From the NCBI GenBank assembly GCA_900143635.1, contig FREY01000004.1:248001-312000 (forward strand): a stretch of 64,000 nucleotides of DNA, given 5' to 3'. The DNA is from Rhodobacteraceae bacterium Alg231-04 (GTDB taxonomy: Bacteria > Pseudomonadota > Alphaproteobacteria > Rhodobacterales > Rhodobacteraceae). Below are positions 1 through 64,000 of this stretch, piece by piece (position 1 is the first letter of the stretch; each line of letters opens with the position of its first letter). Under the pieces are notes generated by a model. The model searched no databases and was not told the DNA's origin. It was given only the letters and a program-made list of their open reading frames with translations. The position numbers and the translations under genes were made by a program.

Positions 1-1964
1 ATACCGTGCTTCTGCCCTTCGCCCCACAGCACATCCCATAGCGCCCGCTGGCTGGGCAGATCGCAGTAAATCTCATAGCCCAGATCACCGGTATAGCTCA
101 CGCGCTGCACAATGCAGTCGGCCATGCCGACGGTCATCCGGCGCACATCCATGAACTTCATATCTGAAATATCTTGCCGTGTGCAGGCGGCCAGAACCGC
201 GCGCGCCTTGGGGCCGGCGATCTGGAAACCGTTGCGGGTGTCAGAGATATTCTCGACCCGCACGTCGCCCTCGAGGTTCTGGAGGAACCAGCGCATGTGG
301 AAGGCTTGGCTGCCGTAAGAGGCGGTGAGCTGGAATTCCTCCTCGCCAAGGCAGGAGATCGTGAAATCGCCGATGATACGGCCCTTGGGGCTGAGCATCG
401 GGGTGAGCGACAGGCGGCCCTGTTTCGGCACCCGGCCGGCCATGATGCGGTCCAGCCATTTGCGCGCATCCCGTCCGGTGACGGCGTATTTGCCGAAGTT
501 ATGGGTTTCATTGATGCCCACGGCCTCGCGAACTGCCTTTACCTCGCGCGCGGTGGCGTCAAAGGCGTTGGAGCGGCGGAAGCTGGGGGTTTCAAAACGC
601 GGCTCATCGCCTGCCGCGAAATAGTTCACCACTTCCAGCCCGTATTGCTGACCCCAGACCGCGCCCATGCCGTCAAAGATGTCGTACATCGGCGTGGTGC
701 GGAAGGGGCGGGCGGCGGGCAGTTCCTCGTTCGGATAGGCGACGCTGAACCGCTTTTGATAGTTCTCCACCACCTTCGGAAGTGTATAGCCGGGGGTGAT
801 CCATTTTCCAAAGCGCGCCACGTCCATCGCGGTGGTGTCGCGTTCGCACTCGCCTTCAATCATCCACTGCGCCAGCATCAGGCCAACACCGCCGCCTTGG
901 CTGAAGCCAGCCATCACGCCGCAGGCGGACCAATAGTTGCGCACGCCCGGAATGGGCCCGACCAGCGGGTTGCCGTCAGGGGCAAAGGTGAAGGGGCCAT
1001 GGATCACCGATTTGACGCCTGCGACCTCCAGTGCGGGGAAGCGTTTATACGCAAAATCAATGCTTTCCTCGATCTTGTCAAAGTCATCCTGCAACAATTC
1101 GTGACCAAAATCCCATGACGTGCCATCCACCGCCCAGGGCTTACAGGTCTGCTCATAAAAGCCGATGCAAAGCCCGCGGCCTTCCTGGCGCAGATAGCTT
1201 TCGCCGGCCGGGTCCATCACATGCGGATGCTCGCCGCCTGCGTCGATAATCTCGGCGATCATCGGTACTTCTTCGGTCACCAGATACTGGTGCTCCATCG
1301 GGTGCAGCGGCAGGTAGATGCCCGCCATCGCCCCCACTTCGCGCGCCCAGAGCCCGCCTGCATTGACGATATGTTCGGCGTGGATGGTGCCCTTATTGGT
1401 GATGATGTCCCAGGTGCCGTCAGGGCGCTGGTTGGTCTCCTTCACCATGCAATGGGTTTCGATGGTGGCGCCGCCCATGCGCGCCGCCTTGGCATAGGCG
1501 TGGGTCGTTCCAGACGGGTCAAGGTGGCCGTCGAGCGGATCATAAAGCCCGCCGATAATGCCGTCGGTGTTGGTGACCGGCGCGATCTTCTTGATTTCCT
1601 CGGGCGAGACGATTTCCGTCTCCAGCCCCATGAAGCGGTGTTTGGCGCGCTCTGCCACCAGCATGTCGAACCGGTCCTGATTGTCCGCCAGTGTCACCCC
1701 GCCGACGTGGTGCAGCCCGCAGGACATGCCAGTGATCTCCTCCAGCTCCTTATAGAGCTTGATCGTATAGCCCTGCAGCGCGGCCATATTGGTGTCGCCG
1801 TTCAGCGTATGAAAACCGCCCGCCGCGTGCCAGGTCGAGCCCGAGGTCAGCTCCGAGCGTTCCAGTAGCATGACGTCGGACCAGCCCAGCTTGGTCAGGT
1901 GATAAAGAACAGAGCTGCCGACAACGCCGCCGCCGATCACGGCCACTCGGGTGGTGGTTTTCAT
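1..1964 (-). CDS. FAD-dependent dimethylglycine/sarcosine dehydrogenase-like oxidoreductase, 3' end outside the window
   Basis: The first 654 codons are visible; the C-terminus lies beyond base 1. The protein opens with a dinucleotide-binding motif (VAVIGGGVVGSS), followed near residues 38-47 by TSGSTWHAAGG, whose Trp-His is the position of covalent flavin attachment in dimethylglycine and sarcosine dehydrogenases. After the DAO-type domain (to about residue 400) comes a GcvT-like folate-binding region starting with phrases such as RDARKW and GYEIYCD. The family usually has about 810-830 residues and demethylates N-methylglycines, passing the one-carbon unit to tetrahydrofolate. The start is the first ATG before the nucleotide-binding motif. 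The exact substrate cannot be read from the sequence. Confidence 0.88.
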   Translation of the reverse strand, partial: MKTTTRVAVIGGGVVGSSVLYHLTKLGWSDVMLLERSELTSGSTWHAAGGFHTLNGDTNMAALQGYTIKLYKELEEITGMSCGLHHVGGVTLADNQDRFDMLVAERAKHRFMGLETEIVSPEEIKKIAPVTNTDGIIGGLYDPLDGHLDPSGTTHAYAKAARMGGATIETHCMVKETNQRPDGTWDIITNKGTIHAEHIVNAGGLWAREVGAMAGIYLPLHPMEHQYLVTEEVPMIAEIIDAGGEHPHVMDPAGESYLRQEGRGLCIGFYEQTCKPWAVDGTSWDFGHELLQDDFDKIEESIDFAYKRFPALEVAGVKSVIHGPFTFAPDGNPLVGPIPGVRNYWSACGVMAGFSQGGGVGLMLAQWMIEGECERDTTAMDVARFGKWITPGYTLPKVVENYQKRFSVAYPNEELPAARPFRTTPMYDIFDGMGAVWGQQYGLEVVNYFAAGDEPRFETPSFRRSNAFDATAREVKAVREAVGINETHNFGKYAVTGRDARKWLDRIMAGRVPKQGRLSLTPMLSPKGRIIGDFTISCLGEEEFQLTASYGSQAFHMRWFLQNLEGDVRVENISDTRNGFQIAGPKARAVLAACTRQDISDMKFMDVRRMTVGMADCIVQRVSYTGDLGYEIYCDLPSQRALWDVLWGEGQKHG

Positions 1965-2149
1965 GGGGGTGCCTCCCTCGGGATTGGTGTTTGCCCCATA
2001 CTGGACAGTTGTGTGCAGTAGTCCAGTCCAAAAACGTCACGATGTGTCGTTTGAGAGAGGGGAGGGAGAGGCAAATCGCTAAGCACCCGCCGTGGGGCGG
2101 GCGCGTGCCTGCCGATGGCGCGACAGGCGGGTTTTCCAATTGGGCCGTA

Positions 2150-3772
2150 TCAGTCTTCGGTGCGGAACCGGCTGCGCTGCACCACAAATATGGTGATCAG
2201 CGGCGCGACCAGCAGGATCACCGCCACTGTGATCAGCAGCGCGCCGAGCTGGCTGTAATCGGCAGCGGTGGTCACGGCTCCGGTCGCATCGGTGACCTCA
2301 CGCGTGACGACAAATATCTGATTCAGATATTTGGTTCCGAGGCTGGAGGCTGAAAGTGCCAGATTTGTGAAGGCGGCCATCACCGCAAAGAAGGTGGCTT
2401 TCAGGTTTGAGGGTGCGTTGCGGGCAATCCAGGCCAGCATCGGGATCATTGCGACCTGTCCCAGCGGGCTTTCGACGGCTGTGTCCACCAGCGCGATGAA
2501 CCGCGCATCGACCAGCCCATTGGTGGCCGCAGCCGTCCATTCGTGCAGCCCGTAATAGAGTGCGAGGTTGGGCAGACTCAGCACGGCTTCGGCCAATGCA
2601 AGGAAGGTTACGATATAGGCAATGGAACGACTGGCCATCATCGGGCGGAAGATCAACATGCCTGCCAGTGTCAGCAGTGAGGTGATCAAGGACAGCACCG
2701 ACAGGAACTGCTGATCGAACCCCAGCACGTCAATTTCGAACCATGTCGCACCAGCGCCACGCAAAGGGGTGGCGCGATAGACGAATATGATGATGGCGGT
2801 GCCGATCAGGGTGCGGGCCTGCGCCGGGGTCAATGTTGCCATCAGCTGGTGCATCAGGAAGATCACGATGACCATGGAACCAGCAAAGACGATTTCCTGC
2901 GCGAAGGGCACATTGCCCAACCCGGTGGCCAGCGACAGGGCCACAAATGCACCGCCGCCGACAAAATAGAGCCAGTTCACCGTGACCGGATCGCGCGGTA
3001 TATCAAGGCGGCGGGCGATTGCCTCGGGGCTCAGGCCGCGCGCTTGCAGGCGGCGGGTTCGGAACCCGCGCAGGTAACGCGCCGTTGCCACACCAGTCAG
3101 GGAAATCAGCGGAATCATCAGGGCCAGCGCAAAAATACGCGCATAAACCGCGCCTTTTTCGGTCTGCGGCAGCGTCGCGGCGCCCTCAAACAGCGTCACG
3201 TTCAAGGCGGCCCCGGCGCTGAAACCGGCAATCAATACGATACGGCCCAGCGTCTGCATCGTGGTGTGCATGGCGCGGGTGGTTTCTTCCGCCAGGGGCT
3301 GGCCTGCGTCATCCAAATGCGGCACCGCCTCGACCGACATGGCATCGGCGACCACGTCCTGCAGCACGTAACCACAAGGGGCGAGCAGCGCAGAGAACAC
3401 ATACCAGGCGCTGGCTGGCATTACTGTTGCCATTGTCTCGGGCATGGAAACCAGCGCAAAGAGGATGAAATAGCTGGCCCCCATCAGGGTCGCCCCCAGC
3501 ACCAGCAGAAGCGCCTTCCAACGCCACAGAATATCAACCAGATGCCCCAATGGCATTTTCAGCGCCCAGGGCAGCCCGACCCAAAAACCAAGCCCGGCCA
3601 GGAACACTGCTGACAGGTCCAGGTATTCCTTTACAAAGAACGACCCCGCAACTGAGGTCAGCCCCTGCAGACCGTAAGCAAAGTAAATCAGCAGGGGCGG
3701 CAGGTAGGACCAGCGCCACTGGCGGAACAGATCAATGATGACCCGGTCGAACCAGCGCGCTGCTGCCGTCAT
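2150..3772 (-). CDS. MFS transporter of the BT1 (folate/biopterin transporter)-like group
   Basis: This is a 540-residue integral membrane protein with about 12 hydrophobic segments. The N-terminal block YLPPLLIYFAYGLQGL followed by KEYLDLS and GLPWALK resembles the start of BT1/folate-biopterin family members of the major facilitator superfamily. The ATG overlaps the TGA of the upstream CorC-like gene by four bases, so the two are probably translationally coupled. The charged C-terminus (QRSRFRTED) lies after the last membrane span. The substrate is unknown; folate or pteridine transport is only suggested by family resemblance. Confidence 0.75.
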   Translation of the reverse strand: MTAAARWFDRVIIDLFRQWRWSYLPPLLIYFAYGLQGLTSVAGSFFVKEYLDLSAVFLAGLGFWVGLPWALKMPLGHLVDILWRWKALLLVLGATLMGASYFILFALVSMPETMATVMPASAWYVFSALLAPCGYVLQDVVADAMSVEAVPHLDDAGQPLAEETTRAMHTTMQTLGRIVLIAGFSAGAALNVTLFEGAATLPQTEKGAVYARIFALALMIPLISLTGVATARYLRGFRTRRLQARGLSPEAIARRLDIPRDPVTVNWLYFVGGGAFVALSLATGLGNVPFAQEIVFAGSMVIVIFLMHQLMATLTPAQARTLIGTAIIIFVYRATPLRGAGATWFEIDVLGFDQQFLSVLSLITSLLTLAGMLIFRPMMASRSIAYIVTFLALAEAVLSLPNLALYYGLHEWTAAATNGLVDARFIALVDTAVESPLGQVAMIPMLAWIARNAPSNLKATFFAVMAAFTNLALSASSLGTKYLNQIFVVTREVTDATGAVTTAADYSQLGALLITVAVILLVAPLITIFVVQRSRFRTED

Positions 3773-5079
3773 GACAGGGGCCGGATTTTCAGTTCTGTCA
3801 CCCGGTTGCCTTCGCGCTGTGTGACCTCAAAGCGGAACCCGTGAAAGGAGAAAACCTGCCCGGTGACCGGGATCATCTGCGCCTCGTGAATGACCAGACC
3901 GGCGACGGTATTGGCCTCTTCATCCGGCAGGTTCCAGTCAGTCGCGCGGTTGAGGTCGCGGATCGTCATGCCGCCATCAATGAGATAGTTGCCGTCGGCC
4001 ATGCGCTCGACTGTGGGTTCGTCTTCGACGTCGAATTCATCGGTGATCTCACCGACGATCTCCTCCAGAATGTCCTCTAGCGTGATCAGGCCTTGCAGGG
4101 ATCCGTATTCATCCACCACCAGCGCAAAGTGACCACGCATTTTCAGAAACTGGCGCATCTGTTCGTCCAGCGTGGTGGTTTCGGGAATGAAATAAGGATC
4201 GTTGGCGACTTTGGTCACGTCGAAGGATTTGACCAGATCGGTGTCGCCCTCAGCGCCGCCGGCCACGGCATAGACGGTGCGGAACAGATCCTTGGCATGG
4301 ATGACGCCAATGATATTCTCTTGCTCATCGCGGTAGACGGGCAGGCGGGTGTGCGGGCTTTCCAGACATTGCTGCAGAATATCCGCCGGATCGTCATCGG
4401 CGTTGATCATCATGATGCTGGAGCGGTGCAGCATGATTTCCTCGACCGTGCGTTCGGCCAGATCAAGGGCGCCCAGAATACGGTCGCGGTCTTCTTTCTC
4501 CACCACCCCTTCGGAGTGGCCCAGATGCAGCGCACCGGCAATTTCCTCGCGCACGGCCATGATCTGGCTGTCGGGGTCGATCTGCACGCCAAACAGACGC
4601 AGCACGCCGCGCACCAGCAGGCGCACCGCGCCCACGATCGGCGCCAGAACCGTCACCAGAAAGCTGATGATCGGCGCCACCGCAGAGGCAGCTTTTTCGG
4701 AGTTTGAGATGGCATAGGTCTTGGGCAGAACCTCGGCAAAGATCAGCACCAGAAGGGTCATCACCAATGTCGCCATGGCGACGCCGCTTTCGCCAAAGGC
4801 GCGGGTGAACAACGCCGTCGCCAAGGAGGTGGCAAGGATATTGACGAGGTTGTTGCCCAAGAGAACCGAACCGATCAGCCGTTCGCTGTCTTCGGTGACG
4901 GCCAATGCGCGCTGCGCACCGCGCGATCCCTTGTCGGCCTGGCTGCGCAATTTGCCGCGCGAGGCAGCCGTCAGCGCGGTCTCTGAGCCCGAGAAGAAGG
5001 CCGAGAGAACCAGAAGAAAGCCGATAGCCGCCGCTGTCATCCAGAAGGCACTGTCGAAGGCAGTTGTGGTGGTTTCCAT
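3769..5079 (-). CDS. HlyC/CorC family (CNNM) protein with DUF21, CBS pair and CorC_HlyC domains
   Basis: The 436 residues hold a membrane DUF21 domain (about residues 10-200, with FSGSETALTAAS near the start), a pair of CBS domains (about 215-335, including HTRLPVYRDEQENIIGVIHAKDL) and a C-terminal CorC_HlyC domain (about 350-435). Members are linked to magnesium/cobalt efflux or resistance, and the haemolysin name is historical. The length is normal for the family. The gene lies upstream of and overlaps the BT1-like transporter by four bases. Whether it transports an ion or regulates another transporter cannot be told here. Confidence 0.9.
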   Translation of the reverse strand: METTTTAFDSAFWMTAAAIGFLLVLSAFFSGSETALTAASRGKLRSQADKGSRGAQRALAVTEDSERLIGSVLLGNNLVNILATSLATALFTRAFGESGVAMATLVMTLLVLIFAEVLPKTYAISNSEKAASAVAPIISFLVTVLAPIVGAVRLLVRGVLRLFGVQIDPDSQIMAVREEIAGALHLGHSEGVVEKEDRDRILGALDLAERTVEEIMLHRSSIMMINADDDPADILQQCLESPHTRLPVYRDEQENIIGVIHAKDLFRTVYAVAGGAEGDTDLVKSFDVTKVANDPYFIPETTTLDEQMRQFLKMRGHFALVVDEYGSLQGLITLEDILEEIVGEITDEFDVEDEPTVERMADGNYLIDGGMTIRDLNRATDWNLPDEEANTVAGLVIHEAQMIPVTGQVFSFHGFRFEVTQREGNRVTELKIRPLS

Positions 5080-5143
5080 TTCGGGTCCGGTTTTGTCAGT
5101 AATCAGGACAAGTTATGTGGTGCCGCAGGGCGGTATTCAAGAG

Positions 5144-6088
5144 TCAGCCTTTATCGTGGGCAAGAGGGTGGTGTTCCAACACCAATTCCTTCAGCCGTTC
5201 GTCCAGCACATGGGTGTAAATCTCGGTTGTGGCGATATCGGCATGGCCCAGCAATGTCTGAATGGCGCGCAGATCGGCGCCGTTGGCCAAGAGATGCGTG
5301 GCAAAGGCATGGCGCAGGGTGTGGGGGGTGACTTTGGTTGGGTCAACCCCGCCCTCTACCGCCAGTTCCTTGATCAGCAGATAAAACCGGTTGCGGGTCA
5401 GATGGCCCAGCTTGCCATGGGAGGGAAACAGGAATTTTGATGGCGGCGTTTTGGTGCGGATCTCACGCTCGGCGTCTTTTTCGTCGCGCTCTTCCAGCCA
5501 TTCGGTCAGCGCCACACGGGCCGGGGGCGACAGCGGCACCATCCGCTCCTTGCCGCCCTTGCCAAGGATCAAAAGCATCCGCGGATCGCCGCGGGCGGCG
5601 GATACAGGCAGGGTGACCAATTCACTGACCCGCATGCCGGTGGCATAGAGGATCTCCATCAGGCAGGTGTTGCGCAGCCGGTCAGACTCTGTGCGCCCAA
5701 CGCGGCGCGCCGCTTGCAGCAGACGTTCGACTTCAAAAACTTCCACTGTCTTGGGCAGTTTCTTATCGCGACCGGGCCCTTTTATCTGAATCGCCGGGTT
5801 GTCCTTGCGCCAGCTTTCTTCAAAGGCAAACCGGTAGATCTGCTTGATCGCCGACAGTCTGCGGGCGCGGGTGGATTTGGCCAGCCCTTCGGCCTCGCAG
5901 GCGATCAGGTAGTTTTCGACATCCTCGCGGCTGGCCTTGGCGAAATCGCGGTGATGGCGGATCAGCCAGGCGGAAAAATCCATCAGGTCGCGCCCATAGG
6001 CCAGAAGCGTGTTGTTTGCGGCGCCCAATTCGGCTGCCTGCGCGTCCAGAAAAGCAGAGATCCATCCATCCTGATGTCCGGGGGCCAT
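5144..6088 (-). CDS. xerD: Tyrosine recombinase XerD
   Basis: The protein has 314 residues with the N-terminal SAM-like domain (about 8-95) and a tyrosine-recombinase catalytic domain. The catalytic set is visible: Arg153 in GMRVSEL, Lys177 in GKGGKER, His256 and Arg259 in HTLRH, His282 in LLGHADI and the nucleophile Tyr291 in IYTHV. XerD with XerC resolves chromosome dimers at dif. Its start is one base after the stop of the upstream secreted-protein gene, so it is part of that transcript. The housekeeping context and full length argue against a mobile-element integrase. Confidence 0.93.
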   Translation of the reverse strand: MAPGHQDGWISAFLDAQAAELGAANNTLLAYGRDLMDFSAWLIRHHRDFAKASREDVENYLIACEAEGLAKSTRARRLSAIKQIYRFAFEESWRKDNPAIQIKGPGRDKKLPKTVEVFEVERLLQAARRVGRTESDRLRNTCLMEILYATGMRVSELVTLPVSAARGDPRMLLILGKGGKERMVPLSPPARVALTEWLEERDEKDAEREIRTKTPPSKFLFPSHGKLGHLTRNRFYLLIKELAVEGGVDPTKVTPHTLRHAFATHLLANGADLRAIQTLLGHADIATTEIYTHVLDERLKELVLEHHPLAHDKG

Positions 6089-6089
6089 G

Positions 6090-7625
6090 TCAGCTGTTCC
6101 CCAGTATCATCAATTGCAGAGCGGCGCGGCGGGCAGTGTCTTCCAAACCAACAGCGCGCAATGTGGCCAATGCGCCTGTCAGGCTGGCATGATTGCCGGT
6201 GGCGCCGCTGTCAAAGAGGATCATGCTGCGCAAGATGGTTTCGCCCAGCTGACCGCGGTCCAGATGGCGCTGCAGATCGGTGGGAACCTTTGTCTCTGGG
6301 TTAAACCCGGCGCTGATGGCACGCGCACGCGCCGAGGGGGGTGATGCGCGGCCCGGATCGCCCATGGCCAGCGCGGCAAGAAAGGTGTTCGTGCGCGAAT
6401 TTCCGGGCGCGGTGGCTGCCACGGTTTCATAGTCGGGGGACAGCAGTTGAATACGCCAAGCCAGCGTCGCGGCCTGACCTTCAAGCGCAATATTGCCCAG
6501 CTCTGCAGCAAACAGCTCTGCAAAAGCCACCTCCAGCCCCGCTTCCTGCATCGCAGCCCAGGCCGGCGGCAATGTGGCGGCAACCTGTTCTGATTCACCA
6601 GAGTTCAGAGCCTTTTCGAAGTCTTGCAAGGCATCCACCCGGTCCCAGATCCCGCCCGAGGCAGAGGGCTGGCGCTGGCTATAGAGGCCCAGCAGGTGAT
6701 TGGGGTTCAGCGCGCCCGCCCGCGTCAGCCGTTCTGCGGCCTCCAGCTGTGCTTTCCAACCGGCGAGATCGCGCAGATCAGCCGCCGCAAAGGCGCGGGG
6801 CAGGGGCGGTGTCGGCATTGGCTCGCCAATCGATTCAAACAGCCGAAATTCGAGCGGGCTGGGCGATTGAGGGTGCGGCAGCGGCGGGGCAAGCTCTGCC
6901 ATTTCCGGGCTGAGGTAGCGGTCCAACAAGGCGTAATCGGCCGTCGAAAGCAGCCCCAGAGTCGCGGCCGTGTCCGCCAGCAGCGCCGCCGTCGGCCAGT
7001 CGCCGCGCTGAAGGGCGCAGAATACACGGGCGGTGTATTGGGGGGACAGTTGCGGCCGTGCCGTCAGCGCCGCGCAGGAGCGGTCTTCGTCTCCGGTGAG
7101 CAGCGTGGCATCAAACCAGCGCGCAAATCGCGCCGAAGTATCGGTGGGTCCGGCCTGCTGGGCCAACGCCTGGGCCGGATCCGGTGCGCCCAGATCCATC
7201 AGCCGGTCCAGCCGCGCCAGAATAATGCTTTCTTCTGAACCTGATCCGCTGGGCGGCCGCGTTTCAGCGAGAAGCAGTGTGAACAGCAACGCCTGCATTG
7301 CCGGATGGCCCCGCACCGGCACCTCTGCGATCAGCCGGGTCAATGTTTCGGCCTGACTGCCTTTCCACAGATCCACCGGCAGCCCGGTGGCGGATGGCCC
7401 AACCAGACCGATTGGCGGCATTAGCGCTTCTAGTGGGGCAACGCTGATCTCGGGCGAAAGGGCTGTCACCGCGACAGGCGGTTCAAGCAGAACGGTGCCC
7501 GGCATTCGGCTTGGCGGTGCTGCAGTGGACAGCCAGTTGATCGCGGACAGCGGCACGCTTTCCTGCGCTGCAAGCGGCAGCGCAAGACCCGTCACAAGAC
7601 CCGCGAGCAAGAGCCTAGTCTGCAT
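6090..7625 (-). CDS. Secreted alanine- and leucine-rich protein of unknown function
   Basis: I do not recognise a characterised family. The 511-residue protein begins with a signal peptide (MQTRLLLAGLVTGLALPLAAQE) and the rest is helical, alanine/leucine-rich and without further membrane spans, which looks like a TPR- or SEL1-like repeat scaffold in the periplasm. It sits between a 49-residue membrane protein, whose frame it overlaps by 11 bases, and xerD, which starts one base after its stop. The arrangement implies translational coupling of three genes. Function is unknown. Confidence 0.75.
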   Translation of the reverse strand: MQTRLLLAGLVTGLALPLAAQESVPLSAINWLSTAAPPSRMPGTVLLEPPVAVTALSPEISVAPLEALMPPIGLVGPSATGLPVDLWKGSQAETLTRLIAEVPVRGHPAMQALLFTLLLAETRPPSGSGSEESIILARLDRLMDLGAPDPAQALAQQAGPTDTSARFARWFDATLLTGDEDRSCAALTARPQLSPQYTARVFCALQRGDWPTAALLADTAATLGLLSTADYALLDRYLSPEMAELAPPLPHPQSPSPLEFRLFESIGEPMPTPPLPRAFAAADLRDLAGWKAQLEAAERLTRAGALNPNHLLGLYSQRQPSASGGIWDRVDALQDFEKALNSGESEQVAATLPPAWAAMQEAGLEVAFAELFAAELGNIALEGQAATLAWRIQLLSPDYETVAATAPGNSRTNTFLAALAMGDPGRASPPSARARAISAGFNPETKVPTDLQRHLDRGQLGETILRSMILFDSGATGNHASLTGALATLRAVGLEDTARRAALQLMILGNS

Positions 7626-7764
7626 TCAGCACCACTGGCAGGCGTGTTTCTTCTGCCGGAGAGGAAAAATCAGCGCCGAAAAACTCACCCAGGTACGCAT
7701 AGGCAATCAGCCCAATTGCGCCAAGAATAAGTAGATAAATCAAATATTTGATCAGTCGCCCCAT
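7615..7764 (-). CDS. Small single-span membrane protein (49 residues)
   Basis: This short frame starts with ATG at 7764. It encodes a basic N-terminus (MGRLIKY), one strongly hydrophobic helix (about residues 7-24) and an acidic tail ending VVLNAD. Its last 11 bases overlap the start of the 511-residue secreted protein in another frame, a pattern typical of coupled translation. The reading frame has clear protein character rather than random composition. I know no function. A role in anchoring or regulating the downstream secreted protein is inference from context only. Confidence 0.65.
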   Translation of the reverse strand: MGRLIKYLIYLLILGAIGLIAYAYLGEFFGADFSSPAEETRLPVVLNAD

Positions 7765-7846
7765 ATGTTCCTCACTGCCCGTGTGAATGCTCTTTTGAAG
7801 AAGTTATATATTCCCTTTTCGTCAATATCACGTCATTGACTGAAGT

Positions 7847-8437
7847 ATGAGCGAAAATGAGCAAAAAACCGGCACCTGCACAGTGGTGCCGCAGCCAGGA
7901 CGGCTGAAAAAGACAGTTGTGATGGTGGGGATGATGGGCGCAGGCAAGACGGCGGTTGGCCGCGCGTTGGCGGCCCGGCTCGACGCGCCATTTCTGGACA
8001 GCGACCATGAGATCGAAGCCGCGGCCAACATGTCGATCCCTGAGATATTCGAACGCGACGGCGAACCGTTTTTCCGTGCCAAGGAAACACAGGTGATCAC
8101 CCGCCTGCTGGAAGACGAACGCGGTGTGCTGTCGACCGGTGGCGGTGCGTTTCTGTCTGCCGAAAACCGCGAGATCATCAATGAGAAGGGCGTGGCCGTC
8201 TGGCTGCGCGCTGATCTTGAGGTCCTGTGGAACCGGGTCAAGCACAAGGACACCCGCCCGTTGCTGCGCACGCCCGATCCACGCGCGACCCTCTCCGGGC
8301 TATATGAGGCGCGGGTACCGTTCTATTCGCAGGCCGATGTCATCGTCGACTCCGACGGGCTGGTGTCGATCGACGGAATGGTCGATCGGGTCGTGGAGGC
8401 GCTGCGCGCCCGTCCCGATGTATTGGAATTCAACTAA
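7847..8437 (+). CDS. aroK: Shikimate kinase
   Basis: The 196-residue protein phosphorylates shikimate at the 3-hydroxyl with ATP, the fifth step of the chorismate pathway. The Walker A motif GMMGAGKT is at residues 28-35. The shikimate-binding Asp lies in LDSDHEIE and the GTGGGAFL-like segment (STGGGAFL) follows. An extension of about 20 residues precedes the kinase core, which is common in alphaproteobacteria. aroB follows 17 bases downstream, so the two form an operon. Confidence 0.95.
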   Translation: MSENEQKTGTCTVVPQPGRLKKTVVMVGMMGAGKTAVGRALAARLDAPFLDSDHEIEAAANMSIPEIFERDGEPFFRAKETQVITRLLEDERGVLSTGGGAFLSAENREIINEKGVAVWLRADLEVLWNRVKHKDTRPLLRTPDPRATLSGLYEARVPFYSQADVIVDSDGLVSIDGMVDRVVEALRARPDVLEFN

Positions 8438-8454
8438 AACCGGATCCTCACACG

Positions 8455-9567
8455 ATGGAAAAGACTGTTCACGTACCGCTCGACGGCCGCGCCTATGATG
8501 TTGTTGTCGGCCCCGGCCTTCTGGCCCAGGCAGGCACGCGGATCGCACCGCTTTTGCGCCGCCGTAAAGTGGCTGTGGTAACCGATGAAAACGTTTCGGC
8601 GCTGCATCTGGAAACGCTGCGTGCGGGTCTTGCCTCAGCCGGTATCGAAATGGAGGCGTTGGCGCTGCCGCCGGGGGAAAGCACCAAGCGCTGGCCGCAG
8701 TTTGAACGCACCGTCGAATGGCTGCTGGAGCAGAAGGTCGAGCGTAATGATGTCGTCATCGCCTTTGGTGGTGGTGTGATCGGAGATCTGGTCGGCTTTG
8801 CCGCCGCCGTGTTGCGGCGCGGGGTGCGCTTTGTGCAGATCCCCACATCGCTGCTGGCGCAGGTCGACAGCTCGGTCGGGGGTAAGACAGGGATCAATGC
8901 GCCGCAGGGCAAGAACCTGATCGGCGCCTTTCACCAGCCCGCGCTGGTGCTGGCCGATACCGAAGTTCTGGGCACGCTGACCGCGCGCGATTTCCTTGCC
9001 GGTTACGGCGAGGTGGTGAAATACGGCCTGCTGGGCGATTCTGACTTCTTTGACTGGCTCGAAACCAACGGTCCTGCTCTGGCTGCGGGCGATATGGCCA
9101 CACGGGTCGAGGCGGTCGCGCATTCGGTGCAGATGAAAGCCGACATCGTGGTGCGCGATGAGACCGAACAGGGCGACCGCGCGCTGTTGAACCTGGGCCA
9201 TACCTTCTGCCATGCGCTGGAGGCGGCCACGGGCTATTCCGACCGCTTGTTCCACGGTGAAGGCGTCGCCATTGGCTGCGCACTGGCGTTTGAACTCTCC
9301 TCCCGTCTGGGCCTGTGTTCGCAGGAGGATCCCAGCCGGGTGCGCGCCCATATCAAGGCCATGGGCATGAAAACGGATCTGGCCGATATTCCCGGTGATT
9401 TGCCGTCTGCCGAAGCTCTGGTCGAACTGATGGGGCAGGACAAGAAAGTGGTGGATGGCCAGCTGCGTTTCATCCTGGCACGAGGTATCGGCGAGGCCTT
9501 TGTGACGGCAGATGTCCCCAAAGAGGCTGTGCTTGGCGTTCTGAAAGACGCGCTGGCCGCCCGCTAA
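8455..9567 (+). CDS. aroB: 3-dehydroquinate synthase
   Basis: The 370-residue enzyme converts DAHP to 3-dehydroquinate using NAD and a divalent metal. The NAD-binding segment FGGGVIGDLVGFAAA and the metal-ligand region (LNLGHTFCHALE and LFHGEGVAIG) are both present, along with the conserved IPTSLLAQVDSSVGGKTGIN block. Length and order are canonical. It follows aroK directly in an aroKB operon. Confidence 0.96.
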   Translation: MEKTVHVPLDGRAYDVVVGPGLLAQAGTRIAPLLRRRKVAVVTDENVSALHLETLRAGLASAGIEMEALALPPGESTKRWPQFERTVEWLLEQKVERNDVVIAFGGGVIGDLVGFAAAVLRRGVRFVQIPTSLLAQVDSSVGGKTGINAPQGKNLIGAFHQPALVLADTEVLGTLTARDFLAGYGEVVKYGLLGDSDFFDWLETNGPALAAGDMATRVEAVAHSVQMKADIVVRDETEQGDRALLNLGHTFCHALEAATGYSDRLFHGEGVAIGCALAFELSSRLGLCSQEDPSRVRAHIKAMGMKTDLADIPGDLPSAEALVELMGQDKKVVDGQLRFILARGIGEAFVTADVPKEAVLGVLKDALAAR

Positions 9568-9630
9568 ACCGGGCTGGAGTTGGGGCCGGGGGTGGTGCAC
9601 CGGAGGGTGAGTGGCAGGTCGATGTGTCTG

Positions 9631-10701
9631 CTAGCGCCCTTTGATCACCATCAGCTCTCCAATGTTTTCGGCGGTGATATAGCCGACCATCTGCCCCTGT
9701 ACGGTACAGACCGCCACGGCAGGTGCCCCTTGATGCAATCTGTTCAAAACGGTTTCCAACCCAGTGGCAAGCCCGACCTTGGGGATGTCCGTTTCCATGA
9801 TTGACGCCACCGGCACCATTTTCGATCCCTCGCCGGCCAGTGCCGCAAACAACTGCGCGCGGGTGACAAAGCCCTGCAACATGCCCTCATTGTCCAGCAC
9901 CGGGAATTCATGCTGCGTGGTGCGGATGACCGCTGCGGTGGCGATGTCGAGCGTGTCGCTGGGGGTCAGGGCCTCGAAGGAGGTGATCATTGCCTCGCGG
10001 GCCATCATCCGCCGGGCCACCGCCCGCATCACCACATCCTGGCTTTCTGCATTGGCGGCGACAAAGACAAAAACCGCGACCAGAACCAGCATCGGATTGC
10101 CGCTGGTAAGGCCGGCATAGCCCAGCAGAACCGAAACCATTTGCCCTGCCGCCGCCGCCATCCGCGTGGCTTTGACCCGATCCATTCGCAGACAGAGCAC
10201 AGCGCGCAGCACCCGGCCGCCGTCCATTGGAAAGGCGGGGATCATGTTGAACAGCGCCAGGATCAGGTTAACCATGGCCAGCTGCCCCATCAGGCCGGGC
10301 CCATCGCTGCCCAGCTGGCTCAGCTCGGCGAAGGACGCCTTGGCACCAAGGGCCACCAGAACAGCCCAGATCACCACGTTCACTGCGGGTCCGGCAAAGG
10401 CGACTGCGATCTCCTGCATCGGCTTTTCCGGCATCCGTTCCAGCCGGGCCAACCCGCCAATCGGCAACAGGGTGATGTCGGGGGTGCGGATGCCATAGCG
10501 GCGCGCCATCAGAGCATGGCCAAATTCATGGGCCACAACACATGCAAAAAGGGCCAGCACGAACAGGGTGTTTTCCACCGCTGCCTGCCAGCCCTGATCT
10601 GCATAGGCCGCTGCCCCGATCCAGGCCAGCAGCAGAAAGAAAGTCACGTGAACCCGGATTTCGGAGCCAAATAGGCGACCTATCGGGAAGGACCAAGTCA
10701 T
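9631..10701 (-). CDS. Site-2 protease family (M50) metalloprotease with two CBS domains
   Basis: The 356-residue protein has about six membrane segments. The zinc motif HEFGH is at residues 58-62, and a second conserved motif, PAFPMDGGRVLR, supplies the third ligand Asp. A pair of CBS domains occupies about residues 235-350. This is the SpoIVFB-like CBS-containing branch rather than the PDZ-containing RseP branch, so it probably cleaves within the membrane under control of an adenosine ligand. It lies 32 bases after ssb on the same strand, and a small hairpin overlaps its ribosome binding region. Confidence 0.88.
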   Translation of the reverse strand: MTWSFPIGRLFGSEIRVHVTFFLLLAWIGAAAYADQGWQAAVENTLFVLALFACVVAHEFGHALMARRYGIRTPDITLLPIGGLARLERMPEKPMQEIAVAFAGPAVNVVIWAVLVALGAKASFAELSQLGSDGPGLMGQLAMVNLILALFNMIPAFPMDGGRVLRAVLCLRMDRVKATRMAAAAGQMVSVLLGYAGLTSGNPMLVLVAVFVFVAANAESQDVVMRAVARRMMAREAMITSFEALTPSDTLDIATAAVIRTTQHEFPVLDNEGMLQGFVTRAQLFAALAGEGSKMVPVASIMETDIPKVGLATGLETVLNRLHQGAPAVAVCTVQGQMVGYITAENIGELMVIKGR

Positions 10702-10702
10702 C

Positions 10703-10727
10703 GGGAGCTCTCCTTTTGGGGGCTCCC
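10703..10727 (-). promoter_or_regulatory. Hairpin around the ribosome binding site of the site-2 protease gene
   Basis: On the minus strand the arms GGGAGC and GCTCCC (six pairs) flank a loop that contains AAAGGAGA, the Shine-Dalgarno sequence of the protease gene. The 3' arm sits between the Shine-Dalgarno and the ATG. It could modulate translation of the protease relative to ssb, or it could be chance in GC-rich DNA. Confidence 0.3.
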
Positions 10728-10733
10728 TTTACC

Positions 10734-11279
10734 TTAGAACGGGATTTCGTCGTCGTCGATGTTATGCGACGAACCGCCCTGCTGGCCTCCGCCACCGAAG
10801 TTGCCGCCGCCACCCTGTGAACCGCCGCCTTGGCTGCCGCCATAGCCGCCGCCACCCTGGCCGCCGCCGTAGCCACCGCCACCGCCCTGCGAGCCGCCGA
10901 AGCCGCCGCCATCGCCGCCGCCTTCGCCACGACCGTCCAGCATGGTCAGGGTGGAGCCAAAGCCCTGCAGCACGATTTCAGTGCTGTAACGGTCCTGACC
11001 GTTCTGATCCTGCCATTTGCGGGTCTGCAGCTGGCCTTCGATATAAACCTTGGAGCCCTTGCGCAGATATTGCTCTGCCACCCGCACAAGACCTTCGCTG
11101 AAGATCGCAACCGAATGCCATTCGGTCTTTTCGCGGCGTTCGCCGGTGTTGCGGTCTTTCCAGTTTTCCGAGGTGGCAATGCGCAGGTTGCAGACCTTGC
11201 CGCCATTCTGGAAGCTGCGCACCTCTGGGTCGCGGCCCAGGTTGCCGATGAGCATGACTTTGTTCAGTGATCCGGCCAT
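10734..11279 (-). CDS. ssb: Single-stranded DNA-binding protein
   Basis: The 181-residue protein has an OB-fold domain (about 1-110, starting [21 protein letters not shown]), a long glycine/glutamine/serine-rich linker (about 115-172), and the acidic tip DDDEIPF that recruits replication and repair partners. It coats single-stranded DNA during replication, repair and recombination. A possible promoter and a 16-base palindrome lie upstream (11349-11395). Confidence 0.96.
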
Positions 11280-11348
11280 GGAGTTCTTTCCTTCGTGTCT
11301 GTCCCAGCGCGGCGTGCGAATCCCGCAACGCCTGATTTTGAGCGCAAG

Positions 11349-11376
11349 ACTATAGGCCCACAGGCGCGCGTGAAAG
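11349..11376 (-). promoter_or_regulatory. Possible ssb promoter
   Basis: On the minus strand TATAGT (11349-11354) could serve as the -10 element and CTTTCA (11371-11376) as the -35, separated by 16 bases. The -10 lies about 70 bases before the ssb ATG. This is a pattern match only. Confidence 0.35.
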
Positions 11377-11379
11377 CAA

Positions 11380-11395
11380 AGTTCTGTGGAGAACT
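11380..11395. promoter_or_regulatory. Palindrome upstream of ssb
   Basis: The arms AGTTCT and AGAACT form a perfect 6-4-6 inverted repeat just upstream of the possible ssb -35 element. It contains GTTC/GAAC half-sites. The alphaproteobacterial LexA box is usually described as a GTTC direct repeat with a seven-base gap, which this does not match, so the binding protein is unknown. Confidence 0.35.
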
Positions 11396-11431
11396 GCCGG
11401 GGCTGCGCAAAATATGGCCCGCGATGCGCCT

Positions 11432-12187
11432 TCAGCGCATCCGCAACGCGCCGTCCAACCGGATGACCTCGCCATTGAGGTAGCCCATCTCGACAATGAA
11501 GCCGGCGAGACGGCCGTATTCAGATGGATCACCCAGACGCGCAGGGTTGGGCACATCTGTGGCCAGCTGTTCCTGCACCTCTTGCGGCAGGCCTGCCAAC
11601 ATCGGCGTCATGAAGATACCCGGTGCAATAGCCATCACGCGGATGCCCAAAGAGGCCAGATCACGGGCCATCGGCAGGGTCATTCCGGCAATGCCGCCCT
11701 TGGAGGCCGCATAGGCAGCCTGACCCTTTTGCCCGTCAAAGGCGGCGATAGAGGCCGTGTTGATGATCACTCCACGGGCGCCGTCCGGTTCCGGCTCATT
11801 CTTGGCAATTTCGACCGCAGCCAGACGGGAAACGTTGAAGCTTCCGACAAGGTTGATGTCGATGGTGCGCTTGAAAGCGTCCAGCGGATGGGGCCCCTCG
11901 CGGCCGAGGGTTTTCATGCCGATGGCAATGCCCGCACAGTTTGCGCAGGCGGTGATGGAACCCATGTTTTTGACTGCAAACGCGATGGCCGCTGCGACCG
12001 AGGCCTCATCCGTCACATCGGTTTCGGCAAAATAGCCGCCAATTTCGGCAGCGACCTTGGCGCCGCGGTCGGCGTCTCGGTCCAGAATTGTGACCTGCGC
12101 GCCCGCTTGTGCAAAGTGGCGCGCGGTGGCCTCGCCCAGTCCAGAGGCACCTCCGGTGATGACGGCGGCGGTGGTTGCGAGTTTCAT
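11432..12187 (-). CDS. Short-chain dehydrogenase, 3-hydroxyacyl-CoA dehydrogenase type-2-like
   Basis: The start chosen is ATG 12187 ([13 protein letters not shown]), preceded by the strong Shine-Dalgarno GGGAGGGGAG; an in-frame ATG 36 bases further upstream lacks this support. The 251-residue SDR protein has the NAD motif TGGASGLG near the N-terminus, a catalytic Ser in [11 protein letters not shown] and the Tyr-x-x-x-Lys pair in AAYAASKGG. The whole sequence resembles HSD17B10-type 3-hydroxyacyl-CoA (3-hydroxy-2-methylbutyryl-CoA) dehydrogenases of fatty and branched-chain acid oxidation. No beta-oxidation partner genes are adjacent, so the substrate remains inferred. Confidence 0.85.
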
Positions 12188-12254
12188 AAGGGCTCCCCTC
12201 CCGTGAAATGAACAAGTGTTCAATAACAGGGGGAGGCAGGGTCTGTCCAGCCTG

Positions 12255-13178
12255 TCAGGCCGCCATCATTCTGCGGTCCAGTGCCGCGAGCGGGCGAAAC
12301 AGGCGGCGGGCAGGCGGCCAATAAGCCCAGGTGCCGCCCAATGCCTGAAGCCGCGCGCCGGTGCCCAGTTTGAAACGGGCAAGCCCTGCGGCGTCTTCTG
12401 TATTGATCACCCCAAAGTCGAGCTGACGGCATCCTTTGGCGCTGAGCCAGCTGGCGGCCTCCCACAAAAGCAGGTTATGGGCCGACAGCTGTTTGCCGCG
12501 CGGGGTGGCATGGCTGAGGTGATACGTGGCACCGGCCCCGTGCCGCAGGATCAGCACGGCGGCGATGGGGTCTTTGCCTTCAAAGGCCTGAAACAGCTTG
12601 GCCTTGCCGGGGTTCGCCTTTACATAGGCAAGGGTGAGCGCGGCTGGCCAGCTTTTATACCCGTTGGCCTGTTGTTGCAGCGCATCCGCGGTGAACAGCC
12701 AGTGATTTGGATCTGTCGGCATGGTCTGGCGGGTGATCCGCAGCCCTTGGCCTTCTGCATGGTTCAACCTGTTGCGCCATTTCTGGTGCAGGGCAGCGCG
12801 GCGTGTTTCCTGATCAATGTTCAGGTCCCACAGGGCGACCTTGGCCGGGCTCATCAGCGGCACGGCACCAAGGCTGGCCAATTCGGGCACCTGATTATCA
12901 GGGGACAGAATGACCGGCGTGCGGCGCAGGCCTTCCTCTTGCAGCATTTCCAGCAGGCGCAGCGGTTTGGCGATATGGGCCCGGTTGACCATCGCTGCCG
13001 GGATTCCCCGGAAGGTGCGCCGCAGAACCAACGTGTCCTTCAGCCGGTTCAGCACCAGAGGCTGCTGGCCGACAAGGCGCAGCGCCGCCGCAAATTCGGG
13101 CGACTGCTGGAGCGGAGCAATGCGACTGTCGGTTTTGGGTGGGCGGGGCATGACATCTGCTGGCAAGAAATCGAACAT
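12255..13178 (-). CDS. GNAT/FemAB-like acyltransferase domain protein
   Basis: The 307-residue soluble protein has a C-terminal region (about 130-290) resembling the acetyltransferase fold of FemAB/BioF2-like proteins. Recognisable pieces are KWRNRLNHAEGQGL, AAVLILRHGAGATYHLSHAT and the LLWEAASWLSAKGCRQLDFG segment. Such proteins transfer acyl or aminoacyl groups, but neither donor nor acceptor can be read here. It lies 67 bases upstream of the SDR gene on the same strand. Confidence 0.65.
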   Translation of the reverse strand: MFDFLPADVMPRPPKTDSRIAPLQQSPEFAAALRLVGQQPLVLNRLKDTLVLRRTFRGIPAAMVNRAHIAKPLRLLEMLQEEGLRRTPVILSPDNQVPELASLGAVPLMSPAKVALWDLNIDQETRRAALHQKWRNRLNHAEGQGLRITRQTMPTDPNHWLFTADALQQQANGYKSWPAALTLAYVKANPGKAKLFQAFEGKDPIAAVLILRHGAGATYHLSHATPRGKQLSAHNLLLWEAASWLSAKGCRQLDFGVINTEDAAGLARFKLGTGARLQALGGTWAYWPPARRLFRPLAALDRRMMAA

Positions 13179-13223
13179 AGCCGCATTAACCCTGCAGAAA
13201 CCTAAATGCTGGTTAATGGCAGC

Positions 13224-13361
13224 ATGAAAAATTCAAATCAAATCCTCGGCCATTCGGCCCCGGCGTCGCGGATGACAAAATCCGCAGCCTTCCTTGTGGC
13301 AGCCAGCCTGTCTGTTCCGGTTTTTCTAGTGCTTAGCCTGTTGGATCTGCTGTTGTTCTGA
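13224..13361 (+). CDS. Possible small membrane protein (45 residues)
   Basis: The frame encodes MKNSNQILG, a short polar stretch, then a hydrophobic helix rich in Leu and Val ending LLDLLLF. The composition suits a single-span membrane peptide. No strong Shine-Dalgarno is visible, and the frame runs opposite to both neighbours. It may be a real small gene or a chance frame. Confidence 0.35.
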   Translation: MKNSNQILGHSAPASRMTKSAAFLVAASLSVPVFLVLSLLDLLLF

Positions 13362-13403
13362 CGTCGCCAACGGGGTTTGCCGCCCGAAATGCCATTGCCG
13401 AAA

Positions 13404-13437
13404 GGCGCTTGATGGGCAAATCTGCCCGTCAAGCGCC
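13404..13437. terminator. Strong hairpin downstream of tyrS, probable terminator
   Basis: The arms GGCGCTTGATGGGCA and TGCCCGTCAAGCGCC pair over 15 positions with one G-U, with a four-base loop. The hairpin is 38 bases beyond the tyrS stop on the minus strand and is followed there by a short TTTC run. It could stop transcription from both sides. Confidence 0.65.
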
Positions 13438-13474
13438 GTTTCAATGCCCCGGCAGAGGCCGGTCGAGAGCTGGA

Positions 13475-14731
13475 TCAGCCGTCGAGCTGGACCAGCGCGT
13501 GGCGTTTCTTGCCTGCCGACAGTTTGATCGGTGAGGAAAGCGCGCCCGCATCGATCATCAGGCCGGCATCGGTCAGCGGTTTGTCGTCCAGTTTGGCACC
13601 GTTCTCGGAAATAAGGCGCTTGGCGTCCTTGCCTGATTTTGCCAGACCGGATTTGACGATCAGCTGCACGATCGACACGCCATCCCCCAGGTCCGCAGGT
13701 GTCAGGGTCAGGGTTGGCAGGTCATCGCCGACGCCACCCTTCTCAAACACTTCGCGGGCCGTGGCCTCAGCCGCCGTTGCGGCGCTGGCGCCGTGCAACA
13801 GGGCTGTGACCTCATTGGCCAGTCGCACCTTGGCCTCGTTGATCTCGGCTCCGGCCAGCGCGCCCAGACGGTTGCATTCATCAACCGGCAGCTCGGTATA
13901 GAGCTTGAGGAACCGGCCAACATCCGCATCCGTGGTGTTGCGCCAGAACTGCCAGAACTCGTAGGGGCTCAGCATGTCGGGGTTCAGCCAGATCGCACCA
14001 TTCTGCGATTTGCCCATCTTCTTACCATCCGAAGTGGTCAGCAGCGGCGAAGTGAGGCCATAGACCTCCTGATCAATGGTGCGGCGCGTCAGGTCGATAC
14101 CGTTGACGATATTGCCCCATTGATCGGACCCGCCCATCTGCAGGATGCAGCCGTAACGATTGTTCAGCTCCATGAAGTCATAGGCCTGCAGGATCATGTA
14201 GTTGAATTCGAGGAAGGACAGCGACTGTTCGCGGTCCAGCCGGGATTTCACGCTCTCAAACGACAACATCCGGTTGACCGAAAAGTGGCGGCCGATGTCG
14301 CGCAGGAATTCCAGATAGTTGAGGCCATCCAGCCATTCGGCATTGTTCAGCATCAGCGCCTTGTTGGGCGCATCGATTTCGTAATCGATATAGGCCGAGA
14401 ACACCTTCTTGATACCGGCGATATTGTCGTCGATCTGTGCCTCGGTCAGCAGCGGGCGTTCGTCCGCACGGAACGAGGGATCGCCCACTTTGGTGGTGCC
14501 GCCGCCCATCAGAGTGATTGGCTGGTGACCGGTCTTTTGCAGCCAGCGCAGCATCATGATCTGGATGAGCGAACCTACGTGCAGCGATTTGGCGGTTGCG
14601 TCAAAACCGATATAGCCCGGCTGGCCGGGTTTCATCAGGGCTTCGTCCAGACCCTGATAATCGGTGCAGTCGGAGAGATATCCTCGCTCCATCATGACGG
14701 CGACGAAATCCGATTTGGGATGGTAGGTCAT
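13475..14731 (-). CDS. tyrS: Tyrosine-tRNA ligase
   Basis: The 418-residue class I synthetase charges tRNA-Tyr. The HIGH-like signature is HVGS (residues 51-54) and the KMSKS-like signature is KMGKS in [12 protein letters not shown]. The tyrosine-binding segment [10 protein letters not shown] and the C-terminal S4-type RNA-binding region (about 350-415) are present. Length is normal. It is transcribed divergently from anmK. Confidence 0.96.
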
Positions 14732-14872
14732 GGCGTGCCTCGGCTTTTGAATAACCGTGACCGTATAAAACGCTATGCGCCCGGTTGGAACCTGTTTTCC
14801 CGCGAAATTCTGCGGTGTAAGAAGAAGGTTAACAGACAGAGCAGCCTCGGCAGCGTATCAAAAGGGCAGGCC

Positions 14873-15982
14873 ATGAGCAGAGCAATAGCAAAATCGGGTC
14901 CGGTGACTGCGCTTGGCGCGATGAGCGGAACCTCACTGGATGGTGTGGATGCGGCTGTTCTGGTGACAGATGGAACGAAGATTTATGACTTTGGTTCAGT
15001 CGGATACCGCCCTTACCTAACAGAGGAACAGGACATTCTGCGCAGCGCTCTGGGGCGGTGGGGCGGCGCCGAGGCTGAGGCGGCGGCAGCGGTGGTTGAC
15101 GCGGCTCACGCGGAATTGCTGTCGCGGTTTGATCAGGTCGAAATAATCGGCTTTCACGGGCAGACATTGGCTCATGCACCGCGGGTACAGGGCACATTGC
15201 AGGTCGGCGATGGTGGCGCACTTGCCGATCAGCTGGGAAAACCGGTGGTTTGGGATTTTCGCTCTGACGATGTGGCGATGGGCGGCGAGGGCGCGCCGCT
15301 GGCGCCGTTCTTTCATTTTGCTTGTGCCAAGTATCTGAAAATGACCGGCCCGGTGTGTTTCCTCAACCTTGGTGGTGTCGGCAATCTGACCTATGTGGAT
15401 CCGCGTTTCGAGACCCCGGAAGAGCCCGGCGCCTTGCTGGCCTTTGACACCGGGCCCGCCAATGCGCCGGTCAATGACCTGATGCAGTCGCGCCTTGGGG
15501 TGGCGATGGATGAAGGGGGTCAGACGGCGATGTCGGGCGAGGTGGAAACCGGCGCGCTGGAGCTGTTTCTGGCCGAGCCATATTTCTCAAGAATGCCGCC
15601 CAAATCACTGGACAGGAATGATTTTTCCGAAATGGTGACATTGGTGAAGGAACTGAATGACGCGGATGCCGCCGCGACATTGACCGCCATGTGTGCGGCC
15701 GGTGTGGCGCAGGGCATGGAGCATTTCCCCGAAACGCCCTCTGCGGTTCTGGTGACGGGGGGCGGTCGCAAGAACCCGGTGCTGATGGAGATGCTGCGGG
15801 TGTCCCTCGAATGCCCAGTCAAACCGATCGAGGAGGTGGGTCTGGACGGTGACATGCTCGAGGCCCAGGCCTTTGCCCATCTTGCCGTTCGGGTGGCGCG
15901 CGGCATGGCGACCTCCTGTCCGGGAACCACCGGGGTCAGCGCCTGTGTCGGCGGCGGCGTGGTCAGCGTGCCGCTGGCGTGA
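14873..15982 (+). CDS. anmK: Anhydro-N-acetylmuramic acid kinase
   Basis: The open frame runs far upstream through tyrS antisense, but the true start is ATG 14873 ([10 protein letters not shown]), giving 369 residues, the usual length. The nucleotide-binding [14 protein letters not shown] motif is at about residues 16-29. The enzyme phosphorylates and opens 1,6-anhydro-MurNAc from recycled peptidoglycan to MurNAc-6-phosphate. It sits divergent from tyrS, a common pairing in this group. Confidence 0.95.
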
Positions 15983-16043
15983 CGGCCCGGAGAATTGCAA
16001 AATTCCGGCTCGGAAAATTGGAGTTTTTTGGCAGCGGAACAGA

Positions 16044-16943
16044 TCAGTCGCCGAGCGACCGGACGTAATCGCCCGTGAACGCCGCATAGCCATCCGAGGT
16101 TGATTTCAGATGTGCCTGCGTCATCCGGTGAAAGACCGGCAGCTGGTGGAAGGGCACATTGGGGTAGGCGTGATGCTCTGCATGATAGGGCATGTTCCAG
16201 GCCAGAAACCGCACCAGACGGTTGGTGTATGTGGTGCGTGAATTCTCCAGCATATTGGCCACCGGCGGGCAAAGCCCGTGTTCGGCCAGGAGGTACAGCC
16301 GCAGGAACGGCTGGCCGATCAGCAGTGGGATCAGCCAGAGCCACAGCGCCATAGGTGACGCCAAAAGGCTTGCAGCAACAATCACATACAGCGCGATGAT
16401 GATGCGCGCTTCGCGACGCATATCATCCTGGCGGCGGGCTGGAATATAGGGGGCGGCAATTGTACCAAAGGCGTTGGTGTACAGGGTCATCACCATTCCG
16501 CGCCAATAGCCCCAGCCGCTGAGGTATTTCAGCCATTGCGGCAGGTTTTCGGGCCGTGGGCCGCCCTCCAGTTCAGGATCGCGCTCCGGATCATTGGTGT
16601 ATTTGTGGTGGGCGAGGTGGAAGTAGCGGAACCAGATGAAGGGCAGCATAATCAGCGCGCCAATCACATGGCCGACCCATTCGTTCATCCAGACCGTCCT
16701 GAACGGCGTCTGGTGGGTGCACTCGTGGCTGAGCGTGAAAAGGAACACCAGCAGGATGCCCTGCGGCAGCATCAGCAACGGCCAAAGCGGCACTTGCGCT
16801 GCTATCCCGGCCGTACACACCGCAATCGCCAGCACATAAAGCGCCAAATGCCGCAACCCGGCATGATCGGATCGTTGGGTCAGTGCCGCCTTGGTTTCAG
16901 GCGACAGAGATTTGATGAGAGCGGTATGATCCATACTAGACAC
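16044..16943 (-). CDS. Membrane fatty acid desaturase family protein
   Basis: The 299-residue membrane protein has the three histidine boxes of membrane di-iron desaturases/hydroxylases: HECTHQ, HLAHHKY and HAEHHAYP. Four or so hydrophobic segments surround them. The last box followed by PNVPFHQLP resembles a branch acting on fatty acids or other lipids. The regiochemistry and substrate cannot be deduced. The gene follows the DUF985 gene by 36 bases on the same strand. Confidence 0.85.
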   Translation of the reverse strand: MSSMDHTALIKSLSPETKAALTQRSDHAGLRHLALYVLAIAVCTAGIAAQVPLWPLLMLPQGILLVFLFTLSHECTHQTPFRTVWMNEWVGHVIGALIMLPFIWFRYFHLAHHKYTNDPERDPELEGGPRPENLPQWLKYLSGWGYWRGMVMTLYTNAFGTIAAPYIPARRQDDMRREARIIIALYVIVAASLLASPMALWLWLIPLLIGQPFLRLYLLAEHGLCPPVANMLENSRTTYTNRLVRFLAWNMPYHAEHHAYPNVPFHQLPVFHRMTQAHLKSTSDGYAAFTGDYVRSLGD

Positions 16944-16979
16944 ATTTGTACAGCGTGAGTGATTCCCGCAAGACGCTTG

Positions 16980-17396
16980 TTAGCGCGGGATGTCGAAACC
17001 GGGGTCCGCCAGTTCGAACCCTTCGAACTGAAAGCCCGGCGAAACTGTGCAGCTGACCAATGTCCAGTCACCGGTTGACCGGGCTGCCTGCCAGTGGCCG
17101 GTGGGGACAACAATCTGTGGCGCGCCCTTGGTCAGATCAGGACACAGCAGATGGTCGCTTGCCGGGCCTTCATCCCCGGCACTCATCGACAAAACCAATG
17201 GAGCACCCGCATGGTAGAGCCAAATCTCGGCCGCATCGACCCGGTGCCAATGGCTGGCCTCTCCGGCGCCCAGCAGAAAATAGATACAGGTGCCCGTCGG
17301 GCGCCCGTCGTTTTCTGCCCGCCAAGTTTCCTTGTACCATCCGCCCTCCGGGTGACGCTGCAGCCCAAGGCGGTCGATGATCTCTTCTGCAGTCAT
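16980..17396 (-). CDS. Cupin-fold DUF985 family protein
   Basis: The start is taken as ATG 17396 (MTAEEIIDRLGL), preceded by AGGA; a longer frame extends 36 codons upstream. The 138-residue protein has the DUF985 opening LGLQRHPEGGWYKETWR and cupin strands with SHWHRVDAAEIW and PTGHWQAAR. The family resembles RmlC-like cupins but no activity is established. It lies divergent from selO. Confidence 0.85.
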   Translation of the reverse strand: MTAEEIIDRLGLQRHPEGGWYKETWRAENDGRPTGTCIYFLLGAGEASHWHRVDAAEIWLYHAGAPLVLSMSAGDEGPASDHLLCPDLTKGAPQIVVPTGHWQAARSTGDWTLVSCTVSPGFQFEGFELADPGFDIPR

Positions 17397-17443
17397 GTTC
17401 GCTTTCCTATGGTAAATCTGTATTTGGGGCATATGTTTGCGCC

Positions 17444-18862
17444 ATGACGCTTCAGATCCCCTTTGACAATACTTTCGCCCAGCTTGGGTCCGGTTTCCAC
17501 GCAAAACAGCGGCCGACGCCGGTGAAAGAACCGCGGCTTGTGGCCTTCAATGAAACACTTGCCGGGATTCTCGGGGTGACGGGCGGTGAGACGCAGGAAA
17601 TGGCCGCGGTCTTTGGCGGCAATCAGCTGCCAGACGGGGCCGATCCATTGGCACAAATCTATGCTGGGCACCAGTTCGGCAATTTCAATCCCCAGCTTGG
17701 CGATGGCCGCGCGCTATTGCTGGGTGAAGTCATGGGCAACGATGGCCAGCGGTATGACATTCAGCTAAAGGGGGCTGGGCCAACAGCCTTTTCCCGCAAT
17801 GGTGACGGGCGCGCTTGGCTCGGCCCGGTGCTGCGCGAATATGTTGTCTCCGAAGTGATGCATGCTTTGGGCATCCCCACCACCCGCGCACTGGCGGCTG
17901 TGGAGACGGGCGAGACGATCCAGCGCGAGCGCGGCCGCCCCGGCGCTGTGCTGACCCGCGTGGCCTCCAGCCACCTGCGTGTCGGCACTTTCCAGTTTTT
18001 CGCCAGCCGCGGTCAGACAGAAAACCTGAAGATCCTCACAGAGTATGCCATTCAGCGCCACCACCCGGATGTCTCCGGCCCAATGGGCCTGCTGCGGGCG
18101 GTGCGCGATGCCCAAAGCCAGCTTATTGCGGCCTGGATGTCCGTGGGCTTCATTCACGGGGTGATGAACACCGACAATTGCGCCATCTCGGGCGAGACGA
18201 TCGACTACGGCCCCTGCGCTTTTATGGATCTCTATCACCCCAATACGGTGTTCAGCTCGATCGATCAGCGTGGCCGCTATGCCTATTCCAACCAGCCCGA
18301 CATCGCGGTTTGGAACCTGGCCCAGCTGGCAACCGCTCTGATCCAGCAGCTTGAGGATCCGCAAGAGGCGGTGGAAGAAGCGACCGAGATCGTCCATGCA
18401 ATGCCTGCGCTGACGGAACAAAACTGGCTGACACGTTTTCGCGCCAAAATCGGCCTGCCCGATGAACAGGCAGCAGATCAGGCGCTGATTACAGATCTGC
18501 TGTCACGCATGGCGGCCAATCAGGTCGATTTCACCAATGGTTTTCGCGCATTGAGCGGCGCACAGGCCCGCGCACAATTCACCGATCCAGCTGCCTTTGA
18601 CAGTTGGGAGGAAAAATGGGTCGCGCGGCGACAGGGTGAACCCCTGCCGGAAACGTCCATGAACGCCGCCAACCCGGCCTTCATTCCACGCAATCACCAA
18701 ATGGAGGCGATGATCTCTGCCGCCGAATCTGGTGACTACGACCTGTTCAACCGGCTGAACACGGTGCTGGCCACACCATTTGCCGACCAGCCAGATCACA
18801 AAGACCTGCAACAGCCCCCCTCCGCCGATCAGGTGGTTCAGGCGACATTCTGCGGCACCTGA
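17444..18862 (+). CDS. selO: Protein adenylyltransferase SelO (YdiU/UPF0061)
   Basis: The 472-residue pseudokinase-fold protein contains the family blocks QIYAGHQFGNF, LGDGRALLLGE, DIQLKGAGPTAFSR and GVMNTDNCAISGETIDYGPCAF. SelO transfers AMP from ATP to Ser/Thr/Tyr of redox proteins. The C-terminus ends TFCGT, so the residue that is selenocysteine in some eukaryotic homologues is cysteine or absent here. Full length. Confidence 0.94.
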   Translation: MTLQIPFDNTFAQLGSGFHAKQRPTPVKEPRLVAFNETLAGILGVTGGETQEMAAVFGGNQLPDGADPLAQIYAGHQFGNFNPQLGDGRALLLGEVMGNDGQRYDIQLKGAGPTAFSRNGDGRAWLGPVLREYVVSEVMHALGIPTTRALAAVETGETIQRERGRPGAVLTRVASSHLRVGTFQFFASRGQTENLKILTEYAIQRHHPDVSGPMGLLRAVRDAQSQLIAAWMSVGFIHGVMNTDNCAISGETIDYGPCAFMDLYHPNTVFSSIDQRGRYAYSNQPDIAVWNLAQLATALIQQLEDPQEAVEEATEIVHAMPALTEQNWLTRFRAKIGLPDEQAADQALITDLLSRMAANQVDFTNGFRALSGAQARAQFTDPAAFDSWEEKWVARRQGEPLPETSMNAANPAFIPRNHQMEAMISAAESGDYDLFNRLNTVLATPFADQPDHKDLQQPPSADQVVQATFCGT

Positions 18863-18951
18863 TCCCTTTCAACCGGCCCAAGACAAGCTCAGGGGTAAAG
18901 GGAGACCGCAACGAATTCAAAAGAGAGCGATCAGCCCTCATTATCAACGGG

Positions 18952-19830
18952 TCATTTCCGGTTGATCAGAATAACACCCGCCGTCACCAATCCAAGAGCG
19001 GCCCAAACCGGTGCTCCGATCTGTTCATCCAGCAGCAGCCAGCCCATGATGACCGCCAGCACAGGTGACAGAAAACTGAACGAGGCAACAGCGCTGGCGC
19101 GATAGATCTTTACCAGCCAGAACCAGAACATATAGCCAAGGCTGGCAATGCAGACGGCCTGAAAAATCAGCGCCAAATAATGCAACGGCTCCGGTTCCCG
19201 GATGACCGGCCCGAACAAGGGCGCCGCCAGCAATAGGATCGGCGCCGAGATCAGCAATTGATAAATCAGCTGGCTGGCTGGTGGAACCGCTGCCAGCGGG
19301 GTCATGCGCACACAAAGAACTATGCCACCCCAGCCAAAGGCTGCCGCCAGCGCCAGGGCGTCGCCCGCCAGGCTGGCCTCACCACCTGCGCGGTCCAGCA
19401 TCGCCAGGGCAACGCCCGCCATCGCCAGCATCAACCCGGCGGCCCGGCCGCGTGTCAACCGCTCACCGGGCAGGGCGAAATGGGCCACCAGCGCCAGCCA
19501 GACAGGCATGGAGTAGAAAAAGATAGAAACCCGCGACACCGTCGACAGATCCAGTGCAATAAACATGCAGATGAACTCGAACGTGAACAGCAGCCCGGAG
19601 ACAAAGCCCCACAGATGCTGGCTGCGGTTGAAGGTCAGACTGCCGCCTTGGCGCCAACCCATCCAGAGCAGCAGAACGAAAAAACCGATTGCCGATCGAA
19701 GACCCGCCTGAAACACTGGCGCAAACCCGTCGCCGGTTACTTTGATCACCACCTGATTGAACGCCAGCAGCGTGGCAAAGCCAGCCAGAGCCACCGTGCC
19801 AAATCCATCAATGCTGCGTTTTTCATCCAT
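18952..19830 (-). CDS. EamA/DMT-family permease
   Basis: The start is taken at ATG 19830 (MDEKRSIDGFG), placed just before the first membrane span; an upstream in-frame ATG would add 30 hydrophilic residues. The 292-residue protein has ten hydrophobic segments in two EamA repeats. The phrases TVSRVSIFFYSMPVW and ASLGYMFWFWLVKIY are typical of drug/metabolite exporters of this superfamily. The substrate is unknown. Confidence 0.82.
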   Translation of the reverse strand: MDEKRSIDGFGTVALAGFATLLAFNQVVIKVTGDGFAPVFQAGLRSAIGFFVLLLWMGWRQGGSLTFNRSQHLWGFVSGLLFTFEFICMFIALDLSTVSRVSIFFYSMPVWLALVAHFALPGERLTRGRAAGLMLAMAGVALAMLDRAGGEASLAGDALALAAAFGWGGIVLCVRMTPLAAVPPASQLIYQLLISAPILLLAAPLFGPVIREPEPLHYLALIFQAVCIASLGYMFWFWLVKIYRASAVASFSFLSPVLAVIMGWLLLDEQIGAPVWAALGLVTAGVILINRK

Positions 19831-19935
19831 TTGCGCAAAAGAGGGGCATTGGACATCACTGTCAAGTCGGCATGGCCTTGCACCTGACGCTGGTACTGGC
19901 AGTAATGGGAAGGACCGCAACCGGATGACCTGACC

Positions 19936-20634
19936 ATGCCCGACACATCGCTGCGCATTGCGACCTATAACATTCAGAAATGCGTCGGCATGGACCTGCG
20001 CCGCCAGCCGCGCCGCACCTTGCAGGTTATCTCAGCGCTCGGCGCTGAGGTTGTGTTGCTGCAAGAGGCAGACAAACGCCTGCCGCCGCGCCCGGCTGCC
20101 CTGCCGCATTTTGTACTGGAAGAGGCTGGCTGGGAAGTTGCGGACCTTGGCGGGGCCGGCTCACTAGGCTGGCACGGAAATGCCATTGTCTGGCGGCCGG
20201 ATGCGGCGCGGCTGGTCGACAAGGGGTATATTCATCTGCCGGGTCTGGAACCACGCGGCGCTGTCTGGGTCGCGCTTGAAACCACCATAGGTGCGGTGCG
20301 CTTTGTTGGGGCGCATCTCGGTCTGACGGGGCGGGCCCGCCGCGCGCAGGTTCATCATCTGATGCAAGAGACGGAAAAAATGGGAGATATGCCCGTTGTC
20401 TGGGGCGGAGATTTCAATGAGTGGTCGCGCAAGGGAGCCTTGACGCATCTGGCACCGGATATGCGGTTCCTGCCGCCCAAAGCCAGCTTTCCATCGCTGC
20501 GCCCGCTTGGGGCGCTGGACCGGATTGCGCATAGTGCGGGGCTGCGGGTCTCGGGCCACGGGGTGTTCGCCGAACAGCCTGCTCATATTGCCTCGGACCA
20601 TCTGCCGGTCTGGGCGGATTTGCAGCGCCAATAA
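19936..20634 (+). CDS. Endonuclease/exonuclease/phosphatase (EEP) family protein
   Basis: The 232-residue protein has EEP motifs in order: ATYNIQKCVG (residues 9-18), LLQEADKR, GAHLGLTG, GGDFNEW and the C-terminal SDHLPVWADL with the catalytic Asp-His pair. The fold cleaves phosphodiester or phosphoester bonds in DNA, RNA, lipids or sugars. No signal peptide is seen, so it is probably cytoplasmic. The substrate is not deducible. Confidence 0.85.
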   Translation: MPDTSLRIATYNIQKCVGMDLRRQPRRTLQVISALGAEVVLLQEADKRLPPRPAALPHFVLEEAGWEVADLGGAGSLGWHGNAIVWRPDAARLVDKGYIHLPGLEPRGAVWVALETTIGAVRFVGAHLGLTGRARRAQVHHLMQETEKMGDMPVVWGGDFNEWSRKGALTHLAPDMRFLPPKASFPSLRPLGALDRIAHSAGLRVSGHGVFAEQPAHIASDHLPVWADLQRQ

Positions 20635-20669
20635 GGCGCTGCAAAACGTTGTCTTAAAAGGCGGAACGC

Positions 20670-22013
20670 TTAGGACGCTGCGCTTTTGGCACCGCCGCCA
20701 CCGCCGCCGCCACTGCGACGCCGGCTGCCACCGGGCTTACCACCGCCGCCGGGACGTCCGCCGCCAGCGCCACCGCCGCCGCCGCTACGCCGACGATTGC
20801 CGCCACCACCACCGGGGCGTCCACCGCCACCACCCGGACGACCGCGGCCACCGCCAGATTTTCCGCCGGGATTGGGCAGCGCTTCCCACGGGCGGCCCGA
20901 GGCCACCGGGATCTGCTTGCCCATGACCTTTTGGATGCTCTTCAGCTCGTCCATTTCTTCGGGCGAACAGAAAGCAACGGCCATGCCATCTTTGCCGGCC
21001 CGTGCGGTCCGGCCGATACGGTGCACATAGGCATCCGGCACATTGGGCAGCTCGTAGTTGTAGACGTGTTTGACGTCGGGAATATCCAGCCCGCGCGCCG
21101 CCACATCGGTGGCCACCAGAACTTTGACATCACCAGCCTTGAAGGCCGCCAATGCGCGCTCGCGCTGGCCCTGGCTCTTGTTGCCGTGAATGGCCGCCGC
21201 CGAGAAGCCCGCCTTGTCCAGCACCCGCATCAGTTTTTCCATACCGTGTTTGGTACGGCCAAAGACCAACGCGCGCTCATCCGTGTGTTTGGACAGCAGC
21301 TCTTTCAGCAGGCTCAGCTTTTCCGCCTTGGCGATAAAGTGGATGCTTTGTTCAATTTTTTCAGCAGCTTTGCCCGGAGGGTTCACTTCGATACGGATCG
21401 GGCTGTTGAGATAGCTGTTGGCGATCTCGTTCATCTGCTTGGGCATGGTGGCCGAGAACAGCATGGTCTGGCGCTCGTCTGGCAACAGGCCCGCAATCTT
21501 GCGCAGCGCGTGAATAAAGCCGAGGTCCAGCATCTGGTCGGCCTCGTCCAGCACCAGGAAGTCACAGGAGCCAAGGTCCAGCGCGCGTCGGTCCAGAATG
21601 TCCAGGAGACGACCGGGGGTCGCCACCAGAATATCGGTGCCGCGGGCAATGCGGGCGATCTGCGGGTTGATCGACACGCCGCCGACAACCAGACCGATCT
21701 TCATATGCGACCCTTCGGTCAGATCCTTCAGCGAGGCTGCGATCTGGTTGGCCAGTTCCCGGGTCGGTGCCAGCACCAGTCCGCGCACGGTCTTGGGGGC
21801 GGGCTTGGTGCCATACTGCATCATCTGCGCGATCAGCGGCACACCAAAGGCCGCCGTTTTACCGGTACCGGTCTGCGCCAGCCCCAGCACGTCCTTGCCC
21901 TGCATCGCATGCGGGATAGCGTGCGACTGGATCGGCGTCGGATCTTTGAAGCCGAGGGCGTCGATACGTTTCATCAGCTGCGCGGGCAGCTCCATTGTTG
22001 AGAATTCACTCAC
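20670..22013 (-). CDS. DEAD-box ATP-dependent RNA helicase with glycine/arginine-rich tail
   Basis: The best start is GTG 22013, giving a protein that opens MSEFSTMELPAQ; AAAGGA lies six bases before it, whereas the longer in-frame ATGs lack this. The helicase core shows the Q motif (PTPIQSHAIP), Walker A AQTGTGKTA, DEAD, SAT in LFSATMP, and HRIGRTARAG. It resembles RhlE-type helicases of ribosome assembly and RNA decay. The last 70 or so residues are a low-complexity Gly/Arg/Pro tail with repeated GGG and RRR units that likely binds RNA. The predicted length is 447 residues. Confidence 0.93.
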   Translation of the reverse strand: MSEFSTMELPAQLMKRIDALGFKDPTPIQSHAIPHAMQGKDVLGLAQTGTGKTAAFGVPLIAQMMQYGTKPAPKTVRGLVLAPTRELANQIAASLKDLTEGSHMKIGLVVGGVSINPQIARIARGTDILVATPGRLLDILDRRALDLGSCDFLVLDEADQMLDLGFIHALRKIAGLLPDERQTMLFSATMPKQMNEIANSYLNSPIRIEVNPPGKAAEKIEQSIHFIAKAEKLSLLKELLSKHTDERALVFGRTKHGMEKLMRVLDKAGFSAAAIHGNKSQGQRERALAAFKAGDVKVLVATDVAARGLDIPDVKHVYNYELPNVPDAYVHRIGRTARAGKDGMAVAFCSPEEMDELKSIQKVMGKQIPVASGRPWEALPNPGGKSGGGRGRPGGGGGRPGGGGGNRRRSGGGGGAGGGRPGGGGKPGGSRRRSGGGGGGGAKSAAS

Positions 22014-22365
22014 ATCAAGTCCTTTCGCGGCCATGCGGGGAGCGCAAGGCCGAGTCTGCCGCGTCATAGGCGGCGCATTGGGGCAGGGACCTCGGGTCGC
22101 GATTGGCCGAATGCCAGCACGCCGGTCATCTGCTTTGCCCCACGCGTGATTTTGGGAACGTCGGCATTTCCTTAGACAGTGGGCGGGTTGTCCCGCAATC
22201 GGCCCTGTGGGGCCTGCTGCCTCTGCTCACGCGGCAGGGAGTGATGCCTGAATGCGCAAATGGCTGTGGATAAGGGCGATGTCAACCGTTCATTCCGGTG
22301 AAAACCCTGTTTTCGTGCCGCAGATCTTTCGTTAAACAGGGTGTCCAAGGGTTCAGAGGTTGCCG
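22014..22365. other. Intergenic region between the helicase gene and fur/mur
   Basis: These 352 bases separate two divergently transcribed genes and contain no credible reading frame. The region must hold both promoters and probably a helicase leader. AGAGG at 22355-22359 is the Shine-Dalgarno of the Fur-family gene. I see no other structure I would defend. Confidence 0.5.
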
Positions 22366-22779
22366 ATGTCAGACACGATCATCTCCCGTTGCGAGGCCAA
22401 GGGCCTGCGCATGACCGGCCAGCGCCGGATCATCGCCCGCGTGTTGCACGAGAGCGACGACCATCCCGATGTTGAGGAACTGTATTCCCGCGCAAGTGCC
22501 TTGGACAGCGCGATTTCCATCGCCACGGTCTATCGCACGGTCAAGCTGTTCGAAGAGGCCGGTATTCTGGAACGGCTGGAATTTGGCGATGGCCGGGCCC
22601 GCTATGAAGATGCCGAGCGAGACCACCATGATCACCTGATCGACATGAACACCGGAGAGGTGATCGAATTTGTTGATCCGGAGATCGAAGCCCTGCAGGA
22701 AAAAATCGCCCAGAAACTCGGCTATCGCCTGAAAGGGCACAAGCTAGAGCTCTATGGCGTGCCGATCTCCAAAGGCTAA
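22366..22779 (+). CDS. Fur-family metal-responsive regulator, Mur-like
   Basis: The start is ATG 22366 (MSDTIISRC), six bases after AGAGG; a TTG two codons earlier is less likely. The 137-residue protein has the Fur winged helix (TGQRRIIARVL to TVYRTVKLFEEAG) and the metal-site motif HHDHLID. It lacks the paired CxxC zinc cysteines of typical Fur. In alphaproteobacteria this form is commonly the manganese regulator Mur rather than an iron regulator. That assignment is family knowledge, not shown here. Confidence 0.85.
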   Translation: MSDTIISRCEAKGLRMTGQRRIIARVLHESDDHPDVEELYSRASALDSAISIATVYRTVKLFEEAGILERLEFGDGRARYEDAERDHHDHLIDMNTGEVIEFVDPEIEALQEKIAQKLGYRLKGHKLELYGVPISKG

Positions 22780-22918
22780 CGCATCACGAATCTTGATGTG
22801 TCCCCTCACGGGGTTTCATGAACGGATGACGTAAACGGGCTTGCTGCCACCGCAGCCTTGCGGTTTGGCTGTTCCGGTTGGCCTGTGCCTGTTGCACGTG
22901 GCCACTGGGAACGCGCGC

Positions 22919-23803
22919 ATGAATAATCTACACGGTATCATTCTGATCATCATCTCCATGGCTTTTTTCGCCGTGGAGGACATGTTCATCAAAAGCCTGT
23001 CGGTATCCCTGCCGGTTTGGCAGATTCTGGCGGTATTTGGAGTGGCCGGTTCGGTTCTTCTGGCCGGTGCGGCATTCGCGCAGCGACAGAACCCTTTTTC
23101 GGCAACCGCCTGGAAGCCAATACTGGTCCTGCGCACCCTGGCTGACGGCGCCTCAGCCATGAGCTTTGCCACGGCTTTGTCACTGGTCGATCTGTCCACC
23201 GTTGCGGCGGTGTTTCAGACCACACCGCTGGTGGTCACGATGGGGGCCGCGATATTCTTTAAAGAACAGGTCGGCTGGCGCCGGTGGAGCGCGATTGGTG
23301 TCGGCTTTAGTGGTGTTCTGCTGATTATCCGCCCCGGCATGGAGGGATTTGAACCCGCTGCGCTTTTGGTGCTTCTGGCGGTTCTGACCATCGCAACCCG
23401 CGACCTGTTGACCCGGATTGTCGATATAAATGTCTCCTCTACTGTCATGAGTTTTCAGGGTTTTGTCGCGCTTTTGATTGCGGCCGCCGGGCTATATGTG
23501 CTGACACCGGGGCCTGCGGTCATGCCAGATGCCACAGGCGGTGTGATGCTGGTGGGCGGGGTCATCACCGGTATGGTTGGCTACTTCGCACTGGTTGTTG
23601 CCATGCGCGTCGGTGAGGCCTCGGTGGTGACGCCGTTCCGCTATTCGCGGCTGTTGTTCTCGATTGCGGCGGGCGTGTTCATGTTTGGTGAGCGGCCCGA
23701 TACGCTGACCCTGTTGGGGGCGTCACTGATCATCTGTTCCGGCGTCTACACCTTCCTGCGGGAACGGCGTCTCGCCCGTGCCATGGTGGCCGCAGTGGCC
23801 TGA
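22919..23803 (+). CDS. EamA/DMT-family permease
   Basis: The start is ATG 22919 (MNNLHGIIL), just before the first membrane span; the open frame extends 26 codons upstream. The 294-residue protein has about ten hydrophobic segments in two EamA repeats, with signatures such as FFAVEDMFIKSL, LSTVAAVFQTTPL and EASVVTPFRYSRLL. It resembles exporters of the S-adenosylmethionine-carrier-like group of this superfamily, but the substrate is unknown. It is a separate, diverged relative of the permease at 18952-19830. Confidence 0.85.
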   Translation: MNNLHGIILIIISMAFFAVEDMFIKSLSVSLPVWQILAVFGVAGSVLLAGAAFAQRQNPFSATAWKPILVLRTLADGASAMSFATALSLVDLSTVAAVFQTTPLVVTMGAAIFFKEQVGWRRWSAIGVGFSGVLLIIRPGMEGFEPAALLVLLAVLTIATRDLLTRIVDINVSSTVMSFQGFVALLIAAAGLYVLTPGPAVMPDATGGVMLVGGVITGMVGYFALVVAMRVGEASVVTPFRYSRLLFSIAAGVFMFGERPDTLTLLGASLIICSGVYTFLRERRLARAMVAAVA

Positions 23804-23818
23804 AACCGATCAGGTAAC

Positions 23819-23881
23819 TGTTGGCGCAAACAGGTCACTGTTAGCCCTAAACCTGCAAGATATGTGCTGTTAGCGGTAACG
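23819..23881 (+). promoter_or_regulatory. Three operator-like repeats upstream of eno
   Basis: Three related imperfect palindromes lie at 23819-23832 (TGTTGGCGCAAACA), 23839-23852 (TGTTAGCCCTAAAC) and 23868-23881 (TGTTAGCGGTAACG), ending about 70 bases before the eno ATG. The shared core TGTTRGCSNWAAC with a central GC resembles LacI-family operators. LacI-type regulators of central carbon metabolism (CceR) are known in Rhodobacterales. I recall their sites as similar but cannot verify this here. Confidence 0.5.
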
Positions 23882-23887
23882 AGCCCG

Positions 23888-23915
23888 GTTTACTTTCCGG
23901 CAGCGGATGTTATGA
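23888..23915 (+). promoter_or_regulatory. Possible eno promoter
   Basis: TTTACT and TATGAC, 16 bases apart, lie directly after the third operator-like repeat and about 40 bases before the eno start. This placement would suit repression by a protein bound at the repeats. It is a pattern match only. Confidence 0.3.
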
Positions 23916-25226
<1,311 letters not shown>

Positions 25227-25269
25227 GCCGTTACAGGCAAGACCTTCGGCGGGAAAATCCCCGCCGGAC

Positions 25270-25296
25270 GCCCCGCTTTTGGCGGGGCTTTTCTTT
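25270..25296 (+). terminator. Intrinsic terminator of eno
   Basis: GCCCCGC (25270-25276) pairs with GCGGGGC (25282-25288) around a TTTTG loop and is followed by TTTTCTTT. This is a textbook Rho-independent terminator, 44 bases after the enolase stop. Confidence 0.9.
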
Positions 25297-25307
25297 GGGG
25301 GGCGGAA

Positions 25308-25760
25308 ATGCAGGAACCATCGCACCACAACGGGTTTCAGGCCGATCACGCAGATCTGCTGGCCGGTTCCTTTGGTCGCATTCTGGGGCGTCCTATGCTG
25401 GAAGGCTGGGACGCAAAGGCGCTGTATCAGGCACCTTTCCCAATTCTGTCCCATGACGGGGCCGTAGACCCGCTTCTGACCTACGGAAATCTGGCGGCGC
25501 AGACCCTGTGGGAAACGGACTGGGACAGGTTGACGACCATGCCCTCGCGGCTGACGGCCGAACCGGCGCACCGTAGTCAGCGGGCCGAAATGTTTGAACA
25601 AATGCGCGCCAAAGGGTTCATCGAGAACTACGCAGGCGTGCGGATCAGCGCCACTGGCCAGCGGTTCGAAATCCGCAATGCCATCATTTGGCCGCTGTTG
25701 GGTACGGATGGCGTGAAACGCGGTGAGGCGGCGACGTTCCGGGATTACACCCTTCTCTGA
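25308..25760 (+). CDS. MEKHLA domain protein
   Basis: The 150-residue protein is almost entirely a MEKHLA domain: LYQAPFPILSHDGAVDPLLTYGNLAAQTLWE, then MPSRLTAEPAHRSQRAEMF, GFIENYAGVRISATGQRF and a closing GEAATFRDY. MEKHLA domains are PAS-related and are known from plant HD-ZIP III factors and from bacteria; their ligand is not established. The start codon is only 12 bases after the T-tract of the eno terminator, so it depends on read-through or a promoter inside eno. Confidence 0.85.
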   Translation: MQEPSHHNGFQADHADLLAGSFGRILGRPMLEGWDAKALYQAPFPILSHDGAVDPLLTYGNLAAQTLWETDWDRLTTMPSRLTAEPAHRSQRAEMFEQMRAKGFIENYAGVRISATGQRFEIRNAIIWPLLGTDGVKRGEAATFRDYTLL

Positions 25761-25860
25761 ACGCGCCTTACGGGAGCGTCATCTACTTTTTACGCCCTTT
25801 TTGTGGTAAGGACAGCGGCACAAGGTCGGCCGGATCTGGCCTTGGAAAGGGTGGTTTCCT

Positions 25861-26028
25861 ATGCTGTTTTCCCTGTTACGCGCGGCTGCGGCCGGCGCGA
25901 TTGTTGTTCTATTGTGTAATTGCTCGGGTCCGGGGCGCTATCCGCTAAGCGGCCAAGTAGTATCGGCCGATGACCCCGTACAGGACCTGCAGGCCGGCAA
26001 TTTCATTGTCACAGAGGCGTCTTTCTGA
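25861..26028 (+). CDS. Small exported protein (55 residues), possible lipoprotein
   Basis: The short frame encodes an N-terminus MLFSLLRAAA followed by a hydrophobic stretch and then CNCSGPGRYPLSG. This looks like a signal peptide with cysteines at 19 and 21, although neither is preceded by a canonical lipobox. The mature part would be only about 35 residues. It ends 24 bases from the convergent lipoprotein gene at 26053. Function unknown. Confidence 0.5.
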   Translation: MLFSLLRAAAAGAIVVLLCNCSGPGRYPLSGQVVSADDPVQDLQAGNFIVTEASF

Positions 26029-26052
26029 TCCCGCCTTGGGAATGTTGTGAAT

Positions 26053-26331
26053 TTACGGGCAGGGTGCCGAGTAATATGTGCCGTCACCACGTGCATAGGC
26101 GCATTGCTGGGTCTGGTTGTTTTGTGCCACGACTGTGCCAGCTGCGGCCCCTGCCAGGGCTGCGATGATGCGCCAGTCGTCATTTGCATCCAGCGCATCG
26201 GCGAGGATAAGCCCGCCGGCTGCCCCACCTGCAACGCCTGCCACGGTTCGCTGCTCCGGGGTGAGCGTGTCGCAGGCGGCAAGTGCGAAGGCCGATATCA
26301 ATAGAATGCTGGTGAAACGCGAGCGTTGCAT
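26053..26331 (-). CDS. Small lipoprotein with glycine-zipper segment
   Basis: The 92-residue protein has a type II signal peptide ending in the lipobox LAAC with the lipidated Cys at 20. It then has TPEQRTVAGVAGGAAGGLI, followed after a short polar gap by AALAGAAAGTVVA. The two Gly/Ala blocks form a glycine-zipper pattern as in 17-kDa-antigen-like outer-membrane lipoproteins. The tail contains two further cysteines (QCAYARGDGTYYSAPC). It is probably anchored in the outer membrane. Confidence 0.75.
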   Translation of the reverse strand: MQRSRFTSILLISAFALAACDTLTPEQRTVAGVAGGAAGGLILADALDANDDWRIIAALAGAAAGTVVAQNNQTQQCAYARGDGTYYSAPCP

Positions 26332-26445
26332 GGTGTCTCCTCCTTCTGGGCAGCCCAGGCCGGGCTTGCGCCACCATATAGTCCGATCAGCCTTGTTGGC
26401 CTGACCGGCGGCGGTGATCCGCCGTCCCGATCATCAAGCGGGCGG

Positions 26446-26474
26446 TTGACAGACCTCAGCGTCTGTCATTTGAT
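26446..26474 (+). promoter_or_regulatory. Promoter with embedded inverted repeat, upstream of the GNAT gene
   Basis: TTGACA (26446-26451) and TTTGAT (26469-26474) are 17 bases apart. A perfect inverted repeat, TGACAGAC (26447-26454) and GTCTGTCA (26461-26468) with a six-base spacer, fills the space between them. A repressor bound there would block RNA polymerase. The regulator is unknown. Confidence 0.5.
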
Positions 26475-26499
26475 CAAATAATTCCACCGGAGAGAATTG

Positions 26500-26961
26500 A
26501 TGCAACCAGCCCCATTACACATCCGACAGCTTCGCCCGGATGATGCACCCATAGTAGCCTCTTTTGTCGCCCGGCTGCTCTGCGAACTTGCCCCGGAAGC
26601 GGATGTTCACAGCGCCGGGTTGCTGCCTGTGGCCCGCAAAGTCATGGAGGGCGGCAACGTGACAGGGTTTTTGACCCTGCAGGAGGATATTCCAGTGGGG
26701 TTGATCATGCTGAACGAATGCGCGGCGGTCTATGCCGGGGGACGGTTTGGTGAGATTTCCGAACTTTATGTTGATCCGGCATTACGCTCGCAAGGTGTGG
26801 CAGCACAATTACTGGACCGCGCGGCGCAGCATGGCCGGGCGATGGGATGGAAGCGGCTGGAGGTCGGCGCGCCGAGCCAACCGGACTGGGCCCGTACCCT
26901 TCAGTTCTACATAAACAACGGTTTCGCCGAGACCGGCCCGAGGCTGCGCCGACTTTTGTAA
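26500..26961 (+). CDS. GNAT-family N-acetyltransferase
   Basis: The start is ATG 26500 (MQPAPLHIRQL), preceded by GGAGA; a TTG one codon earlier is possible. The 153-residue protein has the acetyl-CoA-binding motif A (ELYVDPALRSQGVAAQLLDRA) and the C-terminal motif B ending FYINNGFAETG. The acceptor is unknown. An inverted repeat in its promoter suggests controlled expression. Confidence 0.85.
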   Translation: MQPAPLHIRQLRPDDAPIVASFVARLLCELAPEADVHSAGLLPVARKVMEGGNVTGFLTLQEDIPVGLIMLNECAAVYAGGRFGEISELYVDPALRSQGVAAQLLDRAAQHGRAMGWKRLEVGAPSQPDWARTLQFYINNGFAETGPRLRRLL

Positions 26962-26972
26962 TCGGGCTTAGA

Positions 26973-27422
26973 TCAGAGGGTCTTGCTCATCAGCATGTAA
27001 CGATCCCGGGGTTGAAACCGGGCGCGTGCATAGAGCCGTTGGGCGGGTTCATTGTCCCGGTCGACCTCCAGATGCAGGGCGCGGATGCCGGCTTCGGATA
27101 GGGTGCGGGGCAGGGCGATCAGCACCTCGCTGGCAATGCCGCGGCCGCGCACGGGCGGGCGGATATAAAGCTCATCGACAAAGCCGTCCATGCCGCCAAA
27201 CTCCACCGACCAGCTGAAGGTGACGATGATGTAGCCCACCGGCGCACGGGCCGGGCCGATCAGGTAGACAGCCCCGTAAGGAATACCCTCGAGCAGCGGC
27301 TGGATCGCGGCGCGGCGGTGGTCCTCGGTGGCCTCGATGCCTTCCTCGGCGTGAAAAGCGGCAACCAGCGTCAGCAGTTTTTCCAGATCTTCCGGACGGG
27401 CAAGGTGGATGTTGGCGCTCAT
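26973..27422 (-). CDS. GNAT-family N-acetyltransferase
   Basis: The 149-residue protein has the GNAT core ELYIRPPVRGRGIASEVLIAL with the Q/RxxGxA pyrophosphate loop, followed by RALHLEVDRDNEPAQRLYARARF. Its ATG overlaps the stop of the upstream nucleoside hydrolase gene by four bases, so the two are co-translated. The acceptor might be linked to the hydrolase product, but that is only inference. Confidence 0.85.
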   Translation of the reverse strand: MSANIHLARPEDLEKLLTLVAAFHAEEGIEATEDHRRAAIQPLLEGIPYGAVYLIGPARAPVGYIIVTFSWSVEFGGMDGFVDELYIRPPVRGRGIASEVLIALPRTLSEAGIRALHLEVDRDNEPAQRLYARARFQPRDRYMLMSKTL

Positions 27423-28360
27423 AGGCGGGCCAGCCTTTCGGTGAGGAGAGAGAAAAACCCGTCGGCATCGACCTGATCCATGAACATGGCATTGGGCGCG
27501 CGATCAGTGACGCGCCACCAGTCGGCAACGGTCATGCCGCGGGTGAGATCAGACTGGGTTTCAACCTCGACATTGACCTGCTTACCGCGGAAGAGTTCGG
27601 GCCGGATCAGATAGGCAATCACACAAGGGTCATGCAGCGGGCCGCCCTCGGAGCCGTATTTTTCGATGTCGAAGCGTTCAAAGAAATCCAGCATCTCGGC
27701 CGCGAAGGTTCCCACCTTGTTGTTCAACGCTCGAAAAGCCTCGATCCGGGGTTTGGTGGCCAGCGCCTTATGGGTCACATCCAGTGGCATCACGGTGATG
27801 GGTGCGCCGGATTTAAACACGATTTCAGCGGCTTCCGGATCGACGTAGATGTTGAACTCTGCTGCCGGGGTGATGTTACCCACCTCAAAATAGGCCCCCC
27901 CCATCATCACAACCTCTTGCACTCGGTCGATGATATCCGGTGCCTTGCGGAAGGCGGCGCCGATATTGGTGAGCGGACCGAGGGTGGCCAGTGTGACGGT
28001 GCCGGGGGCGTGGCGGCGCAGGGAATGGATGATGAAATCCACCGCGTGGCCGTCCGTCAGGGGCATCTTTGGCTCCCAGAGCTCCGGCCCGTCCAACCCG
28101 GTCTTTCCATGCACATGTTCGGCCGTCACCAAAGGGCGGTCCAGAGGAACATCACATCCTGCAAAGACGGGCACATCCGGGCGGCCTGCCACCTCGCAGG
28201 TAATACGGGCGTTCTTATGGGTCAGCGCCAGCGGCACATTGCCGGCTACACAGGTGATGCCCAGCAGGTCGATGTCTTCAGGGCTGCCAAGTGCCAGAAG
28301 GATCGCCATGGCGTCATCCTGACCGGGGTCGGTATCGATGATGATCTGCCGCTTTTGCAT
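27419..28360 (-). CDS. Nucleoside hydrolase (inosine-uridine preferring family)
   Basis: The start is ATG 28360 (MQKRQIIIDTD), with AGGA upstream; a longer frame exists. The 313-residue enzyme has the calcium-binding DTDPGQDDA motif at the N-terminus, the AEFNIYVDPEAA segment and the late GGPLHDPCVIAYL metal-site Asp. These enzymes hydrolyse ribonucleosides to base and ribose for salvage. Which bases are accepted cannot be read. The neighbouring acetyltransferase is coupled to it. Confidence 0.9.
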   Translation of the reverse strand: MQKRQIIIDTDPGQDDAMAILLALGSPEDIDLLGITCVAGNVPLALTHKNARITCEVAGRPDVPVFAGCDVPLDRPLVTAEHVHGKTGLDGPELWEPKMPLTDGHAVDFIIHSLRRHAPGTVTLATLGPLTNIGAAFRKAPDIIDRVQEVVMMGGAYFEVGNITPAAEFNIYVDPEAAEIVFKSGAPITVMPLDVTHKALATKPRIEAFRALNNKVGTFAAEMLDFFERFDIEKYGSEGGPLHDPCVIAYLIRPELFRGKQVNVEVETQSDLTRGMTVADWWRVTDRAPNAMFMDQVDADGFFSLLTERLARL

Positions 28361-28483
28361 ATCGGATCCTGTGTTGGCTTTGGCGGAGCGTGGCAAGGGT
28401 GCGGGACAATGTCCAGCCTTGCGTTTTCGGTTGCCGACAGCGCTATGAGTATTTGGGAAAAGATGAAATCCGGGCGGCCGCGC

Positions 28484-29299
28484 CTAGCGGCGTTCGTCGA
28501 TTTTCACCTCGTCCCAAAGGGCGTCCATTTCGGCCAGATCGCTGTCTTCGGGGCGTTTGCCGCGCGCGGCGAGCTTGGCCTCCACCCCTTCAAAGCGGCG
28601 GGTGAACTTGGCATTGGCGGCGCGCAACGCGGCCTCGGGTTCGACACCAAGGTGGCGGCCGAGGTTGGCCATCACAAACATCAGATCGCCAAACTCCTCT
28701 TCGACCTTGTCTTGGGGCAGCTCTTCCTTGGCTTCCACCAGTTCGGCGCTTTCTTCCGCAATTTTGGCGAGCACGTTCAGGGTTGAGGGCCAGTCAAAGC
28801 CAACGCGGGCAGCGCGTTTCTGCAGCTTGTAAGCCCGCAGGAGCGAGGGCAGTCCGACCGCGACCCCGTCGAGCGTGCCTTGCTGTGCCTTACCGGCGCG
28901 CTCGGCCGCCTTGATGGCTTCCCAGTCCTGGGTCTGCTGTTCGGCGGATTTTTCGCGGCTCTCATCGCCGAAAACATGCGGGTGGCGGCTGACCATCTTG
29001 TCCGACATCACCTGCACCACGTCCTGGAAGGTGAAATGCCCGGCCTCTTCGGCCATCTGCGCGTGAAAGACGGATTGGAACAACAGATCGCCCAGTTCTC
29101 CCTTCAGCTCATCCCAGTCCTGCCGCTCGATGGCGTCGGCAACCTCGTAGGCTTCCTCAATCGTGTAGGGCGCGATGGTTGCGAAATCCTGCTCAATATC
29201 CCAGGGACAGCCGGTCTTTGGGTCGCGCAGGCGGCGCATGATTTCCAGCAGCCGTTCGATACCGGCGGAAGAGTCGTGAATCAGGGGGTTTTCCGGCAT
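28484..29299 (-). CDS. mazG: Nucleoside triphosphate pyrophosphohydrolase
   Basis: The start is ATG 29299 (MPENPLIHDSS), with AGAGG eight bases upstream; the frame stays open far beyond it antisense to the next gene. The 271-residue protein has two MazG domains with the metal-binding EEAYEV plus GELGDLLFQSVF in the first and EESAEL plus EEFGDLMFVMANL in the second. It hydrolyses NTPs to NMP and pyrophosphate, cleansing the pool. It is transcribed divergently from the amidohydrolase gene. Confidence 0.93.
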   Translation of the reverse strand: MPENPLIHDSSAGIERLLEIMRRLRDPKTGCPWDIEQDFATIAPYTIEEAYEVADAIERQDWDELKGELGDLLFQSVFHAQMAEEAGHFTFQDVVQVMSDKMVSRHPHVFGDESREKSAEQQTQDWEAIKAAERAGKAQQGTLDGVAVGLPSLLRAYKLQKRAARVGFDWPSTLNVLAKIAEESAELVEAKEELPQDKVEEEFGDLMFVMANLGRHLGVEPEAALRAANAKFTRRFEGVEAKLAARGKRPEDSDLAEMDALWDEVKIDERR

Positions 29300-29362
29300 T
29301 GCGGCGGCCTCTATTGAAGGGATCAACGCATCAATCCCTAGTCTTGAGCAGGAGTCCACCCC

Positions 29363-30530
29363 ATGCCCGTTGTGAACCGTATCGCCGACTTTGCCGAAGA
29401 CATGAAGACCTGGCGGCGCCATCTGCACACAATCCCTGAACTGTCGTTCGATTTGCCGAAAACCACGGCCTTTGTCGCGGACCGGCTGCGCGAGATCGGC
29501 GTGGATGAGCTGCATGAGGGCATCGCCCAATCGGGCATGGTGGCGATCATCAACGGGCAGGGGCCGGGCGGCACCATTGGCCTGCGTGCCGACATGGACG
29601 CGCTGCCCATTCAGGAAGAAACCGGCGCTGAATATACCTCGACCCATGATGGCAAGATGCATGCCTGCGGCCACGATGGGCACACCGCGATGCTGCTGGG
29701 GGCAGCGAAATACATGGTGGAGACGCGCAATTTTTCCGGCCGGGTGGCACTGATCTTCCAACCCGCAGAAGAGGACGGTGGCGGCGGCGAGGTCATGGTG
29801 CAGGAGGGCATCATGGAGCAATTCGCCATCGAGCAGGTCTTTGCACTGCACAATGCGCCCTTCTACGGACTTGGGAAATTTGCCACCACTCCCGGTGCAA
29901 TGACGGCAGCCGTGGATGCGTTTCATATTCACATTCAAGGGGTTGGCGGGCACAGCTCAACCCCGCAAGAAACCCGCGATCCGGTGGTCGCCGCCTGTGG
30001 CATCGTGCAGGCGATCCAGACGATCATCAGCCGCAATCATGATATATCCAAGGATCTGGTGGTCTCGGTCACCCAGATCCACACCGGCAGCACTGATAAC
30101 ATCATCCCCGACACCGCCTATATCAACGGCACCGTGCGCAGCTTTGACACCGGCGTTCAGGCAATGGTGAAATCGCGGATGGAGGCAATCGTGCAAGGAC
30201 AGGCGGCCAGCTACGGAGTGGAGGCAAAGCTGGATTATGAAATTGGCTATCCGCCCAGCGTCAACGATGAGGCCAAGACCGGCTTTGCCGCAGATGTCGC
30301 ACGCGAGGTTGCAGGCGCTGAACAGGTGGACGCCAATATCGACCGGCTGATGGGGTCCGAGGATTTCTCTTACTTCCTTCAGGAACGCCCCGGTGCCTTC
30401 CCTGTTTCTGGGACAGGGAGAGACCGCCGGCGGGCTGCACCATCCAAAGTATGACTTCAACGATGAGATTTCCCCCATAGGTGCGTCTTTCTTCGCACGC
30501 ATCGTGGAGCGCGCGCAGCCCTTGGGATGA
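29363..30530 (+). pseudogene. M20 family amidohydrolase (hippurate hydrolase-like), frameshifted near its 3' end
   Basis: The first 346 codons encode a typical M20D peptidase/amidohydrolase with metal-binding HACGHDGHT, PAEEDGGGGEVM and the lid-domain segment GVGGHSSTPQETRDPV. At 30398-30402 the sequence reads TTCCC, and the frame then leaves the family, ending at 30454 with an unrelated tail. Dropping one C restores the expected C-terminus in frame (LFLGQGETAGGLHHPKYDFND and onward), ending at TGA 30528-30530, for 388 residues in total. The lost part contains the His of the LHHPKYDF motif needed for the metal site. Either this copy is broken or there is a base-call error. Confidence 0.8.
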
Positions 30531-30586
30531 CAAAGCAACAGCGCTGACGTAGAAACTCGAAAAAACGGACCAGAGGACAGAGCAGA

Positions 30587-31555
30587 ATGGCACTGGAAGA
30601 CGCCAAGAATATGGTGGATCACGCGTTTACCCGCGAGGATCTGAAGGGACCGAGTTTTGAGAATACCTTTGGGGGTGCGACCTCCTTTCTGCGACGGCGC
30701 TATACCAAAGACCTGAGCGGCGCGGATATTGCCGTCACTGGCATCCCCTTTGATCAGGCGGTGACCAACCGTCCTGGTACCCGGCTGGGGCCGCGCGCTG
30801 TGCGCGAGGCCTCGACCCTGCAGGCGCCCGATGCGCCCTATGGCTGGGACTATGACGCGCTGAGCGAGCTGGCGATTGCCGACTATGGCGATCTGGCCTT
30901 TGACTACGCCAATATCCCGGCCTTCCCGGCCACGCTGACGGAGCACATCAAGGGCATTCTGGATCAGGATGTGGCCTCGGTTGCGATTGGTGGGGATCAC
31001 TATGTGACCTTCCCAATCCTGAAAGCTTACGCCGAGAAATACGGCCCCATCTCGCTGCTGCAGTTTGATGCCCATACCGACACCTGGGCCGATGACGACA
31101 TGGACCGGGTTGATCATGGCACCATGTTCTACAAGGCGGTGAAATCCGGCATCGTGGACCCCAAGACATCCGTGCAGGTGGGCATTCGCACCACCAATGA
31201 AGACACGCTTGGCGTCAATATCATCGACGCACCCACCGTGCATGAGATCGGCCCGGTTGAAACCGTGCGCCGTATCAAGGACATTCTGGGCGACCGTCCG
31301 GTCTATCTGACGTTTGATATCGACGGGCTGGACCCGGCCTATGCTCCTGGTACCGGCACGCCGGTCTGGGGTGGTCTGACCTCGGCGCAGGCTTCAAGGA
31401 TGCTGCGGGAACTGGCCGGCATCAATATCAAGGGCGGTGACGTGGTCGAGGTCTCGCCTCCGTTTGACACCACCGGTGCAACCGCCATCGCCGGCGCCCA
31501 TGTGGCGACCGAAATCATCTGCCTTCTTGGATGGAACATGAAGAAAAATGGCTGA
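30587..31555 (+). CDS. speB: Agmatinase
   Basis: The 322-residue ureohydrolase converts agmatine to putrescine and urea. The manganese ligands are in GGDHYVTFPIL, DAHTDTWADDD and DIDGLDPAYAPGTGTPVWGG, and RVDHGTMFYKAVKSGIVDP matches the agmatinase subgroup closely. It overlaps the start of the next ureohydrolase gene by eight bases. The M20 hydrolase gene lies 56 bases upstream. Confidence 0.9.
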   Translation: MALEDAKNMVDHAFTREDLKGPSFENTFGGATSFLRRRYTKDLSGADIAVTGIPFDQAVTNRPGTRLGPRAVREASTLQAPDAPYGWDYDALSELAIADYGDLAFDYANIPAFPATLTEHIKGILDQDVASVAIGGDHYVTFPILKAYAEKYGPISLLQFDAHTDTWADDDMDRVDHGTMFYKAVKSGIVDPKTSVQVGIRTTNEDTLGVNIIDAPTVHEIGPVETVRRIKDILGDRPVYLTFDIDGLDPAYAPGTGTPVWGGLTSAQASRMLRELAGINIKGGDVVEVSPPFDTTGATAIAGAHVATEIICLLGWNMKKNG

Positions 31556-32495
31556 TCTTAACCAACCCATAAGCGGCAATGATCTGGCCCGGTTCTCCGG
31601 GCCCAACACCTTCATGCGCCTGCCGCAGGCGACCTCGCTTGACGGGCTGGATGTGGCGGTTCTGGGCGTGCCGATGGATATCGGGACCTCCTGGCGGTCC
31701 GGCACCCGTTTTGGGCCCAAGGAAATCCGCGCCGAAAGCGCGATGATCCGGCCCTATAACATGGCCACCGGGGCTGCGCCTTTTGACAGCCTGCAGGTGG
31801 CGGATATCGGCGATCTGGCGATCAATACGTTTTCTCTGGCGGATTCACTACGCATCATCGAAGACAGTTATGACGCGATCCTGCCGACCGGTGTGATCCC
31901 GATGGCGATGGGCGGTGATCATTCGATCACCCTGCCGATCCTGCGGTCCATTGCCAAGAAACACGGCCCCGTTGCCCTGGTGCACGTGGATGCCCATGCG
32001 GACGTCAATGACGAGATGTTCGGCGAAAAAGAAACCCATGGCACCGTCTTTCGCCGCGCCTATGAGGAAGGCCTGATCCAGGCCGACAAGACCTATCAGA
32101 TCGGGTTGCGCGGATCTGGCTATGCGGCGTCGGATTTCACCGAGGCACAGGGCTGGGGTTTTCAGCATTTCCCAGCACAGGACCTGTGGCACCGCCATCT
32201 GACCGAGATGGGTGCGGAAATACGTCGCGATATCGGCAATAGGCCCACCTATGTCACCTATGATATTGATAGTCTTGATCCGGCCTATGCGCCGGGTACC
32301 GGCACGCCGGAAATTGGTGGTCTGACCACGCCGCAGGCGCTGCAGCTGATCCGGTCGCTGAAGGGGCTGAACATTGTTGGGTGTGATCTGGTTGAAGTGT
32401 CTCCTCCTTATGACACCTCTGGCAATACTGCACTGACAGCCGCCAATCTGCTGTATGAGCTGCTCTGCGTGCTGCCGGGTGTAACCAAGAAATAG
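31548..32495 (+). CDS. gbuA: Guanidinobutyrase-like ureohydrolase
   Basis: The 315-residue protein has the same ureohydrolase motifs (GGDHSITLPIL, DAHADVNDEMF, DIDSLDPAYAPGTGTPEIGG). Its spacers are of the GbuA type: GVPMDIGTSWRSGTRFGP, AMIRPYNMATGAAPFDSL and KETHGTVFRRAYEEGL. GbuA hydrolyses 4-guanidinobutyrate to 4-aminobutyrate and urea in arginine and agmatine catabolism. It overlaps the agmatinase gene by eight bases. Substrate assignment rests on family resemblance. Confidence 0.82.
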   Translation: MADLNQPISGNDLARFSGPNTFMRLPQATSLDGLDVAVLGVPMDIGTSWRSGTRFGPKEIRAESAMIRPYNMATGAAPFDSLQVADIGDLAINTFSLADSLRIIEDSYDAILPTGVIPMAMGGDHSITLPILRSIAKKHGPVALVHVDAHADVNDEMFGEKETHGTVFRRAYEEGLIQADKTYQIGLRGSGYAASDFTEAQGWGFQHFPAQDLWHRHLTEMGAEIRRDIGNRPTYVTYDIDSLDPAYAPGTGTPEIGGLTTPQALQLIRSLKGLNIVGCDLVEVSPPYDTSGNTALTAANLLYELLCVLPGVTKK

Positions 32496-32541
32496 CGGAT
32501 GCTGTCCAGCAGCCCGCTAGGGGCATGAGGGCAGGGTGGAG

Positions 32542-32979
32542 ATGAACCGGGGCGTGGTAATTGCTTGTGTCTTTCTGGCTGCTTTGGCGGTGGTGATGGG
32601 TTTCATCAGGTTGGCGCCGAGTGATGCCGATCTCTGGCACAAGATGCCGCGCTATGCCTCTGACACCGATTTTGACGGGGCCGTGTTCCGCATCCGCACC
32701 ACCGGCCCGGACGGGCTGGAGCGGTTTGACGCCGTGGCACTGGCCAGCCCGCGCACGGAGGTACTGACGGGATCGGTCGCCGCTGGTATGGTCACCTATA
32801 TCACCCGCAGCCCGGTGTTCGGCTTTCCCGATTACACCACTGTGCAGCAGGTAGAGGATGAAATAAAAGTGTTTGCCCGCCTGCGGTTCGGCGGCTCTGA
32901 CTTTGGGGTGAACCGCAAACGGGTGACCGGCTGGCTGGCGCAGATGAACAGCGCTTACCCGGATCAGGATCAGGACTGA
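32542..32979 (+). CDS. DUF1499 family membrane-anchored protein
   Basis: The start is taken at ATG 32542 (MNRGVVIACVF); a GTG six bases earlier is possible. The 145-residue protein has an N-terminal membrane anchor and a DUF1499 domain with VFGFPDYTTVQQVEDEIKVFARLRFGGSDFGVNRKRV. The function of DUF1499 is not established. A related gene follows 24 bases downstream. Confidence 0.8.
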   Translation: MNRGVVIACVFLAALAVVMGFIRLAPSDADLWHKMPRYASDTDFDGAVFRIRTTGPDGLERFDAVALASPRTEVLTGSVAAGMVTYITRSPVFGFPDYTTVQQVEDEIKVFARLRFGGSDFGVNRKRVTGWLAQMNSAYPDQDQD

Positions 32980-33003
32980 CCTCAGGGTCCGCGACAAGGA
33001 ACA

Positions 33004-33408
33004 ATGACAATGCGCAACCGGAAACTCAAAACTGCGGCCATCGCATTGGCCGTTGTGGCGCTCGGTGCCTTTCTTTGGTTCACTCCGCCGCCCGAAAGCG
33101 AAGCGGGTGAGGTGGAGGTCTGGACCCTGCAAACCGGCCCCGGCGGGCTGGCCAGATTTGATGCAATTGCAACCGCCCCGTCCGCGGCCGAAGAGACCAA
33201 ACAGATCGAAGGCTCTGTTGCTGATGGTGAGGTGATTTATGTGACCGAGTCGCGCGGTATGTTGTTTCTGTCTTCGACCTATTACACCACCGCCCGGATC
33301 GAGGACGGGCTGTTGACCGTGTTGGCGCCGGGTTCGTTGCGCCGGAACGACAGAAAAACCAGCCGCGCCCGTATCGACAGCTGGCTCGCAGAGATGGCGC
33401 CGAACTAA
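33004..33408 (+). CDS. Diverged DUF1499-like membrane-anchored protein
   Basis: The 134-residue protein repeats the plan of its upstream neighbour: N-terminal membrane anchor (LKTAAIALAVVALGAFLWF), the phrase TGPGGLARFDAIA matching TGPDGLERFDAVA of the neighbour, and a C-terminal YYTTARIEDGLLTV to RARIDSWLAEM segment. The strictly conserved FGxPD part is replaced. The pair appears to be a tandem duplication that has diverged. It ends overlapping the convergent gene at 33405 by four bases. Confidence 0.72.
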   Translation: MTMRNRKLKTAAIALAVVALGAFLWFTPPPESEAGEVEVWTLQTGPGGLARFDAIATAPSAAEETKQIEGSVADGEVIYVTESRGMLFLSSTYYTTARIEDGLLTVLAPGSLRRNDRKTSRARIDSWLAEMAPN

Positions 33409-33686
33409 AGCTTTGGCAGATCGTCCGGCGCCGGGCTCTGTTGTAGCGCCGAGATGGCGCAGCCCTCACTGACCTCGCGCCACATCGGCACATTCAGCGA
33501 CATCTGGCACTGGGCCATGAACATCCGCCCGTCCACATGCAGGCAGATCGTCTCGCCCAGTTCAATCCGCGATCCGCTGCTGTCGGTGCAGTAACACTCC
33601 ACCGTTTTGCCGCCCGGCATGGTCACATCCGCCGCAGCGGGCAGGGCGGTCAACAGGCTGAGTGCAATGGCTCTGGCAGTTTGCAT
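33405..33686 (-). CDS. Small secreted cysteine-containing protein
   Basis: The 93-residue protein has a signal peptide ([21 protein letters not shown]) and a mature part with cysteines in [25 protein letters not shown] and EGCAIS. The five cysteines suggest disulfide bonds in the periplasm. I do not recognise the family. It is convergent with the DUF1499 pair and divergent from prfA. Confidence 0.65.
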
Positions 33687-33738
33687 GGGGAAAGCATATC
33701 ACAGGGACCAGCCAGAACCAAAATGGACAAGAAGTCAC

Positions 33739-34794
33739 ATGGTCCCCGAAGAACGCCTCGAACAGATTTCCCAGCGGTTTCAATACCTCGAAGCAGCGAT
33801 GGCCGATGGCGCGGCCGGCGGGGACATTGCGGCGCTGGCCAAGGAATATTCGGATCTGAAGCCGGTGGTCGAACAGATCACCGCTTACCGCACCCTCTTG
33901 GAGGACCTCGCCGAGGCCGAGGCGATGCTGGATGATCCCGATATGAAAGAACTGGCCGAAGAGGAACTGCCAGCCCTGAAGGCAGCTCTGCCCGAGGCGG
34001 AACACGCACTGCAATTGACGCTGCTGCCAAAGGACGCGGCGGATGCCCGCCCGGCGATGCTGGAAATCCGCCCCGGCACCGGCGGTGACGAGGCGGCGCT
34101 TTTTGCTGGTGATCTGTTGCGCATGTATCAGCGCTATTGCGAGGCGCGACGCTGGAAGTTCGAAATTATTGAGGAGCAGGCCACCGAACTGGGCGGCATC
34201 AAAGAAGTCGTGGCCCATATCAAAGGCGAAAATGTTTTTGCCCGGCTGAAATACGAAAGCGGTGTCCACCGTGTGCAGCGGGTGCCAACCACCGAAAGCG
34301 GCGGCCGCATTCACACCTCTGCCGCCACCGTCGCGGTTCTGCCCGAGGCCGAGGATGTGGATATCCAAATCGATGCCAATGACATTCGCATCGATACCAT
34401 GCGTGCCTCTGGTGCGGGTGGTCAGCACGTGAACACCACGGATTCTGCGGTGCGGATCACCCACCTGCCGACCGGGCTGATTGTCACCAGTTCCGAGAAA
34501 TCCCAGCACCGCAACCGCGAGATCGCGATGCAGGTTCTGAAAACGCGGCTTTATGATCTGGAGCGTCAGCGGATCGACAGCGAACGCTCGGCGGACCGGG
34601 CCAGCCAGGTGGGATCGGGGGATCGCTCTGAACGCATTCGTACCTATAATTTCCCGCAAGGCCGGATGACCGATCACCGCATCAACTTGACGCTATATAA
34701 GCTGGATCAGGTGATGACCGGCGATCTGGACGAGACGATTGATGCGCTGACAGCGGATGATCAGGCCCGGATGCTGGCGGAGATGGGCGCATGA
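33739..34794 (+). CDS. prfA: Peptide chain release factor 1
   Basis: The start is ATG 33739 ([10 protein letters not shown]), giving 351 residues; the open frame extends further upstream. The GGQ catalytic loop is in [20 protein letters not shown], and the stop-codon-recognition region lies before it. RF1 releases polypeptides at UAA and UAG. It overlaps prmC, whose product methylates the GGQ glutamine, by four bases. Confidence 0.96.
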
Positions 34795-35639
34795 GTGGCC
34801 AGACCGCAGCACTTGCCATGGCTGCGGCCGCGGCCCGGCTGCGCGCAGCCGGGGTGGATGATCCGGCCCGAGATGCCCGCGTCCTGCTGGCCCATGCCGC
34901 CCGCATTGAGGCCAGCCGGGTAACGCTGATAGCGCCGGAAGAGCTGGAACATGAGGTGTCAGAACGCTACGAGCAGCTAATTGCCCTCAGGGCGATCCGG
35001 GTGCCGGTGTCGCATCTGATTGGTGAGCGTGAATTCTATGGTCGCCGCTTCAAGGTCTCCGGCGATGTTCTGGACCCGCGCCCCGAAACAGAATGCCTGA
35101 TCGAAGCGGCCCTGTCGGCGCCTTTCTCCCGCGCGCTGGACCTAGGTGTCGGGTCGGGCTGCATTCTGGTGACGCTGCTGGCGGAATGTCCGCAGGCCAG
35201 CGGACTGGGCGTGGACCTGAGCGAAGATGCCTGCCTGCAGGCCAGCGCCAATGCGGTGCTGCACCGGGTTGACGAACGCGCCGACATTCGCCGCTCCGAC
35301 TGGTTTGCCGCTGTCGAGGGCCGCTTTGACCTGATCGTCTCCAACCCGCCCTATATTGCGATGGATGAAATGCCGGGCCTGTCAGAAGAAGTGCGCCGTC
35401 ACGAGCCGGAAATGGCGCTGACAGACGGTGGTGACGGGCTCGCGGCCTACCGGGCCATTGCGGGCTCTGTCATGACATATCTGGCCCCTGGCGGGCGGCT
35501 GATGGTCGAGATTGGTCCGACCCAGGCAGAGGAGGTTTCCAGCCTTTTTGCCAAGGCCGGGCTGGAGGGTGTTTCAGTGGTGCGGGACCTGGATCGCCGC
35601 GACCGGGTTGTCTGTGCTTTCCGCGCCGCAGAAACCTGA
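34791..35639 (+). CDS. prmC: Release factor N5-glutamine methyltransferase
   Basis: The 282-residue SAM-dependent enzyme methylates the Gln of the GGQ motif in release factors. It has an N-terminal helical domain (to about 85), the SAM-binding [15 protein letters not shown] and the catalytic NPPY motif in [13 protein letters not shown]. The order prfA-prmC with an ATGA overlap is the usual one. Confidence 0.95.
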
Positions 35640-35854
35640 AAAAGGCAGCGGATTTACGCTTTTTGGCGGAAAAGCAGCGAAAATCACAACCCGGCCCTTG
35701 TTTGCAGGTGGCGGACATGGTTACACAGGGGTGTCGCTGATGTGACGGGATGAAAATTCCCCCCGCGACACCAAGCCCAAAATGGTCGGAGATCAGGCGC
35801 AGGCTAAGCCCGCAGGTATCCACAACACTATGAACCAAGGCTGACGTTAAGCAT

Positions 35855-36622
35855 ATGAGATCGTCCAAATCCCGTTCGCGGTCAAAGTCGAACCGCAATC
35901 GTCCTTCCGGCACCAATGTCGTCAATCGCGTTTTTGACAGCTCGGGCCCCGAAGGCAAGGTGCGCGGTACCCCGCAGCAAATTATCGACAAATACAACCA
36001 GCTCGCCCGCGATGCCCAGCTGAGCAATGACCGTGTGGCCACGGAAAACTTCCAGCAGCACGCCGAACACTATCTGCGCCTGCTCAGCGAAGCGCAGCGC
36101 GAGATTGACGCCCGCCGCGAAGAGCAGGAACGCCAGAACCGCGAGCGGCAAGCCGAGCGTGACCGCGAACGTGCCGAGCGTCAGCAGCGCCACGAGCGTC
36201 AGGACCGCCAAGAGCGCAGCGAACGGCCTGACCGCCAAGAGCGCCCTGATCAGCGCGACAGCGAACAGCCCAGAGACACCCAACCGCCCGCCGCGGAACC
36301 CGCAGCAGAACCGGTCGCGGATCTGGCGGATGCGCCGCAGCCCGATGTCATGGACCTGTCCGGTGATGCCGGAACCACAGACAGTGGTCTGGTAGAGACG
36401 CCGGAAAGCAAGCCCAAGAAGGCACCGGCCCGCAAACCGCGCGCCCGCAAGCCGCAGCCAAAACCCGCGGCAGAAGGCGGCGATGCAGCCCCGGCAGCCG
36501 AAGAGGCCGCTCCGGCTGAAAAGCCCAAGCGACGCCGCAAGAAGCCCGAAGCAGCTGCAGAGCCGGCCGCGGAGGCCGCACCTGCAGAAAAATCCGGCGA
36601 CGCACCGGAAGCCGCTGAATAA
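35855..36622 (+). CDS. DUF4167 protein with long charged C-terminal tail
   Basis: The 255-residue protein opens with a basic stretch (SKSRSRSKSNRNRP), then the DUF4167 domain (about 20-95) with NRVFDSSGPEGKVRGTPQQI and ENFQQHAEHYLRLL. The rest is low complexity: Arg/Glu/Gln-rich, probably a coiled coil (95-145), then Ala/Pro/Lys-rich. DUF4167 beside prmC is typical of alphaproteobacteria. Nucleic-acid binding is a reasonable guess from charge, not evidence. An intrinsic terminator follows. Confidence 0.88.
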   Translation: MRSSKSRSRSKSNRNRPSGTNVVNRVFDSSGPEGKVRGTPQQIIDKYNQLARDAQLSNDRVATENFQQHAEHYLRLLSEAQREIDARREEQERQNRERQAERDRERAERQQRHERQDRQERSERPDRQERPDQRDSEQPRDTQPPAAEPAAEPVADLADAPQPDVMDLSGDAGTTDSGLVETPESKPKKAPARKPRARKPQPKPAAEGGDAAPAAEEAAPAEKPKRRRKKPEAAAEPAAEAAPAEKSGDAPEAAE

Positions 36623-36652
36623 GCCAGCCAGTCTGGTTTCAGAAATAACAAA

Positions 36653-36683
36653 GCCCCCGGCAGGAAACTGACCGGGGGCTTTT
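36653..36683 (+). terminator. Intrinsic terminator after the DUF4167 gene
   Basis: GCCCCCGG (36653-36660) pairs with CCGGGGGC (36672-36679), extended by CAG/CTG past one bulged A to a GAAA tetraloop, then TTTTGCTT. It lies between convergent genes and may serve both. Confidence 0.9.
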
Positions 36684-36730
36684 GCTTGCGTAGATGTTGG
36701 CTGGTGTGGTGGCCGCGAACAGGCGGGCGG

Positions 36731-37576
36731 TTACTGCGCTGCCTTGATACTGCGGGCCAGGGCGCAGAAAGCCTCGAGGCTGACCTGCTCGGCGCGTTCC
36801 GTCGGCGTGATGCCGGCAGCCACCAGATGATCTTCGATATCCCTGGCCACGCCCTTCAGTGAGGCGCGCAGCATCTTGCGCCGTTGATTGAAACCGGCGG
36901 CGACAACCCGGCTGAGGGTGGCGGCGTCGGCCTCGAAACGGGGGGCGGGCAGGGCATCCAGGTGGACCACCGCGCTGGAGACCTTTGGTGGCGGGGTAAA
37001 GGCGCCTGGCGGCAGGCTGAGGACAATTTTGGCATCAGCCCGCCATTGCGACAGGATTGCCAGCCGCCCATAGGCCTTGCTGCCGGGCTGGGCGACGATG
37101 CGTTCCGCCACTTCGCGCTGAAACATCAGCGTCAGGCTTTGCCAGAAGGGCGGCCATTCCTTGGGGGTCAACCAGCGCACCAAAAGCTCGGTGCCGACAT
37201 TGTACGGCAGGTTGGCCGCCACCCGAACCGGCGGTATCAGATGGGCCAGCGGGTCGATCTCAAGCGCGTCACCATTGACGATTTCTAGCTGGCCGGGATA
37301 GGCGGCTGCGATCTCCTCCAGCGCGGGCAGACAGCGGCTATCTTTTTCGATCGCCAGCACCTTGCGGGCGCCTTCACTGAGAAGGCCGCGGGTCAGGCCG
37401 CCGGGGCCGGGGCCGATCTCCAGCACGTCGCAACCTGTCAGGTCACCGGCCTGTCGGGCAATTTTGGCTGTCAGGTTCAGATCCAGCAGGAAGTTCTGGC
37501 CCAGAGATTTGCGGGCAGACAGCTGGTGGTTCGCGATGACCTCGCGCAGGGGGGGGAGTGTGTCGATAGCGCTCAT
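36731..37576 (-). CDS. rsmA: 16S rRNA (adenine1518-N6/1519-N6)-dimethyltransferase
   Basis: The 281-residue KsgA-type enzyme dimethylates two adjacent adenines in helix 45 of 16S rRNA. It has [11 protein letters not shown], the SAM motif [14 protein letters not shown] and the catalytic NLPYNVGT. It is the last gene of the minus-strand series lptFGD-surA-pdxA, the order well known from other proteobacteria, here separated from pdxA by 85 bases. Confidence 0.95.
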
Positions 37577-37661
37577 GATGGTCCTCGCGTGACGCCAAGG
37601 CAGGAAGGGCGCGTCAGAATTTTCAGGCCTCCGGCGGGGATATTTGCAGCAAGAGGAAGGT

Positions 37662-38633
37662 TCAAGTGCCGGCCGCCATGGTTTGCGCCATTTTCAGCGC
37701 TTCGATCAGGCTGGAGGGATTGGCGACGCCGGTGCCTGCGATATCAAAGGCGGTGCCATGGTCCGGCGAGGTGCGGATGAAGGGCAAGCCAAGGGTGACA
37801 TTGACACCGCGGTCGAAGTCCAGCGTCTTGATCGGGATCAGGGCCTGATCGTGGTACATGCAAACGGCTGCATCATAGCGCGCGCGGGCCTGAGCATGGA
37901 ACATCGTGTCTGCCGGGTGTGGCCCGGAGAGGTTGAACCCGTCTGCTTCCATGTCGCGCAGCAGCGCCGTGATCCAGGTCAGTTCCTCATCCCCCATGGC
38001 TCCGCCTTCGCCGGCATGGGGGTTCAGCCCGGCCACGGCAATGCGGGGATTGATGATGCCAAACTGGCTCTCCAGCCCGCGGCGGGTGATGGACAGGGTT
38101 TCACGCAAAAGGTCCGGTGTCAGGGCCGTGGGCACATCAGCAAGGGCGATGTGGATGGTGGCGGGCACAACCCGCAACTGGCTGCTGGCCAGCATCATCA
38201 CAACCCTCTCAACCCCGGCAAGCGCGGCGAGGAATTCCGTATGACCAGGGTATTTGAACCCCGCACCGTCGATCAGCGCCTTTTTGTGAATGGGCCCGGT
38301 GCACAGGCCGCTGGCCGCCCCGGAGCGCACTAGGTCAACCGCCAGTTCAATCGCCCGGATTACCCCGGCTGCATTCAACGGGTCTGGTTGACCGGCAGTG
38401 GCCGCCGCGGCGAATTTCAGCGGCAGAACAGGCAGCGCGGTTGCGCTGGCTGCTATGGCTTCATCCGGTGATCCGATTGTCTGGACGGGGGTGGCTGCGG
38501 GGAGATGCGCGGGATCGCCGATCCAGAAGAAAGGGACGCTTTCCCTCAGCGTCCCCCAAGCCTTGGCGGCGATCTCTGGTCCGATGCCCGAGGGTTCCCC
38601 GCAGCTGAGCGCAATGGGGCGTTGGGCGGTCAT
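37662..38633 (-). CDS. pdxA: 4-hydroxythreonine-4-phosphate dehydrogenase
   Basis: The 323-residue NAD-dependent, zinc-containing enzyme acts in de novo pyridoxal phosphate synthesis. Motifs include [13 protein letters not shown] at the N-terminus, [25 protein letters not shown] and [13 protein letters not shown] with a metal-binding His. Its start overlaps the stop of surA by four bases. Confidence 0.95.
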
Positions 38634-39841
38634 TTGAAGATGATGATTGCTTCGGCACGCAGCTGTTCAATATGGCTGCTGGACAGGGCGGCCAGACGCT
38701 GTTGTGTCAGCGCATTGGCAACAGCCTCGCGGGAGTCATCTTGGGCAAGTTCCGCGGTGCGGCCGCAGAGCATCAGAACAACCTGCGTCTGACCCTCGTT
38801 GCGGGTCAGCGCGGTGGAGATTTCGCCGGGATCAAGTTTGGCCAGTTCAATCGCGATATGCTGCGGGATCTGAGAGGGCGGCAGGCTGACCTGCTCCAAG
38901 ACGGCGGGGTCCTGACCCTGTGCGAGACCATAGAAGTCATCACAAGTATCTGCACGCGCGGCGACTTTGGCAGCAGCATCCCTGTCTGGGACCAGATAGG
39001 TGACGTATTCAATGGCGCTGTAGGTCGGGCTGCCAATCGCGGATTCACGGATGCCGCGCATCTGGAACAGGGCCACCGCCCCGTTGAGAGCGATCGGCTG
39101 TGTCACCTCACCGGGAGCGAGGGCCAGAACAACCTCCTGCAGGGCAGGGGGCAAGCGGGTCAGGGCCATCCACGGAACCCGGCCGCCTTGGTCGCGGCTG
39201 GGCGAGGCCGAATATTGGGTCGCGGCGGAGGAAAAGGCGTCAAAGCTGCGCAGGTTAACCACCTGATTTGCGATCTCTTCCACCTGGGCCGCATTCTGCT
39301 GGTTGATCGGCATGATCAGTTCAGAGATGGCAACCTCAACCCCACCAGATCCCGAGCCGCTCATGGCGCGGTCGATTTCTTCTTCGCTGGGGCGGGCCTG
39401 AGAGAGGTATTTGGCGCCAATAAATTCGCGCCAGCCCAAACCGGCTGAGGTGTAATCGCGCAGCGTCTGCTCGGCGACACCGGCCTCTGCCAGGGCCGCA
39501 ATGAATTCTTCGAGGCTCAGGTTAGTTCGCGCCGCCAGCTCCTCCATGCCGAGCTGGATGTCTTCGTCGCTGACCGAAATGCCGACGTCGTCCATTGCGC
39601 TGGCTTTGAGCCGGTCTTCCACCAATGCGGCACGCGCCAGTTCGAAAGGATCGCCGGGCGTACCGATCAATCGGACGAATTGTGCCCGCTGTTCCAGTTC
39701 AAAATTGGTGATCACGGAGTCATTGACCGTGATCGCTGCCGAAAAAAGACCCTGCGCCGTTGAAACGGTGGGAAGAATGGCCGCTGCCGCTGCAAAAATT
39801 GCGGATATCAGGGCCTTGGAGGCTGATGAGCGGAAAGTCAT
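38630..39841 (-). CDS. surA: Periplasmic peptidyl-prolyl isomerase/chaperone SurA
   Basis: The start at ATG 39841 gives an ATGA overlap with lptD; another ATG 12 bases upstream is possible. The 403-residue protein has a signal peptide ending STAQG, the SurA N-terminal domain with AAITVNDSVITNFELEQR, and a parvulin region with FSSAATQYSASPSRDQGGRVPW. SurA escorts outer-membrane beta-barrel proteins. Its position right after lptD suits a chaperone for LptD assembly. Confidence 0.92.
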   Translation of the reverse strand: MTFRSSASKALISAIFAAAAAILPTVSTAQGLFSAAITVNDSVITNFELEQRAQFVRLIGTPGDPFELARAALVEDRLKASAMDDVGISVSDEDIQLGMEELAARTNLSLEEFIAALAEAGVAEQTLRDYTSAGLGWREFIGAKYLSQARPSEEEIDRAMSGSGSGGVEVAISELIMPINQQNAAQVEEIANQVVNLRSFDAFSSAATQYSASPSRDQGGRVPWMALTRLPPALQEVVLALAPGEVTQPIALNGAVALFQMRGIRESAIGSPTYSAIEYVTYLVPDRDAAAKVAARADTCDDFYGLAQGQDPAVLEQVSLPPSQIPQHIAIELAKLDPGEISTALTRNEGQTQVVLMLCGRTAELAQDDSREAVANALTQQRLAALSSSHIEQLRAEAIIIFK

Positions 39842-41988
39842 GTGTTCTTGCATGATCGCCTGTAAGTCTGATCGCCGGAGCCGGCAAGGAAGCCGCCAAG
39901 GGCGACAGAGAAGCTGAAATCGGTCGAGGGCTCGATACTCGAGTTAGACGTATAACGGCGGTTGACCGAAAGGTCGACCTTTACGCATTCGTTACTGTAG
40001 ACCAAGCCCAAGCCAGTTCGCGAGGGTTCCGATTCCGTGAAGTCATAACGCAAATTGGCATTTGCAGCCCAATTCTGATTGATCGTGTAATCGCCGTCCA
40101 GCCAGATTTCCGAGGTATCCTGATCCCGGCCTTCCTCGGCGTCGGATTCAAGCCAGAGATAGGTGCCGCTCAGGGTGGTGCGGTCGTTGTGCCAATCGCC
40201 GCGGAACTCGGCCTTAGAAAAGCTCAGCGAGTCATCCAGCAGACCGCGCGCAGTCAGGCCAAAGTGGTCGTGCAGGTTCAACTGACCCGCCAGCAGAAGG
40301 TCCGAGTGGGCGCCGCTCAGACCGGATGACTCGGAGAAACCTGCTTCGCCGTCTTGCCGGATGACCTGACCGATGGTGGCCAGGGCACGGGTGCCGCCCG
40401 GTGTGTTGCGCGCCCAGTTCAACCCGTAGACCAGGCTCAGCCCGTCTTCGCGCGCATCAACCGATGGGAACCGTGACAGTTCCAACAAGTTGCCCTGATC
40501 GAATTCGGCAAGCGTGCTTTCGTCACTGGCAACTTCGTCGCCTGTTACGGCCGACCAGCCGATCTGCAGGATCGGTTCCAGATACTGTGTTGCACCTGTA
40601 GAATCAGTCCGGGTCATTGGCCGTCGCATTGTGAACGCGGTCCGGGGCGTGAACCGCTGCGCCGGAGAAGAGTAATAGGATTCATCCTGATACTGAAAAT
40701 AGTCGGCTGAAGCCCCGACCTCAAATTCAGCAATGTTTCCGCTGTCCAGAATGCGCTTCTGTGTCCATTCCGCATCGGCCGTATGGCGGACGACGTCGCG
40801 ACCATTGGCAGAGTCCATGGTACCCTGGTCGTTGGAGGTTCTGAAATGGGCGTGAGAATGGAATGTCAGGCGCAGCTCGCCGCCGGCGGCGGGGTGCAGC
40901 CGGTTCTGGTAGAAAAAATCCGCCACCTTGTTGGGCTGCAGGTCGTCGTCCTCATCACGCAGTGACTTGATATCGAATACGCCGGCCCGCAGAAAACTGT
41001 TGCGCCGTGCCTTGGTGATCGTCAGCTGGCTGCGCAGCCGGTCCTGATCCGGCAGCCCGTAGTCGGCAAGATAGGCGTCATCCGAAACGGCCTGAATTTC
41101 AAATTCGAGGTCGAACCCATTTTTCAGTTCGAACTTGCCGTCACCAAAAATATATCCGCGTGTGTCGTCGGGCTGCAGATCGTCCCTTGTGTAGGCCCCT
41201 TCGAAATTGATCCGCCCGGCTTTGAATGCCTGCCGGTAAGCGATTCCCAAGGTTCTGGTTTTGCTTGAGAAGTAGGGTGTCAGCGTCAGGTCGCGGGAGT
41301 CACCAAGCGTGATGAAGTACGGAACTTTCAGGCCGGTGCCCAGGTTGCTGGTGGAACGGACTTTGGGAACAAGAAACCCATTGGAGCGTTCCAACGACGG
41401 ATCCGGCAGGCGCAGAGCCGGGAAGTAGAACACAGGCACGTCCAGCACGCGGAGCTGGGCACCTTCGAAATAGAGCTGTTTTTCTTGCTGATCATGGGTC
41501 AGCTTTGCTGCCCGGATCTGCCAGATCGGCGGCTTTCCATCCTCACAGACATGGCAGGATGTGGCGGAGGTCTTATATAGCTGGGTATAGCGCCCCTGCA
41601 CCCGGTTCATCCGAACCGCAGCCATTTGCAGCTGCTGCTGAAGCACCACCCGTGCACCACTCAGAAGTCCGTTTTGAAGATCCCTGTCCATTTCAGCAGC
41701 GTCGGCGAGTATTGTTGTACCGGTGCCGTCATCGATGCGGATTGGCCCTTCTATCTTCAGGGTGCCGCCTTCCTGATCAAAGGTGATCCGATGCGCCGTG
41801 AGCCGAGTGCCTTGCTGGATGGCCTCGACATTGCCTTCGGCAACCAGCTGACGGTCGGAGGTGACAAACAGATTGTCTGCCAGCAACAGAACCGGCGCGG
41901 CAGTTTCCCCGGCAATCTCCTGCGCTTTAGACGGCACAGAAAACGCCACGAAAGGCAGAAAGACGGAAAGTAAGAGAGCGCGGCGCAT
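39838..41988 (-). CDS. lptD: LPS-assembly outer-membrane protein LptD
   Basis: The 716-residue protein has a signal peptide (ending SKAQE), a periplasmic OstA/LptA-like N-domain (about 30-170) and a long beta-barrel domain. Cysteines occur in TSCHVCEDG and near the C-terminus (RRSCKNT), which could form the disulfides needed for LptD function. LptD with LptE inserts lipopolysaccharide into the outer leaflet. It begins one base after lptG. Confidence 0.94.
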   Translation of the reverse strand: MRRALLLSVFLPFVAFSVPSKAQEIAGETAAPVLLLADNLFVTSDRQLVAEGNVEAIQQGTRLTAHRITFDQEGGTLKIEGPIRIDDGTGTTILADAAEMDRDLQNGLLSGARVVLQQQLQMAAVRMNRVQGRYTQLYKTSATSCHVCEDGKPPIWQIRAAKLTHDQQEKQLYFEGAQLRVLDVPVFYFPALRLPDPSLERSNGFLVPKVRSTSNLGTGLKVPYFITLGDSRDLTLTPYFSSKTRTLGIAYRQAFKAGRINFEGAYTRDDLQPDDTRGYIFGDGKFELKNGFDLEFEIQAVSDDAYLADYGLPDQDRLRSQLTITKARRNSFLRAGVFDIKSLRDEDDDLQPNKVADFFYQNRLHPAAGGELRLTFHSHAHFRTSNDQGTMDSANGRDVVRHTADAEWTQKRILDSGNIAEFEVGASADYFQYQDESYYSSPAQRFTPRTAFTMRRPMTRTDSTGATQYLEPILQIGWSAVTGDEVASDESTLAEFDQGNLLELSRFPSVDAREDGLSLVYGLNWARNTPGGTRALATIGQVIRQDGEAGFSESSGLSGAHSDLLLAGQLNLHDHFGLTARGLLDDSLSFSKAEFRGDWHNDRTTLSGTYLWLESDAEEGRDQDTSEIWLDGDYTINQNWAANANLRYDFTESEPSRTGLGLVYSNECVKVDLSVNRRYTSNSSIEPSTDFSFSVALGGFLAGSGDQTYRRSCKNT

Positions 41989-41989
41989 A

Positions 41990-43093
41990 TTATCCGTCCT
42001 CGGCGTGTAATAAGAGGCCCAGCGTCAGAAATATCGACGCTATGGGCGGGGCCCAGGCAGCAAGGTATATGGGAATCTGCCCGTTCTCCCCAAGGACTTG
42101 GGCGAAATTCCTGATGAAGTACAGACCAAATCCAAGAAGAACCGCTGTCAGAACAGCAAGGCCGGTTCCGCCAAAACGGGCATGGCGCATGGTAAAACTG
42201 GCGCCCACCAGCACCATTGCGATCAGAAACATCGGCCGGGCAAGCTCGACCTGGAGCTGAACCTCAAAGCGGCGGGTCGAAAACCCGGCTTCGGACAGGC
42301 CTTTGATCGTGTTGGGCAGCTCGTAGATGGAAATCCCGCTGACAGATCCAAGGCTGTCGCGGATACGGTCCTGGGTCAGGGTCGTCGCCAGCCGCATTGT
42401 CTGTTGGGTTTCAGAATGCGCCTCGGGGTTTTGATCTGCGGCCAGTGGCCAGATCTTGGCGTGGGTCAATTGCCATCCGCCGTCCTCAAGCCGCGCCCGG
42501 TCGGCCTGAATGCGCCGCACCGGCTGCCCATCCGAAGCGTAAGACAGGATGCTGACATCATAGAGGGTGATCTGTTCCGTCTCACCGCTGTGACCGCGGG
42601 CGTGAATGACGGATTGGCCTTCAGGGCTGCCCTGACGCAGCCACAGACCTTCGCCGGAAAAGGACAGGGCGGTTGTGCCGCCGTTGCGATAGGTATCGGA
42701 CAGAGATTCGTAGCGGTTGGACGTCGCCGCCGCCAGCGGGTTCAGCACGGTGACGGCCAATGTGCCGATGATGGCGGCCACACCAAGCGGCGCCGCCAGC
42801 GCCCTGATTCCGGATCGACCAATCGCACGGGTCACCACCAATTCGCTGCTGCGGGCCAGGCCGATGAACAGAACAACAGTGGCCAAGATAATGATAAGAG
42901 GCAGAAATTCATCCAGTGCCGCGGGCACGCTCAGCATTGATAATTCAAGCAACTGACCAAAGCTGACGCCGCGGCCATCGTATCTGTTTGCCTGTTCGCC
43001 CAGATCGATCAGCACGATGAGTGTCATCAGCGCTGTTCCGATGATCATCAGCCATTGGCCAAAGCGACGGGCATAGTAGAAATCCAGCTTCAC
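41990..43093 (-). CDS. lptG: LPS export ABC transporter permease LptG
   Basis: The 367-residue YjgP/YjgQ-family permease has three N-terminal and three C-terminal membrane spans flanking a periplasmic beta-jellyroll domain. The opening DFYYARRFGQWLM and the closing YFIRNFAQVLGENGQIPIYLAAW are typical of LptG. It partners LptF and the LptB ATPase to drive LPS to LptC/LptA. Its start overlaps the stop of lptF by four bases. Confidence 0.93.
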   Translation of the reverse strand: MKLDFYYARRFGQWLMIIGTALMTLIVLIDLGEQANRYDGRGVSFGQLLELSMLSVPAALDEFLPLIIILATVVLFIGLARSSELVVTRAIGRSGIRALAAPLGVAAIIGTLAVTVLNPLAAATSNRYESLSDTYRNGGTTALSFSGEGLWLRQGSPEGQSVIHARGHSGETEQITLYDVSILSYASDGQPVRRIQADRARLEDGGWQLTHAKIWPLAADQNPEAHSETQQTMRLATTLTQDRIRDSLGSVSGISIYELPNTIKGLSEAGFSTRRFEVQLQVELARPMFLIAMVLVGASFTMRHARFGGTGLAVLTAVLLGFGLYFIRNFAQVLGENGQIPIYLAAWAPPIASIFLTLGLLLHAEDG

Positions 43094-44217
43094 GAGGGCT
43101 CCCTCCGGCGGCGCAGAGCCGGCATGACCGGCCGGGAGGCAAGCTGAAGAAACACCGCAGCGATGACCAGTCCGGCAGCGCCGGGCAGGTAGAGAAGGGG
43201 CCAGTTGGCGGCGTCTTTCTCGACCATCGCGCCCATAGGTGAGCGCAGACCTTCGAGGACGACCAGAAGCAGAAAGGCCAGCAGCACCTGTCGCCAGACG
43301 CCAAAGCGGGAAAAGGACCCAAGCATCAAAGAGGAAAACCCGACCAGAGCCACCGCAACACAGATCAGCGCCCGTGCAAACCGCAGGTGCAATTCTTCGG
43401 CGATGTCATTGGCTGTGAGACCCTTTTCGGCGATGAGCGTTTCGGATTCCAACATGAGATCAGACGTAGAGAGGGTTTTCACATTCACCCGGCCGCTCTT
43501 GTCCTGACTGGCCAGCGCACTGATATCGTAGGAAAAGTCGGAGAAGACGGTCGTCGACATAAGGCGGCTGTCTTCGTTCAGCCGCTGGGCCATTCCATTG
43601 ACCATGATTAAATGGGTTCGATCATTGTCGCGGACAAGAAAGGCCTCGGCAGCGGTATAGATCGTGCTTTCATGTGCAGACCGGGTGTCCGACAGGAAAA
43701 CCTCGTTCAACGTTCCGTCGTCGTCAATTCGGCTGATGAAAAACGTCACATCCTTGGTGGGATGCAGAAAACTGCCCTCGCTCAGCAGCCGGGCGGTGAG
43801 GTTGCGGGCAATCTCGGATTCGCGAATGCTAAGCTGATGAATGGAAGCCGGGAGCAGGAAATGGGTAAGCACCGACATCATCACGGCGGCCACGATCCCA
43901 AAGGCAAGGGCCGGGCGTGCCATCTGCCACGGGCTGGTGCCCGTCGCCTTGAGAACCGTCAGTTCGCTTTCGCTGTTCAGCCGGTTGGTGACCCAGACAC
44001 CGGATGCAAAGGCCGCAATGGGCAGCACGATACGGATGAGGTTGGGCAGGGACAGGGCTGAAAGCTCTAGGAAAACCAGTGCCGACTGGCCGTCACCGAT
44101 AAGTTTGTCGAACAGGACGACCGCCCGGTTCACCCAGAAAACTGCGACCAGAACCAGAGCGAAGAAGCCGAAAAACAGCAGGAATTGAGACAGGACGTAT
44201 CTGTCGAATCGTGACAC
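43090..44217 (-). CDS. lptF: LPS export ABC transporter permease LptF
   Basis: GTG 44217 is chosen because it puts the N-terminus at MSRFDRYVLSQF, the usual LptF opening, with a GGGGGGA ribosome site nearby; an ATG 57 bases upstream would add 19 poor residues. The 375-residue permease has six membrane spans and a central periplasmic domain. It contains AFASGVWVTNRLNSESELTVLKATG, the coupling-helix region contacting LptB. It heads the envelope operon. Confidence 0.93.
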   Translation of the reverse strand: MSRFDRYVLSQFLLFFGFFALVLVAVFWVNRAVVLFDKLIGDGQSALVFLELSALSLPNLIRIVLPIAAFASGVWVTNRLNSESELTVLKATGTSPWQMARPALAFGIVAAVMMSVLTHFLLPASIHQLSIRESEIARNLTARLLSEGSFLHPTKDVTFFISRIDDDGTLNEVFLSDTRSAHESTIYTAAEAFLVRDNDRTHLIMVNGMAQRLNEDSRLMSTTVFSDFSYDISALASQDKSGRVNVKTLSTSDLMLESETLIAEKGLTANDIAEELHLRFARALICVAVALVGFSSLMLGSFSRFGVWRQVLLAFLLLVVLEGLRSPMGAMVEKDAANWPLLYLPGAAGLVIAAVFLQLASRPVMPALRRRREPS

Positions 44218-44397
44218 GCTGATCCCCCCAGATCCTGTCTTGATGTTGGGACGGACATTAGTCCAAATCGGCACGGGGGAAAACTGCTATTCGTGCGCGG
44301 GTGTAAACCTGATGCCGGGTGGTGTTGCAGGGCTGGCCAAGAGCGCCAGCAGCGGCTACCCCTGAACAACAAAGAGCGTTTCAGCAGGAGCCAAGCC

Positions 44398-45873
44398 ATG
44401 AGCAGCCTCACCCCCATCACATTTGCCGAATTCAACACCAGTGATCTGGCAGAGGCCGAAGGTCGTGTGGTCGTGGTGGTCAGTCCGGACGGCACGCTAG
44501 AGCCTGCCGCGCGCACGGCCAACCGGCTGACCAAGGGTGCGATTATGCGCATGGTGGAACAGGGCGCGTTTGAAAAAGCCAAGCCCGGTCAGGTCATTTC
44601 GCTGGCCTGGCCTGCCGGAATGAAGGCCGAGGCCCTTGATGTGCTGGTTCTGGCGCGCGCTGCGACAACCGCAGAGGCCCGCAAGGCCGGGTCGGCGCTG
44701 GCCAAACGCGCTGGCGGAAAAAGCGTTCTGGTCATGGCAGGTGCCATGCGCCGCGCGGATGAGCTGGCGATGGGCTTTGCGCTGCGCAGCTACCGGTTTG
44801 ACACCCATAAAACCGCAGACGTGGCGGCAGCAGACGGGGCGCTGACAATTGCGCATAAATCCGCCGATGCCATGGCTGAAAAGGCTGCGCCGCTGCTGGC
44901 TGTGGCCGAGGGCGTCCATATGACACGGGATCTGATCAACGAACCCGCCAATGTTCTGACCACAACAGAATTTGCCGCCCGTGCGGAGGAAATGAAGTCG
45001 CTCGGCCTTGAGATCGAAGTGCTGGACGAAGCGGCGCTGGAAAAGCTGGGCATGCGGACGCTGTTGTCCGTGGGGCAGGGGTCTGACAGCCCGTCCAAAG
45101 TTGTGGTCATGCAGTGGAAGGGTGGCGCCAAAGATGCCGCACCGCTGGCACTGGTTGGCAAGGGGGTGGTGTTTGATACCGGCGGCATCTCTCTGAAACC
45201 TGCGGGCGGCATGGAAGATATGACTATGGACATGGGCGGCGCTGGCGTGGTGACCGGCACCATGCGCGCCCTGGCGCTGCGCAAGGCCAAGGCCAATGTG
45301 GTGGGGCTGATCGGTCTGGTGGAAAACATGCCCTCGGGCAATGCCACCCGCCCCGGTGACGTTGTCACCTCGATGAAGGGCGATACGGTTGAGGTGATCA
45401 ACACCGATGCCGAGGGGCGGCTCGTTCTGTGTGACGTCATGTGGTACGCGCAGGAGCGGTTCAAACCGGCTGGCATGATCGATCTGGCGACGCTGACCGG
45501 CGCCATCATCATTGGTCTGGGCCATGAAAACGCCGGTGTGTTCTCCAATGATGATGCGCTGTGCAATGCGTTCCTCAAATCTGCCGCCGCCGAGGGCGAG
45601 GGCGCCTGGCGGATGCCGCTGGGCAAGGCCTATGACGATCAGCTGAAATCGCGCATAGCCGATATGAAGAATGTTGGCGGTCGTCCGGCGGGATCGATCA
45701 CCGCGGCGCAGTTTCTGCAGCGGTTTGTTCAGGACGGCACGCCTTGGATCCATCTGGACATTGCCGGCGTTGCCTCGGTCAAAACGGAAACCGATTTTGC
45801 CCCCAAGGGCGCGACAGGCTGGGGTGTTATCGCGCTCAACAGGCTTGTAGCGGATAAGTTCGAGGCGGAATAA
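44398..45873 (+). CDS. pepA: Leucyl aminopeptidase (M17)
   Basis: The start is ATG 44398 (MSSLTPITFAEF), seven bases after AGGAG; the frame extends upstream. The 491-residue protein has an N-terminal macro-like domain and a C-terminal catalytic domain with GVVFDTGGISLKPAGGMEDM, the Arg in GNATRPGD and the signature NTDAEGRLVL. It removes N-terminal residues using two metal ions. PepA can also bind DNA in some bacteria. holC follows, as commonly seen. Confidence 0.95.
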   Translation: MSSLTPITFAEFNTSDLAEAEGRVVVVVSPDGTLEPAARTANRLTKGAIMRMVEQGAFEKAKPGQVISLAWPAGMKAEALDVLVLARAATTAEARKAGSALAKRAGGKSVLVMAGAMRRADELAMGFALRSYRFDTHKTADVAAADGALTIAHKSADAMAEKAAPLLAVAEGVHMTRDLINEPANVLTTTEFAARAEEMKSLGLEIEVLDEAALEKLGMRTLLSVGQGSDSPSKVVVMQWKGGAKDAAPLALVGKGVVFDTGGISLKPAGGMEDMTMDMGGAGVVTGTMRALALRKAKANVVGLIGLVENMPSGNATRPGDVVTSMKGDTVEVINTDAEGRLVLCDVMWYAQERFKPAGMIDLATLTGAIIIGLGHENAGVFSNDDALCNAFLKSAAAEGEGAWRMPLGKAYDDQLKSRIADMKNVGGRPAGSITAAQFLQRFVQDGTPWIHLDIAGVASVKTETDFAPKGATGWGVIALNRLVADKFEAE

Positions 45874-45879
45874 TCGCCC

Positions 45880-46338
45880 ATGGGATCGGTCTATTTCTAT
45901 CATCTGACGCGCGGGCCGCTGGAAGACACTCTGCCGGTCCTGCTGACCAAGGCGCGGGCGGCGGGTTGGACCATTGCGGTGCGCGGGCGTGACCCGCAGC
46001 GCATGGGCTGGCTGGATGATCGCCTGTGGGTTGGGGCTGCGGATAGTTTTCTGGCCCATGGGCTGGAAGGCGGTGCCCATGATGCCCGTCAGCCGATCCT
46101 GCTGACCACCGGCCCTGAGGCCGCCAATGCGGCCTCTTGCGTCATGGCGGTGGATGGGGCCGAGGTCACCGCGCAGGAGGTTCAGGTACTGGACCGGGTT
46201 TGCATTCTGTTTGACGGCACCGATCCGGAGGCCGTGCAGCAGGCCCGCGGCCAGTGGAAGCTGCTGACAGAAGCCGGTTGTTCGGCACAATACTGGTCGG
46301 AAGAAACTGGCCGCTGGGAGAAAAAGGCCGAAAAGTAG
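45880..46338 (+). CDS. holC: DNA polymerase III chi subunit
   Basis: The 152-residue protein matches HolC: VYFYHLTRGPLEDTLPVLL, WTIAVRGRDPQRMGWLDDRLW, PILLTT and RVCILFDGTDPEAV. Chi links the clamp loader to SSB at the fork. It lies six bases after pepA. Confidence 0.92.
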   Translation: MGSVYFYHLTRGPLEDTLPVLLTKARAAGWTIAVRGRDPQRMGWLDDRLWVGAADSFLAHGLEGGAHDARQPILLTTGPEAANAASCVMAVDGAEVTAQEVQVLDRVCILFDGTDPEAVQQARGQWKLLTEAGCSAQYWSEETGRWEKKAEK

Positions 46339-46426
46339 CGGGGCGCTGGGTCTCTTGGCCTGTGGCCAATGCCCTCTCGGGTTTGTCGGGCCAGATAAAG
46401 GGGAGCCGGTGCGGGTTTCGGCAGGC

Positions 46427-47008
46427 TCAGCGCGTCAGGATCATTTTGCCGCTGCGGATTTCGACGCTGGACCAGCGTTGCAGATACCCCATACCAAGCA
46501 ACGAGTTATCCAGATCGCCCTCGTTCACCCAGATATTGACGTTGCGGTCAGAAATACCGCCGAGCGACATTTCATCGACGCGCACACGGGCGGTGCGGAC
46601 TTCGCCATTTGCTGTCTGGGCGCGGCCGAGGAAGGCCAGGTCCTCGGGGTCAAATCCAGCCCTTCTTGCATCGCGGTCATTCAGGACGACTTCGCTGGCG
46701 CCAGTGTCGACCATGAAATGTACCGGCGTTCCGTTCACCGCCACCGTTAGGTAGTAGTGACCGTCGCTCGAGCGCGGCACCTCCACCCGGCCCTGATCCT
46801 GGTGGACCGACTGCTGTGGACGCACGGTGTGGCGGATGTCCTCCCACAGGCCATAAGAGGCAATGACACCAAGGAAGATAAAGGCCCAGATCGCCAGTTG
46901 CTGCACGGTTTTGCCCAGACCCTGACGGTTTTGCACAAAGACCCAAGAGCCCACCACCAGTAGCAGCAGAACAAGATAAATCAGACGGCCGGGGTCAAAG
47001 TCGCTCAA
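46427..47008 (-). CDS. TIGR02281-type clan AA aspartic protease, membrane anchored
   Basis: The TTG at 47008 is chosen because a perfect AGGAGG sits eight bases upstream; an in-frame ATG at 47029 has no ribosome site and would contain the AGGAGG in its coding part. The 193-residue protein has two membrane segments (about residues 9-22 and 35-52) and a retropepsin-like domain with HFMVDTGASEVVLN and LLGMGYLQRW. The single DTGAS site implies a dimer. The substrate is unknown. Confidence 0.85.
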   Translation of the reverse strand: MSDFDPGRLIYLVLLLLVVGSWVFVQNRQGLGKTVQQLAIWAFIFLGVIASYGLWEDIRHTVRPQQSVHQDQGRVEVPRSSDGHYYLTVAVNGTPVHFMVDTGASEVVLNDRDARRAGFDPEDLAFLGRAQTANGEVRTARVRVDEMSLGGISDRNVNIWVNEGDLDNSLLGMGYLQRWSSVEIRSGKMILTR

Positions 47009-47054
47009 TTCGGGATCCTCCTGCCTCATAGTTAGGGGCTGGAAGGGTTAAGTG

Positions 47055-47675
47055 CTAGCCGGCAAAGCCAAAAGCCTGCAGGCCGTCCAACACAAACTGG
47101 ACCGAAAGCGCTGCCAGCAGCATGCCGAACAGGCGGGTCACCACGGTAATGCCGGTCTTGCCCAACAGCCGTTCAAACAGGCCCGAGAAGAGGCACATCA
47201 CCAGAAGAAGGATCAGAACTGAGAGGGTCACCCCCATCACGGTCAGAAATCCGGTCAGGCCTGGGTTCTGGCCGGACAGCAGGATCACCGAGGCGATAGA
47301 GCCAGGGCCGGCAATGAGCGGAATGGCCAGCGGGAAAACCGAGGGGTCGTCAAAATCGTCTTCTTCACTGCGGTCTTCGCGCCGTTTGTTGCGGCGTTCA
47401 AACAACATGTCGAGCGCGGTCAGAAACAACAATATGCCACCGGCAATCCGGAAGGCGGGCATCGAAATGCCAACAAAACCCAGCACCGCCTCACCAAAGG
47501 CGCCAAAGACCGCCAACAAAACGGCGGCCGTTATGCAGGCGCGGATCGCAATTGAGCGGCGCTGCTGCGGGTTCATGCCTTGGGTCAGCGCCAGAAAGAC
47601 CGGCGTCAGACCGATCGGGTCCATGACAACAAAAAGGGTAACAAAGGCCGTAATCAGAAACGCACTGTCGATCAT
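47055..47675 (-). CDS. MarC family integral membrane protein
   Basis: The 206-residue protein has six hydrophobic segments with the MarC opening FVTLFVVMDPIGLTPVFLAL, FRIAGGILLFLTALDML and FPLAIPLIAGPGSIASVILL. A charged loop (RRNKRREDRSEEDDFDD) separates the halves. The original antibiotic-resistance link of MarC is not supported in general; function unknown. It overlaps the stop of the upstream ABC-F gene by four bases. Confidence 0.88.
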   Translation of the reverse strand: MIDSAFLITAFVTLFVVMDPIGLTPVFLALTQGMNPQQRRSIAIRACITAAVLLAVFGAFGEAVLGFVGISMPAFRIAGGILLFLTALDMLFERRNKRREDRSEEDDFDDPSVFPLAIPLIAGPGSIASVILLSGQNPGLTGFLTVMGVTLSVLILLLVMCLFSGLFERLLGKTGITVVTRLFGMLLAALSVQFVLDGLQAFGFAG

Positions 47676-49525
47676 AGAGCTTCAGCTTTTTCCAGTTTTT
47701 CCAGGGCCTTGATCCACATGGCTTCGGCGCGGTCCAGCGCGGTCATCACCTCGGCATGTTTGGCCTGCCAAACGCGGGCTTCGTCCTTGTTCTCGGGCTC
47801 ATATAGCTCGGGATCTGCCAGTTTCACGTCCAGCTTGTCTTTCATGCCGGTCAGTTTTTCAACGCGGGCCTCGGCCTTGCGGGCATCCGACCGCAGCGCC
47901 AGAACTGCATCGCGCGAGGGGCGTTTGGGCTTGGGCTTTTCCGCCGCCGGTTTGCGCACCGGCTTGTCACGGGCCAGCAGCAGATCGCGGTAGGACTGCA
48001 GATCGCCATCATAAGGCGCAACCGTGCCGTTGGACACCAGCCACAGACGGTCGGCCACCAGGCTGAGCAGATGCATGTCGTGGCTGACAAGGATCACCGC
48101 GCCGGTATAGGCGGTCAGCGCTTCGACCAAGGCTTCGCGGCTTTCGATGTCCAGGTGGTTGGTCGGCTCATCGAGGATCAGCAGATGCGGTGCATCCAAA
48201 GTGGCCAGCAACAGTGACAGACGGGCCTTCTGCCCTCCCGACAGGCGGCCAACCTCAGTATCTGCCTGATCCGCGCCCAGACCAAAGCCCGCCAGACGGG
48301 CGCGCAGCCGGGCCTGACCCTCATTGGGACGTTCGCGCTGAAGGTGCTCTAATGGTGTCTCATCAATATAAAGCTCGTCCACCTGATGCTGGGCGAAGAA
48401 ACCGATCCGCAACTTGCTGGAGCGGGTCATCTTGCCGGACATTGGCGCCAGCCGGTCTGACAGCATTTTCGACAGGGTGGATTTGCCCTCGCCGTTTTTG
48501 CCAAGCAGGGCGATGCGGTCGTCCTGATCGATGCGCAGGTCCATCTTTTTCAGAATGACCGTGTCACCATAGCCGACGGATGTGCCTTCGGTGGCGATAA
48601 TCGGCGGCGACAGTTCTTCCGGGGTCGGAAAGCTAAAGACCGTGCGGGCCGCATCTTCGGGCGCGCGGATTGTCTCCATCTTTTCCAGCATCTTGACCCG
48701 GCTCTGGGCCTGTTTGGCCTTGCTGGCCTTGGCCTTGAAGCGGTCAACGAACCCTTGCAGGTGGGCGCGGCGCAGATCTTGCTTCTTGGCAGCGGCGGCC
48801 TGCACGGCACGGTTGGCGGCGCGCTGGCGGGCAAACTGGTCGTAGTTGCCGCTGTAGAATGTCAGCCCCTTGTCTTCCAGATGCAGGATGCCGTTCACCG
48901 AGCGGTTCAGCAGCTCGCGGTCGTGGCTGATGATGATCACTGTGTGCGGGTATTTGACCAGATAGGCCTCCAGCCACAGGGCGCCTTCAAGATCCAGATA
49001 GTTGGTCGGTTCGTCCAGCAGCAGCAGGTCGGGCTGGGCAAACAACACCGCCGCCAGCGCCACGCGCATCCGCCAGCCGCCGGAGAAATCCGAACAGGGG
49101 CGCGCCTGTGCTTCGGTGTCGAAACCCAGACCTTTGAGGATCGAGGCGGCGCGGGATTCGGCGGACCATGCATCGATATCGGCCAGACGCGTCTGGATAT
49201 CGGCGATCCGGCCGGGGTCGGTGGCGGTTTCTGACTCCGCCATCAGCGCGGCGCGTTCCGTGTCCGCCGCCAGAACCGTATTCAGCAGCGAGACATTGGA
49301 GGAGGGGGCTTCCTGCGCGATGCCACCAATGCGCGCCTTTGAGGGCAGCGAGATGGCGCCGGATTCCAGCGTCAGCTCGCCGCGGATCAGGCGGAACAGC
49401 GTGGTCTTGCCGGTGCCGTTACGGCCAACAAGCCCGACTTTGTGACCGGTGGGGATCGTGGCGCCCGCGTCTTCGAACAGCGGGCGTCCTTCGACGGCGT
49501 AATTTATGGTGTCTATTCTGAGCAT
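47672..49525 (-). CDS. ABC-F family ATPase (Uup/YheS-like)
   Basis: The 617-residue soluble protein has two ABC domains. The first has Walker A GRNGTGKTT and LDEPTNYLDLEGALWLEAYL; the second has GKNGEGKST, signature LSGGQKARLSLLL and LDEPTNHLDIESREAL. A linker rich in Lys/Arg lies between (about 230-290) and a coiled-coil tail (about 535-617) ends the protein. ABC-F proteins act on ribosomes, or in Uup's case also on DNA, and do not transport. The tail favours a Uup/YheS type. Confidence 0.92.
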   Translation of the reverse strand: MLRIDTINYAVEGRPLFEDAGATIPTGHKVGLVGRNGTGKTTLFRLIRGELTLESGAISLPSKARIGGIAQEAPSSNVSLLNTVLAADTERAALMAESETATDPGRIADIQTRLADIDAWSAESRAASILKGLGFDTEAQARPCSDFSGGWRMRVALAAVLFAQPDLLLLDEPTNYLDLEGALWLEAYLVKYPHTVIIISHDRELLNRSVNGILHLEDKGLTFYSGNYDQFARQRAANRAVQAAAAKKQDLRRAHLQGFVDRFKAKASKAKQAQSRVKMLEKMETIRAPEDAARTVFSFPTPEELSPPIIATEGTSVGYGDTVILKKMDLRIDQDDRIALLGKNGEGKSTLSKMLSDRLAPMSGKMTRSSKLRIGFFAQHQVDELYIDETPLEHLQRERPNEGQARLRARLAGFGLGADQADTEVGRLSGGQKARLSLLLATLDAPHLLILDEPTNHLDIESREALVEALTAYTGAVILVSHDMHLLSLVADRLWLVSNGTVAPYDGDLQSYRDLLLARDKPVRKPAAEKPKPKRPSRDAVLALRSDARKAEARVEKLTGMKDKLDVKLADPELYEPENKDEARVWQAKHAEVMTALDRAEAMWIKALEKLEKAEAL

Positions 49526-49570
49526 GGGGCGAGCACTGTCCTAGTGCCCGGTCCTTGTCAATGCACAGCG

Positions 49571-49852
49571 TTATTCCAAGAGCGATTTCACCGCGTCCAC
49601 GTCATATGTGGCGAAGGCGATCAACGGCTGGTCGGCGTTTTCCGAGAATGTGAAGACATGCACTTCGTGGTGGTTGATGGTGGCCCGGCAGAAGGCACTT
49701 TGCTGGGGCAGGCCTGCGGGACACTTGGCCAGATCGAGGTGCGATACGGCTGCTTCAAACTGTTCGTAAGTCAGCGGCATCGGTTCTGCCGCGCGGGCGG
49801 TCTGGGCAAATGTTCCGGCAATGATAGCAATGCAGAGAGCAAGAAGTCTCAT
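49571..49852 (-). CDS. Small secreted protein with two cysteines
   Basis: The 93-residue protein has a signal peptide (MRLLALCIAIIAGTFAQTARA) and a mature domain with Cys in LAKCPAGLP and AFCRATI that could pair. The remainder (HHEVHVFTFSENADQPLIAF) alternates polar and hydrophobic residues as in beta strands. I do not recognise the family. Two palindromes lie directly upstream of its ATG, suggesting specific regulation. Confidence 0.65.
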   Translation of the reverse strand: MRLLALCIAIIAGTFAQTARAAEPMPLTYEQFEAAVSHLDLAKCPAGLPQQSAFCRATINHHEVHVFTFSENADQPLIAFATYDVDAVKSLLE

Positions 49853-49890
49853 GGTCGTTTTCCTTTGGGTGTTATATCCGCGCGTTGAAA

Positions 49891-49919
49891 CTATATCTGA
49901 TAAAAATTATCAGATATAG
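49891..49919. promoter_or_regulatory. Perfect 13-3-13 palindrome upstream of the small secreted protein gene
   Basis: CTATATCTGATAA (49891-49903) and TTATCAGATATAG (49907-49919) are exact reverse complements around AAA. It ends 38 bases before the ATG of the minus-strand gene. Its core fits TGA-N9-TCA, the form described for RirA iron-responsive operators in alphaproteobacteria; that link is a hypothesis. Confidence 0.7.
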
Positions 49920-49926
49920 CAAGCGG

Positions 49927-49945
49927 TCAGTCTGACGCAGACTGA
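49927..49945. promoter_or_regulatory. Second palindrome, 8-3-8, next to the first
   Basis: TCAGTCTG (49927-49934) and CAGACTGA (49938-49945) are perfect reverse complements around ACG. It is seven bases from the 29-base palindrome and shares the three-base spacer. The two could be sites for different regulators or belong to different promoters. Confidence 0.45.
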
Positions 49946-50060
49946 AATCGCGGCGAGCGGCGTGCGCTTCCCCCTTCCCAAAGACAGCAGCCCATGTTAC
50001 GGGGTGCGCGATTTATTCCGGGAACGGGCAGGGTGCCTGATCCCCAACAGGAGATAAGAC

Positions 50061-50483
50061 ATGACCCTGGAACGCACGTTCTCGATCATCAAACCCGACG
50101 CAACACGCCGCAACCTGACCGGTGCCATCAACGCCAAGTTCGAAGAAGCTGGCCTGCGCATTGTTGCTCAAAAGCGCATCCACCTGACCGCCGCTCAGGC
50201 TGGTGAGTTCTACAAAGTGCACGCCGAACGCCCCTTCTACGGCGAACTGTGCGAATTCATGGCGTCGGCTCCGATCGTTTGCCAGGTTCTGGAAGGCGAA
50301 GGCGCCATCGCGAAAAACCGCGAAGTCATGGGCGCAACCAACCCGGCAGACGCCGCACCCGGCACCATCCGCGCCGAGTTCGCCGAATCTGTTGGTGAAA
50401 ACTCGGTTCACGGTTCCGACGCACCGGAAACCGCTGCTGTAGAAATCGCTTACTTCTTCTCCGGTCTTGAACTGGTCGGCTAA
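50061..50483 (+). CDS. ndk: Nucleoside diphosphate kinase
   Basis: The 140-residue enzyme balances NTP pools by phosphate transfer through a histidine. It opens [12 protein letters not shown] and has the [17 protein letters not shown] and [10 protein letters not shown] segments, with the substrate Arg/Asn and the nucleophilic His in the last. Codon use is highly biased. A strong terminator follows. Confidence 0.97.
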
Positions 50484-50541
50484 GGCATATTTGCCTGCCG
50501 TTTCGCCTGTCCCGATCTGAGCGGAGGCGGAAAGATCTCGG

Positions 50542-50578
50542 AAACCGCCTGTGCCCTGCGCAGGCGGTTTTTTCGTTT
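50542..50578 (+). terminator. Intrinsic terminator after ndk
   Basis: AAACCGCCTG (50542-50551) pairs perfectly with CAGGCGGTTT (50561-50570), followed by TTTCGTTT. It lies about 60 bases after the ndk stop. Confidence 0.9.
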
Positions 50579-50594
50579 CAGGCTTTGATGAAAA

Positions 50595-50783
50595 TCAAAA
50601 ACCGATCTTGATCAGAATGAGATGCAACAGAAATGCGGCCGCAAGCCAGGCGGTTACACGGACAATTTGGGCCAGAGAGAGGCCACGGGTCTGCATACCG
50701 GTTTCCTGATGTGGCAAATAATGGCGCCCTTGAACCCCATATCCATCGCTGTTTACTGACGCAGGTCTTGGTTCTGTGATCAT
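50595..50783 (-). CDS. Small membrane protein (up to 62 residues)
   Basis: The frame ends in a hydrophobic helix (VTAWLAAAFLLHLILIKIGF). An inner ATG (MQTRGLSLAQIV, at 50693) has AGGAAA six bases before it and would give 33 residues; the outer ATG would add a polar N-terminus. The helix and the ribosome site make a real small membrane protein plausible. Function unknown. Confidence 0.45.
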   Translation of the reverse strand: MITEPRPASVNSDGYGVQGRHYLPHQETGMQTRGLSLAQIVRVTAWLAAAFLLHLILIKIGF

Positions 50784-50866
50784 TGGTTTTCTCTGCTGTC
50801 TGACGCAACCTTGAGTAAACAGTAGAGCGACAGGGTTAATCAGGTATTAACAGCCTGAACCGCGGA

Positions 50867-51199
50867 TCACCTTATGCGTTCGACAACGCCGATCTCGTTG
50901 AGAATGCGCTCAAACTCGGACCGGCCTGAATCGAAACTGGCTGCCTTTATGGCATCAAAACGCTTGCGCAGCGCCTTTTTCTCATCGCCTTTGCAATCAT
51001 TCCACGGGCGGCCCTGCAATCCCATGACCAGCACGTAATAGCCAATGAAATGCGGCTTGCTGCCGGTTTCCAGCAGGCGCGCATAGGCGGCATCAGGCCC
51101 TAGGCTGCGCAACTCCTCGGCCGTGGTGATGCCAGCCCGCGCGCAGGCGGTCTCGTAGGCGGGGCCAAGATTTCGGATGGAGGAAATGGCAGTGGACAT
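50867..51199 (-). CDS. TfoX C-terminal domain protein
   Basis: ATG 51199 (MSTAISSIRNLGP) gives 110 residues; the open frame extends upstream but lacks protein character. The sequence is a TfoX-C domain: SIRNLGPAYETACARAGITTAEELRSLG, then AYARLLETGSKPHF and YYVLVMGLQGRPWNDC. Full TfoX (Sxy) proteins promote competence, but stand-alone C-domains like this, with a helix-hairpin-helix fold, have no proven role. Confidence 0.82.
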   Translation of the reverse strand: MSTAISSIRNLGPAYETACARAGITTAEELRSLGPDAAYARLLETGSKPHFIGYYVLVMGLQGRPWNDCKGDEKKALRKRFDAIKAASFDSGRSEFERILNEIGVVERIR

Positions 51200-51328
51200 A
51201 GGGAGAACATAAATCCCATCCCAGCCGCTGTCATCTGCAAAAGATGTAATATTTCTCATCGGATAGGAATTGACAGGGATGGCGGCCCGGCGGAAGGTTT
51301 GCGGCAAGGTGGGATGGGATGGGCCGCA

Positions 51329-52540
51329 ATGACAATCGACATAACTGAGTTTGATCTGGCCAATCCGCCTGCCGATTTCGCCGAGGATCCCTTTCCCTAT
51401 TACGACAGCCTGCTGCACGACGCGCCGGTATTGCCGCAGCCGGATGGGTCGGTTCTGATCAGCCGCCACAGCGATCTGGACCGGATCTACCGCGACACAA
51501 AGCTGTTTTCATCGGATAAAAAGGCAGCCTTTGGACCCAAGTTCGGCGTTGGTTCTCCCTTATATGAGCATCACACGACCTCGCTGGTGTTTTCCGATCC
51601 GCCATTGCACACGCGTGTGCGCAAGATCATGACATCAGCGCTGACACCGCGCGCGATATCGCGGATGGAACCGGGGCTGGTGGCAGCGGTGGATCACCTG
51701 CTGGACCAGATGGAAGAACAGGACACCACCGATCTGATCGAAGATTTCGCCGCCTCGATTCCGATCCAGATCATTGGCAATTTGCTGGATGTTCCGATGG
51801 AGGAACGCGGCCCGCTGCGTGATTGGTCGCTGGCCATTCTGGGCGCGCTGGAACCGGCGCTCAGCGATGATCAGCTGGCGCGGGGGCATCAGGCAGTAGA
51901 GGCGTTCAGCGCCTATCTGACAGATCTGATCGCCCGGCGCCGTGCGATGCCCGGTGACATAGAGACTGATGTGCTCACCCGGTTGATCGGCGGTGAGGGC
52001 GCCGGTGAGATGCTCAGTGAAATCGAGCTTATTCAGAACTGTATATTCATCCTGAACGCCGGCCACGAGACGACCACAAACCTGATCGGCAATGGCCTCG
52101 CCCTGTTGCATGACCATCCAGCGCAAAAGGCCCTTCTGTTGGCTAATCCGGCGCTGATCAAACCCGCGGTGGAAGAGGTGCTGCGGTTTCGGTCCCCGAA
52201 CCAGCTGGGCAACCGCGAGACCACGGCAGAAGTGGAGATCGGGGGCTGCCGGATTGCCAAGGGAACCAACCTGCACCTTATCATGGCAGCGGCCAACCGT
52301 GACCCGGAGGTGTTTGATAACCCAGAAGTTTTCGATATTTCACGCCACCCCAACCGCCACCTTGCCTTTGCCGGTGGGCCGCATGTCTGTGTCGGGCTGA
52401 CGCTGGCGCGGCTGGAGGGAAAGATCGCCATAGAACGCCTACTGCAGCGGTTCCCGGACTACCGTATCCTGCCCGGACGGGTGCCGGGCGGGCGGTTGCG
52501 CTTTCGCGGCTATGCCAATTTGGCCGCGACACTGCGATAG
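51329..52540 (+). CDS. Cytochrome P450
   Basis: The start ATG 51329 (MTIDITEFDL) gives 403 residues, normal for soluble bacterial P450s. Visible elements are the I-helix AGHETTTN (residues 244-251), the ExxR pair E283/R286, and the haem loop FAGGPHVCVG with the thiolate Cys354. It resembles CYP101/CYP107-like soluble monooxygenases. No ferredoxin or reductase gene is adjacent, so its redox partners and substrate are unknown. Confidence 0.93.
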   Translation: MTIDITEFDLANPPADFAEDPFPYYDSLLHDAPVLPQPDGSVLISRHSDLDRIYRDTKLFSSDKKAAFGPKFGVGSPLYEHHTTSLVFSDPPLHTRVRKIMTSALTPRAISRMEPGLVAAVDHLLDQMEEQDTTDLIEDFAASIPIQIIGNLLDVPMEERGPLRDWSLAILGALEPALSDDQLARGHQAVEAFSAYLTDLIARRRAMPGDIETDVLTRLIGGEGAGEMLSEIELIQNCIFILNAGHETTTNLIGNGLALLHDHPAQKALLLANPALIKPAVEEVLRFRSPNQLGNRETTAEVEIGGCRIAKGTNLHLIMAAANRDPEVFDNPEVFDISRHPNRHLAFAGGPHVCVGLTLARLEGKIAIERLLQRFPDYRILPGRVPGGRLRFRGYANLAATLR

Positions 52541-52604
52541 ACCTGTTTTGACCGCCGACCACGGGTCGGGGGCCGTCAGGTGCCAAAACCTTGGCGATGC
52601 GCTT

Positions 52605-53219
52605 TCAGAACAGGCCGGCTTCTTTGGCTGTCATTGCCGCCTGGGTGCGGTTTTTTGCATCCAGCTTGCGGCATAGAGTTCGAACATGAAGCTTGATCGT
52701 GACTTCCTGAAGCTGCAATTCGCGGGCGATTTCTTTGTTGGACATGCCGCGGCACAGGCCGGCCAGCACTTCATTTTCCCGCGTGGTCAGCAGCTGGGCG
52801 ATAGGGTGCGTGGGAACGGCGGTTTTTTCGCGCATCAGGGATACGGGCACAAAGACCTCGCCCGACACCATGAAGCGTACCGCATTCAGCAAAGATTGTG
52901 CGCCCAGTGTTTTGGGCAGATAGCCAATGGCCCCGGCATCCAGCGCTTCCTGTGCTGTCCGGTTGGGCGCTGTGCCGGACAGGATGGCGACCCCTTTGCC
53001 ACCATTTGCCTTTAACGCGCGGCCCAGCCCGTCAAGGCCCATCATTCCGGGCATATTGTAGTCCAGCAAGACCAGATCAAACGGCCCATCGCGGCGGATC
53101 TTGTCCAGGGCTTCGCCTAAATCGGTGGCAAGAGAGACCTCTGCACCGCCTTCTGATTGAAGATAGGCTGAAATGGTTTCGCGGACCAAGTCGTGATCGT
53201 CTGCCAACAATAAGCGCAT
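52605..53219 (-). CDS. NarL/FixJ-type response regulator with LuxR HTH
   Basis: The 204-residue protein has a receiver domain (1-120) with acidic pocket DDH near residue 8 and the phospho-acceptor Asp53 in LLDYNMPG. A LuxR-type helix-turn-helix follows (about 140-204, TTRENEVLAGLCRGMSNKEIARELQLQEVTIKLHV). It is transcribed away from the sulfite-oxidase-fold gene and the hybrid kinase, and is a likely output of that kinase. Confidence 0.9.
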   Translation of the reverse strand: MRLLLADDHDLVRETISAYLQSEGGAEVSLATDLGEALDKIRRDGPFDLVLLDYNMPGMMGLDGLGRALKANGGKGVAILSGTAPNRTAQEALDAGAIGYLPKTLGAQSLLNAVRFMVSGEVFVPVSLMREKTAVPTHPIAQLLTTRENEVLAGLCRGMSNKEIARELQLQEVTIKLHVRTLCRKLDAKNRTQAAMTAKEAGLF

Positions 53220-53533
53220 AAATGTTCCGGGTCGGATGTGAAATCTGCCTACAAGGTTACCCTAGGGAACTTTGCAAATCCATCAAGATTGTCTGCAGGT
53301 GTCTCACAAGACGCGAGGTTATTGTATCCCTTTTTGGGTACTATCGGCATGAAATTTATGTGGGTTTGGGTTCTCTTGGGATCTCACCTGCCTCAGGCGT
53401 GCCTTTGGCACCGTGGTGGGCGTAAAACACGCCTTCTGGATTGGTTTTCATGCAGCGCTATGGGTGTTCTGCTGCGGTTTTCGTGGCAGGGTGGGTGGGT
53501 GAATTTTAACCTGTGCGTGTTGGAGTGGTAATC
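53220..53533. other. Intergenic region between the response regulator and the kinase operon
   Basis: These 314 bases lie between divergent genes and look poorer in GC than their surroundings. Short frames exist on the plus strand, but their composition (many Trp and Cys) argues against a gene. The region probably holds both promoters. GGAG, eight bases before 53534, is the ribosome site of the next gene. Confidence 0.5.
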
Positions 53534-54007
53534 ATGACCCTGTGGAAGATCCGCCTTGTCGCTTTTGGTTTGGCGCTTGTTTCAGCGGTTGCAGCAATTG
53601 GCGGAACCATTGTTTTGAGTGTTGATGGGCCGGACGGCCACAAATATTTTGATATGGGCATGCTGCAGGAAATGCCCTCTGTCACCATTGAAACAGAAAC
53701 CATCTGGACCGATGGAGAACAGGTCTTCACCGGGGTGTCCCTGCAGGAGCTGGCGCGCCACCTTGGCATAGAGAATGGCGCCTTCGAGGCGGTGGCGACA
53801 AATGCCTATTCGGTGGAAATCCCGATGACCGACGCGGTTGAGGGGGGGGCTTTGATTGCGTATGAACGCAATGGACTGGCGATGACGGTGCGCGACAAGG
53901 GGCCTTTGTGGATCGTCTACCCCTATGACCACAATCCTAGGTATCGATCCGAAGAAACCTATTCACGCAGCATCTGGCAATTGGAAAAGCTGATCGTGAA
54001 ACCCTGA
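53534..54007 (+). CDS. Periplasmic protein with sulfite-oxidase-like (molybdopterin-binding) fold
   Basis: The start ATG 53534 (MTLWKIRLVAF) has GGAG upstream. The 157-residue protein has an N-terminal signal or anchor segment and a domain like the oxidoreductase molybdopterin-binding family: ETIWTDGEQVFTGVSLQELARHLG and GPLWIVYPYDHNP. No cysteine occurs anywhere, so the Cys that binds molybdenum in sulfite oxidase is missing. The kinase gene follows 18 bases downstream, so it probably acts as a sensing partner. That role is inference. Confidence 0.72.
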   Translation: MTLWKIRLVAFGLALVSAVAAIGGTIVLSVDGPDGHKYFDMGMLQEMPSVTIETETIWTDGEQVFTGVSLQELARHLGIENGAFEAVATNAYSVEIPMTDAVEGGALIAYERNGLAMTVRDKGPLWIVYPYDHNPRYRSEETYSRSIWQLEKLIVKP

Positions 54008-54025
54008 TACGGGAGACGTAGCACT

Positions 54026-56497
54026 TTGCCGTTGAACACGGAAATCCGGAAATGGCTGGCAGCGCCTGTTGGCGGTGTTTTGGTGCTTCTGATTATCTCA
54101 GCGGTGTTTCTGGGGCGCGAGCTGCTGCGCCAGGTTGACGGGCTGTCGACCGCCGAGGCTGACAATGTGCAATGGAACCTGTCGCAGGGCGAGGTGGAGC
54201 ATTTACGTCTGGAAGGGGCTGTGAATGCTGTGCCGCAGGGTGGCAGCCTGTCAGAGGTCCGCCGCCGGTTTGATGTGTTTTACAGCCGCATTGCCATCTA
54301 CCAGGAAAGTCACCTGTATCAGGGGGTTCGGCAAGATCCGGTGACCGGGCCGCTGCTGCGGGACATCCAGGCCAGTATGGATACGCTGGTTCCCCTCATC
54401 GACGGCCCGGATGAAATTCTCCACAAAACGGTGCCAAAGATGCAAGAGCTGCTGGCGGAACAGGCCACAGATGTTCGCCGCCTTTTGATCGCAGGAATCG
54501 CCGTGCATACACAGGAAACCGAGGTCCGTCGCAATGCGTTGCGGCTGATACTTGTTCGGCTTGGCTGGGTCTTGGTGTTTCTCGTCGGCGCGTTGATTGC
54601 CGGGGCCAATGTTCTGTGGCTGCTCAATCGCCGGGCCAAGCAACTGGCCAAGGAAAGCGCCGAATCCGCCGCCCGGATGGAGGCCATGGTCTCCTCCTCG
54701 CTGGATGCGATCCTGATGGTGGATACAGAGGGCTTCATCAGAGGATTTAACGGCGCCGCCGAGGCCATCTTTGGCTATACGCAGGCAGAGGCCATTGGTC
54801 GGCCGATGGCCGAGTTGATCATTCCTGAACAATTCCGGACGGCCAACAAGACAGGCTTGCCGCGGTTTTCCAACGCCGCGGCACGCCCCGGCACTGGCAA
54901 GGGACGTATTCGCCTGCAAGCGCTGCACAAAACCGGGCGCGTCTTTCCTGTCGAGCTGTCAATCAAGCCCAGCACCTCTGGCGGCGACACTGTTTTTGTA
55001 AGCTTCCTGCGCGATATCACCGAACAGTTGGAGGCGGAGGAGGAGTTGAGGCGCGCCCGTGATGATGCGCTTGCGGGGGAAAAGGCCAAGGCCAATCTTC
55101 TCACCGTCATGAGCCACGAGATGCGGACCCCGCTGAACGGCGTACTGGGGGCCATCAACCTATTGGATGACACCGGGATAACCAAGGATCAGCGCCGCTA
55201 TCTGGATGCGATGCGCGTGTCTGGTGATCTGTTGCTGAACCATGTGAATGATGTGCTGGAACTCTCCCGTCTGGAGGCGGGGATCACCGCAGAGGAGGTC
55301 AGGGTTTTTGATCTTGCGGCATTGGTTTCGGGTCTCGGCGAAAGCCAGCAGGCCAGTGCCGCCAGACGCGGCAATCAGATCCAGGTCGACATTAGCCTGG
55401 GCCGCGAACACCATGCTTTGGGGGATCCGCTGCAGGTCCAGCGGGTGCTGTTGAACCTGCTTGGAAATGCGCTGAAATTCACCCGCGGCGGGACCATTAC
55501 CATCTCGGTCAGCCGACAGGGTGATCTGGTCGAGTTTTCGGTGGCCGACACCGGCGTAGGGATCGAAAGCGATGATCTGGAGCGGATCTTTGATGAGTTC
55601 ATCACCCTTGATGCATCCTATGCGCGGCAAAGCGAAGGAACCGGGCTTGGCCTGTCGATTTCGCGGCGCATTGTCCGCGCAATGGGGGGGGAGATAGGCG
55701 CCGAAAGCGAACCGGGCGAAGGAAGCCTGTTCTGGTTCACCGTGTCGTTGCCCGCCGCCCTACCTGAGACGGAAAGATCTTCCAGGCCACCGGCCCTGGG
55801 GGATGTCGGCCGCCGGATCCTGATCGTGGAAGACAATGAGATCAACCGCCTGCTTCTTGTAAAAGTATTGGAGAAACACGGGCATGAGGTCACATCCGCC
55901 TGCGGAGGTGAAGAAAGTGTGCAGATTGTTGGCGGCCAGAGGTTTGACCTGATCCTGATGGACATCAGTATGCCGGGGATGGATGGCATCGAGGCCGTGT
56001 CCCGGATACGGCGCGGGCGGCTGGCGGAAAACACCCCGATCGTTGCGCTAACGGCCCATGCGGCGGCCGAAGACCGTCAGCGCATCCTGCGGGCCGGCTT
56101 TGCCGAGGTGCTGACCAAACCGGTGAGCCAGAAGGATCTGGCCACTGCAATCCGGGATTACACCGGAACATCCCACGCCAATGCCGACCAGACAGCCGAA
56201 GGCATTCGCGCCGTCTTTGACGGGCTGGGGTCAGACCGTGCGGCCTATTACCTCAACCGGTTTCAGCGCGAATACCTTATGTTGCGGGCTGGGGTGAACA
56301 GCGGATCCTCGCCAGACAAGGCGCTCAGGGCAGAGGCGCACAGGCTCGCCGGGTCGGCCTCCATCCTTGGATTGAAACCTCTGCAGAATTGCCTTGCCGC
56401 ACTCGAGGCTGCCGACGACAGCCCCGTCGATGTCGCCGCTTTGGATGCGGCCTGGGAACGGGCAGAAACTGTGATAACAGCCGCGCTGGAAATCTGA
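54026..56497 (+). CDS. Hybrid sensor histidine kinase with PAS, receiver and Hpt domains
   Basis: TTG 54026 is taken as start (MPLNTEIRKW), nine bases after GGGAGA; no ATG fits. The 823-residue protein has a membrane span (about 13-30), a periplasmic helical domain (30-175), a second span (about 180-200), PAS (about 215-335), HisKA with His364 in SHEMRTPLNG, HATPase (about 465-575), a receiver with Asp646 in LILMDISMPG and a C-terminal Hpt with His772 in EAHRLAGSAS. This is a full phosphorelay chain in one protein. Its partner is probably the NarL-type regulator at 52605-53219. Confidence 0.93.
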   Translation: MPLNTEIRKWLAAPVGGVLVLLIISAVFLGRELLRQVDGLSTAEADNVQWNLSQGEVEHLRLEGAVNAVPQGGSLSEVRRRFDVFYSRIAIYQESHLYQGVRQDPVTGPLLRDIQASMDTLVPLIDGPDEILHKTVPKMQELLAEQATDVRRLLIAGIAVHTQETEVRRNALRLILVRLGWVLVFLVGALIAGANVLWLLNRRAKQLAKESAESAARMEAMVSSSLDAILMVDTEGFIRGFNGAAEAIFGYTQAEAIGRPMAELIIPEQFRTANKTGLPRFSNAAARPGTGKGRIRLQALHKTGRVFPVELSIKPSTSGGDTVFVSFLRDITEQLEAEEELRRARDDALAGEKAKANLLTVMSHEMRTPLNGVLGAINLLDDTGITKDQRRYLDAMRVSGDLLLNHVNDVLELSRLEAGITAEEVRVFDLAALVSGLGESQQASAARRGNQIQVDISLGREHHALGDPLQVQRVLLNLLGNALKFTRGGTITISVSRQGDLVEFSVADTGVGIESDDLERIFDEFITLDASYARQSEGTGLGLSISRRIVRAMGGEIGAESEPGEGSLFWFTVSLPAALPETERSSRPPALGDVGRRILIVEDNEINRLLLVKVLEKHGHEVTSACGGEESVQIVGGQRFDLILMDISMPGMDGIEAVSRIRRGRLAENTPIVALTAHAAAEDRQRILRAGFAEVLTKPVSQKDLATAIRDYTGTSHANADQTAEGIRAVFDGLGSDRAAYYLNRFQREYLMLRAGVNSGSSPDKALRAEAHRLAGSASILGLKPLQNCLAALEAADDSPVDVAALDAAWERAETVITAALEI

Positions 56498-56500
56498 AAC

Positions 56501-57940
56501 TCAGTCGGCTGCGCTATGCGCGGGTTCGGGAACCGGAGTATGGTTAAAGCAATATGCCGAGGCACAGGCTTCCTCTCCGCCCAGCTCGTTGATCCGGGCG
56601 CGTTGGTCCAAAAAGGCCTGAGTGTTGATCTCTTCGGGGTCGCAAATATCGCGAAGCCGCCGCTCTCCTTCCTTGATAAGTGACTTTGATTCAGTGCGTT
56701 GTGACAGGTCGTTCAACTCGTCTGGATCCGAGGAAAGGTCAAACAGCTGTGGTTGAAGGCCGACGTAATGTATGTATTTCCATTTGTCCCAGCGGACCAT
56801 GAAAGCACCGGTTTTGGACCCGCCGTCATGATACTGTGACAGGATGGTCCGGTTTGGGTCATCCGGCTGACCTGCCAGTTCCAGAAGCGAAAGTCCGGGT
56901 TTATCATCCGCCGCCAGCCCGGCTACATCGCGGGCGGTAGCGGCAAGATCCAGCAGGCTGGTGCCCGTAGAGACCTGATGCCCGGCAGGAATACCGGGAC
57001 CTGCGGCGATCATCGGAACACCGGCGCTTGCGTCATACATCACCTGTTTTGTCCAAAACCCCTGATCGCCCATCATGTCGCCGTGGTCAGAGACATAGAT
57101 CACCAGCGTGTCGTCGGCCTGACCGCTTTTTTCCAACGCGGCCAACACGCGGCCCACGCAATGATCCATGAAACTGGTCAGCCCGTAATAGGCGACCTTG
57201 GCCTGGCGCATTTTGTCTTCATCAAAACTCTGATCATAGGCAAAGAAGTTGGCGATATTCTGTAACTCGGGGTGTTCTGGTGCCCCCTTTCGCCAGGCCA
57301 CCGGCATGTCCATTTCTGCGGGATCATACATGTCATAAAACGCGTCCGGAGCCGTCAGCGGGTAGTGTGGGCTTACCAGTGAGACAAACCCGGCCCAGGG
57401 GGTCGCGCTGTCCGCACGTGCCGCGATCCAGTCTTCGGCAGCGCTGGTGATCGCGTGATCATAGTCGGTGTAGGAACTGCTGCCACGGCCGACATCCTGG
57501 GCAAGCTCCTGCGCCTCGTCATAGGCGGGCGGGGCGTCCCGCAAAAGCCCGATTGCCCAGCCGATACCGCCGACCACATGCATCGGCAGGATCTCTTCTG
57601 AGAAACCGTTATCATCTTCGGTGCTGCGGAAATGCAGCTTGCCTATGGATGTGGTGTGCATGCCAGCGTCGACAACCTCCGCCATCCAGCTCGGCCGGTT
57701 GCCGTTATAGGGCGTGGCGCTGTCCCAGTTTTTGCACTGGTGAACATGCAATCCAGTAGCGACGGCTGCCCGTGCAGGCACGCACATGGGCGAGGGGGTA
57801 TAGGCGTTTGTAAAGCGGGTGCCTCGTGCGGCCAAAGCATCCAGATGTGGAGTTTTGACGATCGGATGACCGGCACATCCCATCGCATCCTTTCGGTGTT
57901 CGTCGGACATGATGATCAGCAGGTTTTTTGCGCGCGTCAT
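56501..57940 (-). CDS. Sulfatase (alkaline phosphatase superfamily, type I)
   Basis: The 479-residue enzyme has the metal ligands in IIMSDEHRKDAMG and the sulfatase signature PMCVPARAAVATG. There Cys53 of CxPxR would be converted to formylglycine. Late motifs include VIYVSDHGDMMGDQGFWTKQ. It has no signal peptide, so it is probably cytoplasmic and acts on a small imported sulfate ester, as choline sulfatase does. Substrate not determinable. It converges with the kinase gene, with three bases between the stops. Confidence 0.9.
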   Translation of the reverse strand: MTRAKNLLIIMSDEHRKDAMGCAGHPIVKTPHLDALAARGTRFTNAYTPSPMCVPARAAVATGLHVHQCKNWDSATPYNGNRPSWMAEVVDAGMHTTSIGKLHFRSTEDDNGFSEEILPMHVVGGIGWAIGLLRDAPPAYDEAQELAQDVGRGSSSYTDYDHAITSAAEDWIAARADSATPWAGFVSLVSPHYPLTAPDAFYDMYDPAEMDMPVAWRKGAPEHPELQNIANFFAYDQSFDEDKMRQAKVAYYGLTSFMDHCVGRVLAALEKSGQADDTLVIYVSDHGDMMGDQGFWTKQVMYDASAGVPMIAAGPGIPAGHQVSTGTSLLDLAATARDVAGLAADDKPGLSLLELAGQPDDPNRTILSQYHDGGSKTGAFMVRWDKWKYIHYVGLQPQLFDLSSDPDELNDLSQRTESKSLIKEGERRLRDICDPEEINTQAFLDQRARINELGGEEACASAYCFNHTPVPEPAHSAAD

Positions 57941-58099
57941 GGTTTTTCCTCATCTATCGAAGAGCAGGGTAAGGCAGTCGGCAGAGCGATCGCCAGAATT
58001 TGAGTTCACTAAGGTCCGCAAAAGGCCCGCGGGTTTGGAACCAAATGACGGGCTGTTTCTTTCCAGATCCGGTGACTGGCTGTGCCGAGCAGGGGGTCA

Positions 58100-58717
58100 T
58101 CAGCGCAGGCGCGCGTGGCAGTGAAAGACGATCATCTCCCGTGATTTGCGCGAAAACAGTTTTGGGTTATCGGACGGGCGCGTTCGGGTGTGGACAACTC
58201 TGTAGGAAGAAACCTTGTCCGCGGGCCCATCATTTGTGGCGGGCAGATAGGGACCAAACCACCCCTCGATCCTTTGTTCGGCGGTGGCCTTGCGCCAGAT
58301 CTGCGTGATCTCAGCGTCGGTTGCCGAAAGGGTACGATAGCTGCTCAACTGCGCCGATGCCTGCCCGGAAAACTGCACTTCGACCGGACGCACCCATTTT
58401 GAAGGGCCAGGCGAAAACGGAGCGAAAGAGGAGGTATAAAGGGCCGCAGGAAATGTCAGACGTGCCGAAAATGCTTCGGTTTCCTGACACTCGCCAGAGG
58501 TCTCGCACAGTTCCACAGACCGGCACTCAAGGTCTGTCTCTTGATAATTGACGACAACGATGGCTTCAGCCGCAAGTGGCATGAGCATGAGTGGCAAACT
58601 GACCAAGGCCCGCAAGAGGCGCAGATGGCGACCCTGACCCTTTTCAGAGGCGTCGAGGCTGCGGGGGTCGGCCGAGCCACTTGCATCCCCTGAAGGATCT
58701 CCCTTGGTCCAATTCAC
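58100..58717 (-). CDS. Secreted or membrane-anchored protein of unknown function
   Basis: GTG 58717 is favoured as start (AAAGGA seven bases upstream), giving 205 residues: a polar leader, then a hydrophobic segment LLRALVSLPLMLMPLAAEAIVVV that could be an uncleaved signal. The mature part has cysteines in LECRSVELCETSGECQ, near its N-terminus, and a late HC pair. I do not recognise the family. Composition is more even than in the neighbouring core genes. Confidence 0.55.
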   Translation of the reverse strand: MNWTKGDPSGDASGSADPRSLDASEKGQGRHLRLLRALVSLPLMLMPLAAEAIVVVNYQETDLECRSVELCETSGECQETEAFSARLTFPAALYTSSFAPFSPGPSKWVRPVEVQFSGQASAQLSSYRTLSATDAEITQIWRKATAEQRIEGWFGPYLPATNDGPADKVSSYRVVHTRTRPSDNPKLFSRKSREMIVFHCHARLR

Positions 58718-59152
58718 TCTCAAATCCTTTCGGCGATGTTCTGCAGCCAAAATTATGGTGCGGGGCTTGCTCGCAACGTAGTTGGTAATCCGTGACACGG
58801 GCAATAGCTGTTGTGGAGGGAACGGCCAAAACGTGACCGGCAATAGGAAACCAGTCTCGTGAACCAATATCGTGAATATGAGACGTTCCCCTTGGCCAAT
58901 TCAAAAGCCAGAATGGAAGGCTTTCGAGGAAGGTCGCACCCATGCCTGCAGGGACAGGCAGGACGTGGCGGCCCCTATTTTCCGTGTTGCTGCGGGACAG
59001 GCAAGACCAAGGTTGAACAGGGGGCTGCAGGCGAATTCCGGTGCCGAGCACGGGGTCGGCCCGGCGACGGAAAACCACCAAAAGACCGGTTTCACAACAC
59101 AACCTCCATGAAACCAAAAAAGCCCTTAAGTCAGAGACTTAAGGGCTTTTTA
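58718..59152. other. Region without a supported gene, ending with a terminator
   Basis: These 435 bases contain several short frames on both strands, but none has a ribosome site plus protein-like composition. The right end carries the strong hairpin that terminates tRNA-Asn transcription (59116-59151). Confidence 0.5.
59116..59151 (-). terminator. Intrinsic terminator of tRNA-Asn, probably bidirectional
   Basis: AGCCCTTAAGTC (59121-59132) and GACTTAAGGGCT (59136-59147) pair perfectly around AGA, flanked by A-rich sequence on the left and T-rich on the right. On the minus strand this gives a 12-pair hairpin followed by a U run just after the tRNA. Confidence 0.9.
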
Positions 59153-59227
59153 TGGCTCCGGCGGTAGGGATCGAACCTACGACAAATTGATTAACAGTCA
59201 ACTGCTCTACCGCTGAGCTACGCCGGA
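59153..59227 (-). tRNA. tRNA-Asn (GTT)
   Basis: Reading the minus strand, the acceptor stem TCCGGCG pairs with CGCCGGA, followed by discriminator G and an encoded CCA. The D region TAGCTCAGCGGTAGAGCA, the anticodon loop CTGTTAA (anticodon GTT, Asn) inside a stem TTGA/TCAA, and the T arm GTAGGTTCGATCCCTAC are all intact. The gene length is 75 bases including CCA. Confidence 0.97.
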
Positions 59228-59398
59228 ATATGTGGCGTCGTATAGCCCTGAGCCTCATGCGCGTCCAGAGGAAAAATGCGCCTTTGGAAACTTTTTTCGC
59301 GCCGCTGGGGAGGCCGCAAAAAACAGATTGTGGCCCTGTGTTGAACGGGTGTTCAGCTGGCCTTGATCGCGTGTTGGCGTGGGGTTGAAGGGGGGGCA

Positions 59399-59426
59399 GC
59401 CCTCGTTTCGTGCCGTGAACGAGGGC
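59399..59426. repeat. Hairpin downstream of the rraA-like gene
   Basis: GCCCTCGTT and AACGAGGGC form nine perfect pairs around a ten-base loop. It lies 31 bases after the end of the minus-strand cluster. No T-run follows on the minus strand, so it may mark a 3' end without being a classical terminator. Confidence 0.5.
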
Positions 59427-59456
59427 CTTGGCCGTCTCTCTGGGGTCGGCCCTGTG

Positions 59457-60152
59457 TCAAGTGCGCGATTTTTCGAATTCCGCCCAGGCCTCGGCAAAAT
59501 CCTCGAAGGTGAAACCGTCTTTGCGGGCGGCGTTCAGAACGATTTTCTCGGTTTCCAGCAGCTTGAGGATCGCCTCTTCCAGCTGGCCGATCACATCCTG
59601 CGGGATCACCAGCGCGCCGTGGCGGTCGGCGTGGATCAGATCGCCGTCGTTGACGGTCATGCTGAAAATCTCGACCTTGGTGGCGATCTCTCTCACATGC
59701 ACGAACCCGTGGCTGGGACCAATGGAGCCTGCCACAACCGGGAAGCCCTCCGGGCAGTCGCCAAGGTCGCGCATCACCCCGTTGGTCAGCGCGCCGGCCA
59801 TGCCGAACCCCTTGTGGACGGTGGTGTTGATCTCGCCCCAATAGGCACCGATGCAATGGGGGAAATCCACGTCCTCGACCACGGCGACGGTTGGGCCTTC
59901 ACCGCCGGACATGTGTTTGTAATAGGCCATGCGGCGCTCTTTGATGACCTCTGGCGCCTCGCTCGGCGGGTTCACGGCGGCGATTTTGGCGGTGCGGGCA
60001 TAGCCGACGATGGCGCCTTCTTCGGGCGCCGAACACAGCATGGTGCCGCGGGTGAAATCGTTGAAGCCGCGTTTGCCCTGCGCCACTTCGATGGCGTTGC
60101 AGACTGTGGGTGTGTCGACGCTTTGCAGCAGTTTCAGCAGGGACGGGGTCAT
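59457..60152 (-). CDS. RraA-like family protein (HMG/CHA aldolase type)
   Basis: ATG 60152 (MTPSLLKLLQSV) overlaps the stop of the upstream gene by four bases, which supports this start over a longer frame. The 231-residue protein has the RraA/HMG-aldolase core: ALTNGVMRDLGDCPEGFPVVAG, with the Arg-Asp pair of the metal/pyruvate site, and NDGDLIHADRHGALVIP. Relatives are pyruvate aldolases of aromatic ring-cleavage pathways or regulators of RNase E. In this catabolic-looking cluster an aldolase or decarboxylase role is more likely, but this is inference. Confidence 0.85.
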   Translation of the reverse strand: MTPSLLKLLQSVDTPTVCNAIEVAQGKRGFNDFTRGTMLCSAPEEGAIVGYARTAKIAAVNPPSEAPEVIKERRMAYYKHMSGGEGPTVAVVEDVDFPHCIGAYWGEINTTVHKGFGMAGALTNGVMRDLGDCPEGFPVVAGSIGPSHGFVHVREIATKVEIFSMTVNDGDLIHADRHGALVIPQDVIGQLEEAILKLLETEKIVLNAARKDGFTFEDFAEAWAEFEKSRT

Positions 60153-60844
60153 ATATCCTCCAGCCAGCGGGCCAGGGCCGCTGTGGTCTGTTCGGGTTGT
60201 TCCAATACCGGCACATGGCCGGCGTTTTCGATGATTTCCAGGCGGCTGCCTGTGAGAAGATCGAGCATCAGCTCGTGCCTGTGTACCGGGCACAGCGTGT
60301 CTTCGCGCCCGCAGAGCACCAGCGCCGGGCCGGTATAGGCCTGCAAGGTGCCGCGTTGATCAGGGCGGTCCATCAATGCCTTGGATTGATTGAGAAACAC
60401 CTGATCACCCAGATCCATTGCCATGGTCATGCACAGGTCCAGCGTGGCCCCCTGACCGGGGCCATCGGCCAGATAGTTCGGCTTCATCTCTTCGCGCATG
60501 ACTTTCCACAGGTCGCCTTTGCGCACCGCTTCCATCTGTGGCGCACGGCCCGCCTTGACCTCTGGTTTTTCGGCCAGCGGGTTGGTATCCAAAAGGGCAA
60601 GGCCCGCCACACGGTCCGGGGCTTGGCGCAGCACTTCCATGGCGACAATGCCGCCCATGGAGAGGCCCGCCAGCCCAAAACGGGCAGGGGCGTTTTGCAA
60701 CACCTCTGCCGCCAGGGCCTCAACACTGTCATACCCGCCGATGGGCGCGCACATGACTGCGCGCGCGCCGGAAAAGGCCGCGATCTGTGGCTGAAACAGC
60801 CGGGCATCACACATCATGCCTGGCAAGAGAAGAAGTGGTGTCAC
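60149..60844 (-). CDS. Alpha/beta-fold hydrolase
   Basis: GTG 60844 is chosen: it follows GAGG at six bases and begins just after the stop of the MetE-like gene, giving 231 residues. The fold is clear: LLLLPGMMCDARLF with the oxyanion region, nucleophile Ser in GLSMGGIVAMEVL, Asp in CGREDTLCPVHRH and His in ENAGHVPVLEQPE. It hydrolyses esters, thioesters or C-C bonds of some small molecule. It is coupled to both neighbours. Confidence 0.87.
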   Translation of the reverse strand: MTPLLLLPGMMCDARLFQPQIAAFSGARAVMCAPIGGYDSVEALAAEVLQNAPARFGLAGLSMGGIVAMEVLRQAPDRVAGLALLDTNPLAEKPEVKAGRAPQMEAVRKGDLWKVMREEMKPNYLADGPGQGATLDLCMTMAMDLGDQVFLNQSKALMDRPDQRGTLQAYTGPALVLCGREDTLCPVHRHELMLDLLTGSRLEIIENAGHVPVLEQPEQTTAALARWLEDI

Positions 60845-60851
60845 CGGTGCC

Positions 60852-61985
60852 TCACAACCGGCCAGAGGCCAGTTTCGCGCCCTCAGACAGGGAACCCAGC
60901 TTGGCATAGGCGATATCGGGGTCCACTGCACCAAAGCCCGCGAAAGTTCCAAAGCCGCAGTCGCTGCCCGCGATTACGCGGTCCGCACCAACGATACCGG
61001 CAAAGCGTTCAATCCGCTGGGCGACCAGTTCGGGGTGTTCGACAAAGTTGGTTGTGGTGTCGACAACGCCGGGCACCAGGATTTTGTCTGCCGGAATCTC
61101 GCCCTTGCGGCCACGGAACACGGTCCACTCATGAGCGTGGCGCGGATTTGACGTCTCAAACAACAGGTACTGTGCCTTGGTGTTCATTAGAGTGGTGAAA
61201 ACCGTGTCCATCGGGATATCGCAGCAATGCGGCCCCTCATAGTTGCCCCAGCAGATATGCACGCGCACCTTGTCGGCCGGCACGTTCTGCAGTGCATGGT
61301 TCAGCGCCTCCACATGCATGTTGGCGATGTTGAGGAACTCGGCGTCGGTCATATCGGCGAACAGCATGTGGCGCGACAGGGCCAGATCGGGGCAGTCCAG
61401 CTGCAGGTCCAGTCCGGCGCCGACGATGGTCTCGTATTCTTCTTTCATGGCATCGGCCAGCGCCGCTAGATAGGCCTCGCGGCTGCCATAGAAATCGTTT
61501 TGCAGGAACAGCGAGATCACACCGGGGGAGGCGGCATTCATGAAGCCGCGCTCGGCGCCATGTTCCGCCATGGCTGCCTTCAGGTTGGCGATGTCCTTGT
61601 TCAGCTCGTCCTGGCCTTTAGAGCGCACCTCGCCGGTGCACATGGGGCGTGCGTACTGTGGCGTGCCGCCGTCATCGGCCAGCCGCTTCAGGAAACCGGG
61701 GAACATCTTCAAATCGGCCGGCGCATTGCGCGGGCTGTCACCGGAAAAGCCGGTGTAGCGGTCCTTGACGTAGGTGGCATAAGAGATTTTCGAGGTCTCA
61801 CCATCGCTGACAATATCCACACCCGCCTCGACCTGCTTTTTCACGGTCTCGCTGACGGCTGCGGTCATGCAGGCGTCAAAATCGGCCTGCGCATAGGGTT
61901 TTTCATTTTCGCGGGCAAAGATGAAATCCACCACCTCCTGCGTGCGGGGAAGGGATCCTACGTGCGATGTGCGGATATTGGCCAT
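60852..61985 (-). CDS. Cobalamin-independent methionine synthase family protein (MetE C-domain type)
   Basis: The 377-residue protein corresponds to the catalytic half of MetE only. The zinc ligands His243 and Cys245 (VHICWG) and Cys343 (GSDCGFG) and Glu277 (FETSNP) are present, so it should bind zinc and activate a thiol. Full MetE has about 750 residues with a second N-terminal domain that is absent here. Short relatives include methyltransferases and epoxyalkane:coenzyme M transferases of about this length. The neighbours suggest a catabolic rather than a methionine-synthesis role; this is inference. Confidence 0.85.
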   Translation of the reverse strand: MANIRTSHVGSLPRTQEVVDFIFARENEKPYAQADFDACMTAAVSETVKKQVEAGVDIVSDGETSKISYATYVKDRYTGFSGDSPRNAPADLKMFPGFLKRLADDGGTPQYARPMCTGEVRSKGQDELNKDIANLKAAMAEHGAERGFMNAASPGVISLFLQNDFYGSREAYLAALADAMKEEYETIVGAGLDLQLDCPDLALSRHMLFADMTDAEFLNIANMHVEALNHALQNVPADKVRVHICWGNYEGPHCCDIPMDTVFTTLMNTKAQYLLFETSNPRHAHEWTVFRGRKGEIPADKILVPGVVDTTTNFVEHPELVAQRIERFAGIVGADRVIAGSDCGFGTFAGFGAVDPDIAYAKLGSLSEGAKLASGRL

Positions 61986-62035
61986 GGTGTCTGTCCTTTG
62001 TTCTCAAATTCATGTGCCCGTGCGCGTCAGGCAGA

Positions 62036-62055
62036 GTCCGTCCCGAAGGGCGGAC
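62036..62055. repeat. Small hairpin between bicupin and MetE-like genes
   Basis: GTCCGTCC (62036-62043) pairs with GGGCGGAC (62048-62055) over eight positions with one G-U, around a CGAA loop. It lies next to the larger hairpin at 62057-62091. Confidence 0.55.
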
Positions 62056-62056
62056 A

Positions 62057-62091
62057 GCCGCCGGGAGGGGCTCGATGTCCCTCCCGGCGGC
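62057..62091. repeat. Strong 13-pair hairpin between bicupin and MetE-like genes
   Basis: GCCGCCGGGAGGG (62057-62069) and CCCTCCCGGCGGC (62079-62091) are perfect reverse complements around a nine-base loop. It lies 14 bases after the cupin stop on the minus strand, without a U run. It could attenuate transcription or protect the upstream mRNA from 3' decay. Confidence 0.65.
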
Positions 62092-62105
62092 GCGTTGCGT
62101 CAGGC

Positions 62106-63065
62106 TCAGCCGGCCCAGGTGGCGCCAGCTTGATCATCCGTCGCGGTGATGCGGTAAAGACCTGCCTCGCCGGTCATCGAGGGTGCGGTGCTGTAGCTTT
62201 CACCGGGCAGCACCAGGGCGGTATCGCCGGCCGACAGTGTGGTCTTGACCTCATTAATGGTGATGCGCCAGTGGCCAGTGGCCGGCATCAGAACCACGGG
62301 TTTTTCAGCGGTGATCTGTTCCTCGACGGCAGAGCCGCGGCTCAGGAAGTCCACTTCGAAGCCCGGTTTGTCCTTTAGGATCGCGTCCTCGCCGATCACC
62401 TTGGCGGGTTTCTTGGCGCTCAGCGCTAGCAGGTCCAGATAGCGGGCGACATAACCGGGGATCACATCCTCGACCGGCACTTCCGGGAAATCCTTCAACT
62501 GCTCGTCCGTAAGCAGCGGCATCGGGTTCACGTTATGCGGCAGTTCCTGGCCTTTTTTGCTGTCATACAGCACGCCGTTTTCGCCAAGTTGCAGCCCGTG
62601 GGACTGCGCTTCCTCGATCACATGGGGGGCCCAGGTGACACCGCCGCCGGCATCGTCACCACCGAGGATCGCCATGATCATGCCGTAGTCCTGGCCGACG
62701 TTCTCAAAACCGCGGAAGATACCGGTGGGAATGTTGAAGATATCGCCTTCCTCGGCGATGAATTCACCCGCGGTGCCATGCAGGCCCCAGAAAAAGCGCC
62801 AGCGGCCTTTGGCCACAAAGAACACTTCTGCAGTGGTGTGGCTGTGCAGGCTGTTGCGGCATTTCGGCGGCTGACCTGCCGCGCCGATGTTGAAGCCGAT
62901 CTTGTCGGTGATGTGGACGTGCTGGTCCGGGCTTTCGGAAACACCGCCGCCGACGATGGTGAAGTTTTCCTTCTGGTCCGAACCCGGCGTGTGGGCGTCA
63001 ATGAAAGCGGTTTTGCAGGGTTTCAGCTCGCCGTAGCGAACGATGCGGGATTGAATGGAGCTCAT
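62106..63065 (-). CDS. Bicupin protein resembling gentisate/aromatic dioxygenase-type cupins
   Basis: The 319-residue protein has a first cupin with NSLHSHTTAEVFFVAKGRWRFFWG and GEFIAEEGDIFNIP, and a second near the C-terminus with VVLMPATGHWRITIN and LSAGDTALVLPGE. The His-x-His and Glu of the first cupin suit a metal site; the second has lost them. The arrangement recalls gentisate 1,2-dioxygenase-like bicupins. No reaction can be assigned. The ATG start is at 63065. Confidence 0.8.
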   Translation of the reverse strand: MSSIQSRIVRYGELKPCKTAFIDAHTPGSDQKENFTIVGGGVSESPDQHVHITDKIGFNIGAAGQPPKCRNSLHSHTTAEVFFVAKGRWRFFWGLHGTAGEFIAEEGDIFNIPTGIFRGFENVGQDYGMIMAILGGDDAGGGVTWAPHVIEEAQSHGLQLGENGVLYDSKKGQELPHNVNPMPLLTDEQLKDFPEVPVEDVIPGYVARYLDLLALSAKKPAKVIGEDAILKDKPGFEVDFLSRGSAVEEQITAEKPVVLMPATGHWRITINEVKTTLSAGDTALVLPGESYSTAPSMTGEAGLYRITATDDQAGATWAG

Positions 63066-63120
63066 GGGTGATTTCCTTGTGTTGAGACGTTTAGAGAGAC
63101 GCGAATTCTCCTTCGTCCTG

Positions 63121-63149
63121 GCGGGCGGTTGTTCAGCCGGCGCGCCCGC
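63121..63149. repeat. Hairpin between SnoaL-like and bicupin genes
   Basis: GCGGGCG (63121-63127) and CGCCCGC (63143-63149) form seven perfect pairs, in the 165-base gap that separates the two genes. It is GC-rich and has no U run. Confidence 0.4.
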
Positions 63150-63230
63150 AAAGAGGCGCGGTGGCCGTGATAGGCCCGCGTCCCTTGCCGATTATCCAGC
63201 TGATATGCCCCACAGGAAATCACTGTGATC

Positions 63231-64000
63231 TCAACCCGTTTGCATCAGGATCTGTTTCCAGACCGAGGTTTCGTCAAACAGAGTGAATTCATGCCGCAGT
63301 TTTGGCTCGCCGCCAACAAGCGCGCCAAATTCGGCGTGGCTGATGCCCATCACATGTACCTTGGCACCGGTAGGTGCGCCAAAGCTGCCCCGGCCATCAT
63401 GGGTGCCGGTGAGGCTCCAGCGGATAGCCGAGCGCGGTGGCATCATCGGACCATTGCGGCCGATCTGGTGATGGATCTGGAACACGGCAGAGGGCAGGGC
63501 GGCGCGCAGCCCCATCCAGAAGTTTTCCGCCGACCCATAGGAATGCCCGCTGACGCCGCCCGGGAATTCGGTGCGCACCGCGCGGTCGTAATCGCGCACC
63601 ACGGTCGCGATGTCAGCATTCATGATCCGGGTCAGAATGTCGGCGTGACGCTGACCCCATTCATTGTCATTGCCGCGGCCCTTATAAGGGCCTTCCAGAT
63701 CATTGTCCGGCGTCAGTGGCTTGATGCATTTGTCCGGGCCGCCTTCATTGGCAATCTGGTTGGTTGCAAATTCCTTTGGGTCCCAGCCCATTTGCCGCAC
63801 AATCGCGCCCTGATCGCGGATCAGCCATTCATCATTGATCTGGTTGTTGATCGCGTGGCAGTCGGCAATGCCGCGGAACACCAATTTGGTGCCTGTGGCC
63901 TTGCCAAACGCACCGTCCCCCAGATGGGTCGCGGTGTTGAGGATCCGGTGGGACGACAGCATGCCCTCCTCCGGCGTGCCGGACCAGATCACATCCTCGG
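63231..64000 (-). CDS. SnoaL-like (NTF2-fold) protein, 5' end outside the window
   Basis: The frame is open at the right edge; the residues before GTG 63992 read in frame as Glu-Asp-Val, so the N-terminus lies outside. The last 256 or so residues contain a SnoaL/ester-cyclase-like half with SAENFWMGLRAALPSAVFQIHHQIG and RWSLTGTHDGRGSFGAPTGAKVHVMGISHAEFG. A first, similar half seems to precede it (VIWSGTPEEGMLSSHRI and on), so the protein may hold two NTF2 folds. Such proteins isomerise, cyclise or hydrolyse small substrates. It is the first visible gene of the minus-strand cluster. Confidence 0.75.
   Translation of the reverse strand, partial: EDVIWSGTPEEGMLSSHRILNTATHLGDGAFGKATGTKLVFRGIADCHAINNQINDEWLIRDQGAIVRQMGWDPKEFATNQIANEGGPDKCIKPLTPDNDLEGPYKGRGNDNEWGQRHADILTRIMNADIATVVRDYDRAVRTEFPGGVSGHSYGSAENFWMGLRAALPSAVFQIHHQIGRNGPMMPPRSAIRWSLTGTHDGRGSFGAPTGAKVHVMGISHAEFGALVGGEPKLRHEFTLFDETSVWKQILMQTG

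Follow-up and report, generated by a model that had tools for sequence, protein, structure and literature searches.

The locus and its gene cluster

What does a methionine synthase-like zinc protein do among genes of catabolic appearance? The window, a stretch of 64,000 nucleotides from Rhodobacteraceae bacterium Alg231-04, ends in five genes that raise this question. The first, truncated by the window edge (63231..64000), encodes SnoA, a two-domain SnoaL-like protein (Pfam SnoaL and SnoaL_2); the whole gene encodes 330 aa and has its 5′ end 223 bases outside the window (full ORF L002 6232-7224). It is followed by genes for a bicupin of 319 aa (62106..63065; Cupin_2, 9.2e-9), a stand-alone MetE C-domain-like zinc protein of 377 aa (60852..61985; PF01717 [Meth_synt_2], 3.1e-12), a PcaD (enol-lactonase)-like alpha/beta hydrolase of 231 aa (60149..60844, presupposing a GTG start as in its relatives; Abhydrolase_6, 1e-12), and an RraA-like protein of 231 aa (59457..60152; PF03737, 2.7e-14). 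Each of the five proteins scored above the curated Pfam cut-off. An earlier note on this DNA had described the genes as running head to tail with the last three tightly coupled, and both points hold. All five are on the minus strand, seven bases separate the MetE-like stop from the hydrolase GTG, and the hydrolase stop and the RraA-like start overlap as ATGA. Wider gaps lie upstream of the MetE-like gene (120 bases) and of the bicupin gene (165 bases).

These five genes close a larger gene set that occurs commonly in Roseobacter-type bacteria. The cluster runs on beyond base 64000 to a total of about 17 genes, and the window genes form the 3′ end of a 15-gene run on one strand. The additional members encode a sugar-type ABC importer, a LacI, an SDR, a HisD/HpsN-type dehydrogenase, an amidohydrolase, and four further SnoaL proteins (five in total). 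The whole set looks built for the import and breakdown of a small molecule.

The possibility that the set is peculiar to this strain, or that its genes have other neighbours in relatives, was not borne out. Gene order is identical in Ruegeria conchae. Among the best 80 relatives listed, the order HisD-SDR-LacI-SnoaL-bicupin-MetE was retained in 70 of 73 sufficiently long loci, which is more than chance. Among these listed matches, LacI and SnoA accompanied the MetE-like gene in 78/78 loci each, HisD in 73/73, the bicupin in 76/78, SDR in 75/77, SnoB in 69/76, SnoC in 68/72, and RraA in 67/77; the alpha/beta hydrolase was found at an identity of at least 50% in 61 of 79 eligible loci and not found at that threshold in the other 18. 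Since the sample was selected by MetE-like similarity, these counts represent the neighbourhood constancy of close MetE-like genes and not the frequency of the operon. Across 295 sampled family genomes, the MetE-like gene occurred in 116 and the bicupin gene in 119 (both in 106, MetE-like only in 10, bicupin only in 13, neither in 166). Pairwise identities of the MetE-like protein correlated with those of other operon proteins at 0.47-0.67, a range obtained without an unlinked control protein and not counted as evidence.

Putative LacI operators

Two LacI-type palindromes are present in the divergent MalK/SnoE region, and we infer that they are operators bound by LacI. They were the sole matches to the pattern in the genome at up to two mismatches (a reversed control pattern gave one match). 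A looser pattern found one site at the same position in R. conchae and in Paracoccus alcaliphilus, where 0.13 and 0.07 matches per locus, respectively, are expected by chance; it had no match in the window, which excludes the MalK/SnoE region. Of 147 loci, only four besides those of this genome had the exact pattern, and the loci of most relatives end short of the MalK/SnoE region. A palindrome search found no shared operator upstream of bicupin, SnoC, HisD, SnoA, or MetE in relatives. In 40 of 78 loci the 8-mer TGGAAACA precedes the bicupin gene.

The MetE-like protein

The zinc ligands named in the earlier note, His243, Cys245, Glu277, and Cys343, align with H641, C643, E665, and C726 of E. 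coli MetE. In 72 aligned close sequences, including that of Alg231-04, H243, C245, and C343 never vary and E277 does so once (Asp in L014, Glu in the other 71); all four are invariant in a 31-sequence set that includes seven distant relatives. Residues S11, E63, and D197, kept in 72/72 and 31/31 sequences, are the counterparts of S433, E484, and D599 of E. coli MetE, which we take to be its homocysteine ligands. The position of W561 in E. coli MetE, presumably the folate-stacking residue, is occupied by Phe in 27 of 31 sequences. The N-terminal half of MetE (a duplicated barrel for methyl-THF) is missing, as the earlier note had said: the 377 aa align end to end with the C-terminal halves of the E. 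coli and T. maritima enzymes, and the predicted model is a single MetE C-domain fold, with 3rpd, a stand-alone ‘B12-independent methionine synthase’, as its best match (Z 34.1, rmsd 2.4, 313 aligned).

The protein thus resembles the MetE catalytic domain and the stand-alone core MetE and Mes proteins (PF01717) in fold, zinc ligands, and homocysteine ligands, but differs from MetE in its missing half, in the mostly replaced Trp, and in belonging to an operon that includes LacI and catabolic genes. An ordinary MetE was rejected because of the missing half and of a score of 19.2 bits against the TIGR01371 cut-off of 929.95; the best of all NCBIfam methionine synthase models gave 87.4 against 406. 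Because the homocysteine ligands are kept, a homocysteine S-methyltransferase is the most likely identity of the protein, rather than a coenzyme-M enzyme, and it would most probably remove the methyl group of a substrate. Methyl-folate or methylcobalamin may also serve as donor, which is likewise compatible with the homology. In favour of a demethylase, relatives of the MetE-like protein in three sphingomonads (51-53% identity) are encoded near GcvT-like proteins and MTHFR, and in two of these cases PurU, FolD, and lig genes lie nearby as well.

Operons with and without the MetE-like gene

The MetE-like gene is an optional module of the operon. A whole-genome search found the operon without it in four cases (L129, L130, L132, and L134) among nine of the 13 bicupin-only genomes (L127-L135; G115, G119, G222, and G227 were left out), and the same arrangement was seen in stretches from P. 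alcaliphilus and Tritonibacter plasmids (L110, L111). Conversely, seven of the 10 MetE-like-only genomes were examined (L136-L140, L142, and L143; G090, G156, and G185 were left out). In L138, L139, and L140 there is a 47-48% relative and the operon is absent; in L142 a bicupin is present below the cut-off; in L136, L137, and L143 HisD, SDR, and the MetE-like gene are present and no bicupin was found. L141, from a genome with both genes, has a 49% relative away from the operon. Of nine distant loci hand-picked from similarity listings, eight combine the bicupin with genes for a hydrolase and an aldolase-family protein; three of these eight also have HisD, three have otnK, and two have neither. 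The earlier note had proposed a catabolic cluster built around the MetE-like protein. Its catabolic type stands, given its conservation, LacI, the sugar-type ABC importer, the dehydrogenases, and the RraA-family E-X20-R-D motif, whereas the central place of the MetE-like protein does not, as it is the bicupin, hydrolase, and aldolase-family genes that recur in these distant loci.

In operons lacking the MetE-like gene, the methyl step is either dispensable or done by other means. The substrate of the operon may carry no methyl group and be a sugar acid, a reductone, or a compound of the tetronate type, such as an acid resembling ascorbate or tetronate; the MetE-like gene would then only add methylated variants in some bacteria. 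LacI and the sugar-type transporter are in line with such a substrate, and no MetE-like gene was present in the fetched stretches around related bicupins of Roseibium, Paracoccus, Martelella, Alloyangia, Sinorhizobium, Klebsiella, and Pantoea, or in otnK-labelled stretches from Thioclava, Vibrio, and Ensifer. However, 106 of the 119 bicupin-positive family genomes do have the MetE-like gene, so that the methyl step is the rule in the family, and on chemical grounds ascorbate would not need an aldolase. We consider this explanation rather unlikely.

Bicupin, hydrolase, and RraA-like protein

H74, H76, E80, and R118 of the bicupin are invariant in 26 aligned sequences. R118 falls, as read by eye, where the third His is expected, and the protein seems to do without this usual ligand. 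The top fold matches were salicylate/gentisate 1,2-dioxygenases (2phd: Z 18.8, rmsd 3.3, 230 aligned); seed-storage globulins also appeared with Z up to 17.7, and a fold common to storage globulins is no proof of a dioxygenase role. Gentisate/salicylate 1,2-dioxygenases and quercetinase are bicupins with a similar two-cupin fold (Z about 18), but identity to them is only 10-14% and Arg118 lies where a third His ligand would be expected. We propose that the bicupin may be an oxygenase cleaving a ring or an enediol. The best NCBIfam relatives of the hydrolase were PcaDC/PcaD, well under the cut-off.

The RraA-like protein retains E-X20-R-D in all 54 aligned sequences, its own included. E/D-X20-R-D is, we assume, the motif of RraA-superfamily class II pyruvate aldolases (LigK/HMG-CHA). 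While sharing this motif, the protein scored 22.4 bits against TIGR02798 (LigK CHA aldolase; cut-off 304.5) and forms its own subfamily. A pyruvate-type (LigK/HMG-aldolase-like) retro-aldolase is proposed, and the pathway would end in an aldol cleavage, as the earlier note suggested.

The OtnK-type pathways of Vibrio pelagius, Thioclava, and Ensifer NER9 have bicupin, hydrolase, and HpcH-type aldolase genes alongside otnK. The ‘aldolase’ gene adjoining otnK in these three was taken for OtnC, and among these loci the otnI label was found in Vibrio only. Unlike the present cluster, those stretches have no HisD, SDR, or MetE-like gene.

A counterpart in Phaeobacter inhibens

Of six published P. 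inhibens primer segments, three have matches in genes flanking MetE-like genes, namely those for the bicupin, the hydrolase, and the RraA-like protein. In six loci no close match was found for the upstream reverse primer or for either verification primer (best 4-8 mismatches), and in Phaeobacter italicus none was found for the upstream forward primer at up to three mismatches. The three matches indicate that PGA1_c27430 (‘mes-like’) probably sits between the same genes, in the same local order, as the MetE-like gene described here. This gene, found in a single paper among the matches listed in the open-licence PMC literature, was examined as a candidate methionine synthase during work on the DMSP lag phase, the operon context being unmentioned in the available excerpts (PMC12366255).

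It is conceivable that the MetE-like protein is a core methionine synthase (Mes/core-MetE), as the P. inhibens homologue is discussed in excerpts of two papers (PMC12366255, PMC12478193). The kept zinc and homocysteine ligands and the best fold match, to 3rpd, agree with this role. In the excerpts available, a bmt mutant showed low residual growth without methionine (PMC12366255), for which a second methionine synthase could account. On the other hand, the same excerpts name methionine supplementation for the bmt mutant only and not for the mes-like mutant, and the gene is embedded in an operon with LacI, an importer, and catabolic enzymes. A methionine synthase role therefore appears doubtful. 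Repression of the operon and absence of the methyl donor could explain why P. inhibens mutants in the other route are not fully prototrophic despite ‘mes-like’.

The HisD-like dehydrogenase and other routes

Among solved structures, the HisD-like protein comes closest to HpsN, the sulfopropanediol/DHPS dehydrogenases (E about 1e-111; best match the DHPS-3-dehydrogenase 8v35), which raises the question of whether the operon serves DHPS or another sulfonate. The GDK lysine, which by counting along the printed alignment is the sulfonate-binding K353 of CpHpsN, is kept in 59/59 HisD-like proteins. In the available text on HpsN (PMC11382572), the hallmark is a GRY[A/S]H motif with the sulfonate-binding His126; in contrast, all 59 HisD-like proteins have GKFPM, in which Met replaces this His. 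GRYSH is found instead in two other paralogues in the Alg231-04 genome (L090 and L091; 45-46% identity to the HisD-like protein), and Pfam scans of the cluster, two permeases and MalK aside, assigned no SuyAB, CuyA, or Xsc. On the motif test, the sulfonate route was rejected as very unlikely. In the available part of a proteomic study of Roseobacter litoralis, two histidinol dehydrogenases are listed, neither of which could be tied to the operon (PMC4103551).

The earlier note also considered a coenzyme-M role. A XecA-like lyase acting on coenzyme M or other thiol conjugates would agree with the shared PF01717 superfamily and with weak tblastn matches (25-29% identity, one annotated as 2-hydroxypropyl-CoM lyase), but was rejected as very unlikely in view of the homocysteine ligands kept in 72/72 and 31/31 sequences and of the plasmid gene annotated xecA1, whose label itself looks doubtful as it adjoins MetR and an FMN reductase gene.

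A proposed pathway

We give even chances to the reading that LacI controls a catabolic operon whose MetE-like protein is a homocysteine-dependent demethylase, whatever the substrate. The analysis shows the genes and their order, the palindromes, the conservation of active-site residues, the predicted folds, and the modularity of the MetE-like gene; each reaction of the pathway is inferred. The sugar-type ABC importer would take up a small polar molecule, from which SnoaL-fold enzymes, with an amidohydrolase or amidase in some strains, would remove substituents; the roles given to the five SnoaL proteins are guesses. The HisD/HpsN-type dehydrogenase would oxidise a CH2OH adjacent to a C-OH, as HpsN does in a four-electron oxidation to COOH, and a second alcohol would fall to the SDR. 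The MetE-like enzyme would transfer a methyl group that is activated as in an enol ether or ester to zinc-activated homocysteine, without folate, yielding methionine. The bicupin, with O2, could then open the demethylated ring or enediol, and the hydrolase a lactone or ester; cleavage of a 4-hydroxy-2-oxo acid into pyruvate and a C4 fragment might be the task of the RraA-like enzyme.

Mycosporine-like amino acids (MAAs) and gadusols, which serve algae and marine animals as sunscreens, are the favoured substrate candidates for the operon, though speculative and of low probability. In such a pathway, SnoaL-fold enzymes would take off the amino substituents, the HisD-like enzyme would convert the ring CH2OH to COOH, and the MetE-like enzyme would pass the methyl of the enol ether on to homocysteine. 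Opening of the resulting reductone between the enediol carbons by the bicupin would give 4-carboxy-4-hydroxy-2-oxoadipate, which the RraA-like aldolase would cleave to pyruvate and oxaloacetate. In the otnK-type relatives, the CH2OH would stay unoxidised, and the aldolase would release pyruvate and, from gadusol, 3-oxo-tetronate, presumably the substrate for which OtnK is named. The recurrence of the bicupin with hydrolase and aldolase-family genes in eight of nine distant loci fits MAA or gadusol breakdown without proving it, whereas a dispensable methyl step weakens the case for always-methoxylated substrates such as MAAs. A methyl transfer of this kind, from an enol ether found in nature to homocysteine and free of both folate and cobalamin, is not known to us.

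No description of the operon or of genes for MAA breakdown was recognised among the matches listed in a search of open-licence PMC papers. A conserved operon, with marker genes in 116 (MetE-like) and 119 (bicupin) of 295 family genomes, thus had no assigned substrate in the literature searched. If its substrate is an MAA or gadusol, the fate of marine sunscreens could be traced through these genes in metagenomes. If the MAA reading is true, the sunscreen would double as a methyl donor for methionine.

Gene organization and conservation of the operon

ORF calling and Pfam analysis recovered the five minus-strand genes of the earlier note, which encode a SnoaL protein (SnoA, 63231-64000), a bicupin (62106-63065), a MetE-like protein (60852-61985), an alpha/beta hydrolase (60149-60844) and an RraA-like protein (59457-60152). 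The contig that carries them is 472 kb long and belongs to a genome of 4.8 Mb. The tight contacts that had been described were also present: seven bases separate the MetE-like stop codon from the hydrolase GTG, and an ATGA is common to the hydrolase and RraA-like genes. Wider gaps lie upstream of the MetE-like gene (120 bases) and the bicupin gene (165 bases). Listing the genes past base 64000, as the earlier note had asked, revealed that the operon continues on the same strand with genes for LacI, a short-chain dehydrogenase (SDR), a two-domain SnoaL protein, a HisD-family dehydrogenase and a single SnoaL protein, followed by a second two-domain SnoaL protein beyond the window edge, two permeases, a solute-binding protein and a MalK-type ATPase. 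Genes for a fifth SnoaL protein and an amidohydrolase are divergent from the MalK side. The Pfam run covered ten proteins beyond the window and left out the permeases and MalK. The solute-binding protein showed weak likeness to SmoF, a sulfoquinovosyl-glycerol-binding protein, and to other sugar-binding proteins. A Ruegeria conchae plasmid carries the operon genes in identical order.

The set is conserved outside the strain. Eighty loci were picked by MetE-like similarity among the matches listed, and the order HisD-SDR-LacI-SnoaL-bicupin-MetE was kept on one strand in 70 of the 73 that extend 6.6 kb upstream. Within these listed matches, at fixed identity cut-offs and in loci long enough, LacI and SnoA were each present in 78/78, HisD in 73/73, bicupin in 76/78, SDR in 75/77, the SnoaL proteins SnoC and SnoB in 68/72 and 69/76, RraA in 67/77 and the hydrolase in 61/79. 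Across 295 sampled genomes of the family, the MetE-like protein was matched in 116 (E ≤ 1e-80) and the bicupin in 119 (E ≤ 1e-100); 106 genomes had both, 10 the MetE-like protein alone, 13 the bicupin alone and 166 neither.

Two palindromes between the MalK gene and the divergent SnoaL gene, TTTTGCATACGTATGCAAAA and a near-copy, are putative LacI operators. They were the sole matches in the genome at ≤2 mismatches to the 16-base core (a reversed control pattern gave one match). The exact pattern occurred in four further loci (L057, L071, L075 and L112) among 147, most of which stop short of the MalK/SnoE region, and a looser pattern found one site at the same position in R. conchae and Paracoccus alcaliphilus. 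Separately, the 8-mer TGGAAACA was seen upstream of the bicupin gene in 40 of 78 upstream stretches of relatives.

Elsewhere in the window are a choline-sulfatase/arylsulfatase-like protein (56501-57940, minus strand; E 4e-78, but its 263.5 bits fall below the cut-off of 433.45) and a cytochrome P450 (51299-52540, plus strand) with no NCBIfam model above cut-off. At 53513-56497 (plus strand) and 52605-53219 (minus strand), a small oxidoreductase-molybdopterin-domain protein adjoins a hybrid histidine kinase with Hpt, and a NarL-like response regulator is nearby; together they possibly form a sensor system.

The MetE-like protein

The MetE-like model (mean pLDDT 81) has the MetE C-domain fold (Z 34.1, rmsd 2.4 over 313 aligned residues against 3rpd; Z 32.7, rmsd 2.5 over 329 against 1xdj). 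When the protein was aligned by profile with E. coli MetE, the zinc ligands named earlier, H243, C245, E277 and C343, were indeed kept, S11, E63 and D197 occupied homocysteine-ligand positions, and F160 aligned with W561 of the E. coli enzyme. Six of the seven ligand residues were invariant in 72 close sequences including our own, and E277 was kept in 71 (Asp in locus L014). All seven were invariant in a second set of 31 sequences, comprising 24 close ones and sphingomonad, actinobacterial, haloarchaeal and enterobacterial relatives of 36-53% identity. In three sphingomonads, record annotations place a GcvT-like protein and MTHFR close to a relative of 51-53% identity; PurU, FolD and lig genes are also close by in two of the three. 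The earlier note had named two activities of short relatives, action on epoxides with coenzyme M and movement of methyl groups. The fold, the ligands and the sphingomonad neighbourhoods favour homocysteine as acceptor of a methyl group over a reaction with coenzyme M.

On Dietzia and Rhodococcus plasmids (L086, L117), the genes after a MetE-like relative of 47-48% identity encode a 2-oxoglutarate/iron oxygenase, a YaaH transporter, a phytanoyl-CoA dioxygenase-type protein and an HD-domain protein; together these are reminiscent of phosphonate oxidation. A haloarchaeal relative (42%) on a Halobaculum plasmid (L087, 9980-12637) is immediately upstream of an FAD-dependent oxidoreductase. A gene labelled xecA1 (2-hydroxypropyl-CoM lyase; L145, 2992-4017) adjoins MetR and FMN reductase, and looks like a misnamed methionine-synthase-type protein.

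The counterpart in Phaeobacter inhibens, PGA1_c27430 ('mes-like'), was deleted in PMC12366255, where ES124 and ES138 denote the bmt and mes-like mutants. In Phaeobacter italicus, both downstream primers in the accessible part of that paper have counterparts in the hydrolase and RraA-like genes, each with two mismatches. The upstream forward primer had no match at ≤3 mismatches in the P. italicus locus; it fits the bicupin gene there with four mismatches and in five other loci with one or two. Three further primer segments had no close fit in the loci compared. Because the primers fit these three genes of related loci, PGA1_c27430 is very likely flanked by the same genes. In the same portion of PMC12366255, a methionine supplement is named only for the mutant of bmt, a gene of the other methionine route; this mutant had low residual growth without methionine, and the mes-like mutant retained the DMSP lag-phase shortening. 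A second methionine synthase might lie behind the residual growth. A repressed operon and an absent substrate would account for the P. inhibens observation in the part of PMC12478193 available.

The MetE-like gene is a module of the operon. It is absent between the bicupin and hydrolase genes of four operons (L129, L130, L132 and L134), and no MetE-like match was found in their whole genomes at E ≤ 1e-80. Stretches of Paracoccus alcaliphilus and Tritonibacter have the same look. Loci L128 and L135 reach no further than the bicupin gene, and L127, L131 and L133 have a differing layout with a second HisD type. A set of nine bicupin loci from more distant relatives (L118-L126) was also compared. 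In eight of them, genes for a hydrolase and for a member of the aldolase family (HpcH/HpaI or 'aldolase/citrate lyase') are near the bicupin gene; neither was found in the ninth, Cupriavidus L126, where the bicupin match spans half of the protein only. HisD is also present in three of the eight (Novosphingobium, Klebsiella and Pantoea), and three others (Thioclava, Vibrio and Ensifer NER9) have otnK with an adjoining 'aldolase' that we take to be OtnC. Neither HisD nor otnK was seen in Roseomonas, where the sequence record ends, or in Rhizorhabdus.

Enzymes of the proposed pathway

The closest solved relatives of the HisD-like protein are sulfopropanediol (DHPS) dehydrogenases (E ~1e-111), followed by histidinol dehydrogenases (5.6e-69 at best). 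In the part of PMC11382572 available, the HpsN motif is GRY[A/S]H, with His126 contacting the sulfonate, and the HisD motif is GSAPL. The operon dehydrogenase keeps the GDK lysine, like HpsN, in all 59 aligned sequences (our own included), whereas all 59 have GKFPM instead of GRY[A/S]H. Judged from these motifs, it would be a third subfamily, with a CH2OH beside C-OH and a nearby anionic or keto oxygen, at a distance of two carbons, as putative target. Two paralogues with GRYSH are encoded elsewhere in the genome (L090 and L091; C12:45146-46405 and C15:153834-155093), which makes it likely that the genome encodes DHPS use outside this operon. A further HisD subfamily with GR[YF]PL, 44-45% identical to the operon HisD, was observed in L113 (16349-17635), L114 (1499-2788) and L118 (10136-11434), which also contain amidase, bicupin and aldolase genes.

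The predicted structure of the bicupin (mean pLDDT 82, with a poor stretch near residues 24-47) most resembled salicylate/gentisate dioxygenase (Z 18.8, rmsd 3.3, 230 aligned), compared with Z 18.1 for quercetinase and 16.2-17.7 for seed globulins. H74, H76, E80 and R118 were invariant. In a sequence search of solved structures up to E 0.1, the sole match was acireductone dioxygenase, not significant at 0.038. The RraA-like protein has E-X20-R-D in 54/54 sequences and weak matches to solved structures.

The predicted substrate of the operon is a methyl-bearing, CH2OH-bearing compound, the core of which is opened by oxygen and then split by the aldolase. The best fit found on paper is the ring of mycosporine-like amino acids (MAAs) or gadusol, a putative substrate that we nevertheless consider unlikely. 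Operons without the MetE-like gene, including those of soil and plant bacteria, argue against it. A literature search covering few subscription papers found no account of the operon or of MAA catabolic genes. The MAA/gadusol ring has a 2-methoxy enol ether flanked by two carbonyl or amino positions and a tertiary alcohol bearing CH2OH. If the CH2OH were oxidised, the methyl group removed to leave a reductone and the enediol cleaved, the product would be 4-carboxy-4-hydroxy-2-oxoadipate, which is of the type that RraA-superfamily aldolases accept. If the CH2OH of gadusol stayed unoxidised, the aldolase would release 3-oxo-tetronate, to which OtnK owes its name.
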